From an uncultured Flavobacteriales bacterium (lineage in GTDB: Bacteria; Bacteroidota; Bacteroidia; Flavobacteriales_G; Salibacteraceae): a stretch of 64,000 nucleotides of DNA. The notes beneath the pieces were generated by a model. It was not told the origin of the DNA. It saw only the letters and a list, made by a program, of their open reading frames with translations, and did no database searches. How positions within the stretch are numbered: position 1 is the stretch's first letter; every line of letters begins with the position of its first letter. The stretch spans positions 124,001-188,000 of the forward strand of contig CALSRJ010000004.1 in NCBI GenBank assembly GCA_943788725.1, in the 5' to 3' direction. A program made the translations under genes and the position numbers. Shown here one piece after another: positions 1 through 64,000 of this stretch.

Positions 1-930
1 CTTTTCTGGGTCGGCCTGCTCAAATTCTCCCTCGTCGATAGGATTGTATTCGATGATGTTGACCCGTCCCGGTATTTTCTTGTGGAAAGATATGAGTTCA
101 TCCGCATCCTTGAGGGTATCATTGAATCCTTTGAAAATGATGTACTCATAAGTAACCCGATTTCTCGTATTCTCATGAAAGTATGCGAGTGACTCCGCGA
201 GACTGTCGAGGCTGTTTTGCTCATTGATCGGCATGATCTCACTCCGCTTGGCATCGTTGGCGGCGTGCAGCGATAGCGCCAACCTGAACCGCACTGTATC
301 TTCTGCTAGTTTCTGAATCATTTTCGAAATCCCCGCAGTGGATACCGTGATTCTTTTTGGAGACATACCCAAGCCGACATCATCGCTGATTCGGTCAATA
401 CTCGTGAGCACATTTTTATAGTTCAACAAGGGTTCGCCCATCCCCATGTATACAACATTGGTAAGGGGTTTGTCGTAGTATTTTTTAGCCATTGCCTTTA
501 TGGCCACGACTTGATCAAAGATCTCATCGGGGTCGAGGTTGCGCATTCGTTTGAGGCGCCCTGTGGCGCAAAATTTACAGGTCAAACTGCAACCGACTTG
601 AGATGAAATGCAGGCCGTCATTCGATCTCCAGCAGGGATCAATACACCTTCCACAACGCGGCCATCGTGTAATTGAAAGGCCAATTTCACAGTGCCATCA
701 TCGCTCAATTGCTCCTCGGCAATGGTAAGTTCGTTGACCACAAAGTGGGCTTCGAGTTGAGGCCGCACTTCTTTTGGGAGGTTGGTCATTTCGTCGAAGC
801 TCTTCACTTGTTTTTGCCACAACCATTGCTCCACCTGGTCGGCGCGAAATCGAGGTTGATCGATTTCAGCAAAGAAGGCTGTGAGCTCCGCAGTGCTCAG
901 CGAACGGATGTTTCTTTTCTCAGATGACAT
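1..930 (-). CDS. rlmN: 23S rRNA (adenine-C2)-methyltransferase RlmN, 3' end cut by window edge
   Basis: Radical-SAM enzyme that methylates C2 of A2503 in 23S rRNA and A37 of some tRNAs. The translation from ATG at 930 starts MSSEKRNIRSL and runs 310 codons to the window edge without a stop. The N-terminal helical domain is followed by the cluster motif CSLTCKFCATG and then MGMGEPLLNY, as in RlmN. Later come SLHAAND and the NIIEYNP segment. Only the last part, with the conserved C-terminal methylated cysteine, lies outside the window. It begins 16 bp after the ispD stop, so it is probably the last visible gene of the queA-ispD-rlmN run. The family assignment is firm. Confidence 0.93.
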   Translation of the reverse strand, partial: MSSEKRNIRSLSTAELTAFFAEIDQPRFRADQVEQWLWQKQVKSFDEMTNLPKEVRPQLEAHFVVNELTIAEEQLSDDGTVKLAFQLHDGRVVEGVLIPAGDRMTACISSQVGCSLTCKFCATGRLKRMRNLDPDEIFDQVVAIKAMAKKYYDKPLTNVVYMGMGEPLLNYKNVLTSIDRISDDVGLGMSPKRITVSTAGISKMIQKLAEDTVRFRLALSLHAANDAKRSEIMPINEQNSLDSLAESLAYFHENTRNRVTYEYIIFKGFNDTLKDADELISFHKKIPGRVNIIEYNPIDEGEFEQADPEK

Positions 931-946
931 GGAGCAAAGGTAGGGT

Positions 947-1630
947 TCAGCGCTTGGCTTTCTTACCAGGGGAAAGGAGAGCCTCGGCCATCTGCATGTC
1001 GCCGGGGGTGGTAATCTTAAGATTGGATGCTTCCCCTTCGATGAGATGGATGGTATTGCCAGCCTTTTCATACACGGTAGCGTCGTCTGTGAACGACGGG
1101 TCATATGACGCGTCGTAACACTTCTTTATTTCGGCGAGGTCAAAGCATTGAGGGGTTTGAACAGACACAACGCCTTCGCGCGAAATGGGGGTGCTGCTTG
1201 TTCCTTCTAACTTACGGAGGCTTTGCGTCACCGGAAGTACGGGCAGCGCCGAGCCGTGCTCTAACGCAGCGTCATAGCAGCGCTCTATCAAAACTGGACT
1301 TATCAGCGGGCGCACGCCATCATGAATGCCTACAATGCCTTCGTCTGCACACTTAGCCAAGCCATTCTTGACCGAAGCGTAGCGTGTATCTCCACCGGCA
1401 ACAACGGTGTGGGGAACATCAAAATCCATTTGTTGGCACATGTTCGTCCACAAGGAGATTTGATCTTCGGGTAAAACCAGCACGATGGCGATGTCTTCGT
1501 AGGTCATCGCGAAGCGTTCGAGGGTGTGCATCAAAACAGGAGAATCAAGCAACAGCATGAACTGTTTTGGCAGGTCGCTTTGCATGCGCGTTCCCTTGCC
1601 TCCGGCTACGATGACGACAGAACGTGTCAA
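947..1630 (-). CDS. ispD: 2-C-methyl-D-erythritol 4-phosphate cytidylyltransferase IspD
   Basis: Couples CTP to methylerythritol phosphate in the MEP isoprenoid pathway. 227 aa, usual length. The nucleotide-binding loop near residues 8-24 reads IVAGGKGTRM then PKQF. HDGVRPL (mid-protein), QTPQCF and TDDATVYEKAG complete the IspD signature. The start appears to be TTG at 1630, two bases after the queA stop, since the glycine-rich loop needs this N-terminus and no upstream ATG fits. This spacing suggests translational coupling. Its isoprenoid product is upstream of both the undecaprenyl recycling enzyme (uppP) and the carotenoid genes in this window, but that is only a pathway link. Confidence 0.93.
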   Translation of the reverse strand: MTRSVVIVAGGKGTRMQSDLPKQFMLLLDSPVLMHTLERFAMTYEDIAIVLVLPEDQISLWTNMCQQMDFDVPHTVVAGGDTRYASVKNGLAKCADEGIVGIHDGVRPLISPVLIERCYDAALEHGSALPVLPVTQSLRKLEGTSSTPISREGVVSVQTPQCFDLAEIKKCYDASYDPSFTDDATVYEKAGNTIHLIEGEASNLKITTPGDMQMAEALLSPGKKAKR

Positions 1631-1632
1631 TT

Positions 1633-2685
1633 TTAGCGCAAAATCAACATGGCATCGCCATAGCTGTAGAAGCGGTACTTCTCCTTGATGGCGAGCTGGT
1701 AAGCTTCCATGATCAGGTCATAGCCTCCAAATGCAGAAATCATCATCAAGAGCGTTGATTCTGGAATGTGGAAATTGGTAATCATGCTGTCCGCCACGCT
1801 GAAGTCGTAGGGAGGAAAGATGAATTTATTGGTCCACCCGTAAAAAGGCTTCAGCTCACTATCGGTAGAAAATGAGGTTTCCATAGCACGCATAGACGTG
1901 GTTCCAACCGCACAGATGCGCTTCTTCCGCTTCTTGGCACTGTTCACCGCATCACAGCATTCCTGTTCGATCTCGACTTGCTCCGAATCCATCTTGTGTT
2001 TTGTAAGATCTTCTACTTCCACCGTGCGGAAGGTTCCAAGTCCTACGTGAAGGGTGAGCTTTGCGAAGTCGATGCCTTTCAATTCAAGGCGCTTCAACAA
2101 CTCCCGGCTGAAGTGCAAACCAGCTGTCGGTGCAGCAACAGCGCCTTCTTTTTCTGCGTAGATGGTTTGGTAACGGGCTTCGTCTTCCGGTTGCACCTCG
2201 CGGTGGATGTATTTAGGAAGAGGAGTGTTTCCAAGGCTCATTAATGTCTCTCTGAATTCTTCGTAGCTCCCGTCGAACAAAAAGCGAAGCGTGCGGCCTC
2301 TAGAAGTCGTGTTGTCGATGACTTCAGCGACCAGCGAATCGTCCTCACCGAAATAGAGTTTGTTTCCAATTCGAATTTTGCGAGCTGGGTCGACAAGCAC
2401 ATCCCAAAGACGGCTTTCGCGATTCAATTCGCGCAGCAAGAACACTTCGATTTTGGCACCGGTCTTTTCTTTGTTCCCGAAAAGACGAGCAGGAAAAACC
2501 TTTGTGTTGTTCAACACCATTACATCTCCTTCGTCAAAATAATTCACCACGTCTTTAAACACCTTGTGTTCGATCGTTCCCTTCTTGACGTCTACGACCA
2601 TCAAGCGTGATTCGTCGCGGTGCTCTGAAGGGTATTCTGCGATGAGCTCCTTAGGAAGGTCAAATTTGAACTGAGAAAGCTTCAT
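1633..2685 (-). CDS. queA: S-adenosylmethionine:tRNA ribosyltransferase-isomerase QueA
   Basis: Transfers and isomerises the ribosyl part of SAM onto 7-aminomethyl-7-deazaguanine in tRNA, giving epoxyqueuosine. 350 aa, normal length. The N-terminus [19 protein letters not shown] is typical. [22 protein letters not shown] (central), [11 protein letters not shown] and [10 protein letters not shown] are conserved QueA blocks. The C-terminus carries [13 protein letters not shown]. It sits 56 bp after truB and 2 bp before ispD on the same strand. A queuosine-precursor transporter of the YhhQ type is encoded at 43102-43782, so salvage and modification are both represented in the window. Confidence 0.95.
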
Positions 2686-2741
2686 AGATGATTATTCGTT
2701 TGTGTGTAACTGCCCCTAAAAAAGGGTTGCAAACTTAATAT

Positions 2742-3479
2742 TTAAATACGCTTTTCCGAATCTGAATGTTGGTGTAATGCGAAGGCTTTTTCTATGGCCG
2801 TCATCGCGCTTTCAATCGTGTGCGCTTCATCGATAGAGAAGGCTCCGATTTGAGTCCTGCAAAGGGATGTAAGATGGGCTCCAGATCCGAGGGCTTTCCC
2901 GAGGTCGTGCGCTAGACTGCGCACATAAGTGCCCTTGCTGCAATCCAATACAAAGGACAATTCCGGAAATTGATTACAATCGACTTCGAAGCGATCAATG
3001 TGGATGCGGGCGGGTTGTAGGTTCACCTCCTTGCCTTTTCGCGCCAGTTCGTATGCTTTTCTGCCGTCTACCTTCTTAGCGGAGAATGCGGGAGGCATCT
3101 GATCAGTGTCTCCTACAAACGTGTTGGCAATGTTTTGGATCGCGGTTGGATCGTTATCTGGAAGCATAAACGTAGCGTCCTCTTCCGTTTCCAGGTCATA
3201 CGATGGAGTGGTTGCCCCGAGCTTAATGGTGCCGATGTATTGCTTTGTAAGGCCCATCAAAGTGCTGATGGTCTTCGTGTCTTTGCCTACGCAAACAATG
3301 ACCAAACCGGTGGCTAATGGATCAAGTGTGCCAGCGTGGCCAACTTTGATTTTTTTTCTGCCTGTGATGCGCTTTGCGGCGTACCGAATCTTGTTGACCA
3401 CGTCGAACGAAGTCCATTCAATGGGTTTGTCAATCAGAAGAGTATGCCCAAAAGGACTTTGTTGGTCTTGTTTTTCCAA
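2742..3479 (-). CDS. truB: tRNA pseudouridine(55) synthase TruB
   Basis: Makes pseudouridine-55 in the T-loop of tRNAs. 245 aa. The N-terminal block DKPIEWTSFDVVNK and the catalytic block GHAGTLDPLATGL, which carries the nucleophilic aspartate, are clear. MPPAFSAKKVDGRKAYELAR and GTYVRSLAHDLG follow in the usual order. The protein is at the short end of the family, without a C-terminal PUA domain, which is common in Bacteroidota. It lies 9 bp downstream of uppP in the ftsX-DUF3098-uppP-truB-queA order known from many flavobacteria. Confidence 0.94.
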   Translation of the reverse strand: MEKQDQQSPFGHTLLIDKPIEWTSFDVVNKIRYAAKRITGRKKIKVGHAGTLDPLATGLVIVCVGKDTKTISTLMGLTKQYIGTIKLGATTPSYDLETEEDATFMLPDNDPTAIQNIANTFVGDTDQMPPAFSAKKVDGRKAYELARKGKEVNLQPARIHIDRFEVDCNQFPELSFVLDCSKGTYVRSLAHDLGKALGSGAHLTSLCRTQIGAFSIDEAHTIESAMTAIEKAFALHQHSDSEKRI

Positions 3480-3488
3480 TGGGGGTAG

Positions 3489-4274
3489 TTATCCTAATAC
3501 AATGGCGATGGCGCCAACGATGAAGCAGTAGTAGCTAAAGTATTTCAGTTGACTTTTCTTAACCAGATGGATCATCCATCGGCATGCAATCAAGCCCGCG
3601 AGAAAGGCAGCCACTGCCCCCGCAATAAGCGGAACGACGTCTAGACTGCTCTGAGCGATAGCTCCGTCTCCTAAGTCTTTGGCCATTTTTCCGAAGATCA
3701 AAGGCACGACCATCAGGAAGGAAAAGCGCGCGGCTTTGCCACGATCGATTCCCAACAGCACGCTGGTTGAAATGGTTGCTCCACTTCTACTGATGCCAGG
3801 TAAGATGGCGATGGCTTGGGCTATTCCGACCAGAATCGCATCCATGTAACCGACGTTTTTCTGGGTACGCTTTGCCCGATCAGCTAGAAAAAGGAGAACT
3901 CCAGTAAAGAGCAACATAACCCCAACCATTGTAATCTGTTTCGAGAACAGCGCTTCGATCTGATCGTTGAAAAAGACGCCTATCACCGCAGCGGGAATCA
4001 TCGAGAGGATGATTTTTAGGGAGAAGACGGTTTGTTCGTTCCACTTGAATTGGAATAACCCACGCAGAATTTCGAGGACGTCTTTGCGGAAGACGACTAC
4101 CGTACTCAAGGCCGTTGCGAAATGCAACACGACGGTCATCATCAAGCTCTCCTCGGGGAGGCTGTTGTCGCCTAGGAGTGCTTTACCAATCTCGAGGTGA
4201 CCGCTGCTGCTGACGGGTAAAAATTCTGTCAGGCCTTGAATGATGCCAAGGATGATCGCCTCTAGAATACCCAA
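3489..4274 (-). CDS. uppP: Undecaprenyl-diphosphatase UppP (BacA family)
   Basis: Integral membrane phosphatase that recycles undecaprenyl pyrophosphate to the monophosphate carrier for peptidoglycan and other envelope polymers. 261 aa with about eight membrane segments. The two signature motifs are present: GLTEFLPVSSSGHL near residues 15-28, and PGISRSGATIS near residues 158-168. ATG at 4274 is three bases after the DUF3098 stop. Neighbours ftsX and DUF3098 upstream and truB downstream form a tight same-strand run, so it is probably co-transcribed with cell-division genes. Confidence 0.95.
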   Translation of the reverse strand: MGILEAIILGIIQGLTEFLPVSSSGHLEIGKALLGDNSLPEESLMMTVVLHFATALSTVVVFRKDVLEILRGLFQFKWNEQTVFSLKIILSMIPAAVIGVFFNDQIEALFSKQITMVGVMLLFTGVLLFLADRAKRTQKNVGYMDAILVGIAQAIAILPGISRSGATISTSVLLGIDRGKAARFSFLMVVPLIFGKMAKDLGDGAIAQSSLDVVPLIAGAVAAFLAGLIACRWMIHLVKKSQLKYFSYYCFIVGAIAIVLG

Positions 4275-4277
4275 TGC

Positions 4278-4508
4278 TTATTTTTTAATGATACCCCACA
4301 TTACAACGCCATACCCCAAAAGGATGGTCAATGGGGCGAGATCCATTCTTCTGAAATTGAAGATGTCTGGACTAAAGGAGGAAACGTCGTCTGCACCTCC
4401 GCCGCTCAGCAAGAAGAATCCAATGATCACCACAACCACTCCGGCTGCAATGAGAATGAAGTTCTGTTGTCCTAATGGGAATTCTTGTAAGTCTTTCTCT
4501 TCGCTCAT
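4278..4508 (-). CDS. DUF3098 small membrane protein
   Basis: 76 aa. The N-terminus is acidic and hydrophilic, and is followed by two hydrophobic helices (around residues 15-35, containing AAGVVVVIIGFFLL, and 55-75, containing LTILLGYGVVMWGII) separated by a DVSSFSPDIFNFRR loop. This matches the DUF3098 family, which in Bacteroidota is typically encoded between ftsX and uppP. The function is unknown. The conserved place next to ftsX suggests an envelope or division role, but this is inference. It starts one base after the ftsX stop. Confidence 0.85.
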   Translation of the reverse strand: MSEEKDLQEFPLGQQNFILIAAGVVVVIIGFFLLSGGGADDVSSFSPDIFNFRRMDLAPLTILLGYGVVMWGIIKK

Positions 4509-4509
4509 C

Positions 4510-5388
4510 TTAATACAATTTGTCGCTTCGTGTTCGTATGAATTTACGCACCGCTAAGCTGGTAGAGACCCACGAAATTACAATTCCCAAGACCAATACG
4601 ATCACAAATAGATAGGCCAAAATCTCAATGTCCTGAATCTGGATGAGGTCGGGCAAATACTGCTGTGAATAATACATCAAGCCCATGATCAACAGGATCG
4701 CGATGAGGGCGCTGTAGATGCCGTGCACGATGCCACGTTGAACGAATGGCTTGCGAATGAATCCTTGGGTTGCTCCTACCAGTTGCATGCTTTTGATCAA
4801 GAAACGCTTACTGTAGATGGAGAGGCGTATGCTGTTGTTAATTAATGCAATGGCGACGATTAATAAAAGCAAAGAGAATCCGCCCATCAAGGCCCCGATG
4901 CGCTGAATGTTTTCTTGCACGATCTTGACCAGTGACTCTTCGTATGAGATCTCCTTGATCTTGGAACTCCTTGAAAGCTGGGCTTTGATGACCGCCAAGC
5001 TGTCTGGGTGAGCGTAGTTAGCGTTGAGTTTTACCTCTATGCTCGCGAGGAGTGGATTGTAATCCAAGTATTGCATAAAGTCCTCGCCGAGGTCTTCCTT
5101 GAGCAGGTCTACTGCGTCATCTTTGGAAATATATTCCGTTGTTAAGGCGTACGGAGAAATGTCGATTGCCTTCTGCAAGCGCTGCACATCCACATCTTTC
5201 ACATCATCTTCTAGGTAGATGGTAAACCCAATGTTCTCTTTGACTTGGGTGCTAAGCTTTTGCGCGTAAAGCATTACCAACCCCAAAAGCCCGAGGGTGA
5301 AGAGGACAAGCGAAACACTGAGGATGACAGAAATGTATGACCCCCTGAGCCTTCGTTTCTGAAAATTTTCTTCTGCCTGCTTTGCCAT
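4510..5388 (-). CDS. ftsX: Cell division permease-like protein FtsX
   Basis: Membrane partner of the ATPase FtsE. Together they couple septal peptidoglycan hydrolase activation to division. The chosen ATG at 5388 gives 292 aa starting MAKQAEENFQKRRLRGSYIS. The frame stays open further upstream (to 5616) but that stretch is not FtsX-like. One N-terminal membrane helix (residues ~20-45) precedes an extracytoplasmic domain (~45-165). Three C-terminal helices form the FtsX permease domain, beginning near GALMGGFSLLLLIVAIALI. ftsE is not adjacent, as is usual in Bacteroidota. Confidence 0.9.
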   Translation of the reverse strand: MAKQAEENFQKRRLRGSYISVILSVSLVLFTLGLLGLVMLYAQKLSTQVKENIGFTIYLEDDVKDVDVQRLQKAIDISPYALTTEYISKDDAVDLLKEDLGEDFMQYLDYNPLLASIEVKLNANYAHPDSLAVIKAQLSRSSKIKEISYEESLVKIVQENIQRIGALMGGFSLLLLIVAIALINNSIRLSIYSKRFLIKSMQLVGATQGFIRKPFVQRGIVHGIYSALIAILLIMGLMYYSQQYLPDLIQIQDIEILAYLFVIVLVLGIVISWVSTSLAVRKFIRTRSDKLY

Positions 5389-5464
5389 AAGTAAAGACGA
5401 AGCTAGCCAAAAGCAAGGGCTGGCCTCATTGTCAAAAGGAAAGTAACTAACAATGAAAGGTAAG

Positions 5465-7315
5465 TTACGGGATGAAGTCTCCCCGAAGACTCCTGAATCG
5501 TTTCCGCGCTTCCACCACGAAAAGACTCCCGGGGTATTCGGTAAGGATTTGCTGGTAGATATCCATTGCTTTTTTGTCGTCTTTGAGCGCGCCCTCGTAA
5601 AGCCTACCCACCGCAATCAGCGCATTGTCTGCTAAGATGTCACTTGCATACATTTCGTGCACCCTGAGGTAGTGGTCAATTGCCTTTTGGTGTTCCCCTT
5701 GTTCTTCCGCGATTTTAGCGCGTTGAAAAAGAATATTATCCGAAAGAGCATGTCCGGGAAAATTCGACTCGATCAGCTGGAGCATGTAGAGTGAGCTGTC
5801 GTATTTGTGCTGGGCAAGCATCAATTCCGATTTGGCAAAGACGCTCAGCGCTTCAGTGGTGGTATCCAACCCGGTGTTTTCTGAGATGAAGATAGAGAGC
5901 TCCAATGCATCATTCGCGATCAGTTTTGAAGTGCTTCCTTTCAGCACGTCCAATTGCGCCTCGGCCCACCCAAAATCACCAGAATAGTAAAACACTTTGG
6001 CATTCTTCAGTTTGGCTTCAAATCCGAGCTCGTCGTACTTGAAACGTTTTTCGACCTGACCGTAAAGGATGGAGGCATCCCAAATGTAGCCGGCAAGTAC
6101 GTAAATGTCTGCGAGTTCAATTTTCAATGCTGCCAATTGCTGTTCGTTCAATCCAGGAATCAACAAGCCGCTTTTCAGCAGTGCGACAGACTCAGCAATG
6201 GCCGCAGCCGAGTACTTGCTTTCGTAGAACGCTTTTACGTGTGCGTAATCGCGCACAATCTCCCAGGTGGATGATTGCCGGCCGAACTCATTGAGAGTAG
6301 TGGCATAGTCGGCGGTCAACGATTGGATCGTTTCGGCAGAATAGGCCCCTTGTGTCACCTTTTCATTTTGAGCGCGAAGCAGTCCAATGGTAGACTCGAC
6401 ATAATAGTAATGGGCAGGGCCCTTTGCCCTCACGTACTCATAGCCGCTTATGGCAACGTTGTACTTGTAATTGTTCAGCGCTGTCTTGGCTAGGTTGAGC
6501 ACACGCTGACCATCTTCGCGGTTGCGTTTGTCCAAGGCTTGGACTTGGATCATCGCCGCTTCAAACTTGTTTTGTTTCATCAACATCCAGATGAGCATCT
6601 GAGCGTAGACATCAGACTCTGGAGAGCGCTGCACTCGGAGCATCAATTGCTCTTCGAGTACGTCGCTGTATTTGTTTTCCTCATCAAAGCCGATGACGCG
6701 GTTGAGCGTGTTTTGGACGCTTTGGAGGTAGCCTTGACTTACCAGAAGCACGTCGAGGTATTCATTGATCATTCCTTCTATATCGCCTTGCTGACCTATG
6801 ACTTGAGCAATTTGAAAGTGGAAGGGGTAGGAGTTTCCCATTTCCTTCCGGGCTTGGTAATAGACTTCCAATGCCAAGGCGTCTTCGTTGATCTCAGAGA
6901 AGGCTTTTCCTAGGTCGAGCACCTGGTTTACAGAAGCTTTTGAAGTGGTCTTGATGATTTTTTGAAAATGCTTTTCTGCCTTTTCGTCGTTCCCTTGGCG
7001 CTGAAAAACTTTACCGACATCCACTCGATAACGGTAAATCGCGGGGTGCATTCGCGACTGTTCCTCCGCTAATTTTTCTGCTTCTTTCCACTCTTCGAGT
7101 GCCAAGAGGCAATTGAAATAATAGGTGTAGTGATCGTCTGTCGGCCGGGTACCGTAGAGGCGTTCGTAGTAAATGACGGCTTTGTCGAAGTCGCCTTCTC
7201 GGTAATAATGTGCGGCGAGCTGTTCATCCGTGGTTCCTTGTGCTAGAAGAAAAGTGCTGACCAGGATGAACACCCCCGTGAGGAGAGCTCTATCGAGTGC
7301 CCGACCCAGGAGCAT
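5465..7315 (-). CDS. Secreted tetratricopeptide-repeat protein
   Basis: 616 aa with an N-terminal hydrophobic signal (GVFILVSTFLLAQG, residues ~14-27), so it is exported. Most of the rest is helical repeats with TPR spacing: for example YYREGDFDKAVIYYERL near residue 37, GNDEKAEKHFQKII near 108, and GEHQKAIDHYLRVHEMY and DDKKAMDIYQQILTEYP close to the end. No enzyme motif is visible. Its first 26 bp overlap the end of the upstream lipoprotein gene. TPR proteins of this kind usually serve as envelope scaffolds, but no specific role can be claimed. Confidence 0.8.
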   Translation of the reverse strand: MLLGRALDRALLTGVFILVSTFLLAQGTTDEQLAAHYYREGDFDKAVIYYERLYGTRPTDDHYTYYFNCLLALEEWKEAEKLAEEQSRMHPAIYRYRVDVGKVFQRQGNDEKAEKHFQKIIKTTSKASVNQVLDLGKAFSEINEDALALEVYYQARKEMGNSYPFHFQIAQVIGQQGDIEGMINEYLDVLLVSQGYLQSVQNTLNRVIGFDEENKYSDVLEEQLMLRVQRSPESDVYAQMLIWMLMKQNKFEAAMIQVQALDKRNREDGQRVLNLAKTALNNYKYNVAISGYEYVRAKGPAHYYYVESTIGLLRAQNEKVTQGAYSAETIQSLTADYATTLNEFGRQSSTWEIVRDYAHVKAFYESKYSAAAIAESVALLKSGLLIPGLNEQQLAALKIELADIYVLAGYIWDASILYGQVEKRFKYDELGFEAKLKNAKVFYYSGDFGWAEAQLDVLKGSTSKLIANDALELSIFISENTGLDTTTEALSVFAKSELMLAQHKYDSSLYMLQLIESNFPGHALSDNILFQRAKIAEEQGEHQKAIDHYLRVHEMYASDILADNALIAVGRLYEGALKDDKKAMDIYQQILTEYPGSLFVVEARKRFRSLRGDFIP

Positions 7316-7862
7316 AAATCACCGATTTTATGGAGTCTACGATTTCGTTTAACACTGGCTTTAACGCTGCATAACGTCCGTTACTTGAAGCGTATTTCTC
7401 CTTTAACTCATCCGTAGCATTGACCAGGTTGCCAATGGATCTTGCCTCAGTCTTGAAGTATCCAGCGAATTCTTCTTCGCTGTAAAAACTCTCTTTCACA
7501 TCCTTCCGCAGGTTTTCGAGTTGCTTTTGGCTGTATTGTAATTCCCTGCTCACTTCGCCATAGCGCGCGAGTGCTTGCATCAGGTATTTCTTTGATCGCT
7601 GAAAATCGCCAAAAGCAAGCCCTGGTTTACGCTCCAGGGTGTCGGTAACGTTGTCGTACACCCATGTACTGGTCCGATCAACATCGCCGATGCGGTTCAT
7701 GAGCATCACTGAATCAACATCATTCAGGGTTTCAGACACGTAGTTCAAGTGAATACCCAAGCTATCGATGCGCTGCAGTCGCTCTTCCTTGACCTGTTGA
7801 TTGCACGATACAAGTGAGGTAACGAGCGCGATAAAGGCTAGCAAAAGGGCGAATTTTCTCAT
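7290..7862 (-). CDS. Lipoprotein of unknown function
   Basis: 190 aa. The N-terminus MRKFALLLAFIALVTSLVSC ends in a lipobox (LVSC), so the mature protein probably starts at Cys20 and is lipid-anchored. The rest is hydrophilic and largely helical, with coiled-coil-like stretches such as YGEVSRELQYSQKQLENLRK near residue 100. No known domain is recognised. The ATG at 7862 overlaps the serS stop by four bases (ATGA), and its 3' end overlaps the TPR gene by 26 bp, so the three genes appear translationally coupled. It may act with the TPR protein, by proximity only. Confidence 0.72.
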   Translation of the reverse strand: MRKFALLLAFIALVTSLVSCNQQVKEERLQRIDSLGIHLNYVSETLNDVDSVMLMNRIGDVDRTSTWVYDNVTDTLERKPGLAFGDFQRSKKYLMQALARYGEVSRELQYSQKQLENLRKDVKESFYSEEEFAGYFKTEARSIGNLVNATDELKEKYASSNGRYAALKPVLNEIVDSIKSVIYAPGSGTR

Positions 7863-9128
7863 TGGATGGAGTCGAATTTGGTGTAAGGTACTAATACGGA
7901 AGGAATGCGAATTTGTTCTCCGTTAAAGTTGTTTTCGAGCAGGGCGGCCATGATCCGTGGCAGGGCAAGGGCGCTTCCATTCAGGGTGTGTGCCAACTCC
8001 TTTGCACCGTCTTTTCGTTTGATCCTCAACTTCATCCGGTTGGCCTGGTACGTCTCGAAGTTGGATACGGAACTCACTTCCAACCAGCGGTCTTGACCGG
8101 CAGAGAAAACTTCCAGATCGAAGGTTAAGGCTGAAGTGAATCCCATGTCGCCACCACAGAGTCGGAGGACTCGGTAAGGCAATTCAAGTTTTAGCAGCAA
8201 GCTTTCAACGTGGGCTACCATCGTATCCAGCGTAGCGTAAGAAAGTTCGGGCTTTTGGATCTGGACAATCTCCACCTTATCGAATTGATGCAGGCGGTTT
8301 AGTCCACGCACATCCTTTCCGTAAGACCCAGCCTCTCTTCTGAAACAAGGGGTGTAGCCCGCGTTCTTGATCGGCAAACGCTCTTCGTCGATCATTTCAT
8401 CGCGGTACATATTGGTGATTGGAACCTCTGCTGTTGGGATCAAGAAAAGGTCGTCTTCGGTGGCGTGATACATCTGGCCGTCCTTATCAGGCAGTTGCCC
8501 AGTTCCGAAGCCGGATGCGGCGTTGATCATCAACGGAGGAATGACTTCGGTAAAGCCAGCGGCTTCGGCTTCATCCAGGAAGAATTGGATGAGGGCGCGT
8601 TGTAGCTTGGCCCCTTTGCCCGTGTAAATGGGGAACCCTGCGCCGGTGATTTTGACGCCCGTTTCGAAATCGATGAGGCCATAACGGGTGGTCAATTCCC
8701 AGTGTGGGGTCTTGTGTGCTGATGGGAGTGGCCTCTCCGTGCGTGCGCACTATTTCGTTGTCTTCGCTGTCTTTTCCAGCTGGAACACTTTCATGCGGCG
8801 TATTTGGAATGCTGGATAGAAGGGACGTCATTTTTGACTCCAACTCCTTGAGCTTTCCATCGAGTTCTTGGTTTAGTTGTTTGAGGTCGCCCGTACGCGC
8901 TCGAGCTGCGTTGGCTTCATCCGTTTTTCCTTGCTTGAAGAGCATGCCAATCTCTGCTGCAACTTTCTTTGCTTCGGCGAGATTGCCATCCAAGGCTTGT
9001 TGTGTGCTTCTGCGTTCTTCATCAACGGTAAGCACTTCGTCAACGACGGCTGTCGCATCGATGTTTCTCTTCTTCAGGGCATCTATAACGGCTTGACGGT
9101 TTTCCCTGATGTGTGCGATGTGTAACAT
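7859..9128 (-). CDS. serS: Seryl-tRNA synthetase, interrupted by an apparent one-base insertion
   Basis: Charges tRNA-Ser with serine. The frame from ATG 9128 gives the N-terminal coiled-coil tRNA-binding arm (MLHIAHIRENRQAVIDALKK) up to NTPHESVPAGKDSEDNEIVRTHGE near residue 135, then leaves the family and stops at 8571. The +1 frame supplies PHWELTTRYGLIDFETG and the whole class II catalytic domain, including FRREAGSYGKDVRGLNRLHQ (motif 2) and LNGSALALPR (motif 3). Removing one base from the GGGG run at 8706-8709 (CCCC on the coding strand) joins both parts as ISTQDPHWELTTRYGL and gives 422 aa, the normal length. A sequence error is the simplest reading for an essential gene. Confidence 0.9.
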
Positions 9129-9172
9129 GGTTGAGCGGGGCTATTTCAGTTGAATTACGAAACGAAACAACA

Positions 9173-9207
9173 CAAAAAATCCCGATTTGCCAGAGGCAAG
9201 ATCGGGA
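9173..9207 (-). terminator. Rho-independent terminator after rpmA
   Basis: On the minus strand a GC-containing stem (TCCCGATCTTGCC paired with GGCAAATCGGGA, one bulged base, loop TCT) is followed directly by six T residues. It lies 25 bp after the rpmA stop and before the serS start, so it should end the rplU-rpmA transcript. Confidence 0.8.
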
Positions 9208-9231
9208 CCTTTGTTATGATTTAACAGCGGT

Positions 9232-9495
9232 TTACTTCTCTGCCAATGGTTGGACAGATACGAATGACTTGTCGCCGCCTTTTTTTCTGAATTGAACAAC
9301 ACCATCTGTAAGCGCGAAGAGGGTGTGGTCCTTGCCCATACCTACGTTCTCACCTGGGTGATGTTGTGTGCCTCGCTGGCGAACGATGATGTTCCCTGCA
9401 ATGGCTGCCTGACCTCCGAAGATTTTCACTCCGAGTCGTTTACTTTCTGATTCGCGTCCGTTCTTGGAACTACCTACACCTTTTTTGTGTGCCAT
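9232..9495 (-). CDS. rpmA: 50S ribosomal protein L27
   Basis: 87 aa. The N-terminus [20 protein letters not shown] followed by LGVKIFGGQ is diagnostic of bacterial L27, whose N-terminal tail reaches into the peptidyl transferase centre. [17 protein letters not shown] and [10 protein letters not shown] are also present. It starts directly without a cleavable N-terminal extension of the Firmicutes kind. It follows rplU by 20 bp, the standard L21-L27 pair, and is followed by a strong terminator. Confidence 0.97.
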
Positions 9496-9515
9496 GCTTT
9501 CCTAGTCTTTTCGAA

Positions 9516-10091
9516 TTATTTCAAGGCGTCGATCAAGTCGGCTTTCTTCATGGAAGAAATTCCAGAGATGCCCTTGTCTTTCGCCATTTCTTTGAGTTCA
9601 GCTACCGTCATAGAAGCAAGATCTTTCGATGCTTCCTTCTTTGCCTCAGCTTTTGGAGCTTCCTTTTTGGCTTCTGCCTTTGGAGCTACTTCTTTCTTCA
9701 CTTCAGCCTTAGGAGCCTCCTCCTTCTTTGCCTCAGCCTTCGGTGCAGCCTTTTCAGCTTTTGCCACCGGCTTCGCACCGCTCGCCACGATGTCGTTGAT
9801 CTGGATTTCCGTCAAATACTGACGGTGTCCATTCTTCTTCTTGTAACCTTTTCTTCGCTTCTTCTTGAAGACGATTACTTTGTCACCCTTAAGGTGTTCT
9901 AAAACGGTTGCATTAACTGCTGCACCGTTGATAGCTGGGGCGCCGATGTTTATATTCCCGTTGTCGTCGATGAGGAGCACACGGTCAAACTGAACCTTGT
10001 TTCCTGCCTCGGCATCCAATCGGTGAACGTAAACCTTCTGGTCTTTTTCAACTTTGAATTGTTGCCCTGCTATATCTACAATTGCGTACAT
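9516..10091 (-). CDS. rplU: 50S ribosomal protein L21 with Lys/Ala/Glu linker and Rho-N-like C-terminal domain
   Basis: 191 aa, about twice the usual ~100 aa. Residues 1-100 are L21: MYAIVDIAGQQFKVEKDQKV, then FDRVLLIDDNGNINIGAP and KRRKGYKKKNGHRQYLTEI. Residues ~105-155 are a low-complexity linker of near repeats of KAEAKKE and APKAE. Residues ~157-191 read MTVAELKEMAKDKGISG followed by MKKADLIDALK, which resembles the Rho termination factor N-terminal (SAP-like) fold. Many Bacteroidota L21 proteins carry C-terminal additions, so the extension itself is not surprising. The Rho-N-like identity is inferred from pattern only. A consensus promoter lies just upstream. Confidence 0.93.
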   Translation of the reverse strand: MYAIVDIAGQQFKVEKDQKVYVHRLDAEAGNKVQFDRVLLIDDNGNINIGAPAINGAAVNATVLEHLKGDKVIVFKKKRRKGYKKKNGHRQYLTEIQINDIVASGAKPVAKAEKAAPKAEAKKEEAPKAEVKKEVAPKAEAKKEAPKAEAKKEASKDLASMTVAELKEMAKDKGISGISSMKKADLIDALK

Positions 10092-10119
10092 AGCTTTGAT
10101 TTTACTTGTAAAAGGGGCG

Positions 10120-10150
10120 CAAAAGTAATGCTTTTAGAGTTATCAACAAA
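10120..10150 (-). promoter_or_regulatory. Bacteroidota-type promoter of rplU-rpmA
   Basis: On the minus strand TTTG (10150-10147), a spacer of exactly 19 bases, then TACTTTTG (10127-10120) match the Bacteroidota sigma-factor consensus TTTG-N19-TAnnTTTG at every defined position. Transcription should start near 10113, about 20 bases before the rplU ATG at 10091. Confidence 0.85.
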
Positions 10151-10260
10151 CAGTATTGTGAATAAATCAAGTATGGCGTAAAACATTGAATACCATGGGA
10201 CTAATTCTCCTTCCACCGATTGAATTGCCAGGGGTGTAGTTTCGCATCTAGGTTTAGCCA

Positions 10261-10443
10261 TTCTCACAGGCGCTTAAGGTGATAGGATTCTTCAGCTACC
10301 CGGTGCTCTTTGGCTTCATCACATGGCTTGTTGAGCGCAAAATACCTGACCGCGAATGGTGAGGCACGATTGGAGTGATGGTTTTGTTTGCCTTGCTCAT
10401 TTATGCTAAAGAGCTCAGTACAACTTGTAGTAAAGCACAATAG
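10261..10443 (+). pseudogene. Possible remnant of a membrane transporter (EamA-like C-terminus)
   Basis: The 323-bp gap between rplU and the next gene holds no intact gene. One plus-strand frame is hydrophobic and protein-like across an in-frame TGA at 10360-10362. Before it is IGFFSYPVLFGFITWLVERK and then IPDREW; after it is GTIGVMVLFALLIYAKELS, ending with TAG at 10441. The helix-GER/ERK-W-helix pattern recalls the last two helices of EamA/DMT transporters, and an intact EamA gene lies 0.3 kb away. There is no start and the frame is closed by TAG at 10255. A chance hydrophobic stretch cannot be excluded. Confidence 0.3.
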
Positions 10444-10708
10444 GCATTACAAATGCCAGCAGCATCAATAGCATGCCAAATAGGTTTTGCTTGATCGTCC
10501 CCTTCAAAATGAACATGATCATGGCGAACAAAAGTGTAAAGAATGCCACGAACGACATGGTCATCGCTGCGAGCATGAAGGGCATGTGTTCAAGGTTGCC
10601 CAGAAGGGCAGAAGGTTCCGTTGGAGCCGCAGGGGCGATGATGAAGCAGAGTGCTTCGAGCAAGATCAATGAAGCACCAATAATGATGAACAAGCGTTTC
10701 AATTTCAT
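10415..10708 (-). CDS. Small membrane protein of unknown function
   Basis: 97 aa with three predicted membrane helices: RLFIIIGASLILLEALCFII (residues ~5-24), MTMSFVAFFTLLFAMIMFI (~49-67) and LFGMLLMLLAFVMPIVLYY (~75-94). The intervening loop is APAAPTEPSALLGNLEHM. No family is recognised. It lies 18 bp downstream of the EamA transporter gene on the same strand and is probably co-transcribed with it. Its 3' end overlaps the hydrophobic remnant on the other strand. Confidence 0.6.
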   Translation of the reverse strand: MKLKRLFIIIGASLILLEALCFIIAPAAPTEPSALLGNLEHMPFMLAAMTMSFVAFFTLLFAMIMFILKGTIKQNLFGMLLMLLAFVMPIVLYYKLY

Positions 10709-10726
10709 GCGAAAAGGTACATAGCC

Positions 10727-11641
10727 TTAGCGGAAGATTCTATTGAAAAAACGTCCCGGCGCACTGCTATTGATCAGGAAAATACCGACTAAGATCAATA
10801 CCATGAACATCACTTGTTCGAGGCCAATGGTTTCGCCGTCAAACAAGCCCCAAGCAACGGCGACTAACGGGATTAGGTAGGTAACGGAACTAGCAAAGAC
10901 AGCGGTCGTCTCCTTGATCAGGCGATTGAATATGATTACGGCAATAGCAGTTCCTACAATACCTAAGAGGGATACATAAAATAAGCCTAGCCAAGCCCCT
11001 GGCACGCTGGTGACCTTCTCTACTAGTTGCGTCCCGGTCAAGAGGTAAATCAATACCCCAGGGCCGATGAGTAAAAAGGACAACGAGGTGATGTGCGCAG
11101 GCTTGATGTCGTGCAGGTAAAATTTAATGATGTTCACAGCGATGCCGTAGCAGCCCGCTGCGATGATGACCAATGTGGCGTATTTGCCGTAAATGCCGAA
11201 GTCCATAAGACTGGCAAAACCGATCAGCCCTAGGGCGCCGATCAAGGCAACCACAACGCCCGCAATTTGAAAACGGACGGCAGCGACGCGAAAGAACAGG
11301 ATGCCGATCAAGAGGGTGAATAAGGAGGTAAGCGAATTTAGGATGCCGCTCAAAGAGCTTGGAATTTCGGTTTGTGCGATGGCAAAAAGGAAGGCCGGGA
11401 TGCCATTCCCAAACAACCCGGATGCTAGAAGAGGTAGGAAATTTCCCTTGAGCGTTTTGAGGTTTGGAAGAGAAAAGGGAAGCAAAACGAGCATCGCAGC
11501 CGTGATCCGGTAGGCGGCTACTTCTTGCGGAGAGAAATAGATCAAACCCTTTTTCATCAGAATGAATGAACTCCCCCAAGTGATGGCAAGTAGAGAAAGT
11601 GTCACCCATTGGACAACCTTATTGCTGAAATTGATGTTCAA
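10727..11641 (-). CDS. EamA/DMT-family transporter
   Basis: 304 aa with about ten membrane helices arranged as two EamA repeats. The first starts LLAITWGSSFILMKKGL, with YRITAAMLVLLPF and a SGILNSLTSLFTLLIGILFF segment. The second starts around residue 155 (TLVIIAAGCYGIAVNIIKFY) and includes SVTYLIPLVAVAWGLFDGE. Such drug/metabolite exporters move small molecules across the inner membrane, and the substrate cannot be told from sequence. The gene is divergent from the cobalamin adenosyltransferase, sharing a short upstream region of 69 bp. Confidence 0.87.
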   Translation of the reverse strand: MNINFSNKVVQWVTLSLLAITWGSSFILMKKGLIYFSPQEVAAYRITAAMLVLLPFSLPNLKTLKGNFLPLLASGLFGNGIPAFLFAIAQTEIPSSLSGILNSLTSLFTLLIGILFFRVAAVRFQIAGVVVALIGALGLIGFASLMDFGIYGKYATLVIIAAGCYGIAVNIIKFYLHDIKPAHITSLSFLLIGPGVLIYLLTGTQLVEKVTSVPGAWLGLFYVSLLGIVGTAIAVIIFNRLIKETTAVFASSVTYLIPLVAVAWGLFDGETIGLEQVMFMVLILVGIFLINSSAPGRFFNRIFR

Positions 11642-11710
11642 TTGCTATCGCAGATTCTGCGTTCAAAAGTAACCTTTGCATTACCGTGCAGTTTCATTAA
11701 TGTTGACACC

Positions 11711-12259
11711 ATGAAGATCTATACCAAGAAGGGAGACAAAGGCACTACCGGCATACTCGGTGGTACACGATTGGCCAAACACCACCTCCGCATTGAGTCC
11801 TACGGCACTGTGGATGAGTTGAATGCGTTCATAGGTGCGTTGCGTGATGGATTAGCCAATTCCGAACATCGGGGCGACCTGCTGAAAATTCAAGAAGAGC
11901 TCTTCACCTTAGGGTCTCAGCTTGCCGCTGACCCTGTTAAAAATAAGATGGAGTTGCCGATGATCAGCGACGATGACGTAACCCACTTGGAAAAGCGGAT
12001 GGATGCCATGGAGGAAAAATTGCCTGAGATGCGCTTCTTCGTCCTTCCTGGCGGGCATCCATCGGTCTCCGCGGCGCACGTTTGTAGGACGGTCTGCAGG
12101 CGGGCAGAACGCTTGTGCTCCGCCTTAAGTGAGAACGAAGAGGTCAATCCCTTGATTTTACGCTATTTGAATAGACTATCTGACTATTTTTTCGTCTTAT
12201 CTCGGATGCTTACGCTTGAATTGGGAGCCGAAGAGATTCCTTGGAAGCCGAGAGGTTGA
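11711..12259 (+). CDS. Cob(I)yrinic acid a,c-diamide adenosyltransferase (PduO type)
   Basis: Adenosylates cob(I)alamin from ATP to give coenzyme B12. ATG at 11711 gives 182 aa starting MKIYTKKGDKGTTGILGG, the PduO-type ATP-binding N-terminus. YGTVDELNAFIG, FVLPGGHPSVSAAHVCRTVC, RRAER and LNRLSDYFFVLSR complete the family signature. The frame extends upstream to 11609 but that part is not conserved. It is a single gene with no cobalamin biosynthesis genes nearby, as expected for a salvage enzyme. AACCTTTG at 11671-11678, some 33 bp upstream, could be a weak -7 element. Confidence 0.93.
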   Translation: MKIYTKKGDKGTTGILGGTRLAKHHLRIESYGTVDELNAFIGALRDGLANSEHRGDLLKIQEELFTLGSQLAADPVKNKMELPMISDDDVTHLEKRMDAMEEKLPEMRFFVLPGGHPSVSAAHVCRTVCRRAERLCSALSENEEVNPLILRYLNRLSDYFFVLSRMLTLELGAEEIPWKPRG

Positions 12260-12303
12260 TCTAAAGCCCTGAAATACAGATACATTCGCCAATGTAAATT
12301 CCG

Positions 12304-12334
12304 CTTGCATCCTTTGGTCAAAATGATATTTTTG
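12304..12334 (+). promoter_or_regulatory. Bacteroidota-type promoter of the DUF2795 gene
   Basis: CTTG (12304-12307), a spacer of 19 bases, then TATTTTTG (12327-12334) fit the consensus TTTG-N19-TAnnTTTG with one mismatch. The start codon is at 12367, so a leader of about 25 bases is expected. Confidence 0.6.
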
Positions 12335-12366
12335 CGGCTTGGTAAGGACTGTTTAATTAGGAAACA

Positions 12367-12588
12367 ATGTATTGGACACTAGAATTGGCGTCATACCTGG
12401 AGGATGCACCTTGGCCAGCGACGAAAGATGAGTTGATCGACTTCGCTATGCGGACGGGAGCACCACTCGAAGTTGTCGAGAACCTTCAGGCACTTGAGGA
12501 CGAAGGAGAGAGCTATGAAACGATCGAAGATATCTGGCCGGATTATCCGACCAAGGACGATTTCTTCTTCAATGAAGACGAGTACTGA
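12367..12588 (+). CDS. DUF2795 domain-containing small protein
   Basis: 73 aa, highly acidic. MYWTLELASYLEDAPWPATK, then DELIDFAMRTGAPLEVVENL and a C-terminal YPTKDDFFFNEDEY match the DUF2795 family, which in Bacteroidota is very conserved and commonly found next to secA. The function is not known. It has its own likely promoter upstream and a terminator directly after it, so it appears to be expressed as a single-gene unit. Confidence 0.9.
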   Translation: MYWTLELASYLEDAPWPATKDELIDFAMRTGAPLEVVENLQALEDEGESYETIEDIWPDYPTKDDFFFNEDEY

Positions 12589-12610
12589 CGCCGCATAAAA
12601 CTGACATTTG

Positions 12611-12637
12611 AAAAGCCTCCAATAGGGGGCTTTTTCA
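12611..12637 (+). terminator. Rho-independent terminator after the DUF2795 gene
   Basis: AAAAGCCTCC, loop AATA, GGGGGCTTTTT form a stem with one G-T pair and end in five T residues. It starts 22 bases after the stop codon of the small acidic gene. Confidence 0.82.
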
Positions 12638-12652
12638 TTGCCCTAAATTTCC

Positions 12653-12683
12653 GTTACACACCCTTCGATTCTGCGTAACTTTG
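12653..12683 (+). promoter_or_regulatory. Probable secA promoter
   Basis: TAACTTTG at 12676-12683 matches the -7 element TAnnTTTG exactly. The -33 position (12653-12656, GTTA) is poor. It lies between the DUF2795 terminator and secA, and implies a leader of about 82 bases. Confidence 0.45.
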
Positions 12684-12771
12684 GCGCCCTTTGGTCTAAA
12701 CGAATGGCAGAATGTCATGATTTGTCCTTTGGCAGAGTGATTGACCAAGAAGATGCTCAATAGAATACACC

Positions 12772-15700
12772 ATGCTTGACATTGTCAATAAACTTCTCAA
12801 TTCAGTCTTTGGAAATAAGAGTGAAAAAGACATCAAGGATCTCAACCCAAGGGTAGAAGAGATCAATCTACACTTCGCTTCTTACGCTTCGTTGAGTCAC
12901 GATGAACTTCGGGCTAAGACGCAAGCCTTTAAGGACAAGATCGCCTTGGATACCAAAGAAGTGAACGATAAGATTTCCGAATTGAAAGGTAGAGCCGAGG
13001 ACGATACCATTGAAATCCAGCAGAAGGAGGAGATCTATGAAGAGATCGACAAATTGGAAAAGCAATTGACCGAAGACCTAGAGGTGGTCCTCGATGATAT
13101 CCTTCCAGAAGCATTTGCTGTAGTAAAGGAAACTGCGAGACGGTTCAAGGAGAATGAGACCATTACGGTTACCGCGACAGACTCAGACCGAAAAATTGCC
13201 GCCGAGAAAGGGCACGTTTCGATTGAAGGAGAGAAGGCCGTTTGGAAAAATCGATGGGACGCTGCGGGAAATGAAATCACCTGGGATATGCTCCACTACG
13301 ATGTGCAGCTCATCGGCGGAATGGTTTTACACCAAGGAAAAATCGCTGAAATGGCTACGGGAGAAGGAAAGACCTTGGTCGCAACCTTACCCGTATACTT
13401 GAATGCACTTCCAGGCAGAGGTGTTCATCTCGTAACCGTAAACGACTACCTCGCACGCCGTGACTCCGAATGGATGGGCCCGCTCTTTGAATTCCATGGA
13501 TTGACCATCGACTGCATCGACAAACATCGACCCAACAGTGAGGAGCGTCGACTCGCCTATAAGAAAGACATCATTTACGGCACGAACAATGAATTTGGTT
13601 TTGACTACTTGCGTGACAACATGGCGAGTCGAACCCAAGACTTGGTGCAGCAAGTGCACAACTACGCCATCGTGGATGAGGTTGACTCCGTGCTTGTGGA
13701 TGATGCCCGTACGCCATTGATCATCTCTGGCCCTACACCAAAAGGTGACCAACAAGAGTACCTGAATCTAAAGCCCAGAGTGGAAAGATTGGTAGGCGCC
13801 CAGCGTAAATTGATTACCGAACTACTTGCCGAAGCCAAGAAGTTGTTGGCATCCGATGAAACAAATACCACAGACAAGAAGCAGTTAGAAGCCAATCTGC
13901 GAAAGGGCGGAGAACAGCTGTTGCGATGCTATCGCGGATTGCCTAAGAACAAAGCACTGATCAAGTACCTCAGTGAGCCAGGAATTCGGACCACACTTCA
14001 GAAGTGGGAGAATTACTTTATGCAGGATCAGAGCAAGGAGATGCACATCATCGATGACGAAATGTTCTTCGTAATCGACGAAAAGCATAACAGCATTGAA
14101 TTGACGGAGAAAGGCATCGACCTGATTACAGACCAAGGCGATGATCCCACCTTCTTCATCATGCCCGACATCAGTTCTCACCTTTCCGACTTGGATCAGC
14201 GCATTCCGGACGTGGATGAAAGAGCCATTGAAAAGGACAGACTTATCGCGGATTATGCGGAGAAGGCCGAGCGCATTCACGCAGTAAACCAACTCCTCAA
14301 AGCCTATGCACTGTTCGAAAAGGACGTGGAATATGTAGTCATGGAGGACAAGGTCAAGATTGTTGACGAACAAACCGGCCGTGTTATGGAAGGCCGACGC
14401 TATTCAGACGGTCTGCACCAGGCGATTGAAACGAAAGAAAATGTGAAGGTTGAGGCGGCAACGCAGACCTACGCTACCATTACCCTTCAGAACTATTTCC
14501 GCATGTACAACAAGCTGTCTGGTATGACGGGTACAGCGGAAACAGAGGCTGGAGAATTCTGGGAGATCTACAAATTGGACGTGGTTGTCATACCGACCAA
14601 TCGTCCGATTCAACGTGCGGATAAGGAGGATTTGGTATACAAGACCGCACGTGAAAAATACAATGGTGTGATTGACGAAGTTGAGAAGCTGCGCAATGCA
14701 GGAAGGCCAATCTTGGTGGGAACAACTTCGGTAGAAATCTCTGAATTGTTGAGCCGCATGCTCAAGATGAGAAAGATTCCACATCAGGTGCTCAATGCGA
14801 AACTGCACCAAAAAGAAGCTGAGGTCGTTGCAGAAGCCGGTAAATCTGGAACGGTAACGATTGCTACGAACATGGCTGGACGTGGTACCGATATCAAGTT
14901 GGGTGCGGGCGTTAAAGATGCTGGTGGACTCGCAATCATCGGAACAGAACGACACGAATCAAGAAGGGTTGACCGCCAGCTGCGTGGACGTGCAGGACGG
15001 CAGGGTGATCCGGGATCTTCTCAATTTTTTGTTTCATTGGAGGACAACCTGATGCGACTCTTTGGTTCTGAACGAATCGCCAAGCTGATGGACCGCATGG
15101 GTCTGGAAGAAGGGGAGGTCATTCAACACCGAATGGTCAGCAATAGCATAGAACGAGCGCAGAAGAAAGTGGAAGAGAACAACTTCGGAATTCGAAAGAA
15201 CTTGCTCGAATACGATGACGTGATGAATTCACAGCGAGAAGTGATTTATCGCAGAAGGCGTTATGCCCTCTTCGGGGAGCGTATGGGCGTGGAAACTGCA
15301 AATGCCATCCACGATGTCTGCTCAGCGATCGTGAACGAGTACCAAGAAGCTAGAGATTACGAAGGCTTTGAATTGGAATTGTATCGAACCCTAACTATTC
15401 AGTCGCCGGTCAAGGAAGGTGACTTTTTAGAGCATTCGTCAGATCAACTCGTCGACGTGGTGTTCTCCAAAGCCATTGAACACTACCAAAAGAAGAGCCA
15501 ATTCATCAGTCAACTTGCCCTTCCCGTGATTCAACGGGTGCATGAGACGCAGGGAGAGCAGTACCGAAACATCGAGATCCCATTGACCGATGGCAAGAAG
15601 GCACTGCCTCTTGTGGTGAACATGGAGGAGGCGATTGCGAAGGAGGGAAGAAACATCCGCCTCGAGTTGGAGAAGGCTTCAACGTTGGCGATGATCGACC

Positions 15701-16182
15701 TCCATTGGAAAGAGCACCTGCGAGAAATGGATGATTTGCGGCAATCTGTGCAGAACGCTAGGTACGAGCAAAAGGATCCTCTTCTCATCTATAAATTTGA
15801 GTCCTATGACCTCTTTGAGAAGTTGATGGAGAAAGTGAACAAAGACATTGTCAGTTTCCTTTTCCGAGCATCACTTCCAAATCAACAAGCAGACCAGGCT
15901 CATGCGACACAAGGCCAGCAAGCAGATCCAGCCTTGGACAAGGTTTCGGCTACACGCCGCGATGTCACTGCAAATCCAAATCAAGCTACGAATGTCTCTA
16001 CGAATTCTGGAGGGCAGAGTGAGGTGAAGCGTGAGCCGGTTAAAGTGATCAAAAAGCCAGGCCGGAATGACCGCGTTGAGATCCGAGACTTAAAGTCGGG
16101 GGAAACCCAAGTGGTAAAATTCAAAATGGCTGAGCAAAAGGTTGAGCAAGGATTCTGGGAGGTTCTTCAAGTCTTGGATTGA
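12772..16182 (+). CDS. secA: Preprotein translocase ATPase SecA
   Basis: Motor of the Sec pathway, driving unfolded preproteins through SecYEG. 1136 aa, in the long range of Bacteroidota SecA. The DEAD motor starts with MATGEGKT near residue 194 and [28 protein letters not shown] lies near 301. The preprotein cross-linking and scaffold regions follow, with [13 protein letters not shown] and [19 protein letters not shown] in the second motor half. There is no CxCx8CH zinc tail; the protein ends in a Gln/Ala-rich linker (~1045-1085) and a small conserved end ([20 protein letters not shown]), as in other flavobacteria. The T9SS proteins in this window depend on Sec export first. Its last 16 bases overlap the convergent GT39 gene. 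Confidence 0.97.
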
Positions 16183-17789
16183 CCCGCAGTCAGACGGTAA
16201 TAGTGAAATCCCCCGGCTTCGTATAGGAAGGTCGCTCGGGGGTATTCTTCCTTGAATTTCTCGAGTCGATTGACGCGAACGGAGATCATAACGGGCCGGT
16301 CGGATGCGTTGAGCGCATGCTCGCTCATCGTATGCGCGTTCTCCTGAGTAATCCTGCCATAGAAGTAGTGCGCATAGCTCTTATAGCCATACGTTTCGAA
16401 ATACACCTCCTCTTGACTATGTTCTTCAAAGAACTGGATTGCGGAACCTTGACTGATGCGTTCGATCTTAGGGACGATGACGAGCATGGTGGTGAAGATG
16501 GTCACCGCCGAACCGAGGGTAAGTATCCTCAACCCTCTCATTAGATTGGTTCGCAAGGAAACCACTGCAAATCCAATGAGCGTGATATACGCCACTCCGA
16601 TCAACCACTCCCAACCTCCGATGGGTACGATTACCGAGAGGTTCCCCACAACGAAGGGGTCATTGACCCAGCCGATCCACGCATCTTTGAAAGCGATGGC
16701 AATTGGAACCAGTGCGATGGCAGCGCCAAGGGCAATGCCTTGGATCAACACCCACTTTCGTATCCATGCAGGCAGCGTTGTCTTGGACTGAACGGTGCGT
16801 TGGACGACGAGTGCGGCTAAATAAGCGAGGGGCAAATACGCCATCGAGCTGTAGTGCACAATCTTAGTGGTGACAATGGAGAACAGGATCATGACCACCC
16901 AAAACAGGTATTTCATCCACATTGAAAAGCGGTGATCGTCGCCCATGAAATGCCGAGAAAAGGCAGGAAGTGCAATGGCCGACAATGGGAAACACCCAAT
17001 CAGCACAACCACAAAATGATAGAAGAAGGGTTGTTTGTGACCTGCTACTGGGTGCAAGAGTAGGTCCAATTGGTAGGCAAAAAATTCTTGCAGAAACCAA
17101 GGGCCATTGGTCACCGTTTCGTAGCCAAACCAAAGCGTTGTCACCGCAAAACAGGCGACGATGAACAGTCCCACTTCCTTCCATGGTATGCGTACACGAA
17201 AGCGCTTGAAGCTCAACCAAACTAGGAATGTCAGCAGCAGAAGTAACAGTCCAACCGGCCCTTTGGTGAGGATGGCTAACCCACTGAAACACCCTGATAA
17301 GAGCGCATTTCTTGAGAGGTGTTGGTCCTTGTGTTCCAGCACCAGAAATAGATGATAGACCGACAAGAAGATAAAAAGGTTAAACCAAGGATCGATGATG
17401 CCGGATTTGAAATACAGGTGGGGTAAAAAACTTCCTAGATATAGGAGAACCCATGTCCAAGCCATCGATCGATCATGCCACCGTTTACCAATTAGGAAGA
17501 TGACTTGAAGGGTTAATATGCCGGCTACGGCATTGGGCAGTCGAGCTGCGTATTCACTTGTGCCTAAGGTGTGCATTCCAAGGGCCTGCATCCAAAAGAA
17601 CAGCGGGGGTTTTTCCCAGAAGGGTTGAAAGTTGATCTGTACTTGAAACCAATTTCCCGTGAGTAACATTTCGCGGGCACTTTCCGCGAAGTTGATTTCG
17701 TCCCAATCGAAGAGATGGACGTATCCGAGAAATGGTAAAAAGAAAGCGGCGCTTAGGACAAACAATGCAATATGATCCCGTCGACTCAT
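16167..17789 (-). CDS. GT39/ArnT-like polyprenyl-phosphate-dependent glycosyltransferase
   Basis: 540 aa with about 12 membrane helices and a soluble C-terminal part. The acidic pair in [16 protein letters not shown] (residues ~28-43) and [14 protein letters not shown] (~58-71) match the first periplasmic loop of ArnT/PMT-type enzymes, which move a sugar from a polyprenyl phosphate to lipid or protein. It overlaps the PAP2 gene by four bases (ATGA) and follows a DPM-like GT2. The set suggests synthesis of a lipid-linked sugar, its transfer, and carrier dephosphorylation. The acceptor is unknown. Confidence 0.85.
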
Positions 17790-18430
17790 GATCGATCAAA
17801 GATTTCTACTAGCCCTTTTTCTCCCCATGCCCTGTGCTGAAGAAAGTGAATTGCGAGCAAGGTGATTGCCGTGCCTATGATGCTGCCAACGAAGATGTCT
17901 TCAAAGAAGTGTTGACTGATGTACACCCTGCTGAACGCCACTGTCAGTCCAATAAAGAAACACAGCATTTGCAATCGGTGATCACGGGCGATGAAAGCTA
18001 GCAATAAAAAAATGGCAAATGCGGCGGTGGAATGACCCGAAGGAAAAGAGAAGTGGGCGTGTAACTCGACGCCATCTACGTAGTGCAGTTCAGAAAGATG
18101 TTTAAGGACCGCTGACGGTCTGAAGTGATCGCCGAATACCTGTCGTTTTAAAAGCTGGGTCAAGAGGCCTGAACCTGCGAGTCCAATGAGACCAATCACC
18201 CCATAACGAATACGGTATACAAAGCCGAGCAGAACGATAAACGCACCAAAAATACCGTCTCCGAGGTAGGTAGTGTACTTGAAAAACACATCGAAAATAG
18301 GATGGTGAAATTGGTTGATCCCAACGTGCAACGCCTCTTTGTCGGTCATGAAAATGACCACTGATCCCGCCACTATCCACAGTGTAAATGGAAGGAGGAA
18401 ATGGCGGAACGAGCGGAGCGTTGAGATCAT
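17786..18430 (-). CDS. PAP2-family lipid phosphatase
   Basis: 214 aa membrane protein. The three PAP2 motifs are in order: KRQVFGDHFRP (residues ~95-105), PSGHSTAAF (~129-137) and SRVYISQHFFEDIFVGS (~168-184), with the catalytic histidines present. About six membrane helices surround them. Members remove phosphate from lipid (di)phosphates, including polyprenyl carriers. Because it is sandwiched between a GT39 and a GT2 gene with tiny gaps (4-bp overlap and 4-bp gap), it may recycle the carrier used by them, which is inference. Confidence 0.9.
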   Translation of the reverse strand: MISTLRSFRHFLLPFTLWIVAGSVVIFMTDKEALHVGINQFHHPIFDVFFKYTTYLGDGIFGAFIVLLGFVYRIRYGVIGLIGLAGSGLLTQLLKRQVFGDHFRPSAVLKHLSELHYVDGVELHAHFSFPSGHSTAAFAIFLLLAFIARDHRLQMLCFFIGLTVAFSRVYISQHFFEDIFVGSIIGTAITLLAIHFLQHRAWGEKGLVEIFDRS

Positions 18431-18434
18431 ATCA

Positions 18435-19184
18435 CTACTTCTTGGCCTGGAAAATCCGTGGCTTGATTAAGCCACGTTTGCTAGCCCAGTATTGCATAGA
18501 GGTTTTAAGTACACCCAGTCCGTAGGTCGTGCTTCGGGCAAAGTTGATCGAGGAAGCTTCTTCGAAATATTTGGTGGGACAAGTAACTTCAGCGATCTCG
18601 AAATCGGCGTGGAAGACCTGACAGATCATCTGATTGTCAAATACAAAGTCGTCCGAATTGGATTCGAAGTCGATGGTCTGCAGAATGCGTTTTGAGAATG
18701 CGCGATACCCGGTGTGGTATTCACTCAATTTTTGACCGATGAGGATGTTTTGGGTGAGCGTAAGGAAGCGGTTTGCGATGTATTTGTACATGGGCATCCC
18801 TCCTCGCAAGGCACCTTTTCCTAAAATTCGGCTTGCCAGCACCGCGTCATACAGTCCGCTCGCAATAATATCTGCCATCGCAGGCACCAGTTTGGGTGTG
18901 TATTGGTAGTCGGGATGTACCATGATGGTAATGTCAGCATCGAGTTCCAGCGCTTTGCGGTAGCAAGACTTCTGATTGCCGCCATAACCAAGGTTCTGCT
19001 CGTGCGTGATTACATGCTGGATTCCGATCTCCCGGGCGAGTGCAGAAGTGTGATCCGAACTTTTATCATCCACCAAGACCACGTCATCAACGATGTCGAA
19101 AGGGAGTTCTTCGTACGTTGTTTTGAGTGTTTTTTCCGCATTATATGCGGGCATTACCACTACTACTTTCTTTCCTCTGATCAT
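18435..19184 (-). CDS. GT2 glycosyltransferase, dolichol-phosphate-mannose-synthase-like
   Basis: 249 aa, cytoplasmic. The GT-A fold begins VVVVMPAYNAEKTLKTTYEE, with VDDVVLVDDKSSDHT (DD motif, residues ~33-47), NLGYGGNQKSCYRKALE and the metal-binding MVHPDYQYTP replacing DxD. The absence of C-terminal membrane helices fits DPM1-like soluble enzymes that load a sugar on a polyprenyl phosphate. It is the first gene of a GT2-PAP2-GT39 run. Confidence 0.88.
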   Translation of the reverse strand: MIRGKKVVVVMPAYNAEKTLKTTYEELPFDIVDDVVLVDDKSSDHTSALAREIGIQHVITHEQNLGYGGNQKSCYRKALELDADITIMVHPDYQYTPKLVPAMADIIASGLYDAVLASRILGKGALRGGMPMYKYIANRFLTLTQNILIGQKLSEYHTGYRAFSKRILQTIDFESNSDDFVFDNQMICQVFHADFEIAEVTCPTKYFEEASSINFARSTTYGLGVLKTSMQYWASKRGLIKPRIFQAKK

Positions 19185-19227
19185 GGAGGCGAAGGTAGCT
19201 ATATCCCGCTATCGCACGGAAACGACA

Positions 19228-19262
19228 CCGCCGGAGTCCTGAATTATTCAAGGATCCGGCGG
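19228..19262 (-). terminator. Strong hairpin after the SprB-repeat gene
   Basis: CCGCCGGA and TCCGGCGG arms, extended by GTCCTGAA against TTCAAGGA with a few mismatches, form a stem of about 15 pairs. It lies 29 bases after the stop at 19291. No long T run follows, so it is a weaker terminator prediction, or an RNA-stability hairpin. Confidence 0.55.
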
Positions 19263-19290
19263 CGCGCTCTGTGGTTTGTGTATGCTTTAG

Positions 19291-21303
19291 CTACTGCACG
19301 ATGATCTGGCGTGTAGCGATTGCGTCTTCTTGCTCAATTTGAATAAGGTAAATCCCCTTGCTCAAGTCTCCTAGGTTGATGCTCGTCTGATGTGCATTGA
19401 ATGCCTGCTGCATGACCATGCGTCCGTCAGATGTCAATACGCGTAGTACTGTACTTCCTTTGCTTCCTGACCCTAAGATTACAGACAGTAGACCTTGGGT
19501 TGGGTTCGGGAAGATGCTAAGCCCAGCTTCGAATGGAGTTTCTGCGATACCGACGCAGGCCTCTTCCACTACGAGCACGGTTGCTTCGCTCGAACAACCA
19601 TTGCCATCGATGACCACTACCGTGTATGCACCTCCTGAGTCTACCGGTATACTTTGTGAACTAGCGCCTGTAGACCAGTTGAAAGATCCACCTTGGTTTC
19701 CGGCATCCAACGTAATCTCAAAGCCCGTGCATAATTTGGCGCTGCTGTCCAGCGGGATGATGGGGTCTTCGTTCAGATAGGTGATGACAACGCTTTCTTC
19801 GTACACACAACCACTGTCATCTGTAATGGTGACCACATAGCTGCCGGTATCAAGCGTGTTGATGCTGTTGGTTGCTCCGCCGTTTGACCAGGCATAGGCA
19901 TAGGGAGCAGTAGCGCCTGTATTGGTTACAGTAGCATTGCCATCGTCTGAATCATGGCAGGTTGCGTCGGTAACATCAAAAGCAGTCTGAAGCGGATCGG
20001 GTTCACTGATGGTGTCGGAGTAGACCTTTTCACAAGCATTGGTGTCAGAGATGGTGACCGTATAAACGCCAGCAGCCACATTACTAATAGAAGGAGACGT
20101 CGATCCGTTAGACCAATTAAACGTCAAACTTCCGGCACCTCCAAAAGCAAGCATTTGCATGTAGCCACTTGACCCACCATTGCAATCCACATTGACCAAT
20201 TGCGATAGGGCCAGTGTAATATCAGAAGGTTGAGTAATGATGGCAGTGTCTTTTAGTAAGCAGCCATTCGAATCCATGATTTCTACGATATAGGTATCGG
20301 CACCTACATTATCAATCAAATCATCCGGATCGCCATTAGACCATGAATAAATGTACGGCGCAATACCTCCGGTGACGCTGACCTGAGCCGAGCCGGTCTG
20401 ATCGCCGAAGCAATCAGGTTCACTAAGTATGGTCATGGTAGAAGCTAGGGCATCTGGCTCGCTGATCGTAACATCATTGGTGTCAGAGCAGCCGAACGTA
20501 TCTACAACGATCACTTCATATACTCCGGGTGGGAGGTTTGAGATTGTCGCTCCTGTCTGCCCGGAGTTCCATGCGTAATCATAAGGAGAACTTCCCCCAG
20601 AGGCGCTTGCTGTGATGGACCCCGTAGAATCACCATTACACAACACGTCTTGTACCGATGAGAAGACTACGGATGGAATGGGAGTGATATTCAAGGTGAA
20701 CGAATCGCATAGGCCTAAGCCGCCGTTGAATTGGTTGTTTGAATAATAGGTTGTTGTGCTAGCGGGATCCACTACTGTTGAACTACCTGAGTCGATCGGC
20801 GTTGAATTGCAGGAACCAGTATACCAATACGTTTGGGTGCCGAATAAATTGGTTGCCGTCAACGTAACGGGACCATCCCCGTCGCATACGAAGGTGTCTG
20901 AGGCACTGATCTGTGGAACAGGAATCGCGTTTTGTTGCACGTACGAATTTCGACAGCTGAACTGCTCATCGCAGGAAGAATTTTGGAAAATGTGCATCCT
21001 TACGGTCATGGCAGAGGTAGCTCCAAACTGTACCGAACCTGTTCCTGTCAAAAGGACCACGTTGGAAGGATCGGTCAAGGTGATGTAATCCGTAGAGACA
21101 CTGGTACTAAATGTCCAGATCCCAACAGGAATATTCACAATGGCGTAGTCTCCCGCGAAGTTGCACGAGAAGATCTGTTGTTGGTTAAAAGAACTTCCGT
21201 TCGCCGAATAGCTACCCACCTGAACGGTTGCGATGCATTGTGCATCACCGTCAAGCGGGGCAGTGAGCAGAAGAGTGATCAGTAGGAAGTAAAGATTTTT
21301 CAT
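19291..21303 (-). CDS. Secreted T9SS protein with SprB repeats
   Basis: ATG at 21303 gives 670 aa with a signal peptide (MKNLYFLLITLLLTAPLDGD, cleavage before QC). Residues ~20-125 look like an N-terminal beta domain, followed by an Ig-like section. Four full SprB-type repeats of about 65 aa follow, each starting C-G-D/S-x-x-G and containing YxWSNG or YAWNSG, such as CNGDSTGSITASASGG and GVYEVIVVDTFGC. A degenerate fifth (SFNWSTGASSQSI) comes next. The C-terminus has the T9SS type A sorting domain, starting GLSIFPNPTQGLLSV and ending in RQIIVQ. Such proteins go to the cell surface and include gliding adhesins, but the target here is unknown. Confidence 0.88.
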   Translation of the reverse strand: MKNLYFLLITLLLTAPLDGDAQCIATVQVGSYSANGSSFNQQQIFSCNFAGDYAIVNIPVGIWTFSTSVSTDYITLTDPSNVVLLTGTGSVQFGATSAMTVRMHIFQNSSCDEQFSCRNSYVQQNAIPVPQISASDTFVCDGDGPVTLTATNLFGTQTYWYTGSCNSTPIDSGSSTVVDPASTTTYYSNNQFNGGLGLCDSFTLNITPIPSVVFSSVQDVLCNGDSTGSITASASGGSSPYDYAWNSGQTGATISNLPPGVYEVIVVDTFGCSDTNDVTISEPDALASTMTILSEPDCFGDQTGSAQVSVTGGIAPYIYSWSNGDPDDLIDNVGADTYIVEIMDSNGCLLKDTAIITQPSDITLALSQLVNVDCNGGSSGYMQMLAFGGAGSLTFNWSNGSTSPSISNVAAGVYTVTISDTNACEKVYSDTISEPDPLQTAFDVTDATCHDSDDGNATVTNTGATAPYAYAWSNGGATNSINTLDTGSYVVTITDDSGCVYEESVVITYLNEDPIIPLDSSAKLCTGFEITLDAGNQGGSFNWSTGASSQSIPVDSGGAYTVVVIDGNGCSSEATVLVVEEACVGIAETPFEAGLSIFPNPTQGLLSVILGSGSKGSTVLRVLTSDGRMVMQQAFNAHQTSINLGDLSKGIYLIQIEQEDAIATRQIIVQ

Positions 21304-21371
21304 CGGCTTTTCAATTGATTCCACAAAATACAGATTCAACCGTCGGTTTAAAAATGATAGGTGTCACCTAA

Positions 21372-21409
21372 AAGCATCAAAACGCACAAGGACAGGTGCG
21401 ATGATGCTT
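21372..21409 (-). terminator. Hairpin downstream of yifB
   Basis: AAGCATCA pairs with TGATGCTT, and CGCAC with GTGCG, with a small asymmetric internal loop and an 8-base loop. On the minus strand it ends GATGCTTTT, giving a short T run. It lies about 95 bases past the yifB stop and 69 before the SprB gene start, so a terminator or leader structure is possible. Confidence 0.4.
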
Positions 21410-21502
21410 AATGCTCATCTAATAGCATGAGGTGAATTTTGTAGAAAGGAACGAATAAAAGGCCGAATTGAAGACCCAAAATCTGTGGGAAGTTGTTCCG
21501 AA

Positions 21503-23041
21503 TCAACCAGCCCAGTCGTTCCGATCGAGACTGCGAAATTGAATAGCTTCAGCAATATGCTCTGTTCCAATGCTTTGTGAGGCGTCTAGATCCGCTATGG
21601 TCCTGGCTACTTTGAGGATCCGGTCGTAAGCCCGAGCAGAGAGGCCCAAACGTTCCATTGCTTTTTTGAGCAGACCCTGGCTCGTATCATCTAGGGTGCA
21701 ATGCGCCGTAATCATTTGTTTGCTCATCTGAGCGTTGCAATGGATATTCTCTGCGCTTTCAAACCTTTTTTCTTGAACATGACGGGAGGTCATGACGCGT
21801 TCTCGTACAGCTGCACTTGCTTCAGACAAACGTTTGTCCGACAGTTCTTCGAAATGAACAGGTGTCACTTCTATGTGGATGTCGATGCGGTCGAGCAACG
21901 GGCCTGAGATTTTGTTGAGGTATTTTTGGACTACTCCTGGTGGACAAACGCAGTCTTTTTCGGGGTGATTATAGAAGCCGCATGGGCAAGGATTCATAGA
22001 GGCGACCAGCATGAATGCAGCAGGATAATCAACCGAGAAACGCGCCCTTGAAATGGTCACCTTTCGTTCTTCCATTGGCTGACGCATTACTTCCAGCACG
22101 GTCCGCTTGAACTCTGGGAGCTCGTCTAGAAAGAGAACCCCATTGTGGGCCAACGAGATTTCTCCCGGTTGGGGATAACCGCCGCCGCCGACAAGTGCGA
22201 CGTCAGAGATGGTATGATGGGGCGATCGAAAGGGTCTGGCGGTAATCAGCCCCGTGCCTTCGTTGGTTTTTCCTGCCACTGAATGAATTTTGGTGGTTTC
22301 GAGCGCCTCGTTGAGGTTCATCGAAGGAAGGATGGTAGGTAGTCGTTTGGCGAGCATGGTCTTGCCGGCACCTGGTGGCCCGATGAGGATGACGTTATGA
22401 CCGCCAGCGGCGGCGATTTCGAGGGCTCGTTTGATGTTCTCTTGGCCTTTCACGTCGCTGAAATCGACTTCAAATGCGTCTACCGCATTGTTGAATGCCA
22501 TACGGGTGTCGAAAACGGTAGGTTCGATCATTTCAGGGCCTTCGAAATGTGCAATCACTTCCGAAATGTTCGACGCTCCGAGAATCTGTAGATCGCTTAC
22601 AATCGCGGCCTCCATTGCATTCTGCTTAGGAAGAATGATGCCTTTGAACTGTTCTTTTCGGGCTTGGATGGCAATGGGCAGGATGCCTTTTACGGGTCGA
22701 AGCGCTCCATCAAGTGCGAGTTCTCCCATGATGACATATTCGCCTACCCGCTCCGAGGTGATCTGTCCAGAAGCGGCTAAAATGCCCATGGCAATCGTCA
22801 GGTCATATGCCGAACCCTCCTTTCGTATATCTGCAGGCGCCATGTTGATCGTGATCTTTTTCCCCGGGATCTTGTAGCCAGTATTTGAAAGTGCTGCATC
22901 TATGCGCTGTTGACTTTCCTTCACCGCGCTATCGGGCAAGCCCACCAAGGACCAGGTGATCCCTTTGTCGATGTTGACCTCGATGGTAATCGTGGTCGCG
23001 TCTACACCTTGGACGGCACTACCATAGGTTTTTATGAGCAT
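21503..23041 (-). CDS. YifB/ComM-family Mg-chelatase-like AAA+ ATPase
   Basis: ATG at 23041 gives 512 aa, the usual length, starting [19 protein letters not shown]. The N-terminal Lon-like domain includes [19 protein letters not shown] and [15 protein letters not shown]. The AAA+ core has Walker [18 protein letters not shown] (residues ~214-230), Walker [12 protein letters not shown] and [12 protein letters not shown]. The C-terminal Mg_chelatase-C part ends [17 protein letters not shown]. In Gram-negatives ComM is a branch-migration helicase in natural transformation, and a similar role here is plausible but inferred. Confidence 0.93.
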
Positions 23042-23274
23042 TTCAATGGTGGCTTTTGAAAGGCTCAAATATGCTAGAAGCAACGCCTAAGGTGCATGCA
23101 GAAACTGCAAGCTGATACTGTAAGAATTGCGAATGTCAGTGATAAGCATCCTAATACATGCCATAACTTGCAAGTCGAATAGAAACGAGCGGTTTGAAAG
23201 AGGGGTTTCTGTACGGTCTTTGGTGGAAAGAACCCGCTTCCTTTCATTCGACCAAGACGGTAAACTGATTCAGG

Positions 23275-25830
23275 TCAATGAATTGACAAGGTTAGATCCT
23301 CCTTGGCTTCAAATGCATTCAGCCCACAATCAAGGAAAGCCTTGTATTCCTCCACATCAGGCGTGTATCCAACGGGTGGTGTTAGCAGCTCTTCACCTGG
23401 ACTCATGAGTGCGTAATAGGGCTGGCTGTTGTTCTTAAACGTCTCGCTTTGCAGCGTGGCCCATTTGTTTCCTACAGTCTTGATTTTCTTTTTTCGTCCA
23501 TCCTCGGTGGTGTATTCAAATTGTTCTCCGGCGGGCAATTCTTTGCGGTCATCTACATACAGGCTGATCAAAACGAAATCGTTGTTGAGGCGATTGTATA
23601 TCTCCGGGTTAACCCAAACATTTTCCTCCATACGCCGACAATTCACACAAGCCCAGCCGGTGAAATCGATCATGATTGGCTTGCTGTTGGCTTTTGCGTA
23701 GGCCAGACCCGCTTCGTAATCTTTGAAACAGTTGATGTCGAGCGGACAGTTTGAATCTTTCTCGTACACGGAATAGAAGAGGGGTGGAGGGAATCCACTC
23801 AGCAATTGCAGGTTCGCATACTTTGTATTTGTCAAACCAGGGATCAAGTAGAGCACAAAGGCAATGACGACCGCTGCGAGACCTTTTCTGCCAATGCCGA
23901 TGTTTTCATTCGGATTGTCGTGTGGGAATTTGATCAGACCTAATAGATACAAGGCAAGGCCCGTTCCGATGATGACCCATAACCCAAAGAATATTTCTCG
24001 CTTGAGCAGTCCCCAGTGTTCTACAAGGTCTGCGTTGGAAAGGAATTTTACCGCCAGCGCGAGCTCCACAAAGCCAAGAACAACCTTCACGGTGTTAAGC
24101 CAAGAGCCAGAACGTGGCAAAGAGTTCAACCATCCTGGGAAGGCCGCAAACAAGCCGAAAGGAAGTGCGAGTGCCAATCCAAATCCACCCATTCCAACGG
24201 TCAATTGCATCGCGCCGCCGCTGGAGGTGAGCGAGCCCGCGAGTAATGAGCCAAGGATAGGACCAGTACAGCTGAAGGATACAATCGCTAAGGTCAAGGC
24301 CATGAAGAAGATGCCCAATAATCCTCCGATACTGGAGGCAGAATCAACCTTGTTGGCAACGCCACTTGGGAGGGTCAGTTCGAAGTAGCCGAAGAAGGAA
24401 ACTGCGAAAACGACGAAGATCACGAAGAACGAGACGTTGAGCCAAACGTTGGTAGAGATCGTATTGAGTATCTCGGGGTCAAGGCTGTCTAAGAAGTGAA
24501 ATGGGAGCGATAAAATCACATAAATCAGGAAGATCGAAAGCCCGTAGAGAAAGGCGTTCATCAAGCCTTTCGTTCTGTTTTCGCTGCCTTTGGTGAAGAA
24601 GCTTACGGTCAGCGGAATCATAGGAAACACGCAAGGCGTGAGCAGTGCTACTAATCCGCCCAGAAATCCAAGTAGGAAAATGGAGAGGAAGCCTTTCTTC
24701 TCAGTTCCCGAACTTTCTTCTTCACCACAATTGTTTCGAGGGTTTTCTAGGTCAATCGAGCCAATCTTTAAAGAGGTCAGCTTGTCCCCGGTAGAGGATT
24801 CTGATCGGGCCGATTCTTCAGCAGTAACGATCTGGCCGAGAGAAGGATCATAAATAAAAGTGGCGGATTCCGGCGGAAGGCACCGCTGCTCGTCGCACGT
24901 CATGAAATAAACTTCTCCTTCAATCTCCTGGTCGCCAGTCACTACGATGTCCTGCTCCATGACCATCTTGTGAGAGAAATAATTCAGATCCATCATGAAG
25001 TTCGGATCGTATTCTGAGATGACCTCGCCTATCTCCCGGACTTCTCCAGCAACCTCGTAGCTGCCTGAAAGCAAATTAAACTCCGTTGCGATTGGACCGT
25101 CTTCATTTGGGAGGTCTTTAGAATATACATGCCAATGGTCATCAATCGTAGCGGTTGCGACGATGGTAACGGTGCCATTTTCGTTTGTCCTCGATGTGAA
25201 TGCCCAAGTTACGGGTTGAAAGATCTCATCGTTACCTCCCGAGCTGTTGTGGGTTTCCAAAGTGGCCATTTCGGCGTCTGCTTCGTCTGCAGTTAGTTCC
25301 GCAACGTCTGCGACAGGAACAATTTCGGTCGTGGCTTCGGCAGCGTTGTTTGCTGTACCCCCACCGCTTGGCCTGATAGCTGCTTCAATGTCAAAACGAA
25401 AGTCGATGTACTCAGGTGGAAGGCATTTTGAATCGTCGCACGTCATGTAGGTCAACTCGCCCGTAACGGTCGCCATCGGAGCGGCGAGCTTTACGCGTTG
25501 ACGCAAAGTGACTTTTTTATCGAACCAAGAAAGCTCCATGTCGAAGTTCGGATCGTACTCTTTGTGCGGCTTTGGCTCCTCTATTCCTCCCACTAATTCC
25601 GCTCCTTGAACTTCATCGAAAACAATTTCTGTTGGGATAGGGCCGTCGTTCTCAAGCTTGGTTGCGTACACGTGCCATCCATCATCGATGGTGGCCGTGA
25701 AGTTCAAAATCGCGTGCTCATCGCCGTCTAAAACGTAGTCAAACGTCCACTTGACAGGGTTGTATATCTGGCTAAAACCTTGGAGGGCCGTAAGCAGTAG
25801 GGTGAAAAACAGTATGGACTTAACCTTCAT
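23275..25830 (-). CDS. dsbD: Thiol:disulfide interchange protein DsbD with two N-terminal domains
   Basis: ATG at 25830 gives 851 aa with signal MKVKSILFFTLLLTALQGFS. Two DsbD-alpha-like domains follow: residues ~20-140 (YNPVKWTFDYVLDGDEHAIL, TCDDSKCLPPE) and ~195-325 (FQPVTWAFTSRTNENGTVTI, TCDEQRCLPPE), each with a CxxxxCLPP pair. The membrane part has about eight helices with redox cysteines in LLTPCVFPMIPLTV and SFSCTGPILGSLL. The C-terminal thioredoxin-like domain has FTGWACVNCRRMEENVW (CVNC). It moves reducing power from cytoplasmic thioredoxin to the periplasm. The 233 bp between yifB and dsbD shows no gene. Confidence 0.92.
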   Translation of the reverse strand: MKVKSILFFTLLLTALQGFSQIYNPVKWTFDYVLDGDEHAILNFTATIDDGWHVYATKLENDGPIPTEIVFDEVQGAELVGGIEEPKPHKEYDPNFDMELSWFDKKVTLRQRVKLAAPMATVTGELTYMTCDDSKCLPPEYIDFRFDIEAAIRPSGGGTANNAAEATTEIVPVADVAELTADEADAEMATLETHNSSGGNDEIFQPVTWAFTSRTNENGTVTIVATATIDDHWHVYSKDLPNEDGPIATEFNLLSGSYEVAGEVREIGEVISEYDPNFMMDLNYFSHKMVMEQDIVVTGDQEIEGEVYFMTCDEQRCLPPESATFIYDPSLGQIVTAEESARSESSTGDKLTSLKIGSIDLENPRNNCGEEESSGTEKKGFLSIFLLGFLGGLVALLTPCVFPMIPLTVSFFTKGSENRTKGLMNAFLYGLSIFLIYVILSLPFHFLDSLDPEILNTISTNVWLNVSFFVIFVVFAVSFFGYFELTLPSGVANKVDSASSIGGLLGIFFMALTLAIVSFSCTGPILGSLLAGSLTSSGGAMQLTVGMGGFGLALALPFGLFAAFPGWLNSLPRSGSWLNTVKVVLGFVELALAVKFLSNADLVEHWGLLKREIFFGLWVIIGTGLALYLLGLIKFPHDNPNENIGIGRKGLAAVVIAFVLYLIPGLTNTKYANLQLLSGFPPPLFYSVYEKDSNCPLDINCFKDYEAGLAYAKANSKPIMIDFTGWACVNCRRMEENVWVNPEIYNRLNNDFVLISLYVDDRKELPAGEQFEYTTEDGRKKKIKTVGNKWATLQSETFKNNSQPYYALMSPGEELLTPPVGYTPDVEEYKAFLDCGLNAFEAKEDLTLSIH

Positions 25831-25881
25831 TTGCTTGAATTTGTAAGCGGACAAAAATAATGAAAGGCCGCTGTTGACCGA

Positions 25882-25938
25882 TGTAAGGAAAGGCATAGAT
25901 TGGATTCTTAATGACGTCAAGATATGCCTTTCCTTACA
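25882..25938. repeat. 16-bp perfect inverted repeat upstream of dsbD
   Basis: TGTAAGGAAAGGCATA (25882-25897) and its exact complement TATGCCTTTCCTTACA (25923-25938) flank 25 bases. The spacer holds the palindrome TGACGTCA (25912-25919). It lies 52 bp before the dsbD start. No T run follows either arm, so it is not a typical terminator. Confidence 0.75.
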
Positions 25939-25967
25939 AGAGTTGACCTACTCTAGGAATCCAAATT

Positions 25968-26004
25968 AAAAAAGGCGGGACCACATTTGGGGTCACCGCC
26001 TTTT
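25968..26004 (-). terminator. Terminator of the RND efflux operon
   Basis: On the minus strand GGCGGTGACC pairs with GGTCCCGCC (one bulge), followed by six T residues. It lies 28 bases past the stop of the RND transporter gene, which is the last gene of the tetR-tolC-mfp-rnd operon. Confidence 0.8.
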
Positions 26005-26032
26005 CAACCTACTACCTATGGTCTTTGATATG

Positions 26033-29000
26033 TTAGATATGCATCTCCTTGTCACCCGCAAGGCGATAGGCGAATCGTGTCTTGAGGTAATACATGACGG
26101 GCACAATCACCAGGGTTAAGAAGGTCGCGAATGTTAGACCGAAAATGACGGTCCAGCTCATCGGCCCCCAAAACATAACGTTGTCTCCTCCAACGTAAAT
26201 TTTGGGGTCATATTCTGTCAGCAAGGAGATAAAATCGATGTTGAGTCCGATGGCCAGAGGAATCAATCCTAGTACAGTAGTAATTGCCGTTAGCAATACA
26301 GGACGCAATCTGGTCTTTCCACCTTCTACCATGCATTCGATCAAAACGGGAATGGGTAATTTGGTGTTTTCAGCAAGGCCGAGTTCTTCTCGCTTTCGGT
26401 CAATGATCAGCTTGGTATAGTCGATCAAAACAATCGCATTGTTTACGACGATGCCCGCAAGAGAGATGATGCCAATCATCGTCATGATGACCACGAAATC
26501 CATTTGGAAGATGACCAGGCCTAAGAATACACCGATCAAACTCAGGACTACTGAGCCTACAATGATGAAAGGAGTCAGGGCAGAGTTGAACTGTGCCACC
26601 AAGATCAAGAAAATCAGGAAGACCGCGATCATCAGGGCAGTACTCAGAAAAGCCATTTCCTTGGCTTGGTCTTCTTGCTGTCCGGTGAACTTTAGCGAAA
26701 CATCTTCTGGCATTTCATACCCATCTAGTGCGTCTTTGATCTCTTGCACCACTTCGTTTGGATTTGCACTTTCCAGCACGTTCGAAGAAATGGTGATCAG
26801 ACGCGTTTGGTCCTTTCTTTTCACCGCGCTGAAGGTGGTTGAATTCTCAGCATTTGCGACTGACGAGATAGGTACCTGCTGGATCTTACCATTGGTTTGG
26901 TCGCGGAAGGTGATGAGCTGATTCATCATCGCGTCTTCATCGTAACGGTACTTATCCTGCAAGCGGATCATAATCGGATAGTCGTCTTCGCCTGACTTGA
27001 AGCTGTTCACTTCAAGACCGAACAAAGAGTTTCGGAGCGTCTGACCAATTTGCGCTGTTGATAGGTTATATCGACGTGCTTTTGCTCGGTCTATGATAAT
27101 AGGCATTTCAGGCTTTCCAAGCTCGACGTCCAATTTCAGCTCTTCGATTCCTCGAATGTTCTTGTCTTCGATGAATTCTTTCACCTCCTGTGCTTCAGCC
27201 AGCAAGAGTTCATAGTCATCACCTGAAACCTCGATGTTGATGGGTTTGGCTTGTGGAGGTCCAGCGGGATCTTTGTCGACTGTGATTTGCACACCAGGAA
27301 CCCCGCCCAACAATGAGCGGATATCCTCCATAACGTCCGCCGTACTGGTACCTCTTCGATGTTGAAATTGCACGAAGGAAACGGTAATACGGGCTTTGTG
27401 AGGAGTGGCAGCCATTGATGGGCCTTCATTCGGATCACTTGTGCCGGCGCCTACTTGTGCTATGATGGACTCAATCAAGTAGTTGTACTGGTAAGTTAGG
27501 CCTTGGTCTTCTTCTGTTACTTCGAACTGCTTGGCATATTCGATGATGTCCGTCTCGATTTGTTTGGTGATTGTATTTACCTCCTCAATGTCGGTACCGA
27601 TAGGTGCTTCAATGAACACGTTCACATAGTTCGGCATGTTGGAAGGGAAGAAAACCACCTTGGGCATGAATGCCCCTAAGAGGCCGAATGAAATGAACAG
27701 CATGACGAAGGTGCCCACGAAATAAGCAATCGGATTTTTCCGTCGAAAAACATGGCGTAAGGTCCGTTCATAAATGGCTTCCATCCAAGGAAGAAGTTTG
27801 GTTTGGAAGTACCTCGTGCCTGGTGTAAGAATGAACTTTGTCGTCATGACCAATACCCCGGCAATGATGACAAGGTTGCCCAACCAGACTGCTGCAAAGG
27901 AAAGCGCAATGCCAATCGCGATGAGCAGCATTCCCATCGAAATGGCTCTTCGCGGAGCCATTTCCTTTTCTTCCAACTTCATGTACATGGAAGTCAATAC
28001 GGGGTTGATCACCAATGCCACGAACAAGGAAGAGCCAAGCACGATCATCAACGTTGCTGGTAGGTAGAACATGAATTCACCCATGAGGCCTGGCCAAACC
28101 ATCAGCGGAGTGAAAGCCGCCAGGGTTGTAGCCGTTGAGGCTATGATCGGCCATGCAACCTCGCCCACGCCATATTTTGCTGCGTCAGACGCATCCATCC
28201 CTTCATCCATCAGTCGGTAGATGTTTTCCACGACAACGATGCCGTTGTCTACCAACATTCCGAGGGCCAATACCAGCGAGAACAGGACCATCATATTGAG
28301 TGTCACGCCCATGATGCTAAGCACGAAGAATGCGATGAACATAGACAGCGGAATCGCCGTTCCAACAAATAGAGCATTTCGCAAGCCAAGGAAGAAGAGC
28401 AAGACGGTGATTACGAGGATCATACCGAAAATGATGCTGTTTTCTAGCTCGCTTACTTGCGTTCGGGTTTGCTTGGACATGTCACCTGTAATGGTCACGT
28501 CTAAATTCTCAGGAAACACTTCATTCTTTGCTTTGACCAAAATGTCTTGGATCTGGTCTGAAGCGTTGATCAAGTTTTCACCAGCGCGCTTCTTCACGTC
28601 AACCATCACTACCGTAGCAGTGCTTTCACGTGCGTAGCTTTCGGGCTCCTCGTATTCAAAAACCACATCGGCTATGTCTCTTAGGTAAACAATATTGCCT
28701 TTTTCTTGCTTGACGATGACGTTGCCGAGTTCGTCTGCACTTTTAATATCACCCACCACGCGCACGGTTCGGCGCATGTCGTTTTGAAGCATGCTTCCTG
28801 CGGAGATCGTGAGGTTCTCGGAGCTAATCGCACCTGAAATATCGTTGAAGTTGATTTCATTCGCCTGCATTTGGAAGAGGTCTACGTTCACCTTCATTTC
28901 CTTTTCCTGCACCCCGCGAATGTCTACCTCGGTGATTTCAGGAAGCTTTTCGATCTTTTCTTCGAGGGACTCGGCATACTCATTGAGCTGCTCGACCGAG

Positions 29001-29485
29001 AAATCACCGCTGAGGTTGATGTTCATGATCGGACTCAGTTCGGAGATGTTCAACTCAAATACGTTGGGATCAGCGGGCAGGTCCCTCGGGAATTCGGGGT
29101 CTCCCATTGCGATGTCGACCTTGTCTTTCACCTTGCTAAGGGCCTCCTCAGGTGTCACGCTGAAGTCAAATTCAACGAAAATGGTAGAGTAGCCTTCTAC
29201 CGATGTAGAGGTCATTTTGTCGATGCCGGAAATGGCCCCGATCTCTTTTTCAAGGGGGCGTGTAACGAACTTCTCTATATCTACAGGGGAGTTCCCGGGG
29301 TAAGGGGTGCCCACGTAAATCTGCGGCACCACCACCTCAGGAAAGGCTTCACGAGGCATGTTGATGTAGGAAACCAATCCTGCGATCACCATGATGATGA
29401 GTACCACGATTACCGTCATTCGATTCTGAATACTCGCGGTACTCAGCCCGAATTGGCGCATGTGTTTGTTTTTCTTTTGTTCCAT
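26033..29485 (-). CDS. RND-family efflux transporter, inner-membrane subunit
   Basis: 1150 aa with the AcrB layout: one N-terminal helix (MTVIVVLIIMVIAGLVSYIN), a large periplasmic loop, helices around residues 340-560, a second loop and a last helix bundle. NMPREAFPEVVVPQIYVGT is the usual start of the pore domain. In helix 4, LGMLVDNGIVVVENIYR has one Asp where AcrB has two, and the late helix has GIVVNNAIVLIDY in place of the AcrB lysine, so the proton relay differs from the classic triad. The tetR, tolC and mfp genes upstream complete a tripartite pump. The substrate is unknown. Confidence 0.93.
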   Translation of the reverse strand: MEQKKNKHMRQFGLSTASIQNRMTVIVVLIIMVIAGLVSYINMPREAFPEVVVPQIYVGTPYPGNSPVDIEKFVTRPLEKEIGAISGIDKMTSTSVEGYSTIFVEFDFSVTPEEALSKVKDKVDIAMGDPEFPRDLPADPNVFELNISELSPIMNINLSGDFSVEQLNEYAESLEEKIEKLPEITEVDIRGVQEKEMKVNVDLFQMQANEINFNDISGAISSENLTISAGSMLQNDMRRTVRVVGDIKSADELGNVIVKQEKGNIVYLRDIADVVFEYEEPESYARESTATVVMVDVKKRAGENLINASDQIQDILVKAKNEVFPENLDVTITGDMSKQTRTQVSELENSIIFGMILVITVLLFFLGLRNALFVGTAIPLSMFIAFFVLSIMGVTLNMMVLFSLVLALGMLVDNGIVVVENIYRLMDEGMDASDAAKYGVGEVAWPIIASTATTLAAFTPLMVWPGLMGEFMFYLPATLMIVLGSSLFVALVINPVLTSMYMKLEEKEMAPRRAISMGMLLIAIGIALSFAAVWLGNLVIIAGVLVMTTKFILTPGTRYFQTKLLPWMEAIYERTLRHVFRRKNPIAYFVGTFVMLFISFGLLGAFMPKVVFFPSNMPNYVNVFIEAPIGTDIEEVNTITKQIETDIIEYAKQFEVTEEDQGLTYQYNYLIESIIAQVGAGTSDPNEGPSMAATPHKARITVSFVQFQHRRGTSTADVMEDIRSLLGGVPGVQITVDKDPAGPPQAKPINIEVSGDDYELLLAEAQEVKEFIEDKNIRGIEELKLDVELGKPEMPIIIDRAKARRYNLSTAQIGQTLRNSLFGLEVNSFKSGEDDYPIMIRLQDKYRYDEDAMMNQLITFRDQTNGKIQQVPISSVANAENSTTFSAVKRKDQTRLITISSNVLESANPNEVVQEIKDALDGYEMPEDVSLKFTGQQEDQAKEMAFLSTALMIAVFLIFLILVAQFNSALTPFIIVGSVVLSLIGVFLGLVIFQMDFVVIMTMIGIISLAGIVVNNAIVLIDYTKLIIDRKREELGLAENTKLPIPVLIECMVEGGKTRLRPVLLTAITTVLGLIPLAIGLNIDFISLLTEYDPKIYVGGDNVMFWGPMSWTVIFGLTFATFLTLVIVPVMYYLKTRFAYRLAGDKEMHI

Positions 29486-29509
29486 CTGGCTCTTGTCTTA
29501 TTGATTGAT

Positions 29510-30637
29510 CTATCGGATCACGTTTACTGAATCTCCATCCTTGATCGAGCGCGCACCTTTTTCAATCATCACAGCACCAGCGGTGAGTCCGGTGAGCACT
29601 ACCACTTCGTCGTTATAGGACATGCCCGTGGTGATTTCGGCCTTTTTCGCGGTTCCGTTTTCTAACAGATACACAAACGATTCGCCTGCAGGCGTCATTT
29701 GAACCAAGGATGTAGGAATGACCAAAGCACTGTCGTTGACGTAATCTCTGATGTTCAATTCTCCAAGCAAGTTTGGCTTCAGTGTTCCTTTCTTGTTATC
29801 CAGTTCCAAGCGCACTTTGAATGTGCGGTTGTTTGGATTGATGAACTCTCCCATTCTGGAGATGGTCGTATTATGCGTCTCATTGATGCTTGGAAACACA
29901 ACTTTTACCGAGTCTCCACCCTTGATTTTTCCGAGGTAACGTTCGGTCACATCTGACTTGATGTACACCTTGTCTGTATTCACAAGTCGCATTACGGGCA
30001 TTTGAGGAGCGGCCATTTCGCCTTCTTTGATGTTGATCTCATCGATTACGCCATTGAAAGGAGCGGTGATGACATACATATCGTTCTGGGCCATCAAGGT
30101 CTCCAAGTTTTGCTTGAGCGATTCATAGTTGTTCTTTGCTTCCAAGTATTGAATTTCAGATCCAACTTTTTGTTCCCACAATTTTTCCTGCTTCTTATAA
30201 ACAGTCTCTACCAAAGTGAGCCTTGATTGCAATTCCTGAATTTGTTGAGTGACGATGCTGTTATCTAAGGTCAATAGCTTTTGACCTTTGGTGACCTTTT
30301 TTCCTTCGGCAACCCAAATTGCTGTGACTTTCCCTAGTGCCTCAGGAAAAAGCAATGCATTCTGGTCTGTTTCCACGGAGCCTTGAACGGTAAAGAAATG
30401 TTCGAAGCGTGAGGTGTTAACTTCAAGCGTGGTCACATTGGTGACACGCAACAGTTTGTTGGTGTCCAAAGCGTCGATCTTAGCTTCCAGCGCGTTGAGT
30501 TCGTCGGTCAATTCCGTCCGCATCGATTTGAGTGAATCCCGCGTCATCTTGAGTTTATCAAGGTCTTCTGAGCCGGATGGCTGTGAGCAAGCCGACAGCA
30601 CTAATGCTAAGGCGAACAATTGAATCAAAGGTCTCAT
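29510..30637 (-). CDS. RND efflux periplasmic adaptor (MFP) lipoprotein
   Basis: ATG at 30637 gives 375 aa, starting MRPLIQLFALALVLSAC with a lipobox at Cys17. An in-frame ATG at 30670, two bases after the tolC stop region, would add 11 residues, so the start is not certain. A helical hairpin (residues ~20-50 and ~115-165) and the lipoyl half-motifs (GKVTAIWVAEGKKVTKGQ; FNGVIDEINIKEGEMA) are typical of HlyD/AcrA adaptors. The beta-barrel and membrane-proximal domains follow (VKVVFPSINET, LGELNIRDYVNDSALVIPTS). It links the RND pump to the outer-membrane TolC. Confidence 0.9.
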   Translation of the reverse strand: MRPLIQLFALALVLSACSQPSGSEDLDKLKMTRDSLKSMRTELTDELNALEAKIDALDTNKLLRVTNVTTLEVNTSRFEHFFTVQGSVETDQNALLFPEALGKVTAIWVAEGKKVTKGQKLLTLDNSIVTQQIQELQSRLTLVETVYKKQEKLWEQKVGSEIQYLEAKNNYESLKQNLETLMAQNDMYVITAPFNGVIDEINIKEGEMAAPQMPVMRLVNTDKVYIKSDVTERYLGKIKGGDSVKVVFPSINETHNTTISRMGEFINPNNRTFKVRLELDNKKGTLKPNLLGELNIRDYVNDSALVIPTSLVQMTPAGESFVYLLENGTAKKAEITTGMSYNDEVVVLTGLTAGAVMIEKGARSIKDGDSVNVIR

Positions 30638-30671
30638 CGTAGTTGTGTATCGTTGGTTTTTTGTTTTCATG

Positions 30672-32003
30672 TTACTGGATTCCTAGTGCTTTGTTCAAAG
30701 CGAGTTTGGCATTGAATACCTCTTGGGCAGTGCTGATGTATGTCGACAAGGTCTGGAGGTATTGTGATTCTGACTGTGTGTATTCAAGGCTAGAAGCAAC
30801 CCCCTCCTCGTACTTTTTCTCTGTGCTTATTTTGATGCGCTCAGCCAGCTTTAGGTTATCATCTACCAGCTGGAGGTTCTCAGATGCGCTCATGTAATCT
30901 CGTCGGGCATTCATAGCTTGCAATTGAAGATTTTGCATCACCATTTGCTTTTGACTTTGGGTCTTTTCCAACTCTAGTTTTGCCTGCTTGGTTTGATAGT
31001 AGCGCATTCCAGAACTAAAAATCGGCACGTTCAGCTGAAGCCCGAGAATGGTTGTCGGATAGAAATCATTGCTGAATAATTTCCCAAAGTCTTGTCCAAA
31101 TCCGTTCTGGCTATGCGTAAAGAATCCGGCTACCTGTGGGAAGTATTTGGCGCGTTGATTGGCCAAGGAGAGCTTTGACAGCTCCTCCCCTTGATCTACA
31201 GTCCGAAAATCGATGTGCCGTTCCAATGCGAACTGTGGATCCAAGGCCGCTCCCTCAGCGGGGTCTCCAAGGAGCACCTCGAAGCTGTCCGTGAGTTCGA
31301 TTGCCTGATCCACCGGAACTCCCATTTGAAATTTAAGCAAGTTCATTAGGTTGTCCTTCTGTCGAGTCGCCATGTCAATCTGGTACGTCAGGTTGGATTG
31401 AGCTAGCTTCATCTGATCCGCGTCTTGCTGTTCCATGAAACCTAATTCAGCCATGGCTTTCGCATCCCTTGCGCTTTTCTCCATGTTTGCCATGTTCTTT
31501 TCAAGTGACGCCAAAGACTCATTGAGTGCGATTACCGCGAAATAGAGTTGTGACACTTGCTCTCTAACTTCGATTTGAGTTCGCTCCCTGCCCAATAGGG
31601 TGTAGTTGAGATATGCTTTAGAGGCGCGCAATCCGACGAAGTATGAACCGTCGAAGATGAGCTGAGATGCGGTTAGCCCCGCACTGGTTGAGTACGGCAA
31701 TCCGAATTGGAGCGGAACGAGAATGTCTGCTGGCGCGGAGGGTTCAAAAACATTCGCAGGAGCCACTTGCGTGGGGATGTCGGCGAAATAGTTGAATGTC
31801 GCCTCGCCAGAAACCTGTGGTAGGCCAATGGCGGTAGTTTCTCTGACTTTGGCGCGCGAGATCTCGACGTCTATGTCTGCTTGCTTGACCTGTTCGTTGT
31901 TCTTGAGAGCGGAAACTACCGCTTCGTCAAGGGTATAGGTCGACTGGGCCAAACTGTGGAGCGAAAAGGCGCTCAACAGCAGGATCATCAGTTGGTTTTT
32001 CAT
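30672..32003 (-). CDS. TolC-family outer-membrane efflux protein
   Basis: 443 aa with signal MKNQLMILLLSAFSLHSLAQ. Two repeats of the OEP fold are visible: the first around ALKNNEQVKQADIDVEISRA and the second around SLANQRAKYFPQVAGFFTHS. GLQLNVPIFSSGMRYYQTKQ begins the second beta-strand and coil pair, and YEEGVASSLEYTQSESQYLQ the last helix. It forms the trimeric outer-membrane channel of the pump. The gene starts 3 bp after the TetR gene stop. Confidence 0.92.
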   Translation of the reverse strand: MKNQLMILLLSAFSLHSLAQSTYTLDEAVVSALKNNEQVKQADIDVEISRAKVRETTAIGLPQVSGEATFNYFADIPTQVAPANVFEPSAPADILVPLQFGLPYSTSAGLTASQLIFDGSYFVGLRASKAYLNYTLLGRERTQIEVREQVSQLYFAVIALNESLASLEKNMANMEKSARDAKAMAELGFMEQQDADQMKLAQSNLTYQIDMATRQKDNLMNLLKFQMGVPVDQAIELTDSFEVLLGDPAEGAALDPQFALERHIDFRTVDQGEELSKLSLANQRAKYFPQVAGFFTHSQNGFGQDFGKLFSNDFYPTTILGLQLNVPIFSSGMRYYQTKQAKLELEKTQSQKQMVMQNLQLQAMNARRDYMSASENLQLVDDNLKLAERIKISTEKKYEEGVASSLEYTQSESQYLQTLSTYISTAQEVFNAKLALNKALGIQ

Positions 32004-32006
32004 GGC

Positions 32007-32642
32007 TTATAATTCGATGTTTTCTTGTTTGACTTTGGCTTTTAAATAGTTCAATCCCGCTTCACTTGCGATGCCCCGTATATGGTAGCGCATCAGTTCC
32101 ATGTGGATGGTTTTGAAGTTATATCTGTCGGGAGGGAAGACCTCACCATCTGTGCACATGTCCATCTTGGCGGAGTACATCCTCGAAATGATGTAAGGAT
32201 CGATATTGGCCCTATAAAGACCCTGCATAATGCCTTGTTCGATGTTTTGTTGGATGCAATCCGCGATGAAGACCGTCCTAAACTCCTCGAATATGACCCA
32301 GGCTTCTGGATGGTACTTCTGCATGTCATAGTTGATCGAAGGATGGACCTGTCCAAACTTTTGACTGACGTCTTTGCTCAATTCAAAAAGCATGTCGATC
32401 GCATTCTCGAAGGTTTGGCACATCTGGTTGGCGAGCAGCATTTCGTGCTCTACGATCTGCTGCATAACCTTGATGACCAAATCATTCTTGTCAGAGACGT
32501 ATAGGTACAAAGTCTTCTTTGAAACCCCGAGCTGACGTGCAATGTCATCCATCGTCATGCTCTTGATTCCATTGCGCATAAACAGCTGCGCTGTCTTACC
32601 CAATAATTCCAAGCCTCGTTCGTCCATGGTGTCTTCTTTCAT
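32007..32642 (-). CDS. TetR/AcrR-family transcriptional regulator
   Basis: 211 aa. The N-terminal helix-turn-helix runs KTAQLFMRNGIKSMTMDD, IARQLGVSKKTLYLYVSDK and NDLV (residues ~16-56). The C-terminal ligand domain is unlike any named type. It is the first gene of the efflux operon and an inverted repeat sits just ahead of it, so repression of its own operon and induction by a pump substrate is the natural model, by analogy with AcrR. The effector is unknown. Confidence 0.92.
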   Translation of the reverse strand: MKEDTMDERGLELLGKTAQLFMRNGIKSMTMDDIARQLGVSKKTLYLYVSDKNDLVIKVMQQIVEHEMLLANQMCQTFENAIDMLFELSKDVSQKFGQVHPSINYDMQKYHPEAWVIFEEFRTVFIADCIQQNIEQGIMQGLYRANIDPYIISRMYSAKMDMCTDGEVFPPDRYNFKTIHMELMRYHIRGIASEAGLNYLKAKVKQENIEL

Positions 32643-32650
32643 TCGGGCGG

Positions 32651-32708
32651 CGAATGTATATACAATTGCAACATTGGAAACAAAAAACTAAAAAAATGTT
32701 TCCAATGT
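32651..32708 (-). promoter_or_regulatory. Candidate TetR operator and promoter of the efflux operon
   Basis: ACATTGGAAACA (32671-32682) and its exact complement TGTTTCCAATGT (32697-32708) flank an A-rich 14-base spacer. On the minus strand TTTG at 32684-32681 overlaps the left arm, and TACATTCG (32658-32651) resembles the -7 element 22 bases further on. A repressor bound here would block the promoter of the tetR-led operon. asnS lies divergently at 32849. Confidence 0.6.
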
Positions 32709-32848
32709 GTTGAATGGTTCTCATCTTGGATGACTGGTCGATAATTTCAAGCATCAATACCTCACTGATTACCTCAAACAATTCACGGAGAGGATCGTTC
32801 ATTCGCGCTTTGTTTGTTCTTTTGCACCTCTGTAAAACAGCACACTAG

Positions 32849-34270
32849 ATGGACATTAAGCAAATTGTAGCCACCGAACCAACGGGTGAGCCGTTGGAGA
32901 TCAAAGGTTGGGTTCGAACCTTCCGAAGCAACCGTTTCATTGCATTGAACGACGGGTCTACTGCTAAGAACCTGCAGGTGGTCGTGGATTTTGAACGCGA
33001 GGACGAATCCTTGCTTCGGCGCATCACCACCGGCGCATGCCTGCGCATCAAAGGAGATTTGGTGGAGTCTCAAGGCAAGGGACAGAAGGTAGAGCTGATG
33101 GCCACGGAGATCGAAATACTTGGCGATGCGGATGCTGAGGAGTACCCGTTGCAGCCAAAGAAGCACTCGATGGAGTTCTTGAGAGAAAATGCTCATTTGC
33201 GCCCACGTACTCAAACATTCGGAGCGGTCTTTCGCTTGCGACACGCATTGCAATTTGCCATACACAAGTATTTCAATGACAACGGATTCTTCATGGTGCA
33301 CACACCGATCATCACCGGGTCGGATGCTGAAGGTGCGGGTGAAATGTTTCGCGTTTCTACCCTCGACCCAAAGAAGCCACCCTTGAACGATCAAGGCGAT
33401 TTAAATTGGAAAGAAGACTTTTTCGGGAAGGAAACCAACTTGACTGTGTCGGGCCAATTGGAGGCTGAACTCTTTGCACTAGGGCTCGGAAAAGTCTACA
33501 CATTCGGACCCACTTTTCGTGCTGAGAACTCTAATACCACCCGCCACCTCGCCGAATTCTGGATGATAGAGCCGGAGGTAGCGTTTAACGATTTGTTTGA
33601 CAACATGGAATTGGCAGAAGATTGCCTGAAGTACGTCATTCGTTACGTCATGGATAATTGTAAGGATGATCTACAATTGCTCCACGACCGTCAGCAGGAA
33701 GAAGAAAAGAGTTTGCCCCAGGACAAGCGGGCGATGCCGCTCTTGGAGAAATTGGCGTTTGCGGCCGACAATGAATTTGTGCGCTGCAGCTATACCGAAG
33801 CCATTGACATCCTCCGAAATTCTAAGCCCAACAAGAAGAAGAAATTCAACTACATCATCGATGAGTGGGGTGCGGACCTTCAGAGCGAACACGAGCGATT
33901 CCTGGTTGAAAAGCACTTTGGCAAGCCAGTGATTCTCTACGACTATCCGGCGAATATCAAAGCATTTTACATGCGACTCAACGAGGATGGAAAGACCGTA
34001 CGCGCTATGGACATTCTCTTCCCAGGCATTGGAGAAATCGTTGGCGGCTCTCAGAGAGAAGAACGTTACGACGTCCTCAAGCAAAAGATCGAAGATTGTG
34101 GTATTGAAGAAGAATCCTTGTGGTGGTACCTCCAAACCCGAAAGTTCGGAACGTGCGTGCACAGCGGATTTGGATTGGGTTTTGAACGCTTGATGAACTT
34201 CATAACGGGGATGACGAATATCCGAGATGTGATCCCGTTTCCAAGGACACCAAAAAATGCGGAGTTCTAA
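32849..34270 (+). CDS. asnS: Asparaginyl-tRNA synthetase
   Basis: 473 aa, usual length. An OB-fold anticodon-binding domain comes first ([20 protein letters not shown], residues ~14-33), then the class IIb catalytic domain. [56 protein letters not shown] (motif 2) and [16 protein letters not shown] (motif 3) are clear. It is AsnS rather than AspS because of the SGQLEAE and [12 protein letters not shown] pattern. It is followed 88 bp later by rpoN, on the same strand. Confidence 0.95.
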
Positions 34271-34357
34271 CGGTTTCTTTTTCTCAAATTTGAAGGGTAA
34301 TAGATTCGACCATCCGCACTGAAGGATGACCCGTTCAACCCGTTGCGCCCATAGATC

Positions 34358-35818
34358 ATGGCACTGAAGCAGTCCTTACAACAGAAGCTCCTACAAAAGC
34401 TAAGTCCGCAGCAGATTCAGCTGATGAAGATGCTTCAGCTACCTACAATTGCATTGGAAGCGCGGATCAAGGAAGAGATTGAATCGAATCTGGCCTTGGA
34501 AGAGGGGAAGGAAGATAAGGACGAAGACTACGATGATAATCAGGAGGATGACTACGGCGACGAGATCAGTGACGCGGAGAAAGAATTCGACTTTAGCGAT
34601 TACATGGACGACGATGATACGCCAGAGTATCGCTACCAGGCCAACAATTATTCCTCGGATGACGAGGAGAAGACCCTTCCGATTGGCATTGCCACCACCT
34701 TTCATGAACGACTGCTCGATCAATTGCACTTGCGATCGATGACCGAACACGAATACCTCATCTGTGAGCACTTGATTGGAAGCTTGGATGATAGTGGCTA
34801 CTTGCGGCGAGAACTCATTGCTGTGGTGGATGACCTTGCCTTTTCTCAAGGCATCATGACCAGAGAAGCGGAGGTAGAGCGACTGCTGACCACCGTTGTC
34901 CAAGACCTTGAGCCGGCTGGGGTAGGTGCCAGGGATTTACAAGAATGCCTGTTGGTTCAGATGCGGAGGCAAGAGCATACGGTTACGGTGAGGACCGCAC
35001 TGGAAATCCTTGAAAACAATTATACTGCCTTTGTCAAGAAGCACTACGACAAGATTACCCACAAGCTGGAGATCAGTGACGGGGACCTGCGCGATGCGAT
35101 TGAAGAGATTACCCATCTCAATCCAAAGCCGGGGGGCTCGTTAAACGAATCTTCCAGGCCAGTAGAACAAGTAATTCCGGACTTCACCTTGGTGCACGAG
35201 GGAGATAAAATCCAGGTGCTGCTCAACGGACGAAATGCCCCTGAGCTTCGACTTTCGAGGAAGTATTCAGACATGCTCGAAGAATTTTCCCAGATCAAGG
35301 GCGAGCCCAACAAGGCCCAGAAAGAAGCCATGATGTTTGTCAAGCAGAAACTCGACAGCGCCAAGTGGTTTGTAGACGCGATCAAGCAGCGCCAAAGCAC
35401 CCTGATTCGAACGATGGAAGCCATTGTAATGTACCAAAGGCCTTATTTCGAAACGGGCGATGAAACCAAACTAAAGCCGATGATCCTCAAGGACATTGCG
35501 GAGATTGTTCGTATGGACATCAGCACGATCAGTCGCGTTTCTAATAGTAAATATGTGCAGTCTTCCTATGGCACACACCCGCTGAAGTATTTCTTCTCCG
35601 AATCACTTACGAATGATGAGGGAGAGGAGGTTAGTACACGTGAAGTCAAAAAGATATTGGAAGAGTTAATAGGGGCGGAGGATAAGCAAAAGCCACTCAC
35701 CGATGAGCGTCTAGCTAAGGATTTAAAGGCAAAAGGATATAATATTGCGCGCCGGACGGTCGCAAAATATCGAGAACAATTGGACATTCCAGTGGCCCGA
35801 CTGCGTAAGGAACTATGA
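34358..35818 (+). CDS. rpoN: RNA polymerase sigma-54 factor RpoN
   Basis: 486 aa. Region I is glutamine-rich (QSLQQKLLQKLSPQQIQLMK, residues ~4-23, then MLQLPTIALEARIKEE). Region II is an acidic stretch (residues ~47-100, Asp/Glu-rich). The core-binding and HTH regions follow. The RpoN box is present as ARRTVAKYRE near residue 470. It needs enhancer-binding AAA+ activators, and none is encoded in this window. The last four bases overlap the next gene (ATGA). Confidence 0.95.
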   Translation: MALKQSLQQKLLQKLSPQQIQLMKMLQLPTIALEARIKEEIESNLALEEGKEDKDEDYDDNQEDDYGDEISDAEKEFDFSDYMDDDDTPEYRYQANNYSSDDEEKTLPIGIATTFHERLLDQLHLRSMTEHEYLICEHLIGSLDDSGYLRRELIAVVDDLAFSQGIMTREAEVERLLTTVVQDLEPAGVGARDLQECLLVQMRRQEHTVTVRTALEILENNYTAFVKKHYDKITHKLEISDGDLRDAIEEITHLNPKPGGSLNESSRPVEQVIPDFTLVHEGDKIQVLLNGRNAPELRLSRKYSDMLEEFSQIKGEPNKAQKEAMMFVKQKLDSAKWFVDAIKQRQSTLIRTMEAIVMYQRPYFETGDETKLKPMILKDIAEIVRMDISTISRVSNSKYVQSSYGTHPLKYFFSESLTNDEGEEVSTREVKKILEELIGAEDKQKPLTDERLAKDLKAKGYNIARRTVAKYREQLDIPVARLRKEL

Positions 35819-36429
35819 GGAAAGCTGCTCTTATTACATCCTATGTGTTTCATCCGATCTTTCTGCCAACGGCGGGTTTGATGTTCGTTTTTAGCTTGAA
35901 TACCTACATCGCGCAAACCACACCGCTGCCCAAGCAGTTCTTTGTGATCGTTTGGATCTTCATCAACACCGTCGTTATTCCATTGTTGTTTACGCTCTTC
36001 TTGAGGTGGCGAAACCTCGTAGACTCCATACAGCTCCACTCGAGAAAGGACCGACCGGTACCATTCGCATTTGCGATGATCTTGTATTTCATGAATTATT
36101 ACCTCATGCGTGACGTGCCGCTGCCTGAGATCTTATACTCGATCTTTTTCGGTAGCAGCTTGGCCGTTTCTGTTGCTTTCGCCTTTACTTTCTTCACCAA
36201 GATCAGCATACACATGATCGGAATGGGAGGCTTGACTGCCGCACTTTATGGAATCGGTCAGACTTACGACCTTCCAATTATTGGCTTGATCATGATGAGT
36301 ATCATCGCTAGTGGCTTGGTAGGCAGCGCACGCTACATTTTGGAGTCACATGATTTGCGACAGATCTATCTTGGATGGGGAACGGGATTCTTGGCGGTGT
36401 ACCTGCCGCTGATGTTCAATTGGGGTTGA
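35815..36429 (+). CDS. Multi-pass membrane protein, possibly PAP2-like
   Basis: 204 aa with six or seven hydrophobic segments (ALITSYVFHPIFLPTAGLMF; FVIVWIFINTVVIPLLFTLF and later ones). SIQLHSRKDRPVPF sits in a loop near residues 70-83 and recalls K...RP of lipid phosphatases. GSARYILESHDLRQIYLGWG near the end recalls the third PAP2 motif (SR..H.D...G). The SGH motif is not obvious, so activity is doubtful. The start overlaps rpoN by 4 bp, so co-translation is likely. Confidence 0.7.
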   Translation: MRKAALITSYVFHPIFLPTAGLMFVFSLNTYIAQTTPLPKQFFVIVWIFINTVVIPLLFTLFLRWRNLVDSIQLHSRKDRPVPFAFAMILYFMNYYLMRDVPLPEILYSIFFGSSLAVSVAFAFTFFTKISIHMIGMGGLTAALYGIGQTYDLPIIGLIMMSIIASGLVGSARYILESHDLRQIYLGWGTGFLAVYLPLMFNWG

Positions 36430-36432
36430 GCC

Positions 36433-36834
36433 CTACATCTTCTGAATTTCGAGAAACTGCACCCCCCACTCTAAAGGATGGATATCGTTGCGCGTGAAGA
36501 TGATCATGCCCATGTTCAAGTAAAAGTGCGCAAAGATGAATTGATCCAGTTGGAGGCTATACTGCGGGCCGATATCACCCATTTGACGGTCGATGTTCAA
36601 GACCATTTTCTCCCGGAACAATTCACGTATATCAACGTTGCCAGTCTCTACGGTAACCGTGCTTGCCGCCAAATCAACGGTGATTGTGCAGGGTTCCACA
36701 GTGGAGGTTTCGATCTTCTCCCCTTTTTTATTGATGTTCACCTGAGAGGTTTGAAAGCGATGAACGCTGTCTTGGGCGCTCAACGTTAACATGCAAAGGG
36801 AAAGAATGAAGCTTGCTAAAACTTTCATGGCCAT
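36433..36834 (-). CDS. Secreted protein of unknown function
   Basis: 133 aa. MAMKVLASFILSLCMLTLSA is a signal peptide; a second in-frame ATG at 36828 gives MKVLASF as an alternative start. The mature part is beta-rich (STVEPCTITVDLAASTVTVE; YSLQLDQFIFAHFYLNMGMI). No family is recognised. It is convergent with the membrane-protein gene at 35815, with a 3-bp gap. Confidence 0.62.
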   Translation of the reverse strand: MAMKVLASFILSLCMLTLSAQDSVHRFQTSQVNINKKGEKIETSTVEPCTITVDLAASTVTVETGNVDIRELFREKMVLNIDRQMGDIGPQYSLQLDQFIFAHFYLNMGMIIFTRNDIHPLEWGVQFLEIQKM

Positions 36835-36874
36835 TTAGTCTAGGCACTCAAAGATAGCTACTTCCCCTTGACGC

Positions 36875-37579
36875 TCAGCGGAAGGCAGGCGATTTGAGCT
36901 TCGTGCGCTCGTAGAAGATGGTCGCGATAAAGAGATAACTCAATAAGTACATCGAGTCTTCAGCAGGGATACTGAATATGCGTAAACCCATATTTTCCAA
37001 GTCGTTATACCAAACAATGGGCTCTTCGGTAAACGCTCCAGTGAGCCAGCCATTCATCACTAGGAAGGGGACCAATGCGACGAAATAGCCCGCGTAGAAC
37101 CGACCCATCCACCGAAAGCGAAAGACAAAAAACTGAAGCGACATAAGGAAAGTTGTGAGAAAGAAGCTTGCGCTGGTATAGAGCCTCGGATAGAAATAGA
37201 CCCCAAGGAACAAGGTACACAGCAAGAAGAAGAACGTGATCATTTGGTGATGATCGTACAAGGGGTCCTTTTTGATGAAGTGGTTGAGGACCTCATAAAT
37301 GAATAAGCATGCAAAGGGCACGGTCAGGAAGAAGTTGTACTCTTCTAAAGGCAAACGCCCCAGGTAGATCCCGATAAGATAGCGTTCATTAAAACCCCAA
37401 ACCCCCAAAGCTGTGAAGAGTTCATCCCAAGCCAGGTAGATGGCTCCAGCCACTGCAATGCCGGTCAAGATCGCCCGCCAATTACGTAGGAATCGAATCC
37501 TTCGCTCATAACTCTGAGCGAGAGGATATGCTATGGTAAGCACGTTGATCAGAAGGTAGTGGTAGTGGTCTGGAATCAT
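36875..37579 (-). CDS. Lycopene beta-cyclase, fused CrtYc-CrtYd type
   Basis: 234 aa membrane enzyme that cyclises an end of lycopene-type carotenoids to a beta ring. Two repeats are visible: the first with AWDELFTALGVWGFNERYL and LPLEEYNFFLTVPF (residues ~47-95), the second with FTEEPIVWYNDLENMGLR and IPAEDSMYLLSYLF (~190-220). The PxEE and PAED acidic motifs are those of heterodimeric CrtYc/Yd cyclases. Its ATG overlaps the crtZ stop by 4 bp. It is the last gene of the carotenoid operon. Confidence 0.88.
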   Translation of the reverse strand: MIPDHYHYLLINVLTIAYPLAQSYERRIRFLRNWRAILTGIAVAGAIYLAWDELFTALGVWGFNERYLIGIYLGRLPLEEYNFFLTVPFACLFIYEVLNHFIKKDPLYDHHQMITFFFLLCTLFLGVYFYPRLYTSASFFLTTFLMSLQFFVFRFRWMGRFYAGYFVALVPFLVMNGWLTGAFTEEPIVWYNDLENMGLRIFSIPAEDSMYLLSYLFIATIFYERTKLKSPAFR

Positions 37580-38037
37580 CGGGAGCGCATCGCCTCTTTA
37601 AAATATTTCACCGGTACTATGAGCATGCCAAAGCATTCTCCTTCCTCCTTCCCTAAGTGCTTATGGTGCACTTTGTGGGCTTTTCGGATGGCTCTAAAAT
37701 AGAGGTTATCTGTTCGCTTGAACCATGGAAGTCGCTGATGGATGAATACGTCATGCACCAAAAAGTAGGCGAGGCCGTAGAGGGCGATGCCTAAGCCTAC
37801 CCAAACCCGCCAATCGTTTCCGGCCATCATGCCGGTCATGATAAACAGCCAACTTGGAACCGCGAAAATCAGAAAGAAGACGTCATTCTTTTCGAAGAAG
37901 CCCGGCTTGTGCTGGTGATGGTCACGGTGGAAATACCAACCTAGGCCGTGCATCACATATTTATGCATCGACCAAGCCATGAACTCCATAAAGAAGAACG
38001 TACCAGCAACGATGGAAATTTGGATCAACAATGTCAT
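37576..38037 (-). CDS. crtZ: Beta-carotene hydroxylase CrtZ
   Basis: ATG at 38037 gives 153 aa; the open frame to 38208 is only extension. The membrane di-iron His clusters are clear: HKYVMHG, HRDHHQHK, VHDVFIHQR and HKVHHKHLG. The enzyme adds a 3-hydroxyl to the beta-ionone ring. It overlaps both neighbours by four bases (ATGA), showing strong coupling in the operon crtI/crtD, cruF, crtZ, crtY. Confidence 0.93.
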   Translation of the reverse strand: MTLLIQISIVAGTFFFMEFMAWSMHKYVMHGLGWYFHRDHHQHKPGFFEKNDVFFLIFAVPSWLFIMTGMMAGNDWRVWVGLGIALYGLAYFLVHDVFIHQRLPWFKRTDNLYFRAIRKAHKVHHKHLGKEEGECFGMLIVPVKYFKEAMRSR

Positions 38038-38654
38038 GGTATTAGATTGACGATTCCGAAGAAAACCAATTCGGTGGCATAAACAGCAGAGGCTATGGTA
38101 GTGTTCAAACGAAGCTTTCCATATTGCCAAAGGAGCGAGATCAGCAATGCACTTCCAAACCAACCCACGTAATTCATCAAAGGGGGCACTCCTCCTACCC
38201 AAATCCAAAAATCAAAGCGGATGGCAACGGGCTCGATCAAGTAGTCCAATACCACCATTAAACCGGCGGCCACCAAGGCCTGAGCCCAAGGTGTCATGGC
38301 AAACTTTCTAGCCATCGCATTGGCGCCGTACAGGAGGATCAGCCAATTCACCCCGATGATCAGTGGGGTCGACCATAGCTTCAATCCCAATACCTCCCCA
38401 TAAGAATATGCTCCAAACGGAAACCCTGTGTGAACGCCGACCACTTCGATCAGAAAGCCCAAGCCTATTGTTAACCAAAGAATCCAACCGCGTTTCCAAT
38501 CTACATGGTTGACTAAGACAATGGCCAAGGTGAGCAATAGATTGATCGGCGTAAGTCGGAGAAATTGATCCGGATCACCCAGCAGGATGCCGGCTATGCC
38601 CACAGCATGAAAGATGATCAGAACCGCGATCGATATGTTTTGTCTGCTTTTCAT
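38034..38654 (-). CDS. CruF-family carotenoid 1,2-hydratase
   Basis: ATG at 38654 gives 206 aa; an in-frame TTG at 38663 would add three residues and overlap the desaturase stop. Seven membrane segments are likely. LIEVVGVHTGFPFGAYSYGE near residues 65-84 and MVVLDYLIEPVAIRFDFW are conserved in the CruF/DUF422 family, whose members add water to the psi end of linear or monocyclic carotenoids. It overlaps crtZ by 4 bp. The presence of a hydratase points to a monocyclic product such as saproxanthin or myxol (inference). Confidence 0.83.
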   Translation of the reverse strand: MKSRQNISIAVLIIFHAVGIAGILLGDPDQFLRLTPINLLLTLAIVLVNHVDWKRGWILWLTIGLGFLIEVVGVHTGFPFGAYSYGEVLGLKLWSTPLIIGVNWLILLYGANAMARKFAMTPWAQALVAAGLMVVLDYLIEPVAIRFDFWIWVGGVPPLMNYVGWFGSALLISLLWQYGKLRLNTTIASAVYATELVFFGIVNLIP

Positions 38655-38659
38655 CCCAA

Positions 38660-40117
38660 TCAATGCATCAATTCAGAGGTGATTTTTCCTGAAAGCAAAG
38701 CTAAAGGTATGCCACCTCCGGGATGCACGCTACCTCCGCAGAAATACATTCCCTTGATCTTTCGACTAAAATTCGGGTGCCTTAAGAATGCGGCGAACTG
38801 GTCGTTCGAGCTATTGCCGTAGAGCGCACCTTGATAGCTCAAGGTATCGGCGGCTATTCCGCTAGGATCCCAAATCTTTTCTTCCATAATCAAAGGGCCT
38901 ATGTCTCTTCCCAGTCGTTCGGAGAGTTTTTGGATCACGGTTTTCCTGATGCGTTGTGTAATGCTCTTCCAGTCTTGGCCAGCGTCACTTGGAGCATTCA
39001 CCATCACGAACCAGTTTTCATTTCCCACTGGGGCGTCTTTTGGTTCAAGCTTCGAGGATACATTCACGTAAATCGTAGGGTCTGGGCTGATATCCTTGTT
39101 GTCGAACAGTGCGCTGAACTCTTCATTGTATTCTTTCCCAAAGAAGATGTTGTGCAATCCGGTCTCTTCAAACGAAGCATTCATTCCCCAATAGAAAACC
39201 AAGGCCGAAGAAGATCGCTCTTGGTTGAGGATGCGCTCCGGCGCTTTTTGGTCGGGCATTAATTTCCTATACGTGTGGAACACATCCATATTGCTCACAA
39301 CCCTGTCTGTCGCTACTTGCTCACCTCCAACCATGATTCCTTTTACCTGATCGCCCTTCACTACAATCCGTTCTACCTTTTGTCCGAAGTGAAAATGTAC
39401 GCCCATGTCCGTGGCCAGTCTGTGGAGTGAGCGAGGGATCTCAGACATTCCACCTTTTGGAAAAAAGGTCCCAAACCCATGTTCTAACCAAGGAATAACG
39501 TTCAAAATACCTGGGGCCTTGTAGGGATTTGAGCCATTATAGGTTGCAAATCGATCGAAGAGTTGGACCAAATGGGGTTCTCCAATGCGTATCGTATTGG
39601 CTTGGTGCATGGAATGGAAGAGGTCATACTTTCTGATCTGGGCCAGCGCCCGCAAGGTGTCAGAACTCAGCCAGGTTGAAGCCTTGTGGAGGGAGCGTTC
39701 AAGAAAGATGCGCGCAGAACGGTCGTAGATGTTCTTAACGTGGTCAAAATATTCGAGGATTTCCGAAGCCGGAAACCGAAAAATCCGTTCAACATCCGCG
39801 GCGAAGCGCTTGGGGTCCGAGGCGGCATCGATGCGTTTGCCATCTTGCCAGAAATAGCGGCATGCTTCTGCTGATCGCGTATAGTCGAAGTATTCTTTCG
39901 GATCGCGACCTGTTAGGGTGAAGAGTTCATCTACATAATGGGGCATGGTAAACAGAGAAGGGCCGCCGTCAAAACGAAAGGCTCCTAATTCGAAGGAATG
40001 GAGTTTCCCACCAGGCGTATCGTTGGCTTCAAATACCGATACATCCATGCCTTTTGATCGCAAGCGAATTGCAGTGCCTAAAGCGGCAATGCCAGATCCT
40101 ATGATGGCTACGTGCAT
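38660..40117 (-). CDS. Carotenoid desaturase (CrtI or CrtD type)
   Basis: 485 aa FAD-dependent enzyme. The FAD motif is MHVAIIGSGIAALGTAIRLR, with VFEANDTPGGKLHSFELGAF and FDGGPSLFTMPHYVDELF. The C-terminal dinucleotide part reads CGGSVHPGGGIPLALLSG. CrtI (phytoene desaturase) and CrtD (1-hydroxycarotenoid 3,4-desaturase) share these. The partner CruF and the absence of crtB favour CrtD, but sequence pattern alone does not settle it. It is the first gene of the operon, and a divergent gene begins 60 bp away. Confidence 0.87.
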   Translation of the reverse strand: MHVAIIGSGIAALGTAIRLRSKGMDVSVFEANDTPGGKLHSFELGAFRFDGGPSLFTMPHYVDELFTLTGRDPKEYFDYTRSAEACRYFWQDGKRIDAASDPKRFAADVERIFRFPASEILEYFDHVKNIYDRSARIFLERSLHKASTWLSSDTLRALAQIRKYDLFHSMHQANTIRIGEPHLVQLFDRFATYNGSNPYKAPGILNVIPWLEHGFGTFFPKGGMSEIPRSLHRLATDMGVHFHFGQKVERIVVKGDQVKGIMVGGEQVATDRVVSNMDVFHTYRKLMPDQKAPERILNQERSSSALVFYWGMNASFEETGLHNIFFGKEYNEEFSALFDNKDISPDPTIYVNVSSKLEPKDAPVGNENWFVMVNAPSDAGQDWKSITQRIRKTVIQKLSERLGRDIGPLIMEEKIWDPSGIAADTLSYQGALYGNSSNDQFAAFLRHPNFSRKIKGMYFCGGSVHPGGGIPLALLSGKITSELMH

Positions 40118-40176
40118 GGAGTTGACGTTAAATCGGTTTGTTCAAACATACACTTACCTTCAATTGTTCTTTCCTC

Positions 40177-40743
40177 GTGCATTCGAAACTAAAGACCGCA
40201 TTTGTACTCACGCTAGCAGGATTGGTTTTCCTTGCTTGGGTTACGGCACCTGTCCATCCAAGGCTGAAGTCAGGAATTATTGACGCGCATGTTCTCGAGT
40301 CAGACGATTTGTATTTCAAGAACATCAGAAAGGCCTACTATCAAGTTGAAATACGCGAGGATGCCAAGTTTGAATTACTGCGTTACAAAGACCGATGGGT
40401 GGCTTCAGACGGAATGGCTTCGGGACCGTTTTTTACGATCGTCTCGAATCCTCGATTCGATGAAGCTTATTTGATGTTGGAATGGGCAGATGAATTCCTT
40501 CGTGATTCTCTTACTCTTGAAGTTCTTGGCGGGGCTGAGAAATTCAAATTCACCACCACGGGAGAAGGAGTTGCTGTGCATGCGAGCATTGCGGCTTCAT
40601 TGTTTGAGAATCTGTACGATGGAGAGCTGAAGTTTTATGCCCTATACCAGGGGAAGCGCGAGGAGATTTGGAAAACGGAAGGGCAGCGGAAGGTTTTGCG
40701 CACGGTGTTCAAGGACTATTTTCGACTAGTGGGTGCGATCTAA
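40177..40743 (+). CDS. Protein of unknown function with N-terminal membrane anchor
   Basis: 188 aa from GTG at 40177. A TTG at 40138 would add 13 residues but would crowd the divergent desaturase start. SKLKTAFVLTLAGLVFLAWV is a membrane anchor or signal. The rest is a soluble beta/alpha domain (LYFKNIRKAYYQVEIREDAK; GPFFTIVSNPRFDEAYLMLE). No family was recognised. The last 18 bases overlap the 3' end of the convergent histidine kinase gene. Confidence 0.65.
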   Translation: MHSKLKTAFVLTLAGLVFLAWVTAPVHPRLKSGIIDAHVLESDDLYFKNIRKAYYQVEIREDAKFELLRYKDRWVASDGMASGPFFTIVSNPRFDEAYLMLEWADEFLRDSLTLEVLGGAEKFKFTTTGEGVAVHASIAASLFENLYDGELKFYALYQGKREEIWKTEGQRKVLRTVFKDYFRLVGAI

Positions 40744-42939
40744 GTTTATCGGTATGGTGATGGTGAAACGGGTTCCCTTTCCTTCCTCACTTTCTGCTTC
40801 AATGGTTCCACCGATGCCTTTGACGTATTTGATGACCATACGCAAGCCGGGTCCGGCCCCATATTCATTGTTGGTTCCCAATTGCGAGCCATCTCCTGTG
40901 GTCATGATGCGGTGCAATTTTTCGCGTGAAATACCGATGCCATGATCGCGGATAGTGGTTTGTACTTCGTCCTTGTCTTGAACGTATTCGATTTCAATGG
41001 AAGAATCATGGTGTGAATACTTGATCGCATTCGAGATCAGGTTTCTCAGGATGAGGGAAGACGCCATCCGATCCGTTTCGAGCTGAACGCTGGAGTGAGC
41101 CTTCAGTTGGATGCGAATGTTCTTCAGCTTTGCAAGTGGTTGTGATATGCTGATCACCTCTTCTACCACGTCTGACCACTTGAATGGAATCTTTGCAGGG
41201 ACGTAGCCATCGCGCTGTGAGATTGCCCACCCCACGAACGAGTCGAACATCAACGACAGGTCTGAACTTTGTCGGTAAAGGTCCTTGGAAAGGATCATGA
41301 ATTCACTCATTTCAATGTCTGAAGATTGCAATAGCTCCAACGTAAGTTTCACGTTGTTCAGCGGACCCCGAAAATCATGACTGATCAGCGAGATGATGCG
41401 CTGGTTGATTTCGTTGGACTCTTCAAGTGATCGGATCATACGCTTGCGCTGAAGCCAATAGAAGAAGATCAATCCAGCCACAAAAACCATGATGATCAAG
41501 GCGAACGAAGTCAGCAGGAACCGGTTGTTCTGCTGTTCAATCTCCAGTGATTTCAACTGTGATTCGTACTTGAGCTGGCGGATGCGGTCTTCGTTTCGAT
41601 CTTGGTAAAATTCGGCCTCTAATTGCAGCGCTTTAAGCGTCTCCTCTTTGCTGAGACGATTAATTTTTAATTCAGAGAAGCGCTGGAAATAAGCTATGGC
41701 ACGCTTTGGGTCACGTTCCTGTAAAGACTTGTAGAGTCCTTCTAGCGATATCATTTCCTCATACTCGTCTGAACCGCCTTCTAACATGAGAAGTGCGTGT
41801 TCGAAATAGAGAATCGCCGAATCACTTTTCCCCTCTTCCATAGCGACCTGCCCAAGGTTGTTGAAGGCCTCCGCTACTCCTAGTTCATGGTTTAGCTTAT
41901 GAAACAAGGCCACCGCTTGGGTGGAATAGATCTTTGCACTGTCGAGTTCGCCAATCTGCCTAAAAATCAAGGCGAGATTGCCAATGGGGTAGGCAATCTC
42001 CGGGTTTCCAGGAGTGAGTTTCCGGTGGTAAAGCACCGAACGACGAATGGCGGATAGGGCGCTGTCGATTTCTCCGTTTCTGTAATAGATCCATCCAAGG
42101 GTGTTGTAAAATTCATCCCAAGTCTCATCTACCGTTTCGTCTACGAGAGGCCGAACAATCATCGCGTATTCAAGCGCGCGTTCGAAGTCAGACATGGCTT
42201 CGTATACACTCGTGAAAGTGTTGTAAAGCCCTTCGAAGCACTGCACATCACCGCTTTCTTTGTAGGCGTTTTCGGCCAACAGGCAGTATTCAATCGCCTT
42301 GGGCAGTCGGTCAAAAAAGAAGTGGTAGTTTCCTAAGAACTCATAGTAAGGGCCATACAAAGAAGGCTTTTTAACACAGAGCATTTCAGCTTCTTCCAAA
42401 AACTCGAGATACGTCGAATCCGTTTCATCAATGCACTCGAGGAAGCGAGCCTTGTAGATCAAGGCTTCCATGAGGAGGGAGTCGTCTTCGTTCTGTTGGC
42501 ATAATTGGATGAACTCGTCGGCGAGTCCAAGACCGTAGGTGCAGTCTCCAAAGAATGTGCTTTGGGTCATGACTTTCAAGTAGGCCTGCTGCGCTATGCG
42601 AAACGAAGGTTGAAATGTTCGAATGATGTTGAAGGCACTGTCGTAATGAACCTTTGCTTCTTAGTAGTGATACGTGACGATGTCCACCGAAGCGTCGGTG
42701 AGTTCCCATCGGATCTTGATTTCGTTAGAAGGGGTCTTTTTGGCGCGCGATTGCCCCAAGCATTGACGCGCACTGTCGAGCATGGTGTAGCGTGCAAATG
42801 CTTCGCACATTTCGCATTCGAATAGTTTTACTTCCGGAGTTTCACGCATGCGCTTGCGTAAAGAATCCAGCTCTGGGTTTTGCGCTAAACCCCCAAGGGT
42901 CATTGTGAAGATCGATATGAAAAGCAGGAGCCGCTTCAC
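40726..42939 (-). pseudogene. TPR-containing sensor histidine kinase, interrupted by an in-frame TAA
   Basis: One frame from GTG 42939 to the stop at 40726 (738 codons) codes for a signal peptide (MKRLLLFISIFTMTLGGLAQ), TPR repeats, a membrane helix (LLTSFALIIMVFVAGLIFFY), and a kinase with H-box LISHDFRGPLNN, N-box NLISNAIKYS, G1 DHGIGIS and a G2 of GAGPGLRM. A TAA at 42661-42663 cuts it after residue 92; EAKVHYDSAFNIIRTFQPSF continues directly in the same frame, matching TPR helices. So either the gene is truncated or one base is wrong. Restart is possible at TTG 42579. No response regulator is adjacent. Confidence 0.82.
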
Positions 42940-43101
42940 GGTAGTTGCACGGGGCAAATGTTCGTGCCAAGGTATGCATTCGCTGCATACGCTGGGTTGG
43001 AGTTTCGCAGTTTCGGAAGGCTTGAGGATTTGCCCACAAAACGAAACCATGTCTCGGTGATGTGGGTTTGCCAATCCTCGAAATTGACTTCATTTGCCTT
43101 C

Positions 43102-43782
43102 ATGAATCGCGCGACACGAAAAAAGGCCGATGCGCTCTATCTGTTTTTAGCCTCGATGTTCATCACGGCCTTGATCGTATGCAACTTGATCGCTAACAAG
43201 TTCGTGACCGTAGACCTTGGGTTCAAGACCTTTATCCTATCAGCTGGGGTTCTTCCTTATCCAATCACCTTTCTCGTCACCGATATTCTCTCTGAAATAT
43301 ATGGAAGAAAAAGGACCAATCATGTGGTGATGATGGGTTTCGGAGCGCTGATTTTCACCTTGTTGATCCTGTGGTTGGGGAGTGTGTTTCCATCCATTGA
43401 AGACTCTCCCGTCTCCGATGAACTCTACCAAACGGTCTACGGGAACTCATGGCGTGTGATCATGTCATCCATGGTCGCGTACATCATTGCCCAACTGGTG
43501 GATGTACGCCTCTTCCATTTTTGGAAAGACCTTACCGGAGGCAAGCACCTCTGGTTGCGAAACAACGCTTCCACCATCGTTTCTCAATTGGTAGATACAA
43601 CCCTCGTAGTAAGCGTGCTTTTCATTGGCAGCCTGTCTTGGGATCAGATCGGAGCGTTCATACGAGATGGCTGGATGTTCAAAGCCCTTGCCGCCCTGGC
43701 CGATACGCCCTTGCTCTACGCGTTCACATGGCTTATCCGTAAGCGACTGAAAATCAAGTTCGCCCAGGAGGTGAATGCTTAA
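43102..43782 (+). CDS. Queuosine precursor transporter, YhhQ family
   Basis: ATG at 43102 gives 226 aa; the frame stays open upstream to 42958 but the sequence there is not membrane-like. Six or more helices. IVCNLIANKFVTVDLGFK, LPYPITFLVTDILSEIYG (with D, E and Y typical), LVDVRLFHFWKDLTGG, and KHLWLRNNASTIVSQLVDT are typical of the YhhQ/VUT family that imports queuosine bases (preQ0, preQ1). A QueA gene is 40 kb away in this window. It stands alone, divergent from the histidine kinase gene. Confidence 0.92.
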   Translation: MNRATRKKADALYLFLASMFITALIVCNLIANKFVTVDLGFKTFILSAGVLPYPITFLVTDILSEIYGRKRTNHVVMMGFGALIFTLLILWLGSVFPSIEDSPVSDELYQTVYGNSWRVIMSSMVAYIIAQLVDVRLFHFWKDLTGGKHLWLRNNASTIVSQLVDTTLVVSVLFIGSLSWDQIGAFIRDGWMFKALAALADTPLLYAFTWLIRKRLKIKFAQEVNA

Positions 43783-43812
43783 GGGCGAACAGAACAATAA
43801 TCCAGCGAACAC

Positions 43813-43844
43813 CTTGCGTACTTCCCCTATTTGCGGTATTTTCG
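43813..43844 (+). promoter_or_regulatory. Candidate suf operon promoter
   Basis: CTTG at 43813-43816, 20 bases, then TATTTTCG (43837-43844) resemble the Bacteroidota consensus with one mismatch in each element. Transcription would start around 43850, directly ahead of the palindrome at 43861-43881 and about 70 bases before sufA. Confidence 0.5.
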
Positions 43845-43860
43845 CGGTGATTTAGGTATT

Positions 43861-43881
43861 TATTTAGATTAAATCTAAATA
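43861..43881. promoter_or_regulatory. Perfect 21-bp palindrome, probable operator of the suf operon
   Basis: Arms TATTTAGATT (43861-43870) and AATCTAAATA (43872-43881) are exact complements around a central A. The site lies 10 to 30 bases downstream of the predicted start of transcription and 38 bases before the sufA ATG. Iron-sulfur operons are commonly repressed by Rrf2-type (IscR/SufR) or Fur-type proteins at palindromes in this place. The binder here is not encoded nearby. Confidence 0.65.
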
Positions 43882-43919
43882 GACCCGAAACCAATTGAAA
43901 AACAAACTGTTTGAACAGT

Positions 43920-44246
43920 ATGATCAAGGTTAGTGATAGTGCAAAGGATCAGGTCTTCAAGTTGAAGGCCGATCAAGAAGTTACCCAGGATGCATTCATC
44001 CGCGTTGGAGTGAAGGGTGGAGGTTGTTCAGGCCTTACCTACCTCATGGACTTCGATACCGAACTGAAGGATGATGATAAAGTGTTTGAAGACAAAGGAG
44101 TGAAGATTGTAGTAGACAAGAAGAGTTTTCTCTACCTCGTCGGGACGGAATTAGACTTTGCTGGAGGACTCAATGGCAAAGGATTTTCTTTCATCAACCC
44201 CAACGCAAATCGCACGTGCGGTTGCGGAGAGAGTTTTTCTATTTGA
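43920..44246 (+). CDS. Iron-sulfur cluster assembly A-type protein (SufA/IscA-like)
   Basis: ATG at 43920 gives 108 aa, starting MIKVSDSAKDQVFKL. The three cluster-binding cysteines are in the usual places: VKGGGCSGLTYLMDF (residue ~36) and RTCGCGESF at the end. LVGTELDFAGGLNGKGFSF is the conserved middle. It is a scaffold or carrier protein for Fe-S clusters, and first gene of the suf operon, 18 bp before sufB. Confidence 0.94.
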   Translation: MIKVSDSAKDQVFKLKADQEVTQDAFIRVGVKGGGCSGLTYLMDFDTELKDDDKVFEDKGVKIVVDKKSFLYLVGTELDFAGGLNGKGFSFINPNANRTCGCGESFSI

Positions 44247-44264
44247 ACCACCTAAGAATTCAGG

Positions 44265-45713
44265 ATGGCATACACGGAAGAAGAATTAGCAAAAGACTTA
44301 AAGCAGAAGAAGTACGAATTTGGTTTCGTTTCAAATTTTGAGTCAGACAAGGCGCCAAAAGGGCTCAACGAAGACATTATTCGCTTGATTTCAGCGAAGA
44401 AGAATGAGCCGGAATGGTTGCTGGAATACCGATTGAAGGCCTTCAAGGTCTGGCAAGAAATGATAGAGCCCACTTGGGCGCACGTGCACTACCCGCAGGT
44501 CGATTTCCAGGATATTTACTACTACTCTGCTCCGAAAACCAAGAAGAAACTCAACAGCTTAGACGAAGTCGACCCAGAGCTCAAAAGCATGTACGATCGC
44601 TTGGGCATCAGCACCGAAGAGCAGAAGCGCCTCGTGGGGGTGGCCGTTGATGTGGTGATTGATAGCGTGAGCGTTGAGACGTCCTTCAAAGAGAAGTTGG
44701 GTGAATTGGGCATTATCTTTTGCTCCTTCTCAGAAGCCGTGCAAGATCATCCCGAACTCGTCAAGAAGTACTTGGGTACTGTAGTGCCATCCAACGACAA
44801 TTTTTACGCTGCGTTGAACGCCGCCGTTTTTACCGATGGCTCATTTTGCTATATACCAAAGGGCGTCCGTTGCCCCATGGAACTGAGCACCTACTTCCGG
44901 ATCAATGAAGCCCAGACGGGACAGTTTGAAAGGACGCTGGTAGTTGCCGATCAAGGAAGCTATGTCAGTTACCTAGAAGGGTGCACCGCGCCGCAACGAG
45001 ATGAGAATCAATTGCACGCAGCTGTGGTAGAATTGATTGCGATGGAAGACGCAGAGATCAAGTACAGTACCGTCCAGAATTGGTACCCGGGAAACGAGGA
45101 AGGCAAGGGAGGTATCTACAACTTCGTTACGAAGCGTGGCCTCTGTGAAGGAAACAACTCGAAAATTAGCTGGACACAAGTAGAGACAGGGTCCGCCATT
45201 ACGTGGAAGTATCCGAGCTGCATTTTGAAGGGGGATAACTCCACTGGAGCATTCTATTCGGTGGCCGTCACCAATAACTACCAGCAGGCCGATACCGGAA
45301 CCAAGATGGTACACATCGGAAAGAACACTAAGAGCACCATCATCTCAAAAGGTATCTCTGCCGGAAAGAGCAATAACAGCTACCGCGGATTAGTCAAGGT
45401 ACTGCCCAAGGCCAGCAACGCACGTAACTTTAGCCAATGTGATTCATTGCTGCTCGGGAGCGAATGCGGTGCGCACACCTTCCCTTACATCGAGGCGCAG
45501 AACAGCACTTCGAAAATTGAGCATGAAGCCACTACCTCCAAGATTGGTGAGGATCAGATTTTCTATTGCTTGCAGCGAGGCATTGATGAAGAGAAGGCCG
45601 TGAGCCTGATTGTCAATGGCTACGCGAAAGAAGTATTGAATAAACTTCCGATGGAGTTTGCCATCGAAGCACAAAAACTATTGAGCATTTCGCTGGAAGG
45701 AAGCGTAGGATAA
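44265..45713 (+). CDS. sufB: Fe-S cluster assembly scaffold SufB
   Basis: 482 aa, the normal length. [69 protein letters not shown] and [20 protein letters not shown] are SufB signatures, and the cysteine of the [11 protein letters not shown] block is a conserved functional residue. SufB forms the SufBC2D scaffold in which clusters are built. In this operon it is separated from sufC and sufD by a glycosyltransferase gene starting 6 bp after its stop. Confidence 0.96.
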
Positions 45714-45719
45714 GCATCC

Positions 45720-47156
45720 ATGGAGTTTCTGTCGAAATACCGCCACCTGAGTTGGGTCTTCCTACTCATCCCTATTTATGTCTTCCTGTTTGTGAAGCTC
45801 GGGGCATTTCACATTCGGTTGTGGGATGAAGGCTGGTTCGTAGTGCACGCCTACGAAATGCTCGAGAAAGGATCCTTGCTCGTTCCGTTTTACAATGGGC
45901 AAGAGGTGTTTTACGGGAGTAAACCGCCGGTGCAGACGTGGCTGCAAATGATTTTTATCAAGACCATAGGGTACAATGAACTCGCGGTTCGATTACCGAG
46001 TGCCATCGCTGCTGGACTTACCGTTCTGTTGATCTTTCATTGGGTGCGTAAGACTTCTTCTGAGGTCATGGCGTGGATTGCTGCCTTGGTGCTGCTGACC
46101 ATGGATGGCTTTGTCCACTTTCACTCCGCAAGAGGTGCCGAAGCGGATGCATTATTAACCCTGACCATCATCGCCCAGGTATATTTCTTCTGGGAATGGT
46201 TAGGGTCAAAACGCAGCAAAGACCTGTGGGCATTGGCGGCGATGATTGCCCTTTCTTTTTGGGTGAAGAACGTAGCTGGATTCATGATGCTTCCAGGCTT
46301 GTTCATCTACATGTTGATGTACGAACGCACTAGGTTATTCGAGGCCATGAAGCAAAAAGAGACCTATCTAATTTTAGGCGTTGGCGTATTAGGAGGCTTG
46401 AGTTACTTGCTCTTTCGAGAGATTGCTCAACCCGGTCACATGGCATTCATTCTAGAAAAACAGGCCGGTCGCTTGGTCAATGATGTGGGACATGACCAAC
46501 CTTTTGACTATTACTACCATCGCCTCAAAGATGAGCGCCTGAGGTTGTACCTGCCGTTGGTGCTACTTGCCCATATTCTTCCATTCCTCTTCAAGTCGGA
46601 ATCTTTCCGTCCGGCCCGATTCGCCGCTGTTTTGTCTCTGTCGTACTTTCTTCTCATCAGCATCGCGCGCAGTAAATTGGAGTGGTATGTCATGCCGGTC
46701 TACCCATTGAGTGCAGCACTTGTGGGATTTGGACTCGGGGCCCTGCTAAGGGAACTTCCTGGTTGGAAACAGGCCTTGGCCGTAGTCGTCTTTATGGCAT
46801 TTCCGATGCAGGTTATGTTCCGGAAAACGCAGAGCAACGTGATCGACTATTGGTCGAAGTTTTACGAAATGGAGGAGCAGTACCTCTTCGATGCGTACAA
46901 TCATGGGAAAAACTTGGATGGATTGAATGTCGTTCATGACCATTTTGACGGGGCGCTCCTATTCTACAAATACAAATTCAAGGAGATGGGTCAGCACATC
47001 AATCTGCAAAACGACGTTGATCTTGAAATAGGCGATAAGGCCTTGGTCAATTCGGATAAATTAAAAGAACAGATTGCGGCGACCTTCATTGTCGACACGA
47101 TCGATCAATTAGAGAATGCAATTGTTTACCAGATAAAAGCGAAAAGAGATGAGTGA
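45720..47156 (+). CDS. GT39-like membrane glycosyltransferase embedded in the suf operon
   Basis: 478 aa with about 11 membrane helices. Its acidic loop pair WDEGWFVVHAYEMLEKGSL and YGSKPPVQTWLQMIF (residues ~38-80) match ArnT/PMT-type polyprenyl-phosphate glycosyltransferases. RLPSAIAAGLTVLLIF and ARGAEADALLTLTIIAQVYF fit the same family. The C-terminus is soluble. The start is 6 bp after sufB, and its stop overlaps the sufC start by 8 bp, so it is translated within the suf mRNA. The role is unknown; it is the main anomaly of the operon. Confidence 0.85.
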   Translation: MEFLSKYRHLSWVFLLIPIYVFLFVKLGAFHIRLWDEGWFVVHAYEMLEKGSLLVPFYNGQEVFYGSKPPVQTWLQMIFIKTIGYNELAVRLPSAIAAGLTVLLIFHWVRKTSSEVMAWIAALVLLTMDGFVHFHSARGAEADALLTLTIIAQVYFFWEWLGSKRSKDLWALAAMIALSFWVKNVAGFMMLPGLFIYMLMYERTRLFEAMKQKETYLILGVGVLGGLSYLLFREIAQPGHMAFILEKQAGRLVNDVGHDQPFDYYYHRLKDERLRLYLPLVLLAHILPFLFKSESFRPARFAAVLSLSYFLLISIARSKLEWYVMPVYPLSAALVGFGLGALLRELPGWKQALAVVVFMAFPMQVMFRKTQSNVIDYWSKFYEMEEQYLFDAYNHGKNLDGLNVVHDHFDGALLFYKYKFKEMGQHINLQNDVDLEIGDKALVNSDKLKEQIAATFIVDTIDQLENAIVYQIKAKRDE

Positions 47157-47913
47157 TTTTTTAAGGATTAAGAACCTAAGGGCCTCCATTGAAGGCAATC
47201 AGATCCTCAAGGGGATCGATCTGGAAGTGAACCCGGGTGAAGTGCACGCAATCATGGGGCCGAACGGAAGCGGAAAGAGCACCTTATCCTCCGTACTCGC
47301 AGGTCGAGAGGAGTATGAAGTGGAAGCCGATGAAGTCATGTTCCTGGGGAAGGAATTGTTGGAAATGGCTCCGGAGGAACGGTCTCGTGAGGGGCTATTC
47401 CTTGCGTTTCAATACCCTGTGGAGATCCCAGGCGTGAGCAACATCAACTTCTTGAAGGCGGCGATCAATGCGAAGCGACAACACCAAGGGCTGGAAGACA
47501 TTACCGCGAAGGATTTCATGGTCATGGTCAAAGAAAAACAGGCGCTCGTAGAACTGAAGCAGTCCCTTGCCAATCGTTCGGTGAACGAAGGGTTTTCGGG
47601 GGGAGAGAAAAAGCGCAATGAGATCTTCCAAATGGCCATGCTCCAACCACGCTTGGGCATTTTGGATGAGACAGATTCGGGACTAGACATCGATGCGCTT
47701 AAAATCGTAGCCAACGGGGTAAACAAACTCAAGTCAAAGGACAATGCATTCATCCTCATTACCCACTATCAGCGCCTATTGAATTACATCGTTCCAGACT
47801 TTGTGCATGTGCTTTACAATGGAAGAATTGTGAAGTCAGGAGACAAGTCGCTCGCCCTAGAATTGGAAGAGAAAGGCTACGATTGGATCATCAATGAATT
47901 GGAAGCAGTTTAA
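47149..47913 (+). CDS. sufC: Fe-S cluster assembly ATPase SufC
   Basis: 254 aa ABC ATPase. Walker A GPNGSGKSTL (residues ~37-46), signature VNEGFSGGEKKRNEI (~145-159) and Walker B with LGILDETDSGLD are clear. The IEGNQILKGIDLEVNPGEVH start and LAFQYPVEIPGVS Q-loop region match SufC. It forms the SufBC2D complex. It overlaps the preceding glycosyltransferase by 8 bp and is followed 9 bp later by sufD. Confidence 0.96.
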   Translation: MSDFLRIKNLRASIEGNQILKGIDLEVNPGEVHAIMGPNGSGKSTLSSVLAGREEYEVEADEVMFLGKELLEMAPEERSREGLFLAFQYPVEIPGVSNINFLKAAINAKRQHQGLEDITAKDFMVMVKEKQALVELKQSLANRSVNEGFSGGEKKRNEIFQMAMLQPRLGILDETDSGLDIDALKIVANGVNKLKSKDNAFILITHYQRLLNYIVPDFVHVLYNGRIVKSGDKSLALELEEKGYDWIINELEAV

Positions 47914-47922
47914 GTGAACACC

Positions 47923-49191
47923 ATGGCAAACAAACTTGATTTTCTCAAGCAGTTCGATCAGCTCACAGCTTTGTTCCCAGTGCAGGGAAATGCCCGCGCG
48001 GTGATCCACAACGGCCTCGACTTTCCAACGACGCGAGATGAATATTGGAAGTACACGCGCGTGACCTCTTTGGTTGAATCCCGATACGTGCGAAATGTGC
48101 CAAACATTGATTCCATCGATGCATTTCGAGTGCCGGGACTCGACGCCCAATACCTTGTATTCGTCAATGGTGAATACTCGGAAAGGCTTTCAGACACCCA
48201 GCTTATTCAGGGGGTAGAAGTGACTTCCATGCGCTTGGCCGAAGGGGATCGAAAGCAGCACATGCTCGAACACCTCGATCGATATGTCGACAGTAAGACC
48301 CAGGCATTTCATGCATTGAACACGAGCTACTTTATAGATGGATCCTTCATCACGGTTGAGAAGAATACCGTCCTTTCTGACCCTATCTGTATCTTAAACA
48401 TCAGTGCAGACAAACAACAGGCAAACAACATTCGCAATCTCATTGTAGTAGGTGAAATGGCAAAGGCTGAGTTCATCAACCTGCACGAAGGATATGACAA
48501 CGCGGGTTCTTTGACCAATGCCATTACCGAATTAAAAGTGGAACAGGGAGGGGATGCTTCACTGTACATGATCCAAAACGATGGGGCAGAAAGTGCGCAC
48601 ATCAACACCATTCAAGTGGCACAAGAAAAGGACAGCCAAAGCAAGGTGGTGACGATTACGCAGACAGGGAAATTGGTGCGCAACAACCTCAACTTTACCG
48701 TTTCAGGTCAGGGCTGCGAAAGCAACATGTATGGCATCTATTTCACGAGCGATAGACAGCATGTGGATAACCACACCTACGTGGATCATACCACGCCGAA
48801 TTGCAACAGCAACGAGCTCTACAAAGGCGTCATGAGCGATCGATCCACCGGAGTCTTTAATGGCAAAATCATGGTGCGTCGAGAGGCACAACAGACCAAT
48901 GCCTTCCAGAGCAATCAGAACATTTTACTCTCAGATAAGGCTACGATCTATACAAAGCCAGAACTGGAGATCTATGCAGACGACGTAAAATGCTCCCATG
49001 GCTGCACAATAGGGCAGTTGGACGAAGAAGCCATGTTTTATTTGCAGTCCCGCGGTCTGGACAAGGCAGCGGCAGCTAAGCTCTTGGTTCAGGCTTTTGC
49101 AGGGGACGTAACTGCCAAGATTACCAACGATGCACTTCGAGAAAAGGTAGAAGGATTCCTTCATCAAAAATTTGAAGATCAACATGCTTGA
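47923..49191 (+). CDS. sufD: Fe-S cluster assembly protein SufD
   Basis: ATG at 47923 gives 422 aa; a GTG at 47914 also lies in frame. The sequence starts MANKLDFLKQFDQLTALFPV and has TTRDEYWKYTRVTSL. The family blocks YIDGSFITVEKNTVL, DHTTPNCNSNELYKGVMSD and LEIYADDVKCSHGCTIGQLD are present; the last is the conserved C-terminal signature. It is a SufB homologue that completes the scaffold. Its stop overlaps the sufS start by 8 bp. Confidence 0.94.
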   Translation: MANKLDFLKQFDQLTALFPVQGNARAVIHNGLDFPTTRDEYWKYTRVTSLVESRYVRNVPNIDSIDAFRVPGLDAQYLVFVNGEYSERLSDTQLIQGVEVTSMRLAEGDRKQHMLEHLDRYVDSKTQAFHALNTSYFIDGSFITVEKNTVLSDPICILNISADKQQANNIRNLIVVGEMAKAEFINLHEGYDNAGSLTNAITELKVEQGGDASLYMIQNDGAESAHINTIQVAQEKDSQSKVVTITQTGKLVRNNLNFTVSGQGCESNMYGIYFTSDRQHVDNHTYVDHTTPNCNSNELYKGVMSDRSTGVFNGKIMVRREAQQTNAFQSNQNILLSDKATIYTKPELEIYADDVKCSHGCTIGQLDEEAMFYLQSRGLDKAAAAKLLVQAFAGDVTAKITNDALREKVEGFLHQKFEDQHA

Positions 49192-50401
49192 TATTGAAAG
49201 CATACGAAAGCAGTTTCCTATCCTAGATCAAGAGGTGCATGGAAAACCATTGGTCTATTTTGACAATGCAGCCTCCTCTCAGAAGCCCAAGCGGGTGGTG
49301 GAATCACTCGAACGCTACTACACCAAGGAACACGCGAATGTGCACCGTGGAGTGCATTTCTTGAGCCAGCAAGCGACCGATAAATTCGAAGAAGTGCGCC
49401 GCAAGGCACAGGCTTTTGTAAACGCCAAACACGACCACGAGATCATCTTTACACGTGGCACTACAGAGGCGATCAATTTGGTGGCTACCTCCTTTGGTAA
49501 GGCATTCATTGAGGAAGGAGATGAAATACTCATCTCCACCATGGAGCATCACAGCAACATCGTTCCATGGCAGATGCTTTGTCAAGACTGGGGTGCCGAG
49601 CTCAAGGTTATTCCTATCGACGAGAGTGGAGAGATCATCATGGAGCAATTCGACCTGTTGCTGTCTGGAAAAACCAGGATGGTGGCCCTTAATCACGTCA
49701 GCAATACCCTCGGAACCATCAATCCCATTGAAGAAATCATTACGAAGGCACACAAAGTTGGGGCCGCCGTTTTGATCGATGGGGCGCAGAGCGCACCGCA
49801 TATGCAGATCGATGTGCAAGAACTCGATGCTGATTTTTATTGTGTTTCAGGGCACAAGATGTACGGCCCAACGGGCATTGGATTCTTGTATGGGAAAGAG
49901 ATTTGGCTCAACGATATGCCCCCTTATCAGGGTGGTGGGGAGATGATTGAAACCGTCACCTTCGAGGAGACGACCTACAACGCTTTGCCCTTTAAGTTTG
50001 AAGCGGGCACGCCCAATATAGCCGACACGATCGCCCTTGGTGAGGCAATGGACTTCATGCTGGAAATCGGAATAGCGGAGATCGCACATTGGGAAATGGA
50101 GCTGCACGACTATGCCGTACACAAGATGATGGAGATCCCAGGGATCAAATTTGTGGGAACGGCAAAAAAGAAAGCCGGGGTCATTTCCTTCCTAGTGGAT
50201 GGCACACACCCCTATGACATCGGTACCATTTTAGACCAACAGGGCATCGCGGTCCGTACAGGCCACCATTGCACCCAGCCCTTGATGGATCGATTTGAGA
50301 TTCCCGGAACGGTCAGGGCGTCATTTGCGGTGTACAACACCAAGCTCGAGATCGACCTATTCATCGAAGCCTTGAAGAAGGCCATTTCGATGCTTTCCTA
50401 A
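49184..50401 (+). CDS. sufS: Cysteine desulfurase SufS
   Basis: 405 aa from ATG 49184. A PLP enzyme releasing sulfur from cysteine. LVYFDNAASSQKPKRVVESL, TRGTTEAINLVATSF, EHHSNIVPWQ and SGHKMYGPTGIGFLYGKE (PLP lysine in HKM) and the active-site cysteine in VRTGHHCTQPLMDRF identify SufS. It normally needs SufE or SufU as sulfur acceptor, and neither is encoded in this window. It is the last gene of the operon; radA follows after 52 bp. Confidence 0.95.
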   Translation: MLDIESIRKQFPILDQEVHGKPLVYFDNAASSQKPKRVVESLERYYTKEHANVHRGVHFLSQQATDKFEEVRRKAQAFVNAKHDHEIIFTRGTTEAINLVATSFGKAFIEEGDEILISTMEHHSNIVPWQMLCQDWGAELKVIPIDESGEIIMEQFDLLLSGKTRMVALNHVSNTLGTINPIEEIITKAHKVGAAVLIDGAQSAPHMQIDVQELDADFYCVSGHKMYGPTGIGFLYGKEIWLNDMPPYQGGGEMIETVTFEETTYNALPFKFEAGTPNIADTIALGEAMDFMLEIGIAEIAHWEMELHDYAVHKMMEIPGIKFVGTAKKKAGVISFLVDGTHPYDIGTILDQQGIAVRTGHHCTQPLMDRFEIPGTVRASFAVYNTKLEIDLFIEALKKAISMLS

Positions 50402-50453
50402 GATATTATCACGGGGTCAACTCGGCTGAAATTCGCATCTTTCGCAACGGATT

Positions 50454-51821
50454 ATGGCCAAAACTAAAACCGCTTTCGTCTGCCAAAATTGTGGCACCAA
50501 CTTCCCCAAATGGATGGGTAAATGTTCCGCTTGCAACGAGTGGAATACCCTGATCGAGGAAGTGATTTACAAGGAATCAAAAACGGGATTGAAAAGGAAT
50601 TATTCCGATCATCTCGCCAAGAAACCCGTCCCCATCACAGAAGTTAGTTCTGATACCGCAGAGCGGATTCCTATCCCAGACGACGAATTGAGTCGCGTGC
50701 TCGGAGGGGGACTCGTCCCCGGCAGCGTTACCCTTATCGGCGGCGATCCTGGCATTGGAAAATCTACCCTTCTATTGCAGCTCGGACTGCGTTTCAAAAA
50801 CGCAAAGACACTCTACGTTTCAGGCGAAGAGAGCGCAAATCAAATCAAGATGCGCGCAGAACGGATTGGGGACCTCCACGATAAATTGCTCCTGCTTACC
50901 GATACATCTTTAGAGCGCGTCATGGAGCGGATCGATGAAACCGAGCCTGACTTGGTCATCATAGATTCTATCCAGACCCTTCAAAGCCCGGAAATTGATT
51001 CTGTCCCAGGATCTGTTGCCCAAATACGCGAATGCACGGGTGAGTTGATTCAGTTTGCTAAAGAGTCTGGAACGCCCGTCATCCTGATCGGACACATCAC
51101 CAAAGAGGGCAACATCGCCGGACCTAAAGTGATGGAGCACATGGTAGATGTCGTATTGCAATTTGAAGGTGATCGTCAACATTTATATCGATTACTGCGC
51201 TCTTCTAAAAACCGCTTCGGATCAACCAATGAGCTCGGCATCTACGAAATGCAAGGCAGTGGACTCAAGGAGGTGGACAACCCATCTCAAGTGCTGCTCT
51301 CTCAGCGGGATGAAGGATTGAGTGGGTCTGCTATTGCGGCGAGTATGGAAGGCGCACGTCCGATGATGATCGAGGTGCAAAGCCTGGTGAGTACTGCAGC
51401 CTACGGTACCCCCCAAAGGACTACCACTGGATTCGACCAAAGGCGCTTGCACATGTTGCTGGCGGTCTTGGAAAAGCGCTGCGGACTGGCCATCGGAAAA
51501 TTCGATGTCTTTGTCAACATGGCAGGAGGCATACGTGTGGATGATCCAGCGATAGATCTTGCGGTCGTTTGCTCGGCCCTTTCGAGTTCGGAGGATTACC
51601 CTATTCCGGGGCAGACTTGCTTTGCGGGAGAGGTCGGTCTGAGTGGAGAAATTCGCCCCGTAACGCGCATCGAACAACGCATTCGAGAAGCCGAAAAGCT
51701 TGGGTTCGAAGAGATATTCATCTCAGGCTATGGACTAAAGGGCTTGGATACCAAGTCGTTTGGTATATCAATCCACCCCGTCAAGCGCGTCGACGAAGTG
51801 TTCACGCGCCTATTCGGATAG
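50454..51821 (+). CDS. radA: DNA repair protein RadA
   Basis: 455 aa. An N-terminal C4 zinc finger (CQNCGTNFPKWMGKCSACNE, residues ~10-29), then a RecA-like ATPase with Walker A GGDPGIGKSTLLLQL (~93-107) and Walker B-like DLVIIDSIQTLQS. The KNRFGS motif near residue 252 and a C-terminal Lon-protease-like domain (INPLIDIAV-like block IDLAVVCSALSS) complete RadA. It acts as a branch-migration helicase in recombination and repair. ATG is at 50454 after the suf operon, separated by 52 bp, and may have its own promoter. Confidence 0.95.
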   Translation: MAKTKTAFVCQNCGTNFPKWMGKCSACNEWNTLIEEVIYKESKTGLKRNYSDHLAKKPVPITEVSSDTAERIPIPDDELSRVLGGGLVPGSVTLIGGDPGIGKSTLLLQLGLRFKNAKTLYVSGEESANQIKMRAERIGDLHDKLLLLTDTSLERVMERIDETEPDLVIIDSIQTLQSPEIDSVPGSVAQIRECTGELIQFAKESGTPVILIGHITKEGNIAGPKVMEHMVDVVLQFEGDRQHLYRLLRSSKNRFGSTNELGIYEMQGSGLKEVDNPSQVLLSQRDEGLSGSAIAASMEGARPMMIEVQSLVSTAAYGTPQRTTTGFDQRRLHMLLAVLEKRCGLAIGKFDVFVNMAGGIRVDDPAIDLAVVCSALSSSEDYPIPGQTCFAGEVGLSGEIRPVTRIEQRIREAEKLGFEEIFISGYGLKGLDTKSFGISIHPVKRVDEVFTRLFG

Positions 51822-51850
51822 TACAACGCCTACATTCCTACTTTTGACCC

Positions 51851-52549
51851 GTGACCGTGCAGCCCACCATTGACCTCGTACTTCCTGTATTGAACCCTTC
51901 CCAAACCTGGGTGGGAGATACGCTTGCTCGGAAACTTGAACTTGAGCGGCAGTCGGGCAGAAGCGTGCGGCTTATCGTTGTGAACGATGGAACGAAAGAC
52001 CACGGTCCCTTTGTGCGTTTGGAGGCTGATGACCCTTCGATGGCAGTCATCCACTTTTCCCAGAACAAGGGAAAGGGGGCAGCCCTCAGGGCTGGAATCA
52101 GCAGCGCAGCTAGTGATTTGATCCTGTTCACAGATGCAGATTTTCCGTACACCATCGATAGCATGGTTGCAGTGATCAAGGCATTGGAAAAGGGAGTTGA
52201 CATTGCCTTAGGCTACCGTGAGCAGGACTATTACGCCAGCGTACCCTGGTTTCGCAAAGGGATGAGCGAGTCGTTTCGTTTTCTCCTCAAGCGCGTGCTT
52301 CGCTTTCCAATAACGGACACCCAATGTGGCTTAAAAGGGATGAATAAGAAGGGGGTGGAGGTGTTTTTATCTACCCGGATCGATCGCTTTTTGGTCGACA
52401 TGGAATTCATCAAGTTGGCGGTACGAAGCGAGGACTTGAAGATTGAACCTGTTGTGGTCAAGCTGCGCAACGACGTGACCTTCAGTAAAATGGGGGTGAA
52501 AGTGATCCTCAGGGAAGGACTGAACTTCCTTCGCGTATTTTTCAGTTGA
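51851..52549 (+). CDS. GT2-family glycosyltransferase
   Basis: 232 aa, starting with GTG (51851 or 51857). The GT-A fold starts TIDLVLPVLNPSQTW, has VVNDGTKDHG, NKGKGAALRAGIS and the metal-binding DADFPYTIDSM, then DTQCGLKGMN, which resembles the DPM/DPG-synthase class that loads sugar on polyprenyl phosphate. There is no C-terminal membrane helix, so it is likely peripheral. It is downstream of radA and not in an obvious glycosylation cluster. Confidence 0.85.
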   Translation: MTVQPTIDLVLPVLNPSQTWVGDTLARKLELERQSGRSVRLIVVNDGTKDHGPFVRLEADDPSMAVIHFSQNKGKGAALRAGISSAASDLILFTDADFPYTIDSMVAVIKALEKGVDIALGYREQDYYASVPWFRKGMSESFRFLLKRVLRFPITDTQCGLKGMNKKGVEVFLSTRIDRFLVDMEFIKLAVRSEDLKIEPVVVKLRNDVTFSKMGVKVILREGLNFLRVFFS

Positions 52550-52634
52550 TGCCGGCTTTCGCAGGAATAACCAGTGGATTATTTTGGATTTGTTTTGGAA
52601 AAGACAATATTTGAGTAGAACCGACCTAACAACT

Positions 52635-53036
52635 ATGAGACATTTAATGACCTCCCTAGCACTTGTGCTGATGCTGTCCTTTGCCGATGCACAGACCGTG
52701 ACAAGCAGTGATCAGACGAAATGCCAAGTACAAGTGGCCTATGCTGTTTCTGAGGGAGATGTCATGGGGGAGTATTCCATCACTGAGCTGGTTCCGCTCG
52801 AACCTGGCCAAAGCGCCAACTTTAAAGGAATGGAGTTCACCTACCGTCGCCTTTACAGTCGCGTGGAGCACGAAGAGATGTTCATCATCCGATTTGAACC
52901 CACAGGAATTACGCACTTTCTCGATGCCACCGTGCCAACCGGCTATGAGCGCGTGCTAACCGGAGGGTGTTCTCTTCAGCAGAAGCCTTTGTTTAACCGC
53001 GACGGCACCTTCTTCATCGACGCTTCTGCCAACTGA
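52635..53036 (+). CDS. Secreted protein of unknown function
   Basis: ATG at 52635 gives 133 aa with signal MRHLMTSLALVLMLSFADAQ. The mature part is beta-rich (GEYSITELVPLEPGQSANFK; FTYRRLYSRVEHEEMFIIRF) with two cysteines. No family was recognised. It is convergent with the carboxylase gene (7-bp gap). Confidence 0.6.
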   Translation: MRHLMTSLALVLMLSFADAQTVTSSDQTKCQVQVAYAVSEGDVMGEYSITELVPLEPGQSANFKGMEFTYRRLYSRVEHEEMFIIRFEPTGITHFLDATVPTGYERVLTGGCSLQQKPLFNRDGTFFIDASAN

Positions 53037-53043
53037 TTACCGA

Positions 53044-54585
53044 TCAGAGCGGAATATTTCCGTGCTTTTTTCTAGGTAGTGTTTCCACTTTATTCTCGAG
53101 CATTTCAAAAGCGCGAATCAGCTTCTCACGTGTCTTTTCAGGCAGAATCACTTCGTCAATATACCCGCGTGCTGCTGCGTTGTACGGGTGGGCGAAGAGT
53201 TTAGCGTACTCGTCTTCCTTCTCCTTCAGTTTGGCTGCCGGATCATTTGCTTCCGAGATCTCCTTTCGAAAGATGATTTCAGCGGCTCCTTTTGCACCCA
53301 TTACTGCGATCTCAGCACTTGGCCATGCAAAGTTCATGTCGGCTCCAATGTGTTTTGAGTTCATGACATCATAAGCGCCACCATAAGCCTTACGCGTAAT
53401 CACAGTAACCCGAGGCACCGTTGCCTCGCTGAAAGCGTAGAGCAATTTCGCACCATTGGTGATGATGGCGTTCCATTCTTGATCGGTTCCAGGAAGGAAT
53501 CCGGGGACATCTTCAAAGACCAAGAGGGGGATATTGAAGCAATCGCAAAACCGAACAAAGCGAGCACCTTTTTTCGATGAATTCACATCGAGTACGCCAG
53601 CGAGGACTTGCGGCTGGTTGGCTACTACGCCAATGCTTCTTCCCGCAAGGCGGGCAAATCCCACTACAATGTTTTCAGCATAGTCCTTGTGTACTTCGAG
53701 AAAGCTATCCTCGTCTACCGTTCCGTCGATAACCGTACGGATGTCATACGGCTGATTTGGATTTTCTGGAATGATTTCGTTGAGCGCAGGACGACTTTCA
53801 TTGCCCAATTCGTAGGGAAGCATGGGTGGCTCGTCCTCGCAATTCGAAGGCATGTAACTCAAGAGCTGCTTGATGCGCTCAAGCGCGTCCACTTCATTTT
53901 CGCAGGCGAAGTGCGTTACACCTGACTTAGAGGCGTGCGTTTCTGCCCCGCCTAATTCCTCTGCGGTGACGTCCTCATTCGTTACGGTTTTCACAACGTT
54001 TGGACCCGTAACAAACATATAGCTCGTATGCTCCACCATCAGAATAAAGTCGGTAAGGGCAGGGGAGTATACAGCACCACCAGCACACGGGCCCATGATC
54101 GCACTGATCTGTGGGATCACGCCGCTAGAGAGCGTGTTGCGGTAAAAGATATCGGCATAACCGCCCAAGGAAACCACACCTTCTTGAATTCGAGCTCCTC
54201 CCGAATCGTTCAATCCGATGACCGGTGCACCGTTCTTCATGGCGAGGTCCATGATGTTTACGATTTTCTCGGCATGGGCTTCGGCGAGCGAACCCCCTAG
54301 CACGGTAAAATCTTGCGAAAAGGCATACACCATGCGGCCATTTACCTTGCCGTACCCAGTCACGACACCATCTCCCAAGAACTTTTGCTTGTCCAAGCCG
54401 AAGTTGGTGCTGCGGTGGGTAACGAGCATTCCAATTTCCTCAAACGTCCCTTTGTCGAAAAGGAGTTCAATCCGCTCTCGTGCCGTGAGTTTTCCTTTTT
54501 TGTGTTGGGCTTCAATGCGCTTTTTTCCACCGCCGAGGATGGCCTCAGACTTTTTCGCTTCCAGTCGTTCAAACTTTTCTCTCAT
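53044..54585 (-). CDS. Acyl-CoA carboxylase carboxyltransferase (beta) subunit
   Basis: 513 aa. This is the biotin-dependent carboxyltransferase domain family of Pcc[65 protein letters not shown] (the acyl-CoA site), [19 protein letters not shown] and [20 protein letters not shown] are clear. Propionyl-CoA carboxylase is the likeliest identity, but methylmalonyl-CoA decarboxylase alpha cannot be excluded. No biotin carboxylase or biotin carrier is adjacent. Confidence 0.92.
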
Positions 54586-54681
54586 GCCTTGTGATCTTAG
54601 GTTTTAGGTACAGTACCTTGCAGATGGCGGCCAAAACTAATTAAACTTGATGGTATTGTTCCGCACTTGAATCAACAACCT

Positions 54682-56085
54682 ATGCGCATTTCAGACATCC
54701 ACATCCGACCTTCGTATGCGGCGATCATGGTGTCGATACCCGTGCTGATCTACGCGCATTACCGTGCCGCAACGCTGGCCTTTACTTACGATGAGTGTTG
54801 GACGTTCCTAGGCTATGCATCGGCAGACGTTTGGAGCATTGTCACGAATCAAAGCCCAGCCGCTAACAATCATGTCTTGCATTCCATGCTCATGAAGTTG
54901 TTTGTTGGATTGTTTGGCTCGTCTGAATATGTCCTACGGATTCCAGCCTTAGGGGGAATGCTTCTCTTCATGGTGTACCTCTTCAAGCTGTCTTGGGGAA
55001 TGCTCAAGAAATTATGGTGGGTAGGGTATGTATCTGTGCTGTATCAGCCCTATTTACTCGACTACTTTGCGATAGCCCGCGGGTATGCCCTTGCGATTGC
55101 CTTCACCTTTGGATCCATCTATTACCTCGATCGGTTGGTGCGCAGACAGCGTGTGTTGGATGCGTGGTTGGCGCTTGGATTGGCTTTCCTTGCTGCCTAC
55201 GCAAACTTCACCTACTTACTGATTTTTTGCAGCGTTGCGCTGGCGGTCGTTTTTGTTATGATTCAAAGCAAGAAATGGAGGCAATTCCTTCGACCTCTGA
55301 TCGGGGTAACGATAGTGGTGGTAGCGCTTACTGGAATTCCCATCACAAGACTCATGGAAGCGCAAGAGCTCTATTACGGTGGTGATGCAGGCTTTTATTC
55401 GGACACCTTGCTTTCTTTAGCGAATAGAGCATGGTACAACCGTTTTGAAGGCGTGTACTTGGCTGCATGCTTTGGCCTCGTTCTGATCATATCGTGCGGG
55501 TGGCTATTGATCAATATAGGAAGAGCAACGTGGAAGCATGTTGGATTTTGGTGCGCATGGGTACTTCTAGCCACCTCTGTTGGGAGCATACTTCAGCACT
55601 ACATCATGGGGTCGCCTTTCTTGATTGACCGAACGGCCTTGTTCATGTTGCCGCTGCTGATCTTGACCGCGTGTTGGTTGATCTTTAGCTATGAATTCAC
55701 GAAGTGGAAATGGCGTCTTGGATTCTTGTTGGTTGGATTGAGCCTTGTAAACCTCTCGGTCAGCTTAAATACGACGCACCAATTGGACTTTATCGAACAC
55801 GCCGATACAAGGGAGGCAGTGAGTTTGATTCAGGAGCTGGCGGCGGATGATGCCTCCTTTCACGTGGGTAAATCAACGTATATGAATGCTACCATCATGT
55901 TTTATAAGAAGCAGTTGGATGTGCGTCAAATTGAGCCTGCTGGGTTGGAGTTTTGTGACGAGGCAGGGAAGACGCCCTTCTATTACCTCTTTGCAAAAGA
56001 CATCGCATGCGTCCAAGACAAACGGGTTGTGTTGGTCAAATATTTCCCAGTTTCAGACACGTACTTGTATCGGGAAGGGACATAA
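54682..56085 (+). CDS. GT39-like multi-pass membrane protein
   Basis: 467 aa from ATG 54682, with about 11 hydrophobic segments. FTYDECWTFLGYASADVWSI near residues 34-53 has the acidic pair typical of GT39/PMT-type enzymes. NHVLHSMLMKLFVGLFGSSE follows, and YFAIARGYALAIAFTFGS recalls GT39 helices. The C-terminal domain is soluble. It is probably a polyprenyl-dependent glycosyltransferase with an unknown acceptor. It is divergent from the carboxylase gene and ends before a bidirectional terminator. Confidence 0.75.
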   Translation: MRISDIHIRPSYAAIMVSIPVLIYAHYRAATLAFTYDECWTFLGYASADVWSIVTNQSPAANNHVLHSMLMKLFVGLFGSSEYVLRIPALGGMLLFMVYLFKLSWGMLKKLWWVGYVSVLYQPYLLDYFAIARGYALAIAFTFGSIYYLDRLVRRQRVLDAWLALGLAFLAAYANFTYLLIFCSVALAVVFVMIQSKKWRQFLRPLIGVTIVVVALTGIPITRLMEAQELYYGGDAGFYSDTLLSLANRAWYNRFEGVYLAACFGLVLIISCGWLLINIGRATWKHVGFWCAWVLLATSVGSILQHYIMGSPFLIDRTALFMLPLLILTACWLIFSYEFTKWKWRLGFLLVGLSLVNLSVSLNTTHQLDFIEHADTREAVSLIQELAADDASFHVGKSTYMNATIMFYKKQLDVRQIEPAGLEFCDEAGKTPFYYLFAKDIACVQDKRVVLVKYFPVSDTYLYREGT

Positions 56086-56088
56086 AAT

Positions 56089-56123
56089 AAGAAGGTCCCG
56101 ATAGCGAACTACGGAACCTTCTT
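56089..56123. terminator. Bidirectional terminator between GT39-like and beta-barrel genes
   Basis: AAGAAGGT pairs with ACCTTCTT, and CC with GG across an internal mismatch, with a loop of about ten bases. Both ends are A/T-rich. It lies between two convergent genes (stops at 56085 and 56150). Confidence 0.65.
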
Positions 56124-56149
56124 GCAACCTAACTAAACAGAGATGGTCT

Positions 56150-57052
56150 TTAGAACATAAGCTGTACACCCATGTCGAATGGTCTGATCTCACCTGAGGT
56201 TCTTCCATTTTGAAAGAGTGAATTCAAGCCGTAGTTAGCATACACATTCACAGGTCCGTATCCGATGCTCGCAGTGGCGTGGAAGAGGAAGGGATTCAGG
56301 TCAAAATCACTTTTGTACTTAAGCGTGTTGTTGTCTCCATTCTCACTGTATCGCTGCTTCAATCGCGAGCTCATTCTCCAAGATACTTGGCCGCCTGCGG
56401 CGAAACGAAATGCCTTTTCTTCTTTCTTATTCGTGCTGAATCCAATCATCAAAGGCGCTGTCAAGTAAGATGCCTTGAGCTTGTTCTTGTCGAATAGACG
56501 TGTACTATCCGTGTTGTACGAGAAGGGTACGGTCGGACGAAGGGTAGTGTATTGGCTGTTGAACGTGTAGTTCGCAAAGTGAAATCCGAGTCCTGTCACC
56601 AATTCGATGTGTTGCTTGTAGAGTTTGAAATCCTTTTCAATAAGGTTCAAATCCCAGCTCACGCTTCGGCCGTAATCAAGTTCCATGTTTTGATCGGCTG
56701 AGGGGATCCACAATCCATCGTTATGGAGAAAGCCGTTTACGCCAATTCTAATCCCAGCCCAGTGGCTTACTGGATCATCCTTATCGTCGTCCTTATCTTC
56801 ATCTTCCCAATCTTCGGTGTCGATTTCCATACCGTCTACTATAACACGGTCAGACCCTTTGTCGTTATCGCTGAGAACGATGATTTTCATTCCGGCCACT
56901 TTGACGATGGTTGAATCTTGCCCTTTCTTAGGTGAGATCACAACTTCGACATCGCCGGTGTCTGATCCTTGAGTTGCTACTGAATCGTTTTGAGCGAAGG
57001 TCACGGAGACCAGGAGGCTCAAGATCAGTGTTATTGTTGCTGTAGTTTTCAT
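56150..57052 (-). CDS. Outer-membrane beta-barrel protein
   Basis: 300 aa with signal MKTTATITLILSLLVSVTFA. A 75-residue soluble part with a poly-acidic stretch (EDWEDEDKDDDKDD near residue 80) precedes a barrel of about eight strands: GIRIGVNGFLHNDGLWI, WDLNLIEKDFKLYKQHIELV, TGLGFHFANYTF, FRFAAGGQVSWRMSSRL and FDMGVQLMF at the end. The PorT-like arrangement is common in Bacteroidota. It follows the sigma and anti-sigma genes and is likely in their regulon (inferred). Confidence 0.78.
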   Translation of the reverse strand: MKTTATITLILSLLVSVTFAQNDSVATQGSDTGDVEVVISPKKGQDSTIVKVAGMKIIVLSDNDKGSDRVIVDGMEIDTEDWEDEDKDDDKDDPVSHWAGIRIGVNGFLHNDGLWIPSADQNMELDYGRSVSWDLNLIEKDFKLYKQHIELVTGLGFHFANYTFNSQYTTLRPTVPFSYNTDSTRLFDKNKLKASYLTAPLMIGFSTNKKEEKAFRFAAGGQVSWRMSSRLKQRYSENGDNNTLKYKSDFDLNPFLFHATASIGYGPVNVYANYGLNSLFQNGRTSGEIRPFDMGVQLMF

Positions 57053-57117
57053 GATAATTCCTTTTTGTTTGCTGTAGGACGGTGGGGTCCGAGAGAAGTT
57101 ACAGGGGGGGGTGAAAT

Positions 57118-58182
57118 TTATTTGTAATTCACCCGCTTGAACTCGAAGTTCCCAGCCATGAACTCAAGCGAACGCTTGTCATCACTAGGGTCGGATGTGT
57201 TGAGCGCAAGGGCTTCTCGGTCATCAACTGTCTTCACAAATCCCTCGCGAATCAGGTCTTTGGTGGTTGAGGCATTTTTTGGGTCCAAACCGAAGAATCG
57301 TTTACCGATAAGTTGAGTGAGGTTCATTGCTTGTCCGCGCGTTGGTTCTTGCTGAGCGTATACCTCGTCACTCGACCATATTGAGATCGTTGGATTGTAT
57401 GCCATCAAGTCTCGCTTTTCAAAAGCTGCCGAAGCATCGACTCCGAGTTGCGGTTGGAGAGAAGGCAATTTCTTAGGAGACGCTGAACGCTCTGTACGGG
57501 AAGGTGCACTAGGTGCTTGCACAGCAGCTAGCGTCGCAATGCTTGTTTCATCCTCTGCGCGATCATTGATGGGGATAATGGTCTTATCGGCCGCTTCGAG
57601 GGCAGGTTGAGAAAAGTCTTCCATAAGAGAGTAGTCAAGGGACTGAACCCTTGGTACGTACACCTCATCGTTGAGCATATTGAGCACGGTCATACCGCCA
57701 AGTGCAATTACGAAGATGGCAGCCGCTCTATAAGCATATACGCGGGTGTTCTCCCATAGTGGTAGGGAACGTTTCAATGCGGCGTGCTCGGGGTAGACCA
57801 CATTCACGTCAGAAGCAAGGCGCGTTTTCTGATAAAGCGTATGGTCTTGAACCAGGGCTGGATTCTTGTCTAGGAAAAGCGCTAGTTCTTCTTGACCAGC
57901 TTCATCCAATGTCTCTTCTACATCATGAATGAAATAGGATTCATAGTTTGAAGCGTCGATAGAGGGTGTAGCCTCAACGTTGATTTTAAGAGATTCCTTA
58001 TCAACTGAGCCTTCCATTGGGATAAGAGCTTCCATTTCTCGCAGGCCTTCGATCTCTTCGGCTATATCTGCATGCGTCAAAAGAAAGGCTTCAAAGGCGG
58101 TGTGAAGAGCCGGACTCAGCGTTCCCTCGATGTAATCCAGGGCGTGTAGTTCGTAGTTCGATATGTCGATCTTTTGGCTCAT
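57118..58182 (-). CDS. Anti-sigma-factor-like membrane protein
   Basis: 354 aa. An N-terminal cytoplasmic part of about 155 aa (ELHALDYIEGTLSPALHTAF near residue 12) leads to one membrane helix (RAAAIFVIALGGMTVLNML, residues ~153-171) and a periplasmic part of about 180 aa. There is no zinc-finger motif. Its ATG overlaps the end of the ECF sigma reading frame (ATGA), so it is translated with the sigma and most likely controls it. The TM topology fits anti-sigma proteins, but the sequence lacks a recognised family. Confidence 0.7.
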   Translation of the reverse strand: MSQKIDISNYELHALDYIEGTLSPALHTAFEAFLLTHADIAEEIEGLREMEALIPMEGSVDKESLKINVEATPSIDASNYESYFIHDVEETLDEAGQEELALFLDKNPALVQDHTLYQKTRLASDVNVVYPEHAALKRSLPLWENTRVYAYRAAAIFVIALGGMTVLNMLNDEVYVPRVQSLDYSLMEDFSQPALEAADKTIIPINDRAEDETSIATLAAVQAPSAPSRTERSASPKKLPSLQPQLGVDASAAFEKRDLMAYNPTISIWSSDEVYAQQEPTRGQAMNLTQLIGKRFFGLDPKNASTTKDLIREGFVKTVDDREALALNTSDPSDDKRSLEFMAGNFEFKRVNYK

Positions 58183-58667
58183 AGTACTGCTTCGATGCTT
58201 CCGATGTGTTGTTTCAATTTCTGTCTTCCTCGGAAGATGTAGACCTTCACTTGCGAAAGCGTAAGGCCCGTAATGTCTGCTATCTCATCGTAATTGTATC
58301 CTTCATAGTCGCGGAGAAGGATCACGCTGCGTTGAATCTCTGGAAGCGTGTTGAGCGCTTCGTGCAGTATCTCCTGCAGATCGTGGCTTCCCTGGTGCGT
58401 CTACTCGTTGGTGGGTGTTTCGTCGATGTTTTCGTATTTCTTGTCTCTTCTAAACCCATCGATGATCTTGTGGTTGACTGTTGTGAAGAGATAGCTTTTC
58501 ACTTTGGTCGGATCCACCTGATCCCTACGCTCCCATAACTTGACGAACGCATCTTGCACCGCATCCTTGGATACATCCTCGTCCTTGCACATAGACATAG
58601 CAAATCTGAAAAGGCCATCGGCCCATTGATCTACGATCTTATTGTACTCTTTTACGGTCAAGGTCAT
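58179..58667 (-). pseudogene. ECF-type sigma factor with in-frame TAG between sigma regions 2 and 4
   Basis: One frame of 162 sense codons and one stop runs from ATG 58667 to 58179. Region 2 (KDAVQDAFVKLWERRDQVDP and SYLFTTVNHKIIDGFRRDKK) is followed by TAG at 58401-58403 after PTNE, then by region 4 in the same frame: LNTLPEIQRSVILLRDYEG and YNYDEIADITGLTLSQVKVY, then RGRQKLKQHI. Without the stop it would be a normal ~162-aa ECF sigma. It overlaps the anti-sigma gene by four bases. Either it is truncated (lacking the -35 reader), or the stop is an error. Confidence 0.85.
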
Positions 58668-58781
58668 CAAGGTTGCTGTGGGTGAGACGACGACAACCGG
58701 GTAAAGTTACAGCAGATTGAAAGTTTTTTGAAAAAGCCGTCCAACTATCCTGATTATGTTTGTTCTCTCTAAAGACAAGCT

Positions 58782-59474
58782 ATGTCAAAAAGGTATGCGG
58801 TAATTGGGCTGGGACAATTTGGAAGGGCGATCGCTTCCGTGCTGGCTGGGAAGGGTGCTGAAGTCATTGCCTTGGATAACAATCCGGTGCACATCGAGTC
58901 GATCAAAGACGACGTAGCCCACGCCATTACGATGGATGCTACCGACAAAAAAGCCTTGATGTCTCAGGGTGTGCATGAGGTGGACGCGGTTGTATTAGCC
59001 ATTGGTAAGGACTTCGAAGCGCTTTTGCTTTGTGCTGCTCACCTGTTAGAACTAGACGTGAAGCGCATCATTGCTCGCGCACATGGCCAGCATCAGCGTA
59101 TGATCCTAGAGCGAATAGGTGTAACCGAGATCCTCTCCCCGGAAGATGAAGTAGGAAAGATCGTGGCCGAGCGCTTACTCAACCCAAACATCTTGAGTTA
59201 CCTCGAATTGCCGGACAGCTATGAAATCGTTGAGATCAAGGCGCCAAAAGGCATCATCAATCGCTCGTTAGAAGACATCGGCTTGCGCGACAAGTACAAG
59301 TTGACCGTCATTACCATCAAACGCGAGTTTCACGAAGACAAAAATGGCCAGCAGGTCACGGAGCAGCACGTACTCGGTGTGCCGTCCTCCAAGACTACCA
59401 TCACCGAAAACGACACGCTGATGGTTTTTGGCTTGGTCAAGGACATCCAGCGGTTCACAGATATTAACTGTTAG
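58782..59474 (+). CDS. TrkA/KtrA-family K+ channel regulatory protein
   Basis: 230 aa. A Rossmann KTN/RCK domain (YAVIGLGQFGRAIASVLAGK, residues ~5-24; GAEVIALDNN; MDATDKKAL) with AVVLAIGKDFEALLL, then a TrkA-C domain (~140-225) with LNPNILSYLELPDSYEIVEI. NAD(H) or ATP binding gates a partner K+ transporter such as KtrB. No such channel is next to it. TATGTTTG at 58755-58762 is a good -7 promoter element, but no TTTG lies at the ideal distance. Confidence 0.93.
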   Translation: MSKRYAVIGLGQFGRAIASVLAGKGAEVIALDNNPVHIESIKDDVAHAITMDATDKKALMSQGVHEVDAVVLAIGKDFEALLLCAAHLLELDVKRIIARAHGQHQRMILERIGVTEILSPEDEVGKIVAERLLNPNILSYLELPDSYEIVEIKAPKGIINRSLEDIGLRDKYKLTVITIKREFHEDKNGQQVTEQHVLGVPSSKTTITENDTLMVFGLVKDIQRFTDINC

Positions 59475-59556
59475 GCATAGGCCACCACGCTAGGCCGCAA
59501 TTCGCTCCGACGTTCAAATTCCTATTCATTAATTTCGTTGGCCTAACGAAAACGAC

Positions 59557-61953
59557 ATGAGGAATTATCTACTGGTTTTGCTTTTTGCAAGCTTCTCCTT
59601 GTTTACTAACGCTCAAGATCATTGTGGCACTGCTATCAATATAAACCATGCCCTGTCACTTAACCCAGCGATGGCAGTCCTCGATGAAATAGATCCTGTG
59701 TTGTTGCAAGACCAACTTGAGGAGGTGCAAAGTGGCAGGGCTGAAACGATCATTATTCCTGTCGTATTTACAATCCTTCACGACAACGGCCCAGAGCACA
59801 TCATTGATGATCAAGTGCGTGATGCAGTGCGTGTGCTGAACGAAGCCTTCAACGCCGAGAATCCTCAATTGGATGAAGTCATCAGCACATTCGAGGGCAT
59901 TATAGGGGATGCAGAAATAGAATTCAGGCTCGCTGCAAAAGATCCGAGTGGAAATTTCACTACGGGTATTCAGCGTATCGAGTCTCTAGAGACGTTTACA
60001 GGAGATAATGATTCAAAAATTTCTGGTTGGCCCCGAACCAAGTACTTGAACATTTGGGTGTCAGATGTGATCACGGTCGTAGGCGCAAGTGCATCGGCGT
60101 TTTCCACTGTGCCAATTTATAACCCTGGGGCATCTACAGACGGCATCATTGCCAATCATCGCTATCTAGGGACGATTGGCACGGCCTTTTCGGATGGTCT
60201 GACCTTACCCCATGAAACGGGTCATTTTTTCAACCTGAATCATACTTGGGGTACGACGAATTTTCCAGGTTGTGATGGAACGGCGACAAATCCCAATGAT
60301 CCTTGCTTCGGAATTAACAATTGTGCCGAAGATGATGGGGTAGGAGATACTCCAAATTGTTTGGGGGTAGATAATTCCTCTTGTAACCTAAATCAAACTA
60401 CTTGCGGGTCTTTGGATAACGTGCAGAACCACATGGACTATGCTTCATGCGAGGCTATGTTTACCCAAGGTCAGGTTGGTAGAATGAGGGCAGCGTTAAA
60501 CAGTTCAAGCAATGCTGCTTTTGCAGCAAGAAAGGCTTTGCACACTGAAGCAAATCATTCAGCTACTGGCGTTACCGAGCTCTCGATGGCGGCGTACCGC
60601 GTTGCTCGACACAATGCTTGTCGAGGGGAGTCGGTTCAGTTTTTTGACGACTCGAGGTACGATGCCGAAACGTGGGAATGGAGCATCACCGGACCACAGA
60701 GCTTCACGTCTACCGAGCAGAATCCAACGTTCACATTTGGCTTGGCAGGAACCTACTCTGTTGAGTTAACGGTCACCCAAGGGTCGATCACTAAAACCAT
60801 CCTCGACGAGGATGCCTTTGTAGTTTCAGATGTCTACGGACATGCGGTTCCTTTTCAAGAAGATTTCTCAAATCCTGCCGAAGGATGGATGAGCGTGAAC
60901 AGGGGAATAGAAGATGATAAGTATCAATGGCAATACAAGACCGATATCGGATATGACGACGATGAATCATACATGGTCTACAACATCGGAAATGAGCACA
61001 AGAACCACGATGAGTTGATCCTCGCAAGCGTTGATTTTCGTCCTATGACCAAAGTGGACATCTCCTTCAAAGTGGCGTATGGAAGGCTGAACAGTGACAA
61101 CAATGACGAATTAAGCGTCAAAGTGAGCAATGATTGTGGTGATACTTGGAAGTCAGTTTGGACAGCAGGAGCAGTGCAACTCAACGGTGGAAAGCCCTTG
61201 ACAACGAGCATTTTTAAGCCTCAGTCGCAAAGCGATTGGGAGAGTTTTACCGTCACCAATGTCCCTACCAGCTGGTTAGGCGAGAACGCCTTGATCATGT
61301 TTGATTTTGAACCGGGAGGAGGAAACCAATTGTACGTAGACAACATCAACATCGATGGGGAGTATTCCATTGTTCCTTTCCTTGTTTACCCAACCGACAA
61401 TGCCGCTCAAATGAACAGCAATGTCCTACTGGACTGGAGAGCCGTGCCTAGCGCAACGGCCTATGAATTTCAGTTGAGTAAGAACGACGCCTTCACAGCC
61501 AATGTGGCTTCGGGTAGGCAGGACGCTATCGATGATGAAGATTCTGAACAAGCGGACACGCGTTTCAAGACGAGCGATCTCGAGTTTGGACAAACCTATT
61601 TCTGGCGAGTTCGTGCGAAGGTCAGCGGAAGCAGCACAGCTTGGAGCGAGGTGTGGAGTTTCACCGTAGCAGATGATGGAGTTGGCATTGCGGAAGCATC
61701 TGAGCAAGGCCTATGGGTCTATCCAAATCCGGCTTCTGATCGCATCAACCTCCGATTTCCAACGGCAGTAAAAGAAATGGAAGTGGACATCTACGCTGTA
61801 AGCGGACAGTTGCTCGATCGTCGAACAATTACCTCTGTGCAGCCCAACCAAGATGTAAGCCTGTCCGTCCAAGATTTACCGAACGGGATTTACATCCTAC
61901 GAACAATGCACGAAGGAGTGCGTTGGAATAAGCGGTTTACCATAAGCCGCTAA
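59557..61953 (+). CDS. Secreted T9SS M43-family zinc metalloprotease
   Basis: 798 aa. Signal (LLVLLFASFSLFTNAQ), propeptide, and a catalytic domain with HETGHFFNLNH near residue 219 and Met-turn HMDYASCEAMF. In the zinc motif HExxHxxGxxH the Gly is replaced by Asn. A PKD-like domain (FFDDSRYDAETWEWSITG, residues ~360-430), a jelly-roll-like section, a fibronectin-type section (FLVYPTDNAAQMNSNVLLDW) and a T9SS type A C-terminus (GLWVYPNPASDRINLRF, ending RFTISR) follow. A paralogue is directly downstream. Confidence 0.9.
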   Translation: MRNYLLVLLFASFSLFTNAQDHCGTAININHALSLNPAMAVLDEIDPVLLQDQLEEVQSGRAETIIIPVVFTILHDNGPEHIIDDQVRDAVRVLNEAFNAENPQLDEVISTFEGIIGDAEIEFRLAAKDPSGNFTTGIQRIESLETFTGDNDSKISGWPRTKYLNIWVSDVITVVGASASAFSTVPIYNPGASTDGIIANHRYLGTIGTAFSDGLTLPHETGHFFNLNHTWGTTNFPGCDGTATNPNDPCFGINNCAEDDGVGDTPNCLGVDNSSCNLNQTTCGSLDNVQNHMDYASCEAMFTQGQVGRMRAALNSSSNAAFAARKALHTEANHSATGVTELSMAAYRVARHNACRGESVQFFDDSRYDAETWEWSITGPQSFTSTEQNPTFTFGLAGTYSVELTVTQGSITKTILDEDAFVVSDVYGHAVPFQEDFSNPAEGWMSVNRGIEDDKYQWQYKTDIGYDDDESYMVYNIGNEHKNHDELILASVDFRPMTKVDISFKVAYGRLNSDNNDELSVKVSNDCGDTWKSVWTAGAVQLNGGKPLTTSIFKPQSQSDWESFTVTNVPTSWLGENALIMFDFEPGGGNQLYVDNINIDGEYSIVPFLVYPTDNAAQMNSNVLLDWRAVPSATAYEFQLSKNDAFTANVASGRQDAIDDEDSEQADTRFKTSDLEFGQTYFWRVRAKVSGSSTAWSEVWSFTVADDGVGIAEASEQGLWVYPNPASDRINLRFPTAVKEMEVDIYAVSGQLLDRRTITSVQPNQDVSLSVQDLPNGIYILRTMHEGVRWNKRFTISR

Positions 61954-61974
61954 GAACCTAGTTAAAGAGATTAC

Positions 61975-64000
61975 ATGAAGAGAATGAATGTCTTCGCCAT
62001 GTTTATGGCGATTGTTTCCATGGCCTTTGGCCAGCATGAAATTTGTGGAACGGAGTTGTTTATCAAGGAATCATTTCAGAACAACCCAAATGCCTTAGAG
62101 GAGCAACGCGTTCAGGACAGCCTGATCCGTGCAGAGTTTGGCCAATCTGAGGCTTCTCGGAGAACGGGTAAAATCATCGTTCCGGTGGTAGTGCATGTGA
62201 TTTGGTGGAATTGCGAGGCCAACATCTCTACTTCTCAGGTCAAGAGTGGGATCGATTTCCTAAACAATTCCTTTAACCTGCAATTGCCCGATACCGATGA
62301 GGTTAGGGAGGTGTTTAAGCCGCACATGGGGGACATGGACATCGAGTTCAGACTCGCTCAGATCGATCCTTCGGGAAACCCGACAAATGGAATCAGCCGA
62401 GATCAGAATTCGATTTCACTGAACGTAAATACGAGCAGCAACGATGTCCGGAATATCTATCGATGGGGTAGCTTGACATCACCCACGGCTTCAAAGTACT
62501 TCCACATTTGGGTGGTTGAACAAATCAACCTGGGGGTTTCGGGTCAAATCAATGGCTTCGGTATGATTCCAGCGAGTAACGTTGATTGGAGTAGGTGGGG
62601 CTTGGTAATTCGACATGATCGTTTTGGAACCACCGGAACTGCAGGGAATGATGGAACCACCTTGCCGCACGAAGTGGGTCACTGTTTCAATCTTTGGCAT
62701 ACGTTTTATCCCCTTGAGGCGGGAGGATCTGCCTGTTCATCCAACATGTCATGCAGCGCAGGGGACCAAGTGTGCGACACTCCCCCGGTTGGACAAATTC
62801 GCTGGGACTGCTCGCCCTCGGCCAATACTTGCTCCTTCGCAGGTTCTGGTTCGCCGTACAGTTCAGACCCCCCAGACATGATGGAGAACATCATGAGCTA
62901 CAGCAGCTGCAGAGCCGTATTTACCGAAGGCCAGGTCACGAGAATGACGCAAGCCACCACCACGAGTATCTATAAGATCAAAGACCTAGTTGACGAGGAC
63001 AACCTAATAGCGACCGGTGTAGCAGGATTTTTGGAAGCGGACTTTGTGGCCTCGAACGAGATCGTTGTGGCGGATCGACCTATGATTTTCAAGGATAATA
63101 CCCGCTACGAATCGGACGATTGGAAGTGGGGTTTTGGAGCGTCTACGTTTCCGCCAACGTCTACTGCTCAGGAGCCGGAAGTGACCTTCATTCAAACAGG
63201 CCCCATGCCGGTGAATCTTACGGTGTTCAGCGGATCGGATAGTTTGATGGTTCAGAAAGATGTGCTCGTTGTCTCTGAACGAGGAGAGCCTGTGCCATTT
63301 CTTGAGTCATTTGAAGAAGGGCAGCTGTTTGATGACCAACGGTGGTATTCGAACGACACGGATGAAGACGGAAACTCTTGGATGTTGACCTCAGATGCTT
63401 CTTACGCTGGAGACCGCTCTTTGATGATCGAAAATTTCGGCTTGTGTGGTTCCACACAGGATGAACTGACCTCAAGCACACTGGATCTAGAACCCTTTTC
63501 TCAGGTGACGTTGACGTTTAAGGCGGCCTTCGCAAGAAGAACGACCAGCAACAATGATTTCATCCGCGTACTGATGAGTAAAGATTACGGCGAAACGTGG
63601 GACCTTGTTAAAGTCATTGGAGGATCTAGCCTCGCTTCGGTCGAGAACCTACAAAATGGAAGCTGGACACCAGCTGACACTAGCGAATGGAAAGAGCACA
63701 GCTACAATGTGAGCAATACCTTCAAGCGGGAAGGAGCACTCATCAGATTCCAATTCAATGGGGATGGAGGCAACAATCTTTACCTGGATGACATTAAGAT
63801 TTCAGGAACCTACAAGAACAAAGTGTTCCTCGTCTCACCGAAGAATCGCAAACTTGGTTTGGCAACGGATGTGACATTAGACTGGAAAGCTGTAGGAGAG
63901 GTGGATTTCTACGAATACCAGATCGATACAGAGACGTCGTATGACACGCCTGAACTGCGCACTGGGACCAACGATTACATCGATGCCTCTCCTGAGAATG
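61975..64000 (+). CDS. Secreted M43-family zinc metalloprotease paralogue, cut by window end
   Basis: 675 codons from ATG 61975 and still open at the end. Signal MNVFAMFMAIVSMAFGQ; catalytic HEVGHCFNLWHTF (again Asn at the Gly position) near residue 229 and MENIMSYSSCRAVFTEGQ as the Met-turn. PKD-like (FKDNTRYESDDWKWGF), a carbohydrate-binding-like jelly-roll (VPFLESFEEGQLFDDQRWY) and the start of a fibronectin-type part (VFLVSPKNRKLGLATDV) follow the same order as in its neighbour. The T9SS tail should lie beyond the window. It begins 21 bp after its paralogue, so the pair looks like a tandem duplication. Confidence 0.88.
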   Translation, partial: MKRMNVFAMFMAIVSMAFGQHEICGTELFIKESFQNNPNALEEQRVQDSLIRAEFGQSEASRRTGKIIVPVVVHVIWWNCEANISTSQVKSGIDFLNNSFNLQLPDTDEVREVFKPHMGDMDIEFRLAQIDPSGNPTNGISRDQNSISLNVNTSSNDVRNIYRWGSLTSPTASKYFHIWVVEQINLGVSGQINGFGMIPASNVDWSRWGLVIRHDRFGTTGTAGNDGTTLPHEVGHCFNLWHTFYPLEAGGSACSSNMSCSAGDQVCDTPPVGQIRWDCSPSANTCSFAGSGSPYSSDPPDMMENIMSYSSCRAVFTEGQVTRMTQATTTSIYKIKDLVDEDNLIATGVAGFLEADFVASNEIVVADRPMIFKDNTRYESDDWKWGFGASTFPPTSTAQEPEVTFIQTGPMPVNLTVFSGSDSLMVQKDVLVVSERGEPVPFLESFEEGQLFDDQRWYSNDTDEDGNSWMLTSDASYAGDRSLMIENFGLCGSTQDELTSSTLDLEPFSQVTLTFKAAFARRTTSNNDFIRVLMSKDYGETWDLVKVIGGSSLASVENLQNGSWTPADTSEWKEHSYNVSNTFKREGALIRFQFNGDGGNNLYLDDIKISGTYKNKVFLVSPKNRKLGLATDVTLDWKAVGEVDFYEYQIDTETSYDTPELRTGTNDYIDASPEN

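Follow-up and report, generated by a model that had tools for sequence, protein, structure and literature searches.

An in-frame TAG codon interrupts an ECF sigma factor gene in the window (the whole stretch of 64,000 nucleotides analysed here, contig C4, 124001-188000), and is very probably a recent nonsense mutation that has inactivated a putatively autoregulated sigma factor, in a unit that has been repeatedly lost within the genus. Ordinary recurrent gene loss, not a new form of decoding, is the most likely account of the stop.

The interrupted gene and its unit

The source genome (G000), a member of the Bacteroidota, comprises 2.93 Mb in 7 contigs and is 99% complete. The sigma gene is the first of a three-gene unit on the minus strand, followed by a gene for a candidate anti-sigma factor and one for an outer-membrane barrel, and the features of the unit are as follows:

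58686..58711, minus strand: promoter of the ECF type before the sigma gene, TGTAACTT-N14-CGTC (exact match, genome search)
58667-58179, minus strand: ECF sigma gene, 162 codons, with ATG at 58667 and stop TGA at 58181-58179
58404..58667, minus strand: first 88 codons of the sigma gene, with region 2 (Pfam PF04542, Sigma70_r2; E 2.2e-13)
58401..58403, minus strand: TAG in frame as codon 89 (context GAG TAG ACG), within the variable linker that separates region 2 from region 4
58179..58400, minus strand: 73 codons past the TAG in the same frame, with intact region 4 (Pfam PF08281, Sigma70_r4_2; E 2.8e-19), then TGA
57118..58182, minus strand: candidate anti-sigma gene, 354 aa, with an N-terminal part of two three-helix units, a single membrane helix predicted at about residues 148-172 and the C-terminal part outside
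57078..57103, minus strand: second promoter of the ECF type, before the barrel gene, TGTAACTT-N14-CGTC (exact match, genome search)
56150..57052, minus strand: outer-membrane beta-barrel gene (PF13568, by Pfam), intact

The first-pass annotation had placed a TAG between regions 2 and 4 and had described region 4 as intact in one frame up to a 4-bp overlap with the anti-sigma gene. Both points are confirmed, the former by Pfam region matches on either side of 58403-58401 on the minus strand and the latter by the region 4 match, in a frame that ends in an ATGA overlap between the sigma TGA and the anti-sigma ATG at 58182. The protein has the ECF architecture, with no regions other than 2 and 4 and about 20 residues of linker between them (the architecture allows fewer than 50), and is kept from being one continuous polypeptide in this genome by the TAG at codon 89. 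The site is sense-coded in orthologues, with the sister genome G008 (96% identical) and the more distant G005 and G003 (79-80%) all running through. Because these orthologues continue across the TAG site, comparison of the sequences indicates that the stop lies within an otherwise conserved reading frame and is not there by chance.

From established ECF biology, a sigma factor product with region 2 only would be unable to read a -35 element. Ribosomes stopping after codon 88 would release a region 2 fragment lacking the domain that reads this element, and such a fragment could fire neither the putative promoter of its own gene nor that of the barrel gene, although both retain the presumed recognition sequence. 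Autoregulation is putative and is suggested by the position of the first promoter before the sigma gene itself. The sigma, anti-sigma and barrel genes, probably along with two small exported proteins encoded elsewhere, would then be silent or expressed at a basal level. We infer that the stop is real in cells and that the truncated product is inactive.

Both the sigma and the barrel gene are preceded by AAC at the -35 position and CGT at the -10 position, a combination typical of ECF promoters (PMC8103513), and both promoters are intact in G000 despite the interrupted sigma gene. Exact matches to TGTAACTT-N14-CGTC number 0-4 per genome in the genus versus 0-1 for the reversed pattern, and most of the genus matches lie upstream of sigma and of barrel genes, while TGTAAC-N16-CGTC is found at the equivalent place upstream of sigma in most of the genus. 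The promoters presumably belong to this sigma factor. Two further exact matches in G000 precede tandem paralogous genes for small exported proteins of 102 aa (C6:18302 and 19160); a homologue in G001 (L255) has the same promoter. Judging from these promoters, the two small exported proteins are likely members of the regulon.

The 354-aa partner is very likely an anti-sigma factor, because the predicted N-terminal domain superposes on the known anti-sigma factors RslA and RsiW and because its gene shares the ATGA overlap with the sigma gene. A Pfam search of the protein gave no match, and its homologue in G005 touches zf-HC2 below the cut-off of that family. Within a structure model that is poor as a whole (pLDDT 56), residues 1-50 and 71-120 are predicted fairly well (pLDDT 73-90) and residues 148-172 form a long helix. 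Foldseek returned nothing at E < 0.001 for this model. Re-alignment of solved chains with VIA-align placed RslA first (Z 6.5, 2.8 A, 55 of 56 residues), followed by RsiW (Z 6.2), with the remainder at Z 4.0 and below; Z values of 6.2-6.5 are moderate, and a common helical arrangement could contribute to them.

Comparison with the sister genome bears on the age of the lesion. Over the sigma gene, dN/dS between G000 and G008 is 0.054, and the decay is therefore young. Codons 1-78 differ by 14 synonymous and no amino-acid changes, and the part past the stop by 9 synonymous and 2 amino-acid changes. The first-pass annotation had argued that conserved coding after the stop speaks against old decay, and this is borne out by these counts and by the intact promoters of the operon, the retention of which before both sigma and barrel fits a recent event. 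Most of the divergence from the sister may predate the stop, so that the comparison bounds the age of the lesion and is no proof of function. One of the two amino-acid changes past the stop, Tyr to His at codon 154, falls in a column that is invariant in eight intact relatives and is possibly the first sign of relaxed constraint.

Recurrent breakage of the unit in the genus

The sigma gene is broken in 5 of the 13 genus members compared, each by a different lesion:

G000: TAG in the linker
G007: TAG in region 4, remainder intact
G010: insertion of a DDE transposase (PF01609) at the end of the sigma gene; anti-sigma and barrel genes gone
G001: in-frame deletion fusing a truncated sigma at region 4 to the C-terminal part of the barrel, with loss of the anti-sigma gene (L159 7814-8890)
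G011: 5-nt deletion at the start of the sigma gene, region 4.1 replaced, stops in the anti-sigma and barrel genes

In a tree of the genus genomes built from the TrkA and M43 proteins, the five lesions occupy five separate tips; with full support, G000 has an intact sister in G008 and G011 has one in G003. The neighbouring trkA and M43 genes carry no lesions in 26 copies, versus 5 of 13 for sigma (Fisher p = 0.002), such that independent inactivating lesions are found in related lineages beside intact neighbours. The first-pass annotation had held that close relatives with the same stop and a degraded region 4 would count against its reading. Broken sigma genes do occur in relatives, but no lesion repeats that of G000; only G007 has another TAG, at a codon of its own and with region 4 otherwise intact. 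The genus relatives with identified records are all metagenome assemblies.

Among 395 genomes of the class, orthologues with an E value of 1e-38 or lower occur in 168. No internal stop outside the genus was found among the at least 140 orthologues listed, and three flagged TAA codons in the class-wide set precede the start codon. The genus differs from the rest of the class with p = 0.007 for nonsense lesions only and p = 2e-6 for all lesions, the latter value being too optimistic, as orthologues with a frameshift or truncation receive lower scores and may be missed by the class-wide search. Within the family, more than half of the other members compared either lack sigma or have diverged too far, a patchy distribution that fits repeated loss. 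The unit would appear to be dispensable or sometimes disadvantageous in the genus, and to be lost repeatedly by whatever mutation comes first.

Several of these loci have further peculiarities. The replaced region 4.1 of G011 (L160, about 8630-8700) is a short unrelated piece that reads YIPNTFTPNNDG, which we take to resemble the start of gliding-motility C-terminal domains; a search for its donor in the same genome gave only a weak match, 76% over 37 bases. G010 has extra frameshifts resembling sequencing error, with a carboxyltransferase gene spread over three frames (L158 5387-6927). In G020, from another genus of the family, the sigma gene (end of L248 and start of L249) combines a TAA in the linker with a frameshift and is cut by a contig break, and the two contig ends carry inverted-repeat-like sequence, as if a transposon lay inside.

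The window contains a second recurrently broken signalling gene, encoding a TPR-histidine kinase (40726-42963, minus strand). In G000 its frame holds a TAA at 42663, flanked on either side by intact coding; the G008 copy carries a frameshift, and the copies of G007 and G011 contain stops. An amber bias among the lesion stops of the genus was considered at first, as many were TAG, those in the G007 and G011 kinase copies among them, but the stops in the G011 anti-sigma and barrel genes and in the G000 kinase are TAA, which leaves no clear bias.

Other explanations of the stop

An assembly or base-call error, in which case the cells would have a sense codon at this site and a normal sigma factor, is unlikely. 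The species is represented by one assembly, and the intact region 4 and promoters are as such an error would leave them. The only serS gene of the genome (9128-7859, minus strand), which lies on this contig too, differs from that of the sister by a 1-nt insertion and is intact in relatives holding the full gene; this frameshift is probably an assembly error, and base-level errors therefore probably occur in this assembly. An audit of the one contig against syntenic relatives, in which most raw matches proved to be shadow ORFs or upstream extensions and were removed on visual inspection, nevertheless left three clear lesions (serS, the TPR-histidine kinase and sigma) in 118.6 kb of conserved sequence, a rate at which we estimate the chance of a stop in a given 486-bp gene to be below 0.1%. 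Two of the three, those in the kinase and sigma genes, fall in genes independently broken in other species, which is not expected from an error process. The TAG is moreover part of a cluster of five codons whose meaning is not that of the sister's codons (80, 86, 88, 89 and 93), as expected for natural divergence of a variable linker.

It is conceivable, though very doubtful, that the loss of region 4 has itself been selected, with a fragment of region 2 only, or leaky low-level production of sigma, being useful in the genus. The first lesion lies past region 2, which is intact from the start codon, in G020 and in four of the five broken genes of the genus; these cases are too few for significance.

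Functional amber readthrough, by which the TAG would be decoded often enough to give some full-length sigma factor, is highly improbable. The linker is the least conserved stretch of the protein in the orthologue alignment and could tolerate almost any residue, region 4 is still conserved, and G007 is a second species in which the gene is intact apart from a TAG. The amber suppression put forward for checking in the first-pass annotation nonetheless finds no support: no tRNA with anticodon CTA (CUA) was found among the 36 tRNAs of G000, all typed, or among the 30 of 35 tRNAs typed in G007; RF1 is present in G000; and TAG is in normal use, terminating 24 of 149 other long ORFs on the contig. 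The position of the stop is not conserved either, being sense in G008, G005 and G003, with the TAG of G007 in region 4. The RNA fold past the stop is only weakly better than shuffled sequences (z -1.7, 9 of 200 as good), and the lesions of the three other broken genus genes could not be bypassed by readthrough. Readthrough, recoding and a split sigma factor are all unlikely, and the last, in which the intact and adjacent halves would yield regions 2 and 4 as separate polypeptides like those of the two-subunit sigma factor SigO-RsoA of Bacillus subtilis (PMC8103513), is scarcely credible, as region 4 here lacks an ordinary start (only CTG, ATA and ATT precede it, and the first in-frame ATG, GTG or TTG, the GTG of codon 115, already lies within region 4) and no relative shares the split.

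Related systems

For the favoured reading, inactivation by a recent nonsense mutation, the closest precedent is rpoS of E. coli, which is known with an amber codon 33 and many other inactivating alleles, and the loss of which can be selected (PMC2700278). The two cases share a TAG that interrupts the frame of an alternative sigma gene and is followed by intact coding, and in both a single sigma factor has been lost repeatedly and independently, through point stops, deletions or duplications. They differ in that rpoS encodes a group 2 sigma factor with losses within one species, whereas an ECF sigma factor is affected here in several species, and in that rpoS losses have been selected in the laboratory, whereas the losses described here may be either favoured or tolerated. 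A lone nonsense allele in a regulator is nothing out of the ordinary; the striking feature here is that five of 13 species have independently suffered damage to one small ECF unit, whereas the adjacent genes, and the orthologues elsewhere in the class, are whole. This makes the unit a natural setting in which to ask under what conditions bacteria fare better lacking a sigma factor for envelope stress, as is known for rpoS in E. coli; for stops in metagenome assemblies, read-level checks are needed before interpretation. Some E. coli strains carry amber suppressors, in contrast to G000, where no suppressor tRNA is among the tRNAs found.

Among Bacteroidota ECF (group IV) units, those near NCBIfam NF058625 (sigma_PG0214 / GFO_1088) are similar. 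The G000 protein read through the stop scores 123.7 bits against this equivalog and the intact G008 protein 124.3 bits, near but outside its cut-off of 130, and the G000 copy differs further in being interrupted. The literature on PG0214/PGN_0319 yielded no function transferable to this sigma factor. In both cases the sigma factor has regions 2 and 4 only with a short linker, and its gene is accompanied by an overlapping anti-sigma gene, an AAC...CGT promoter in front and an outer-membrane protein.
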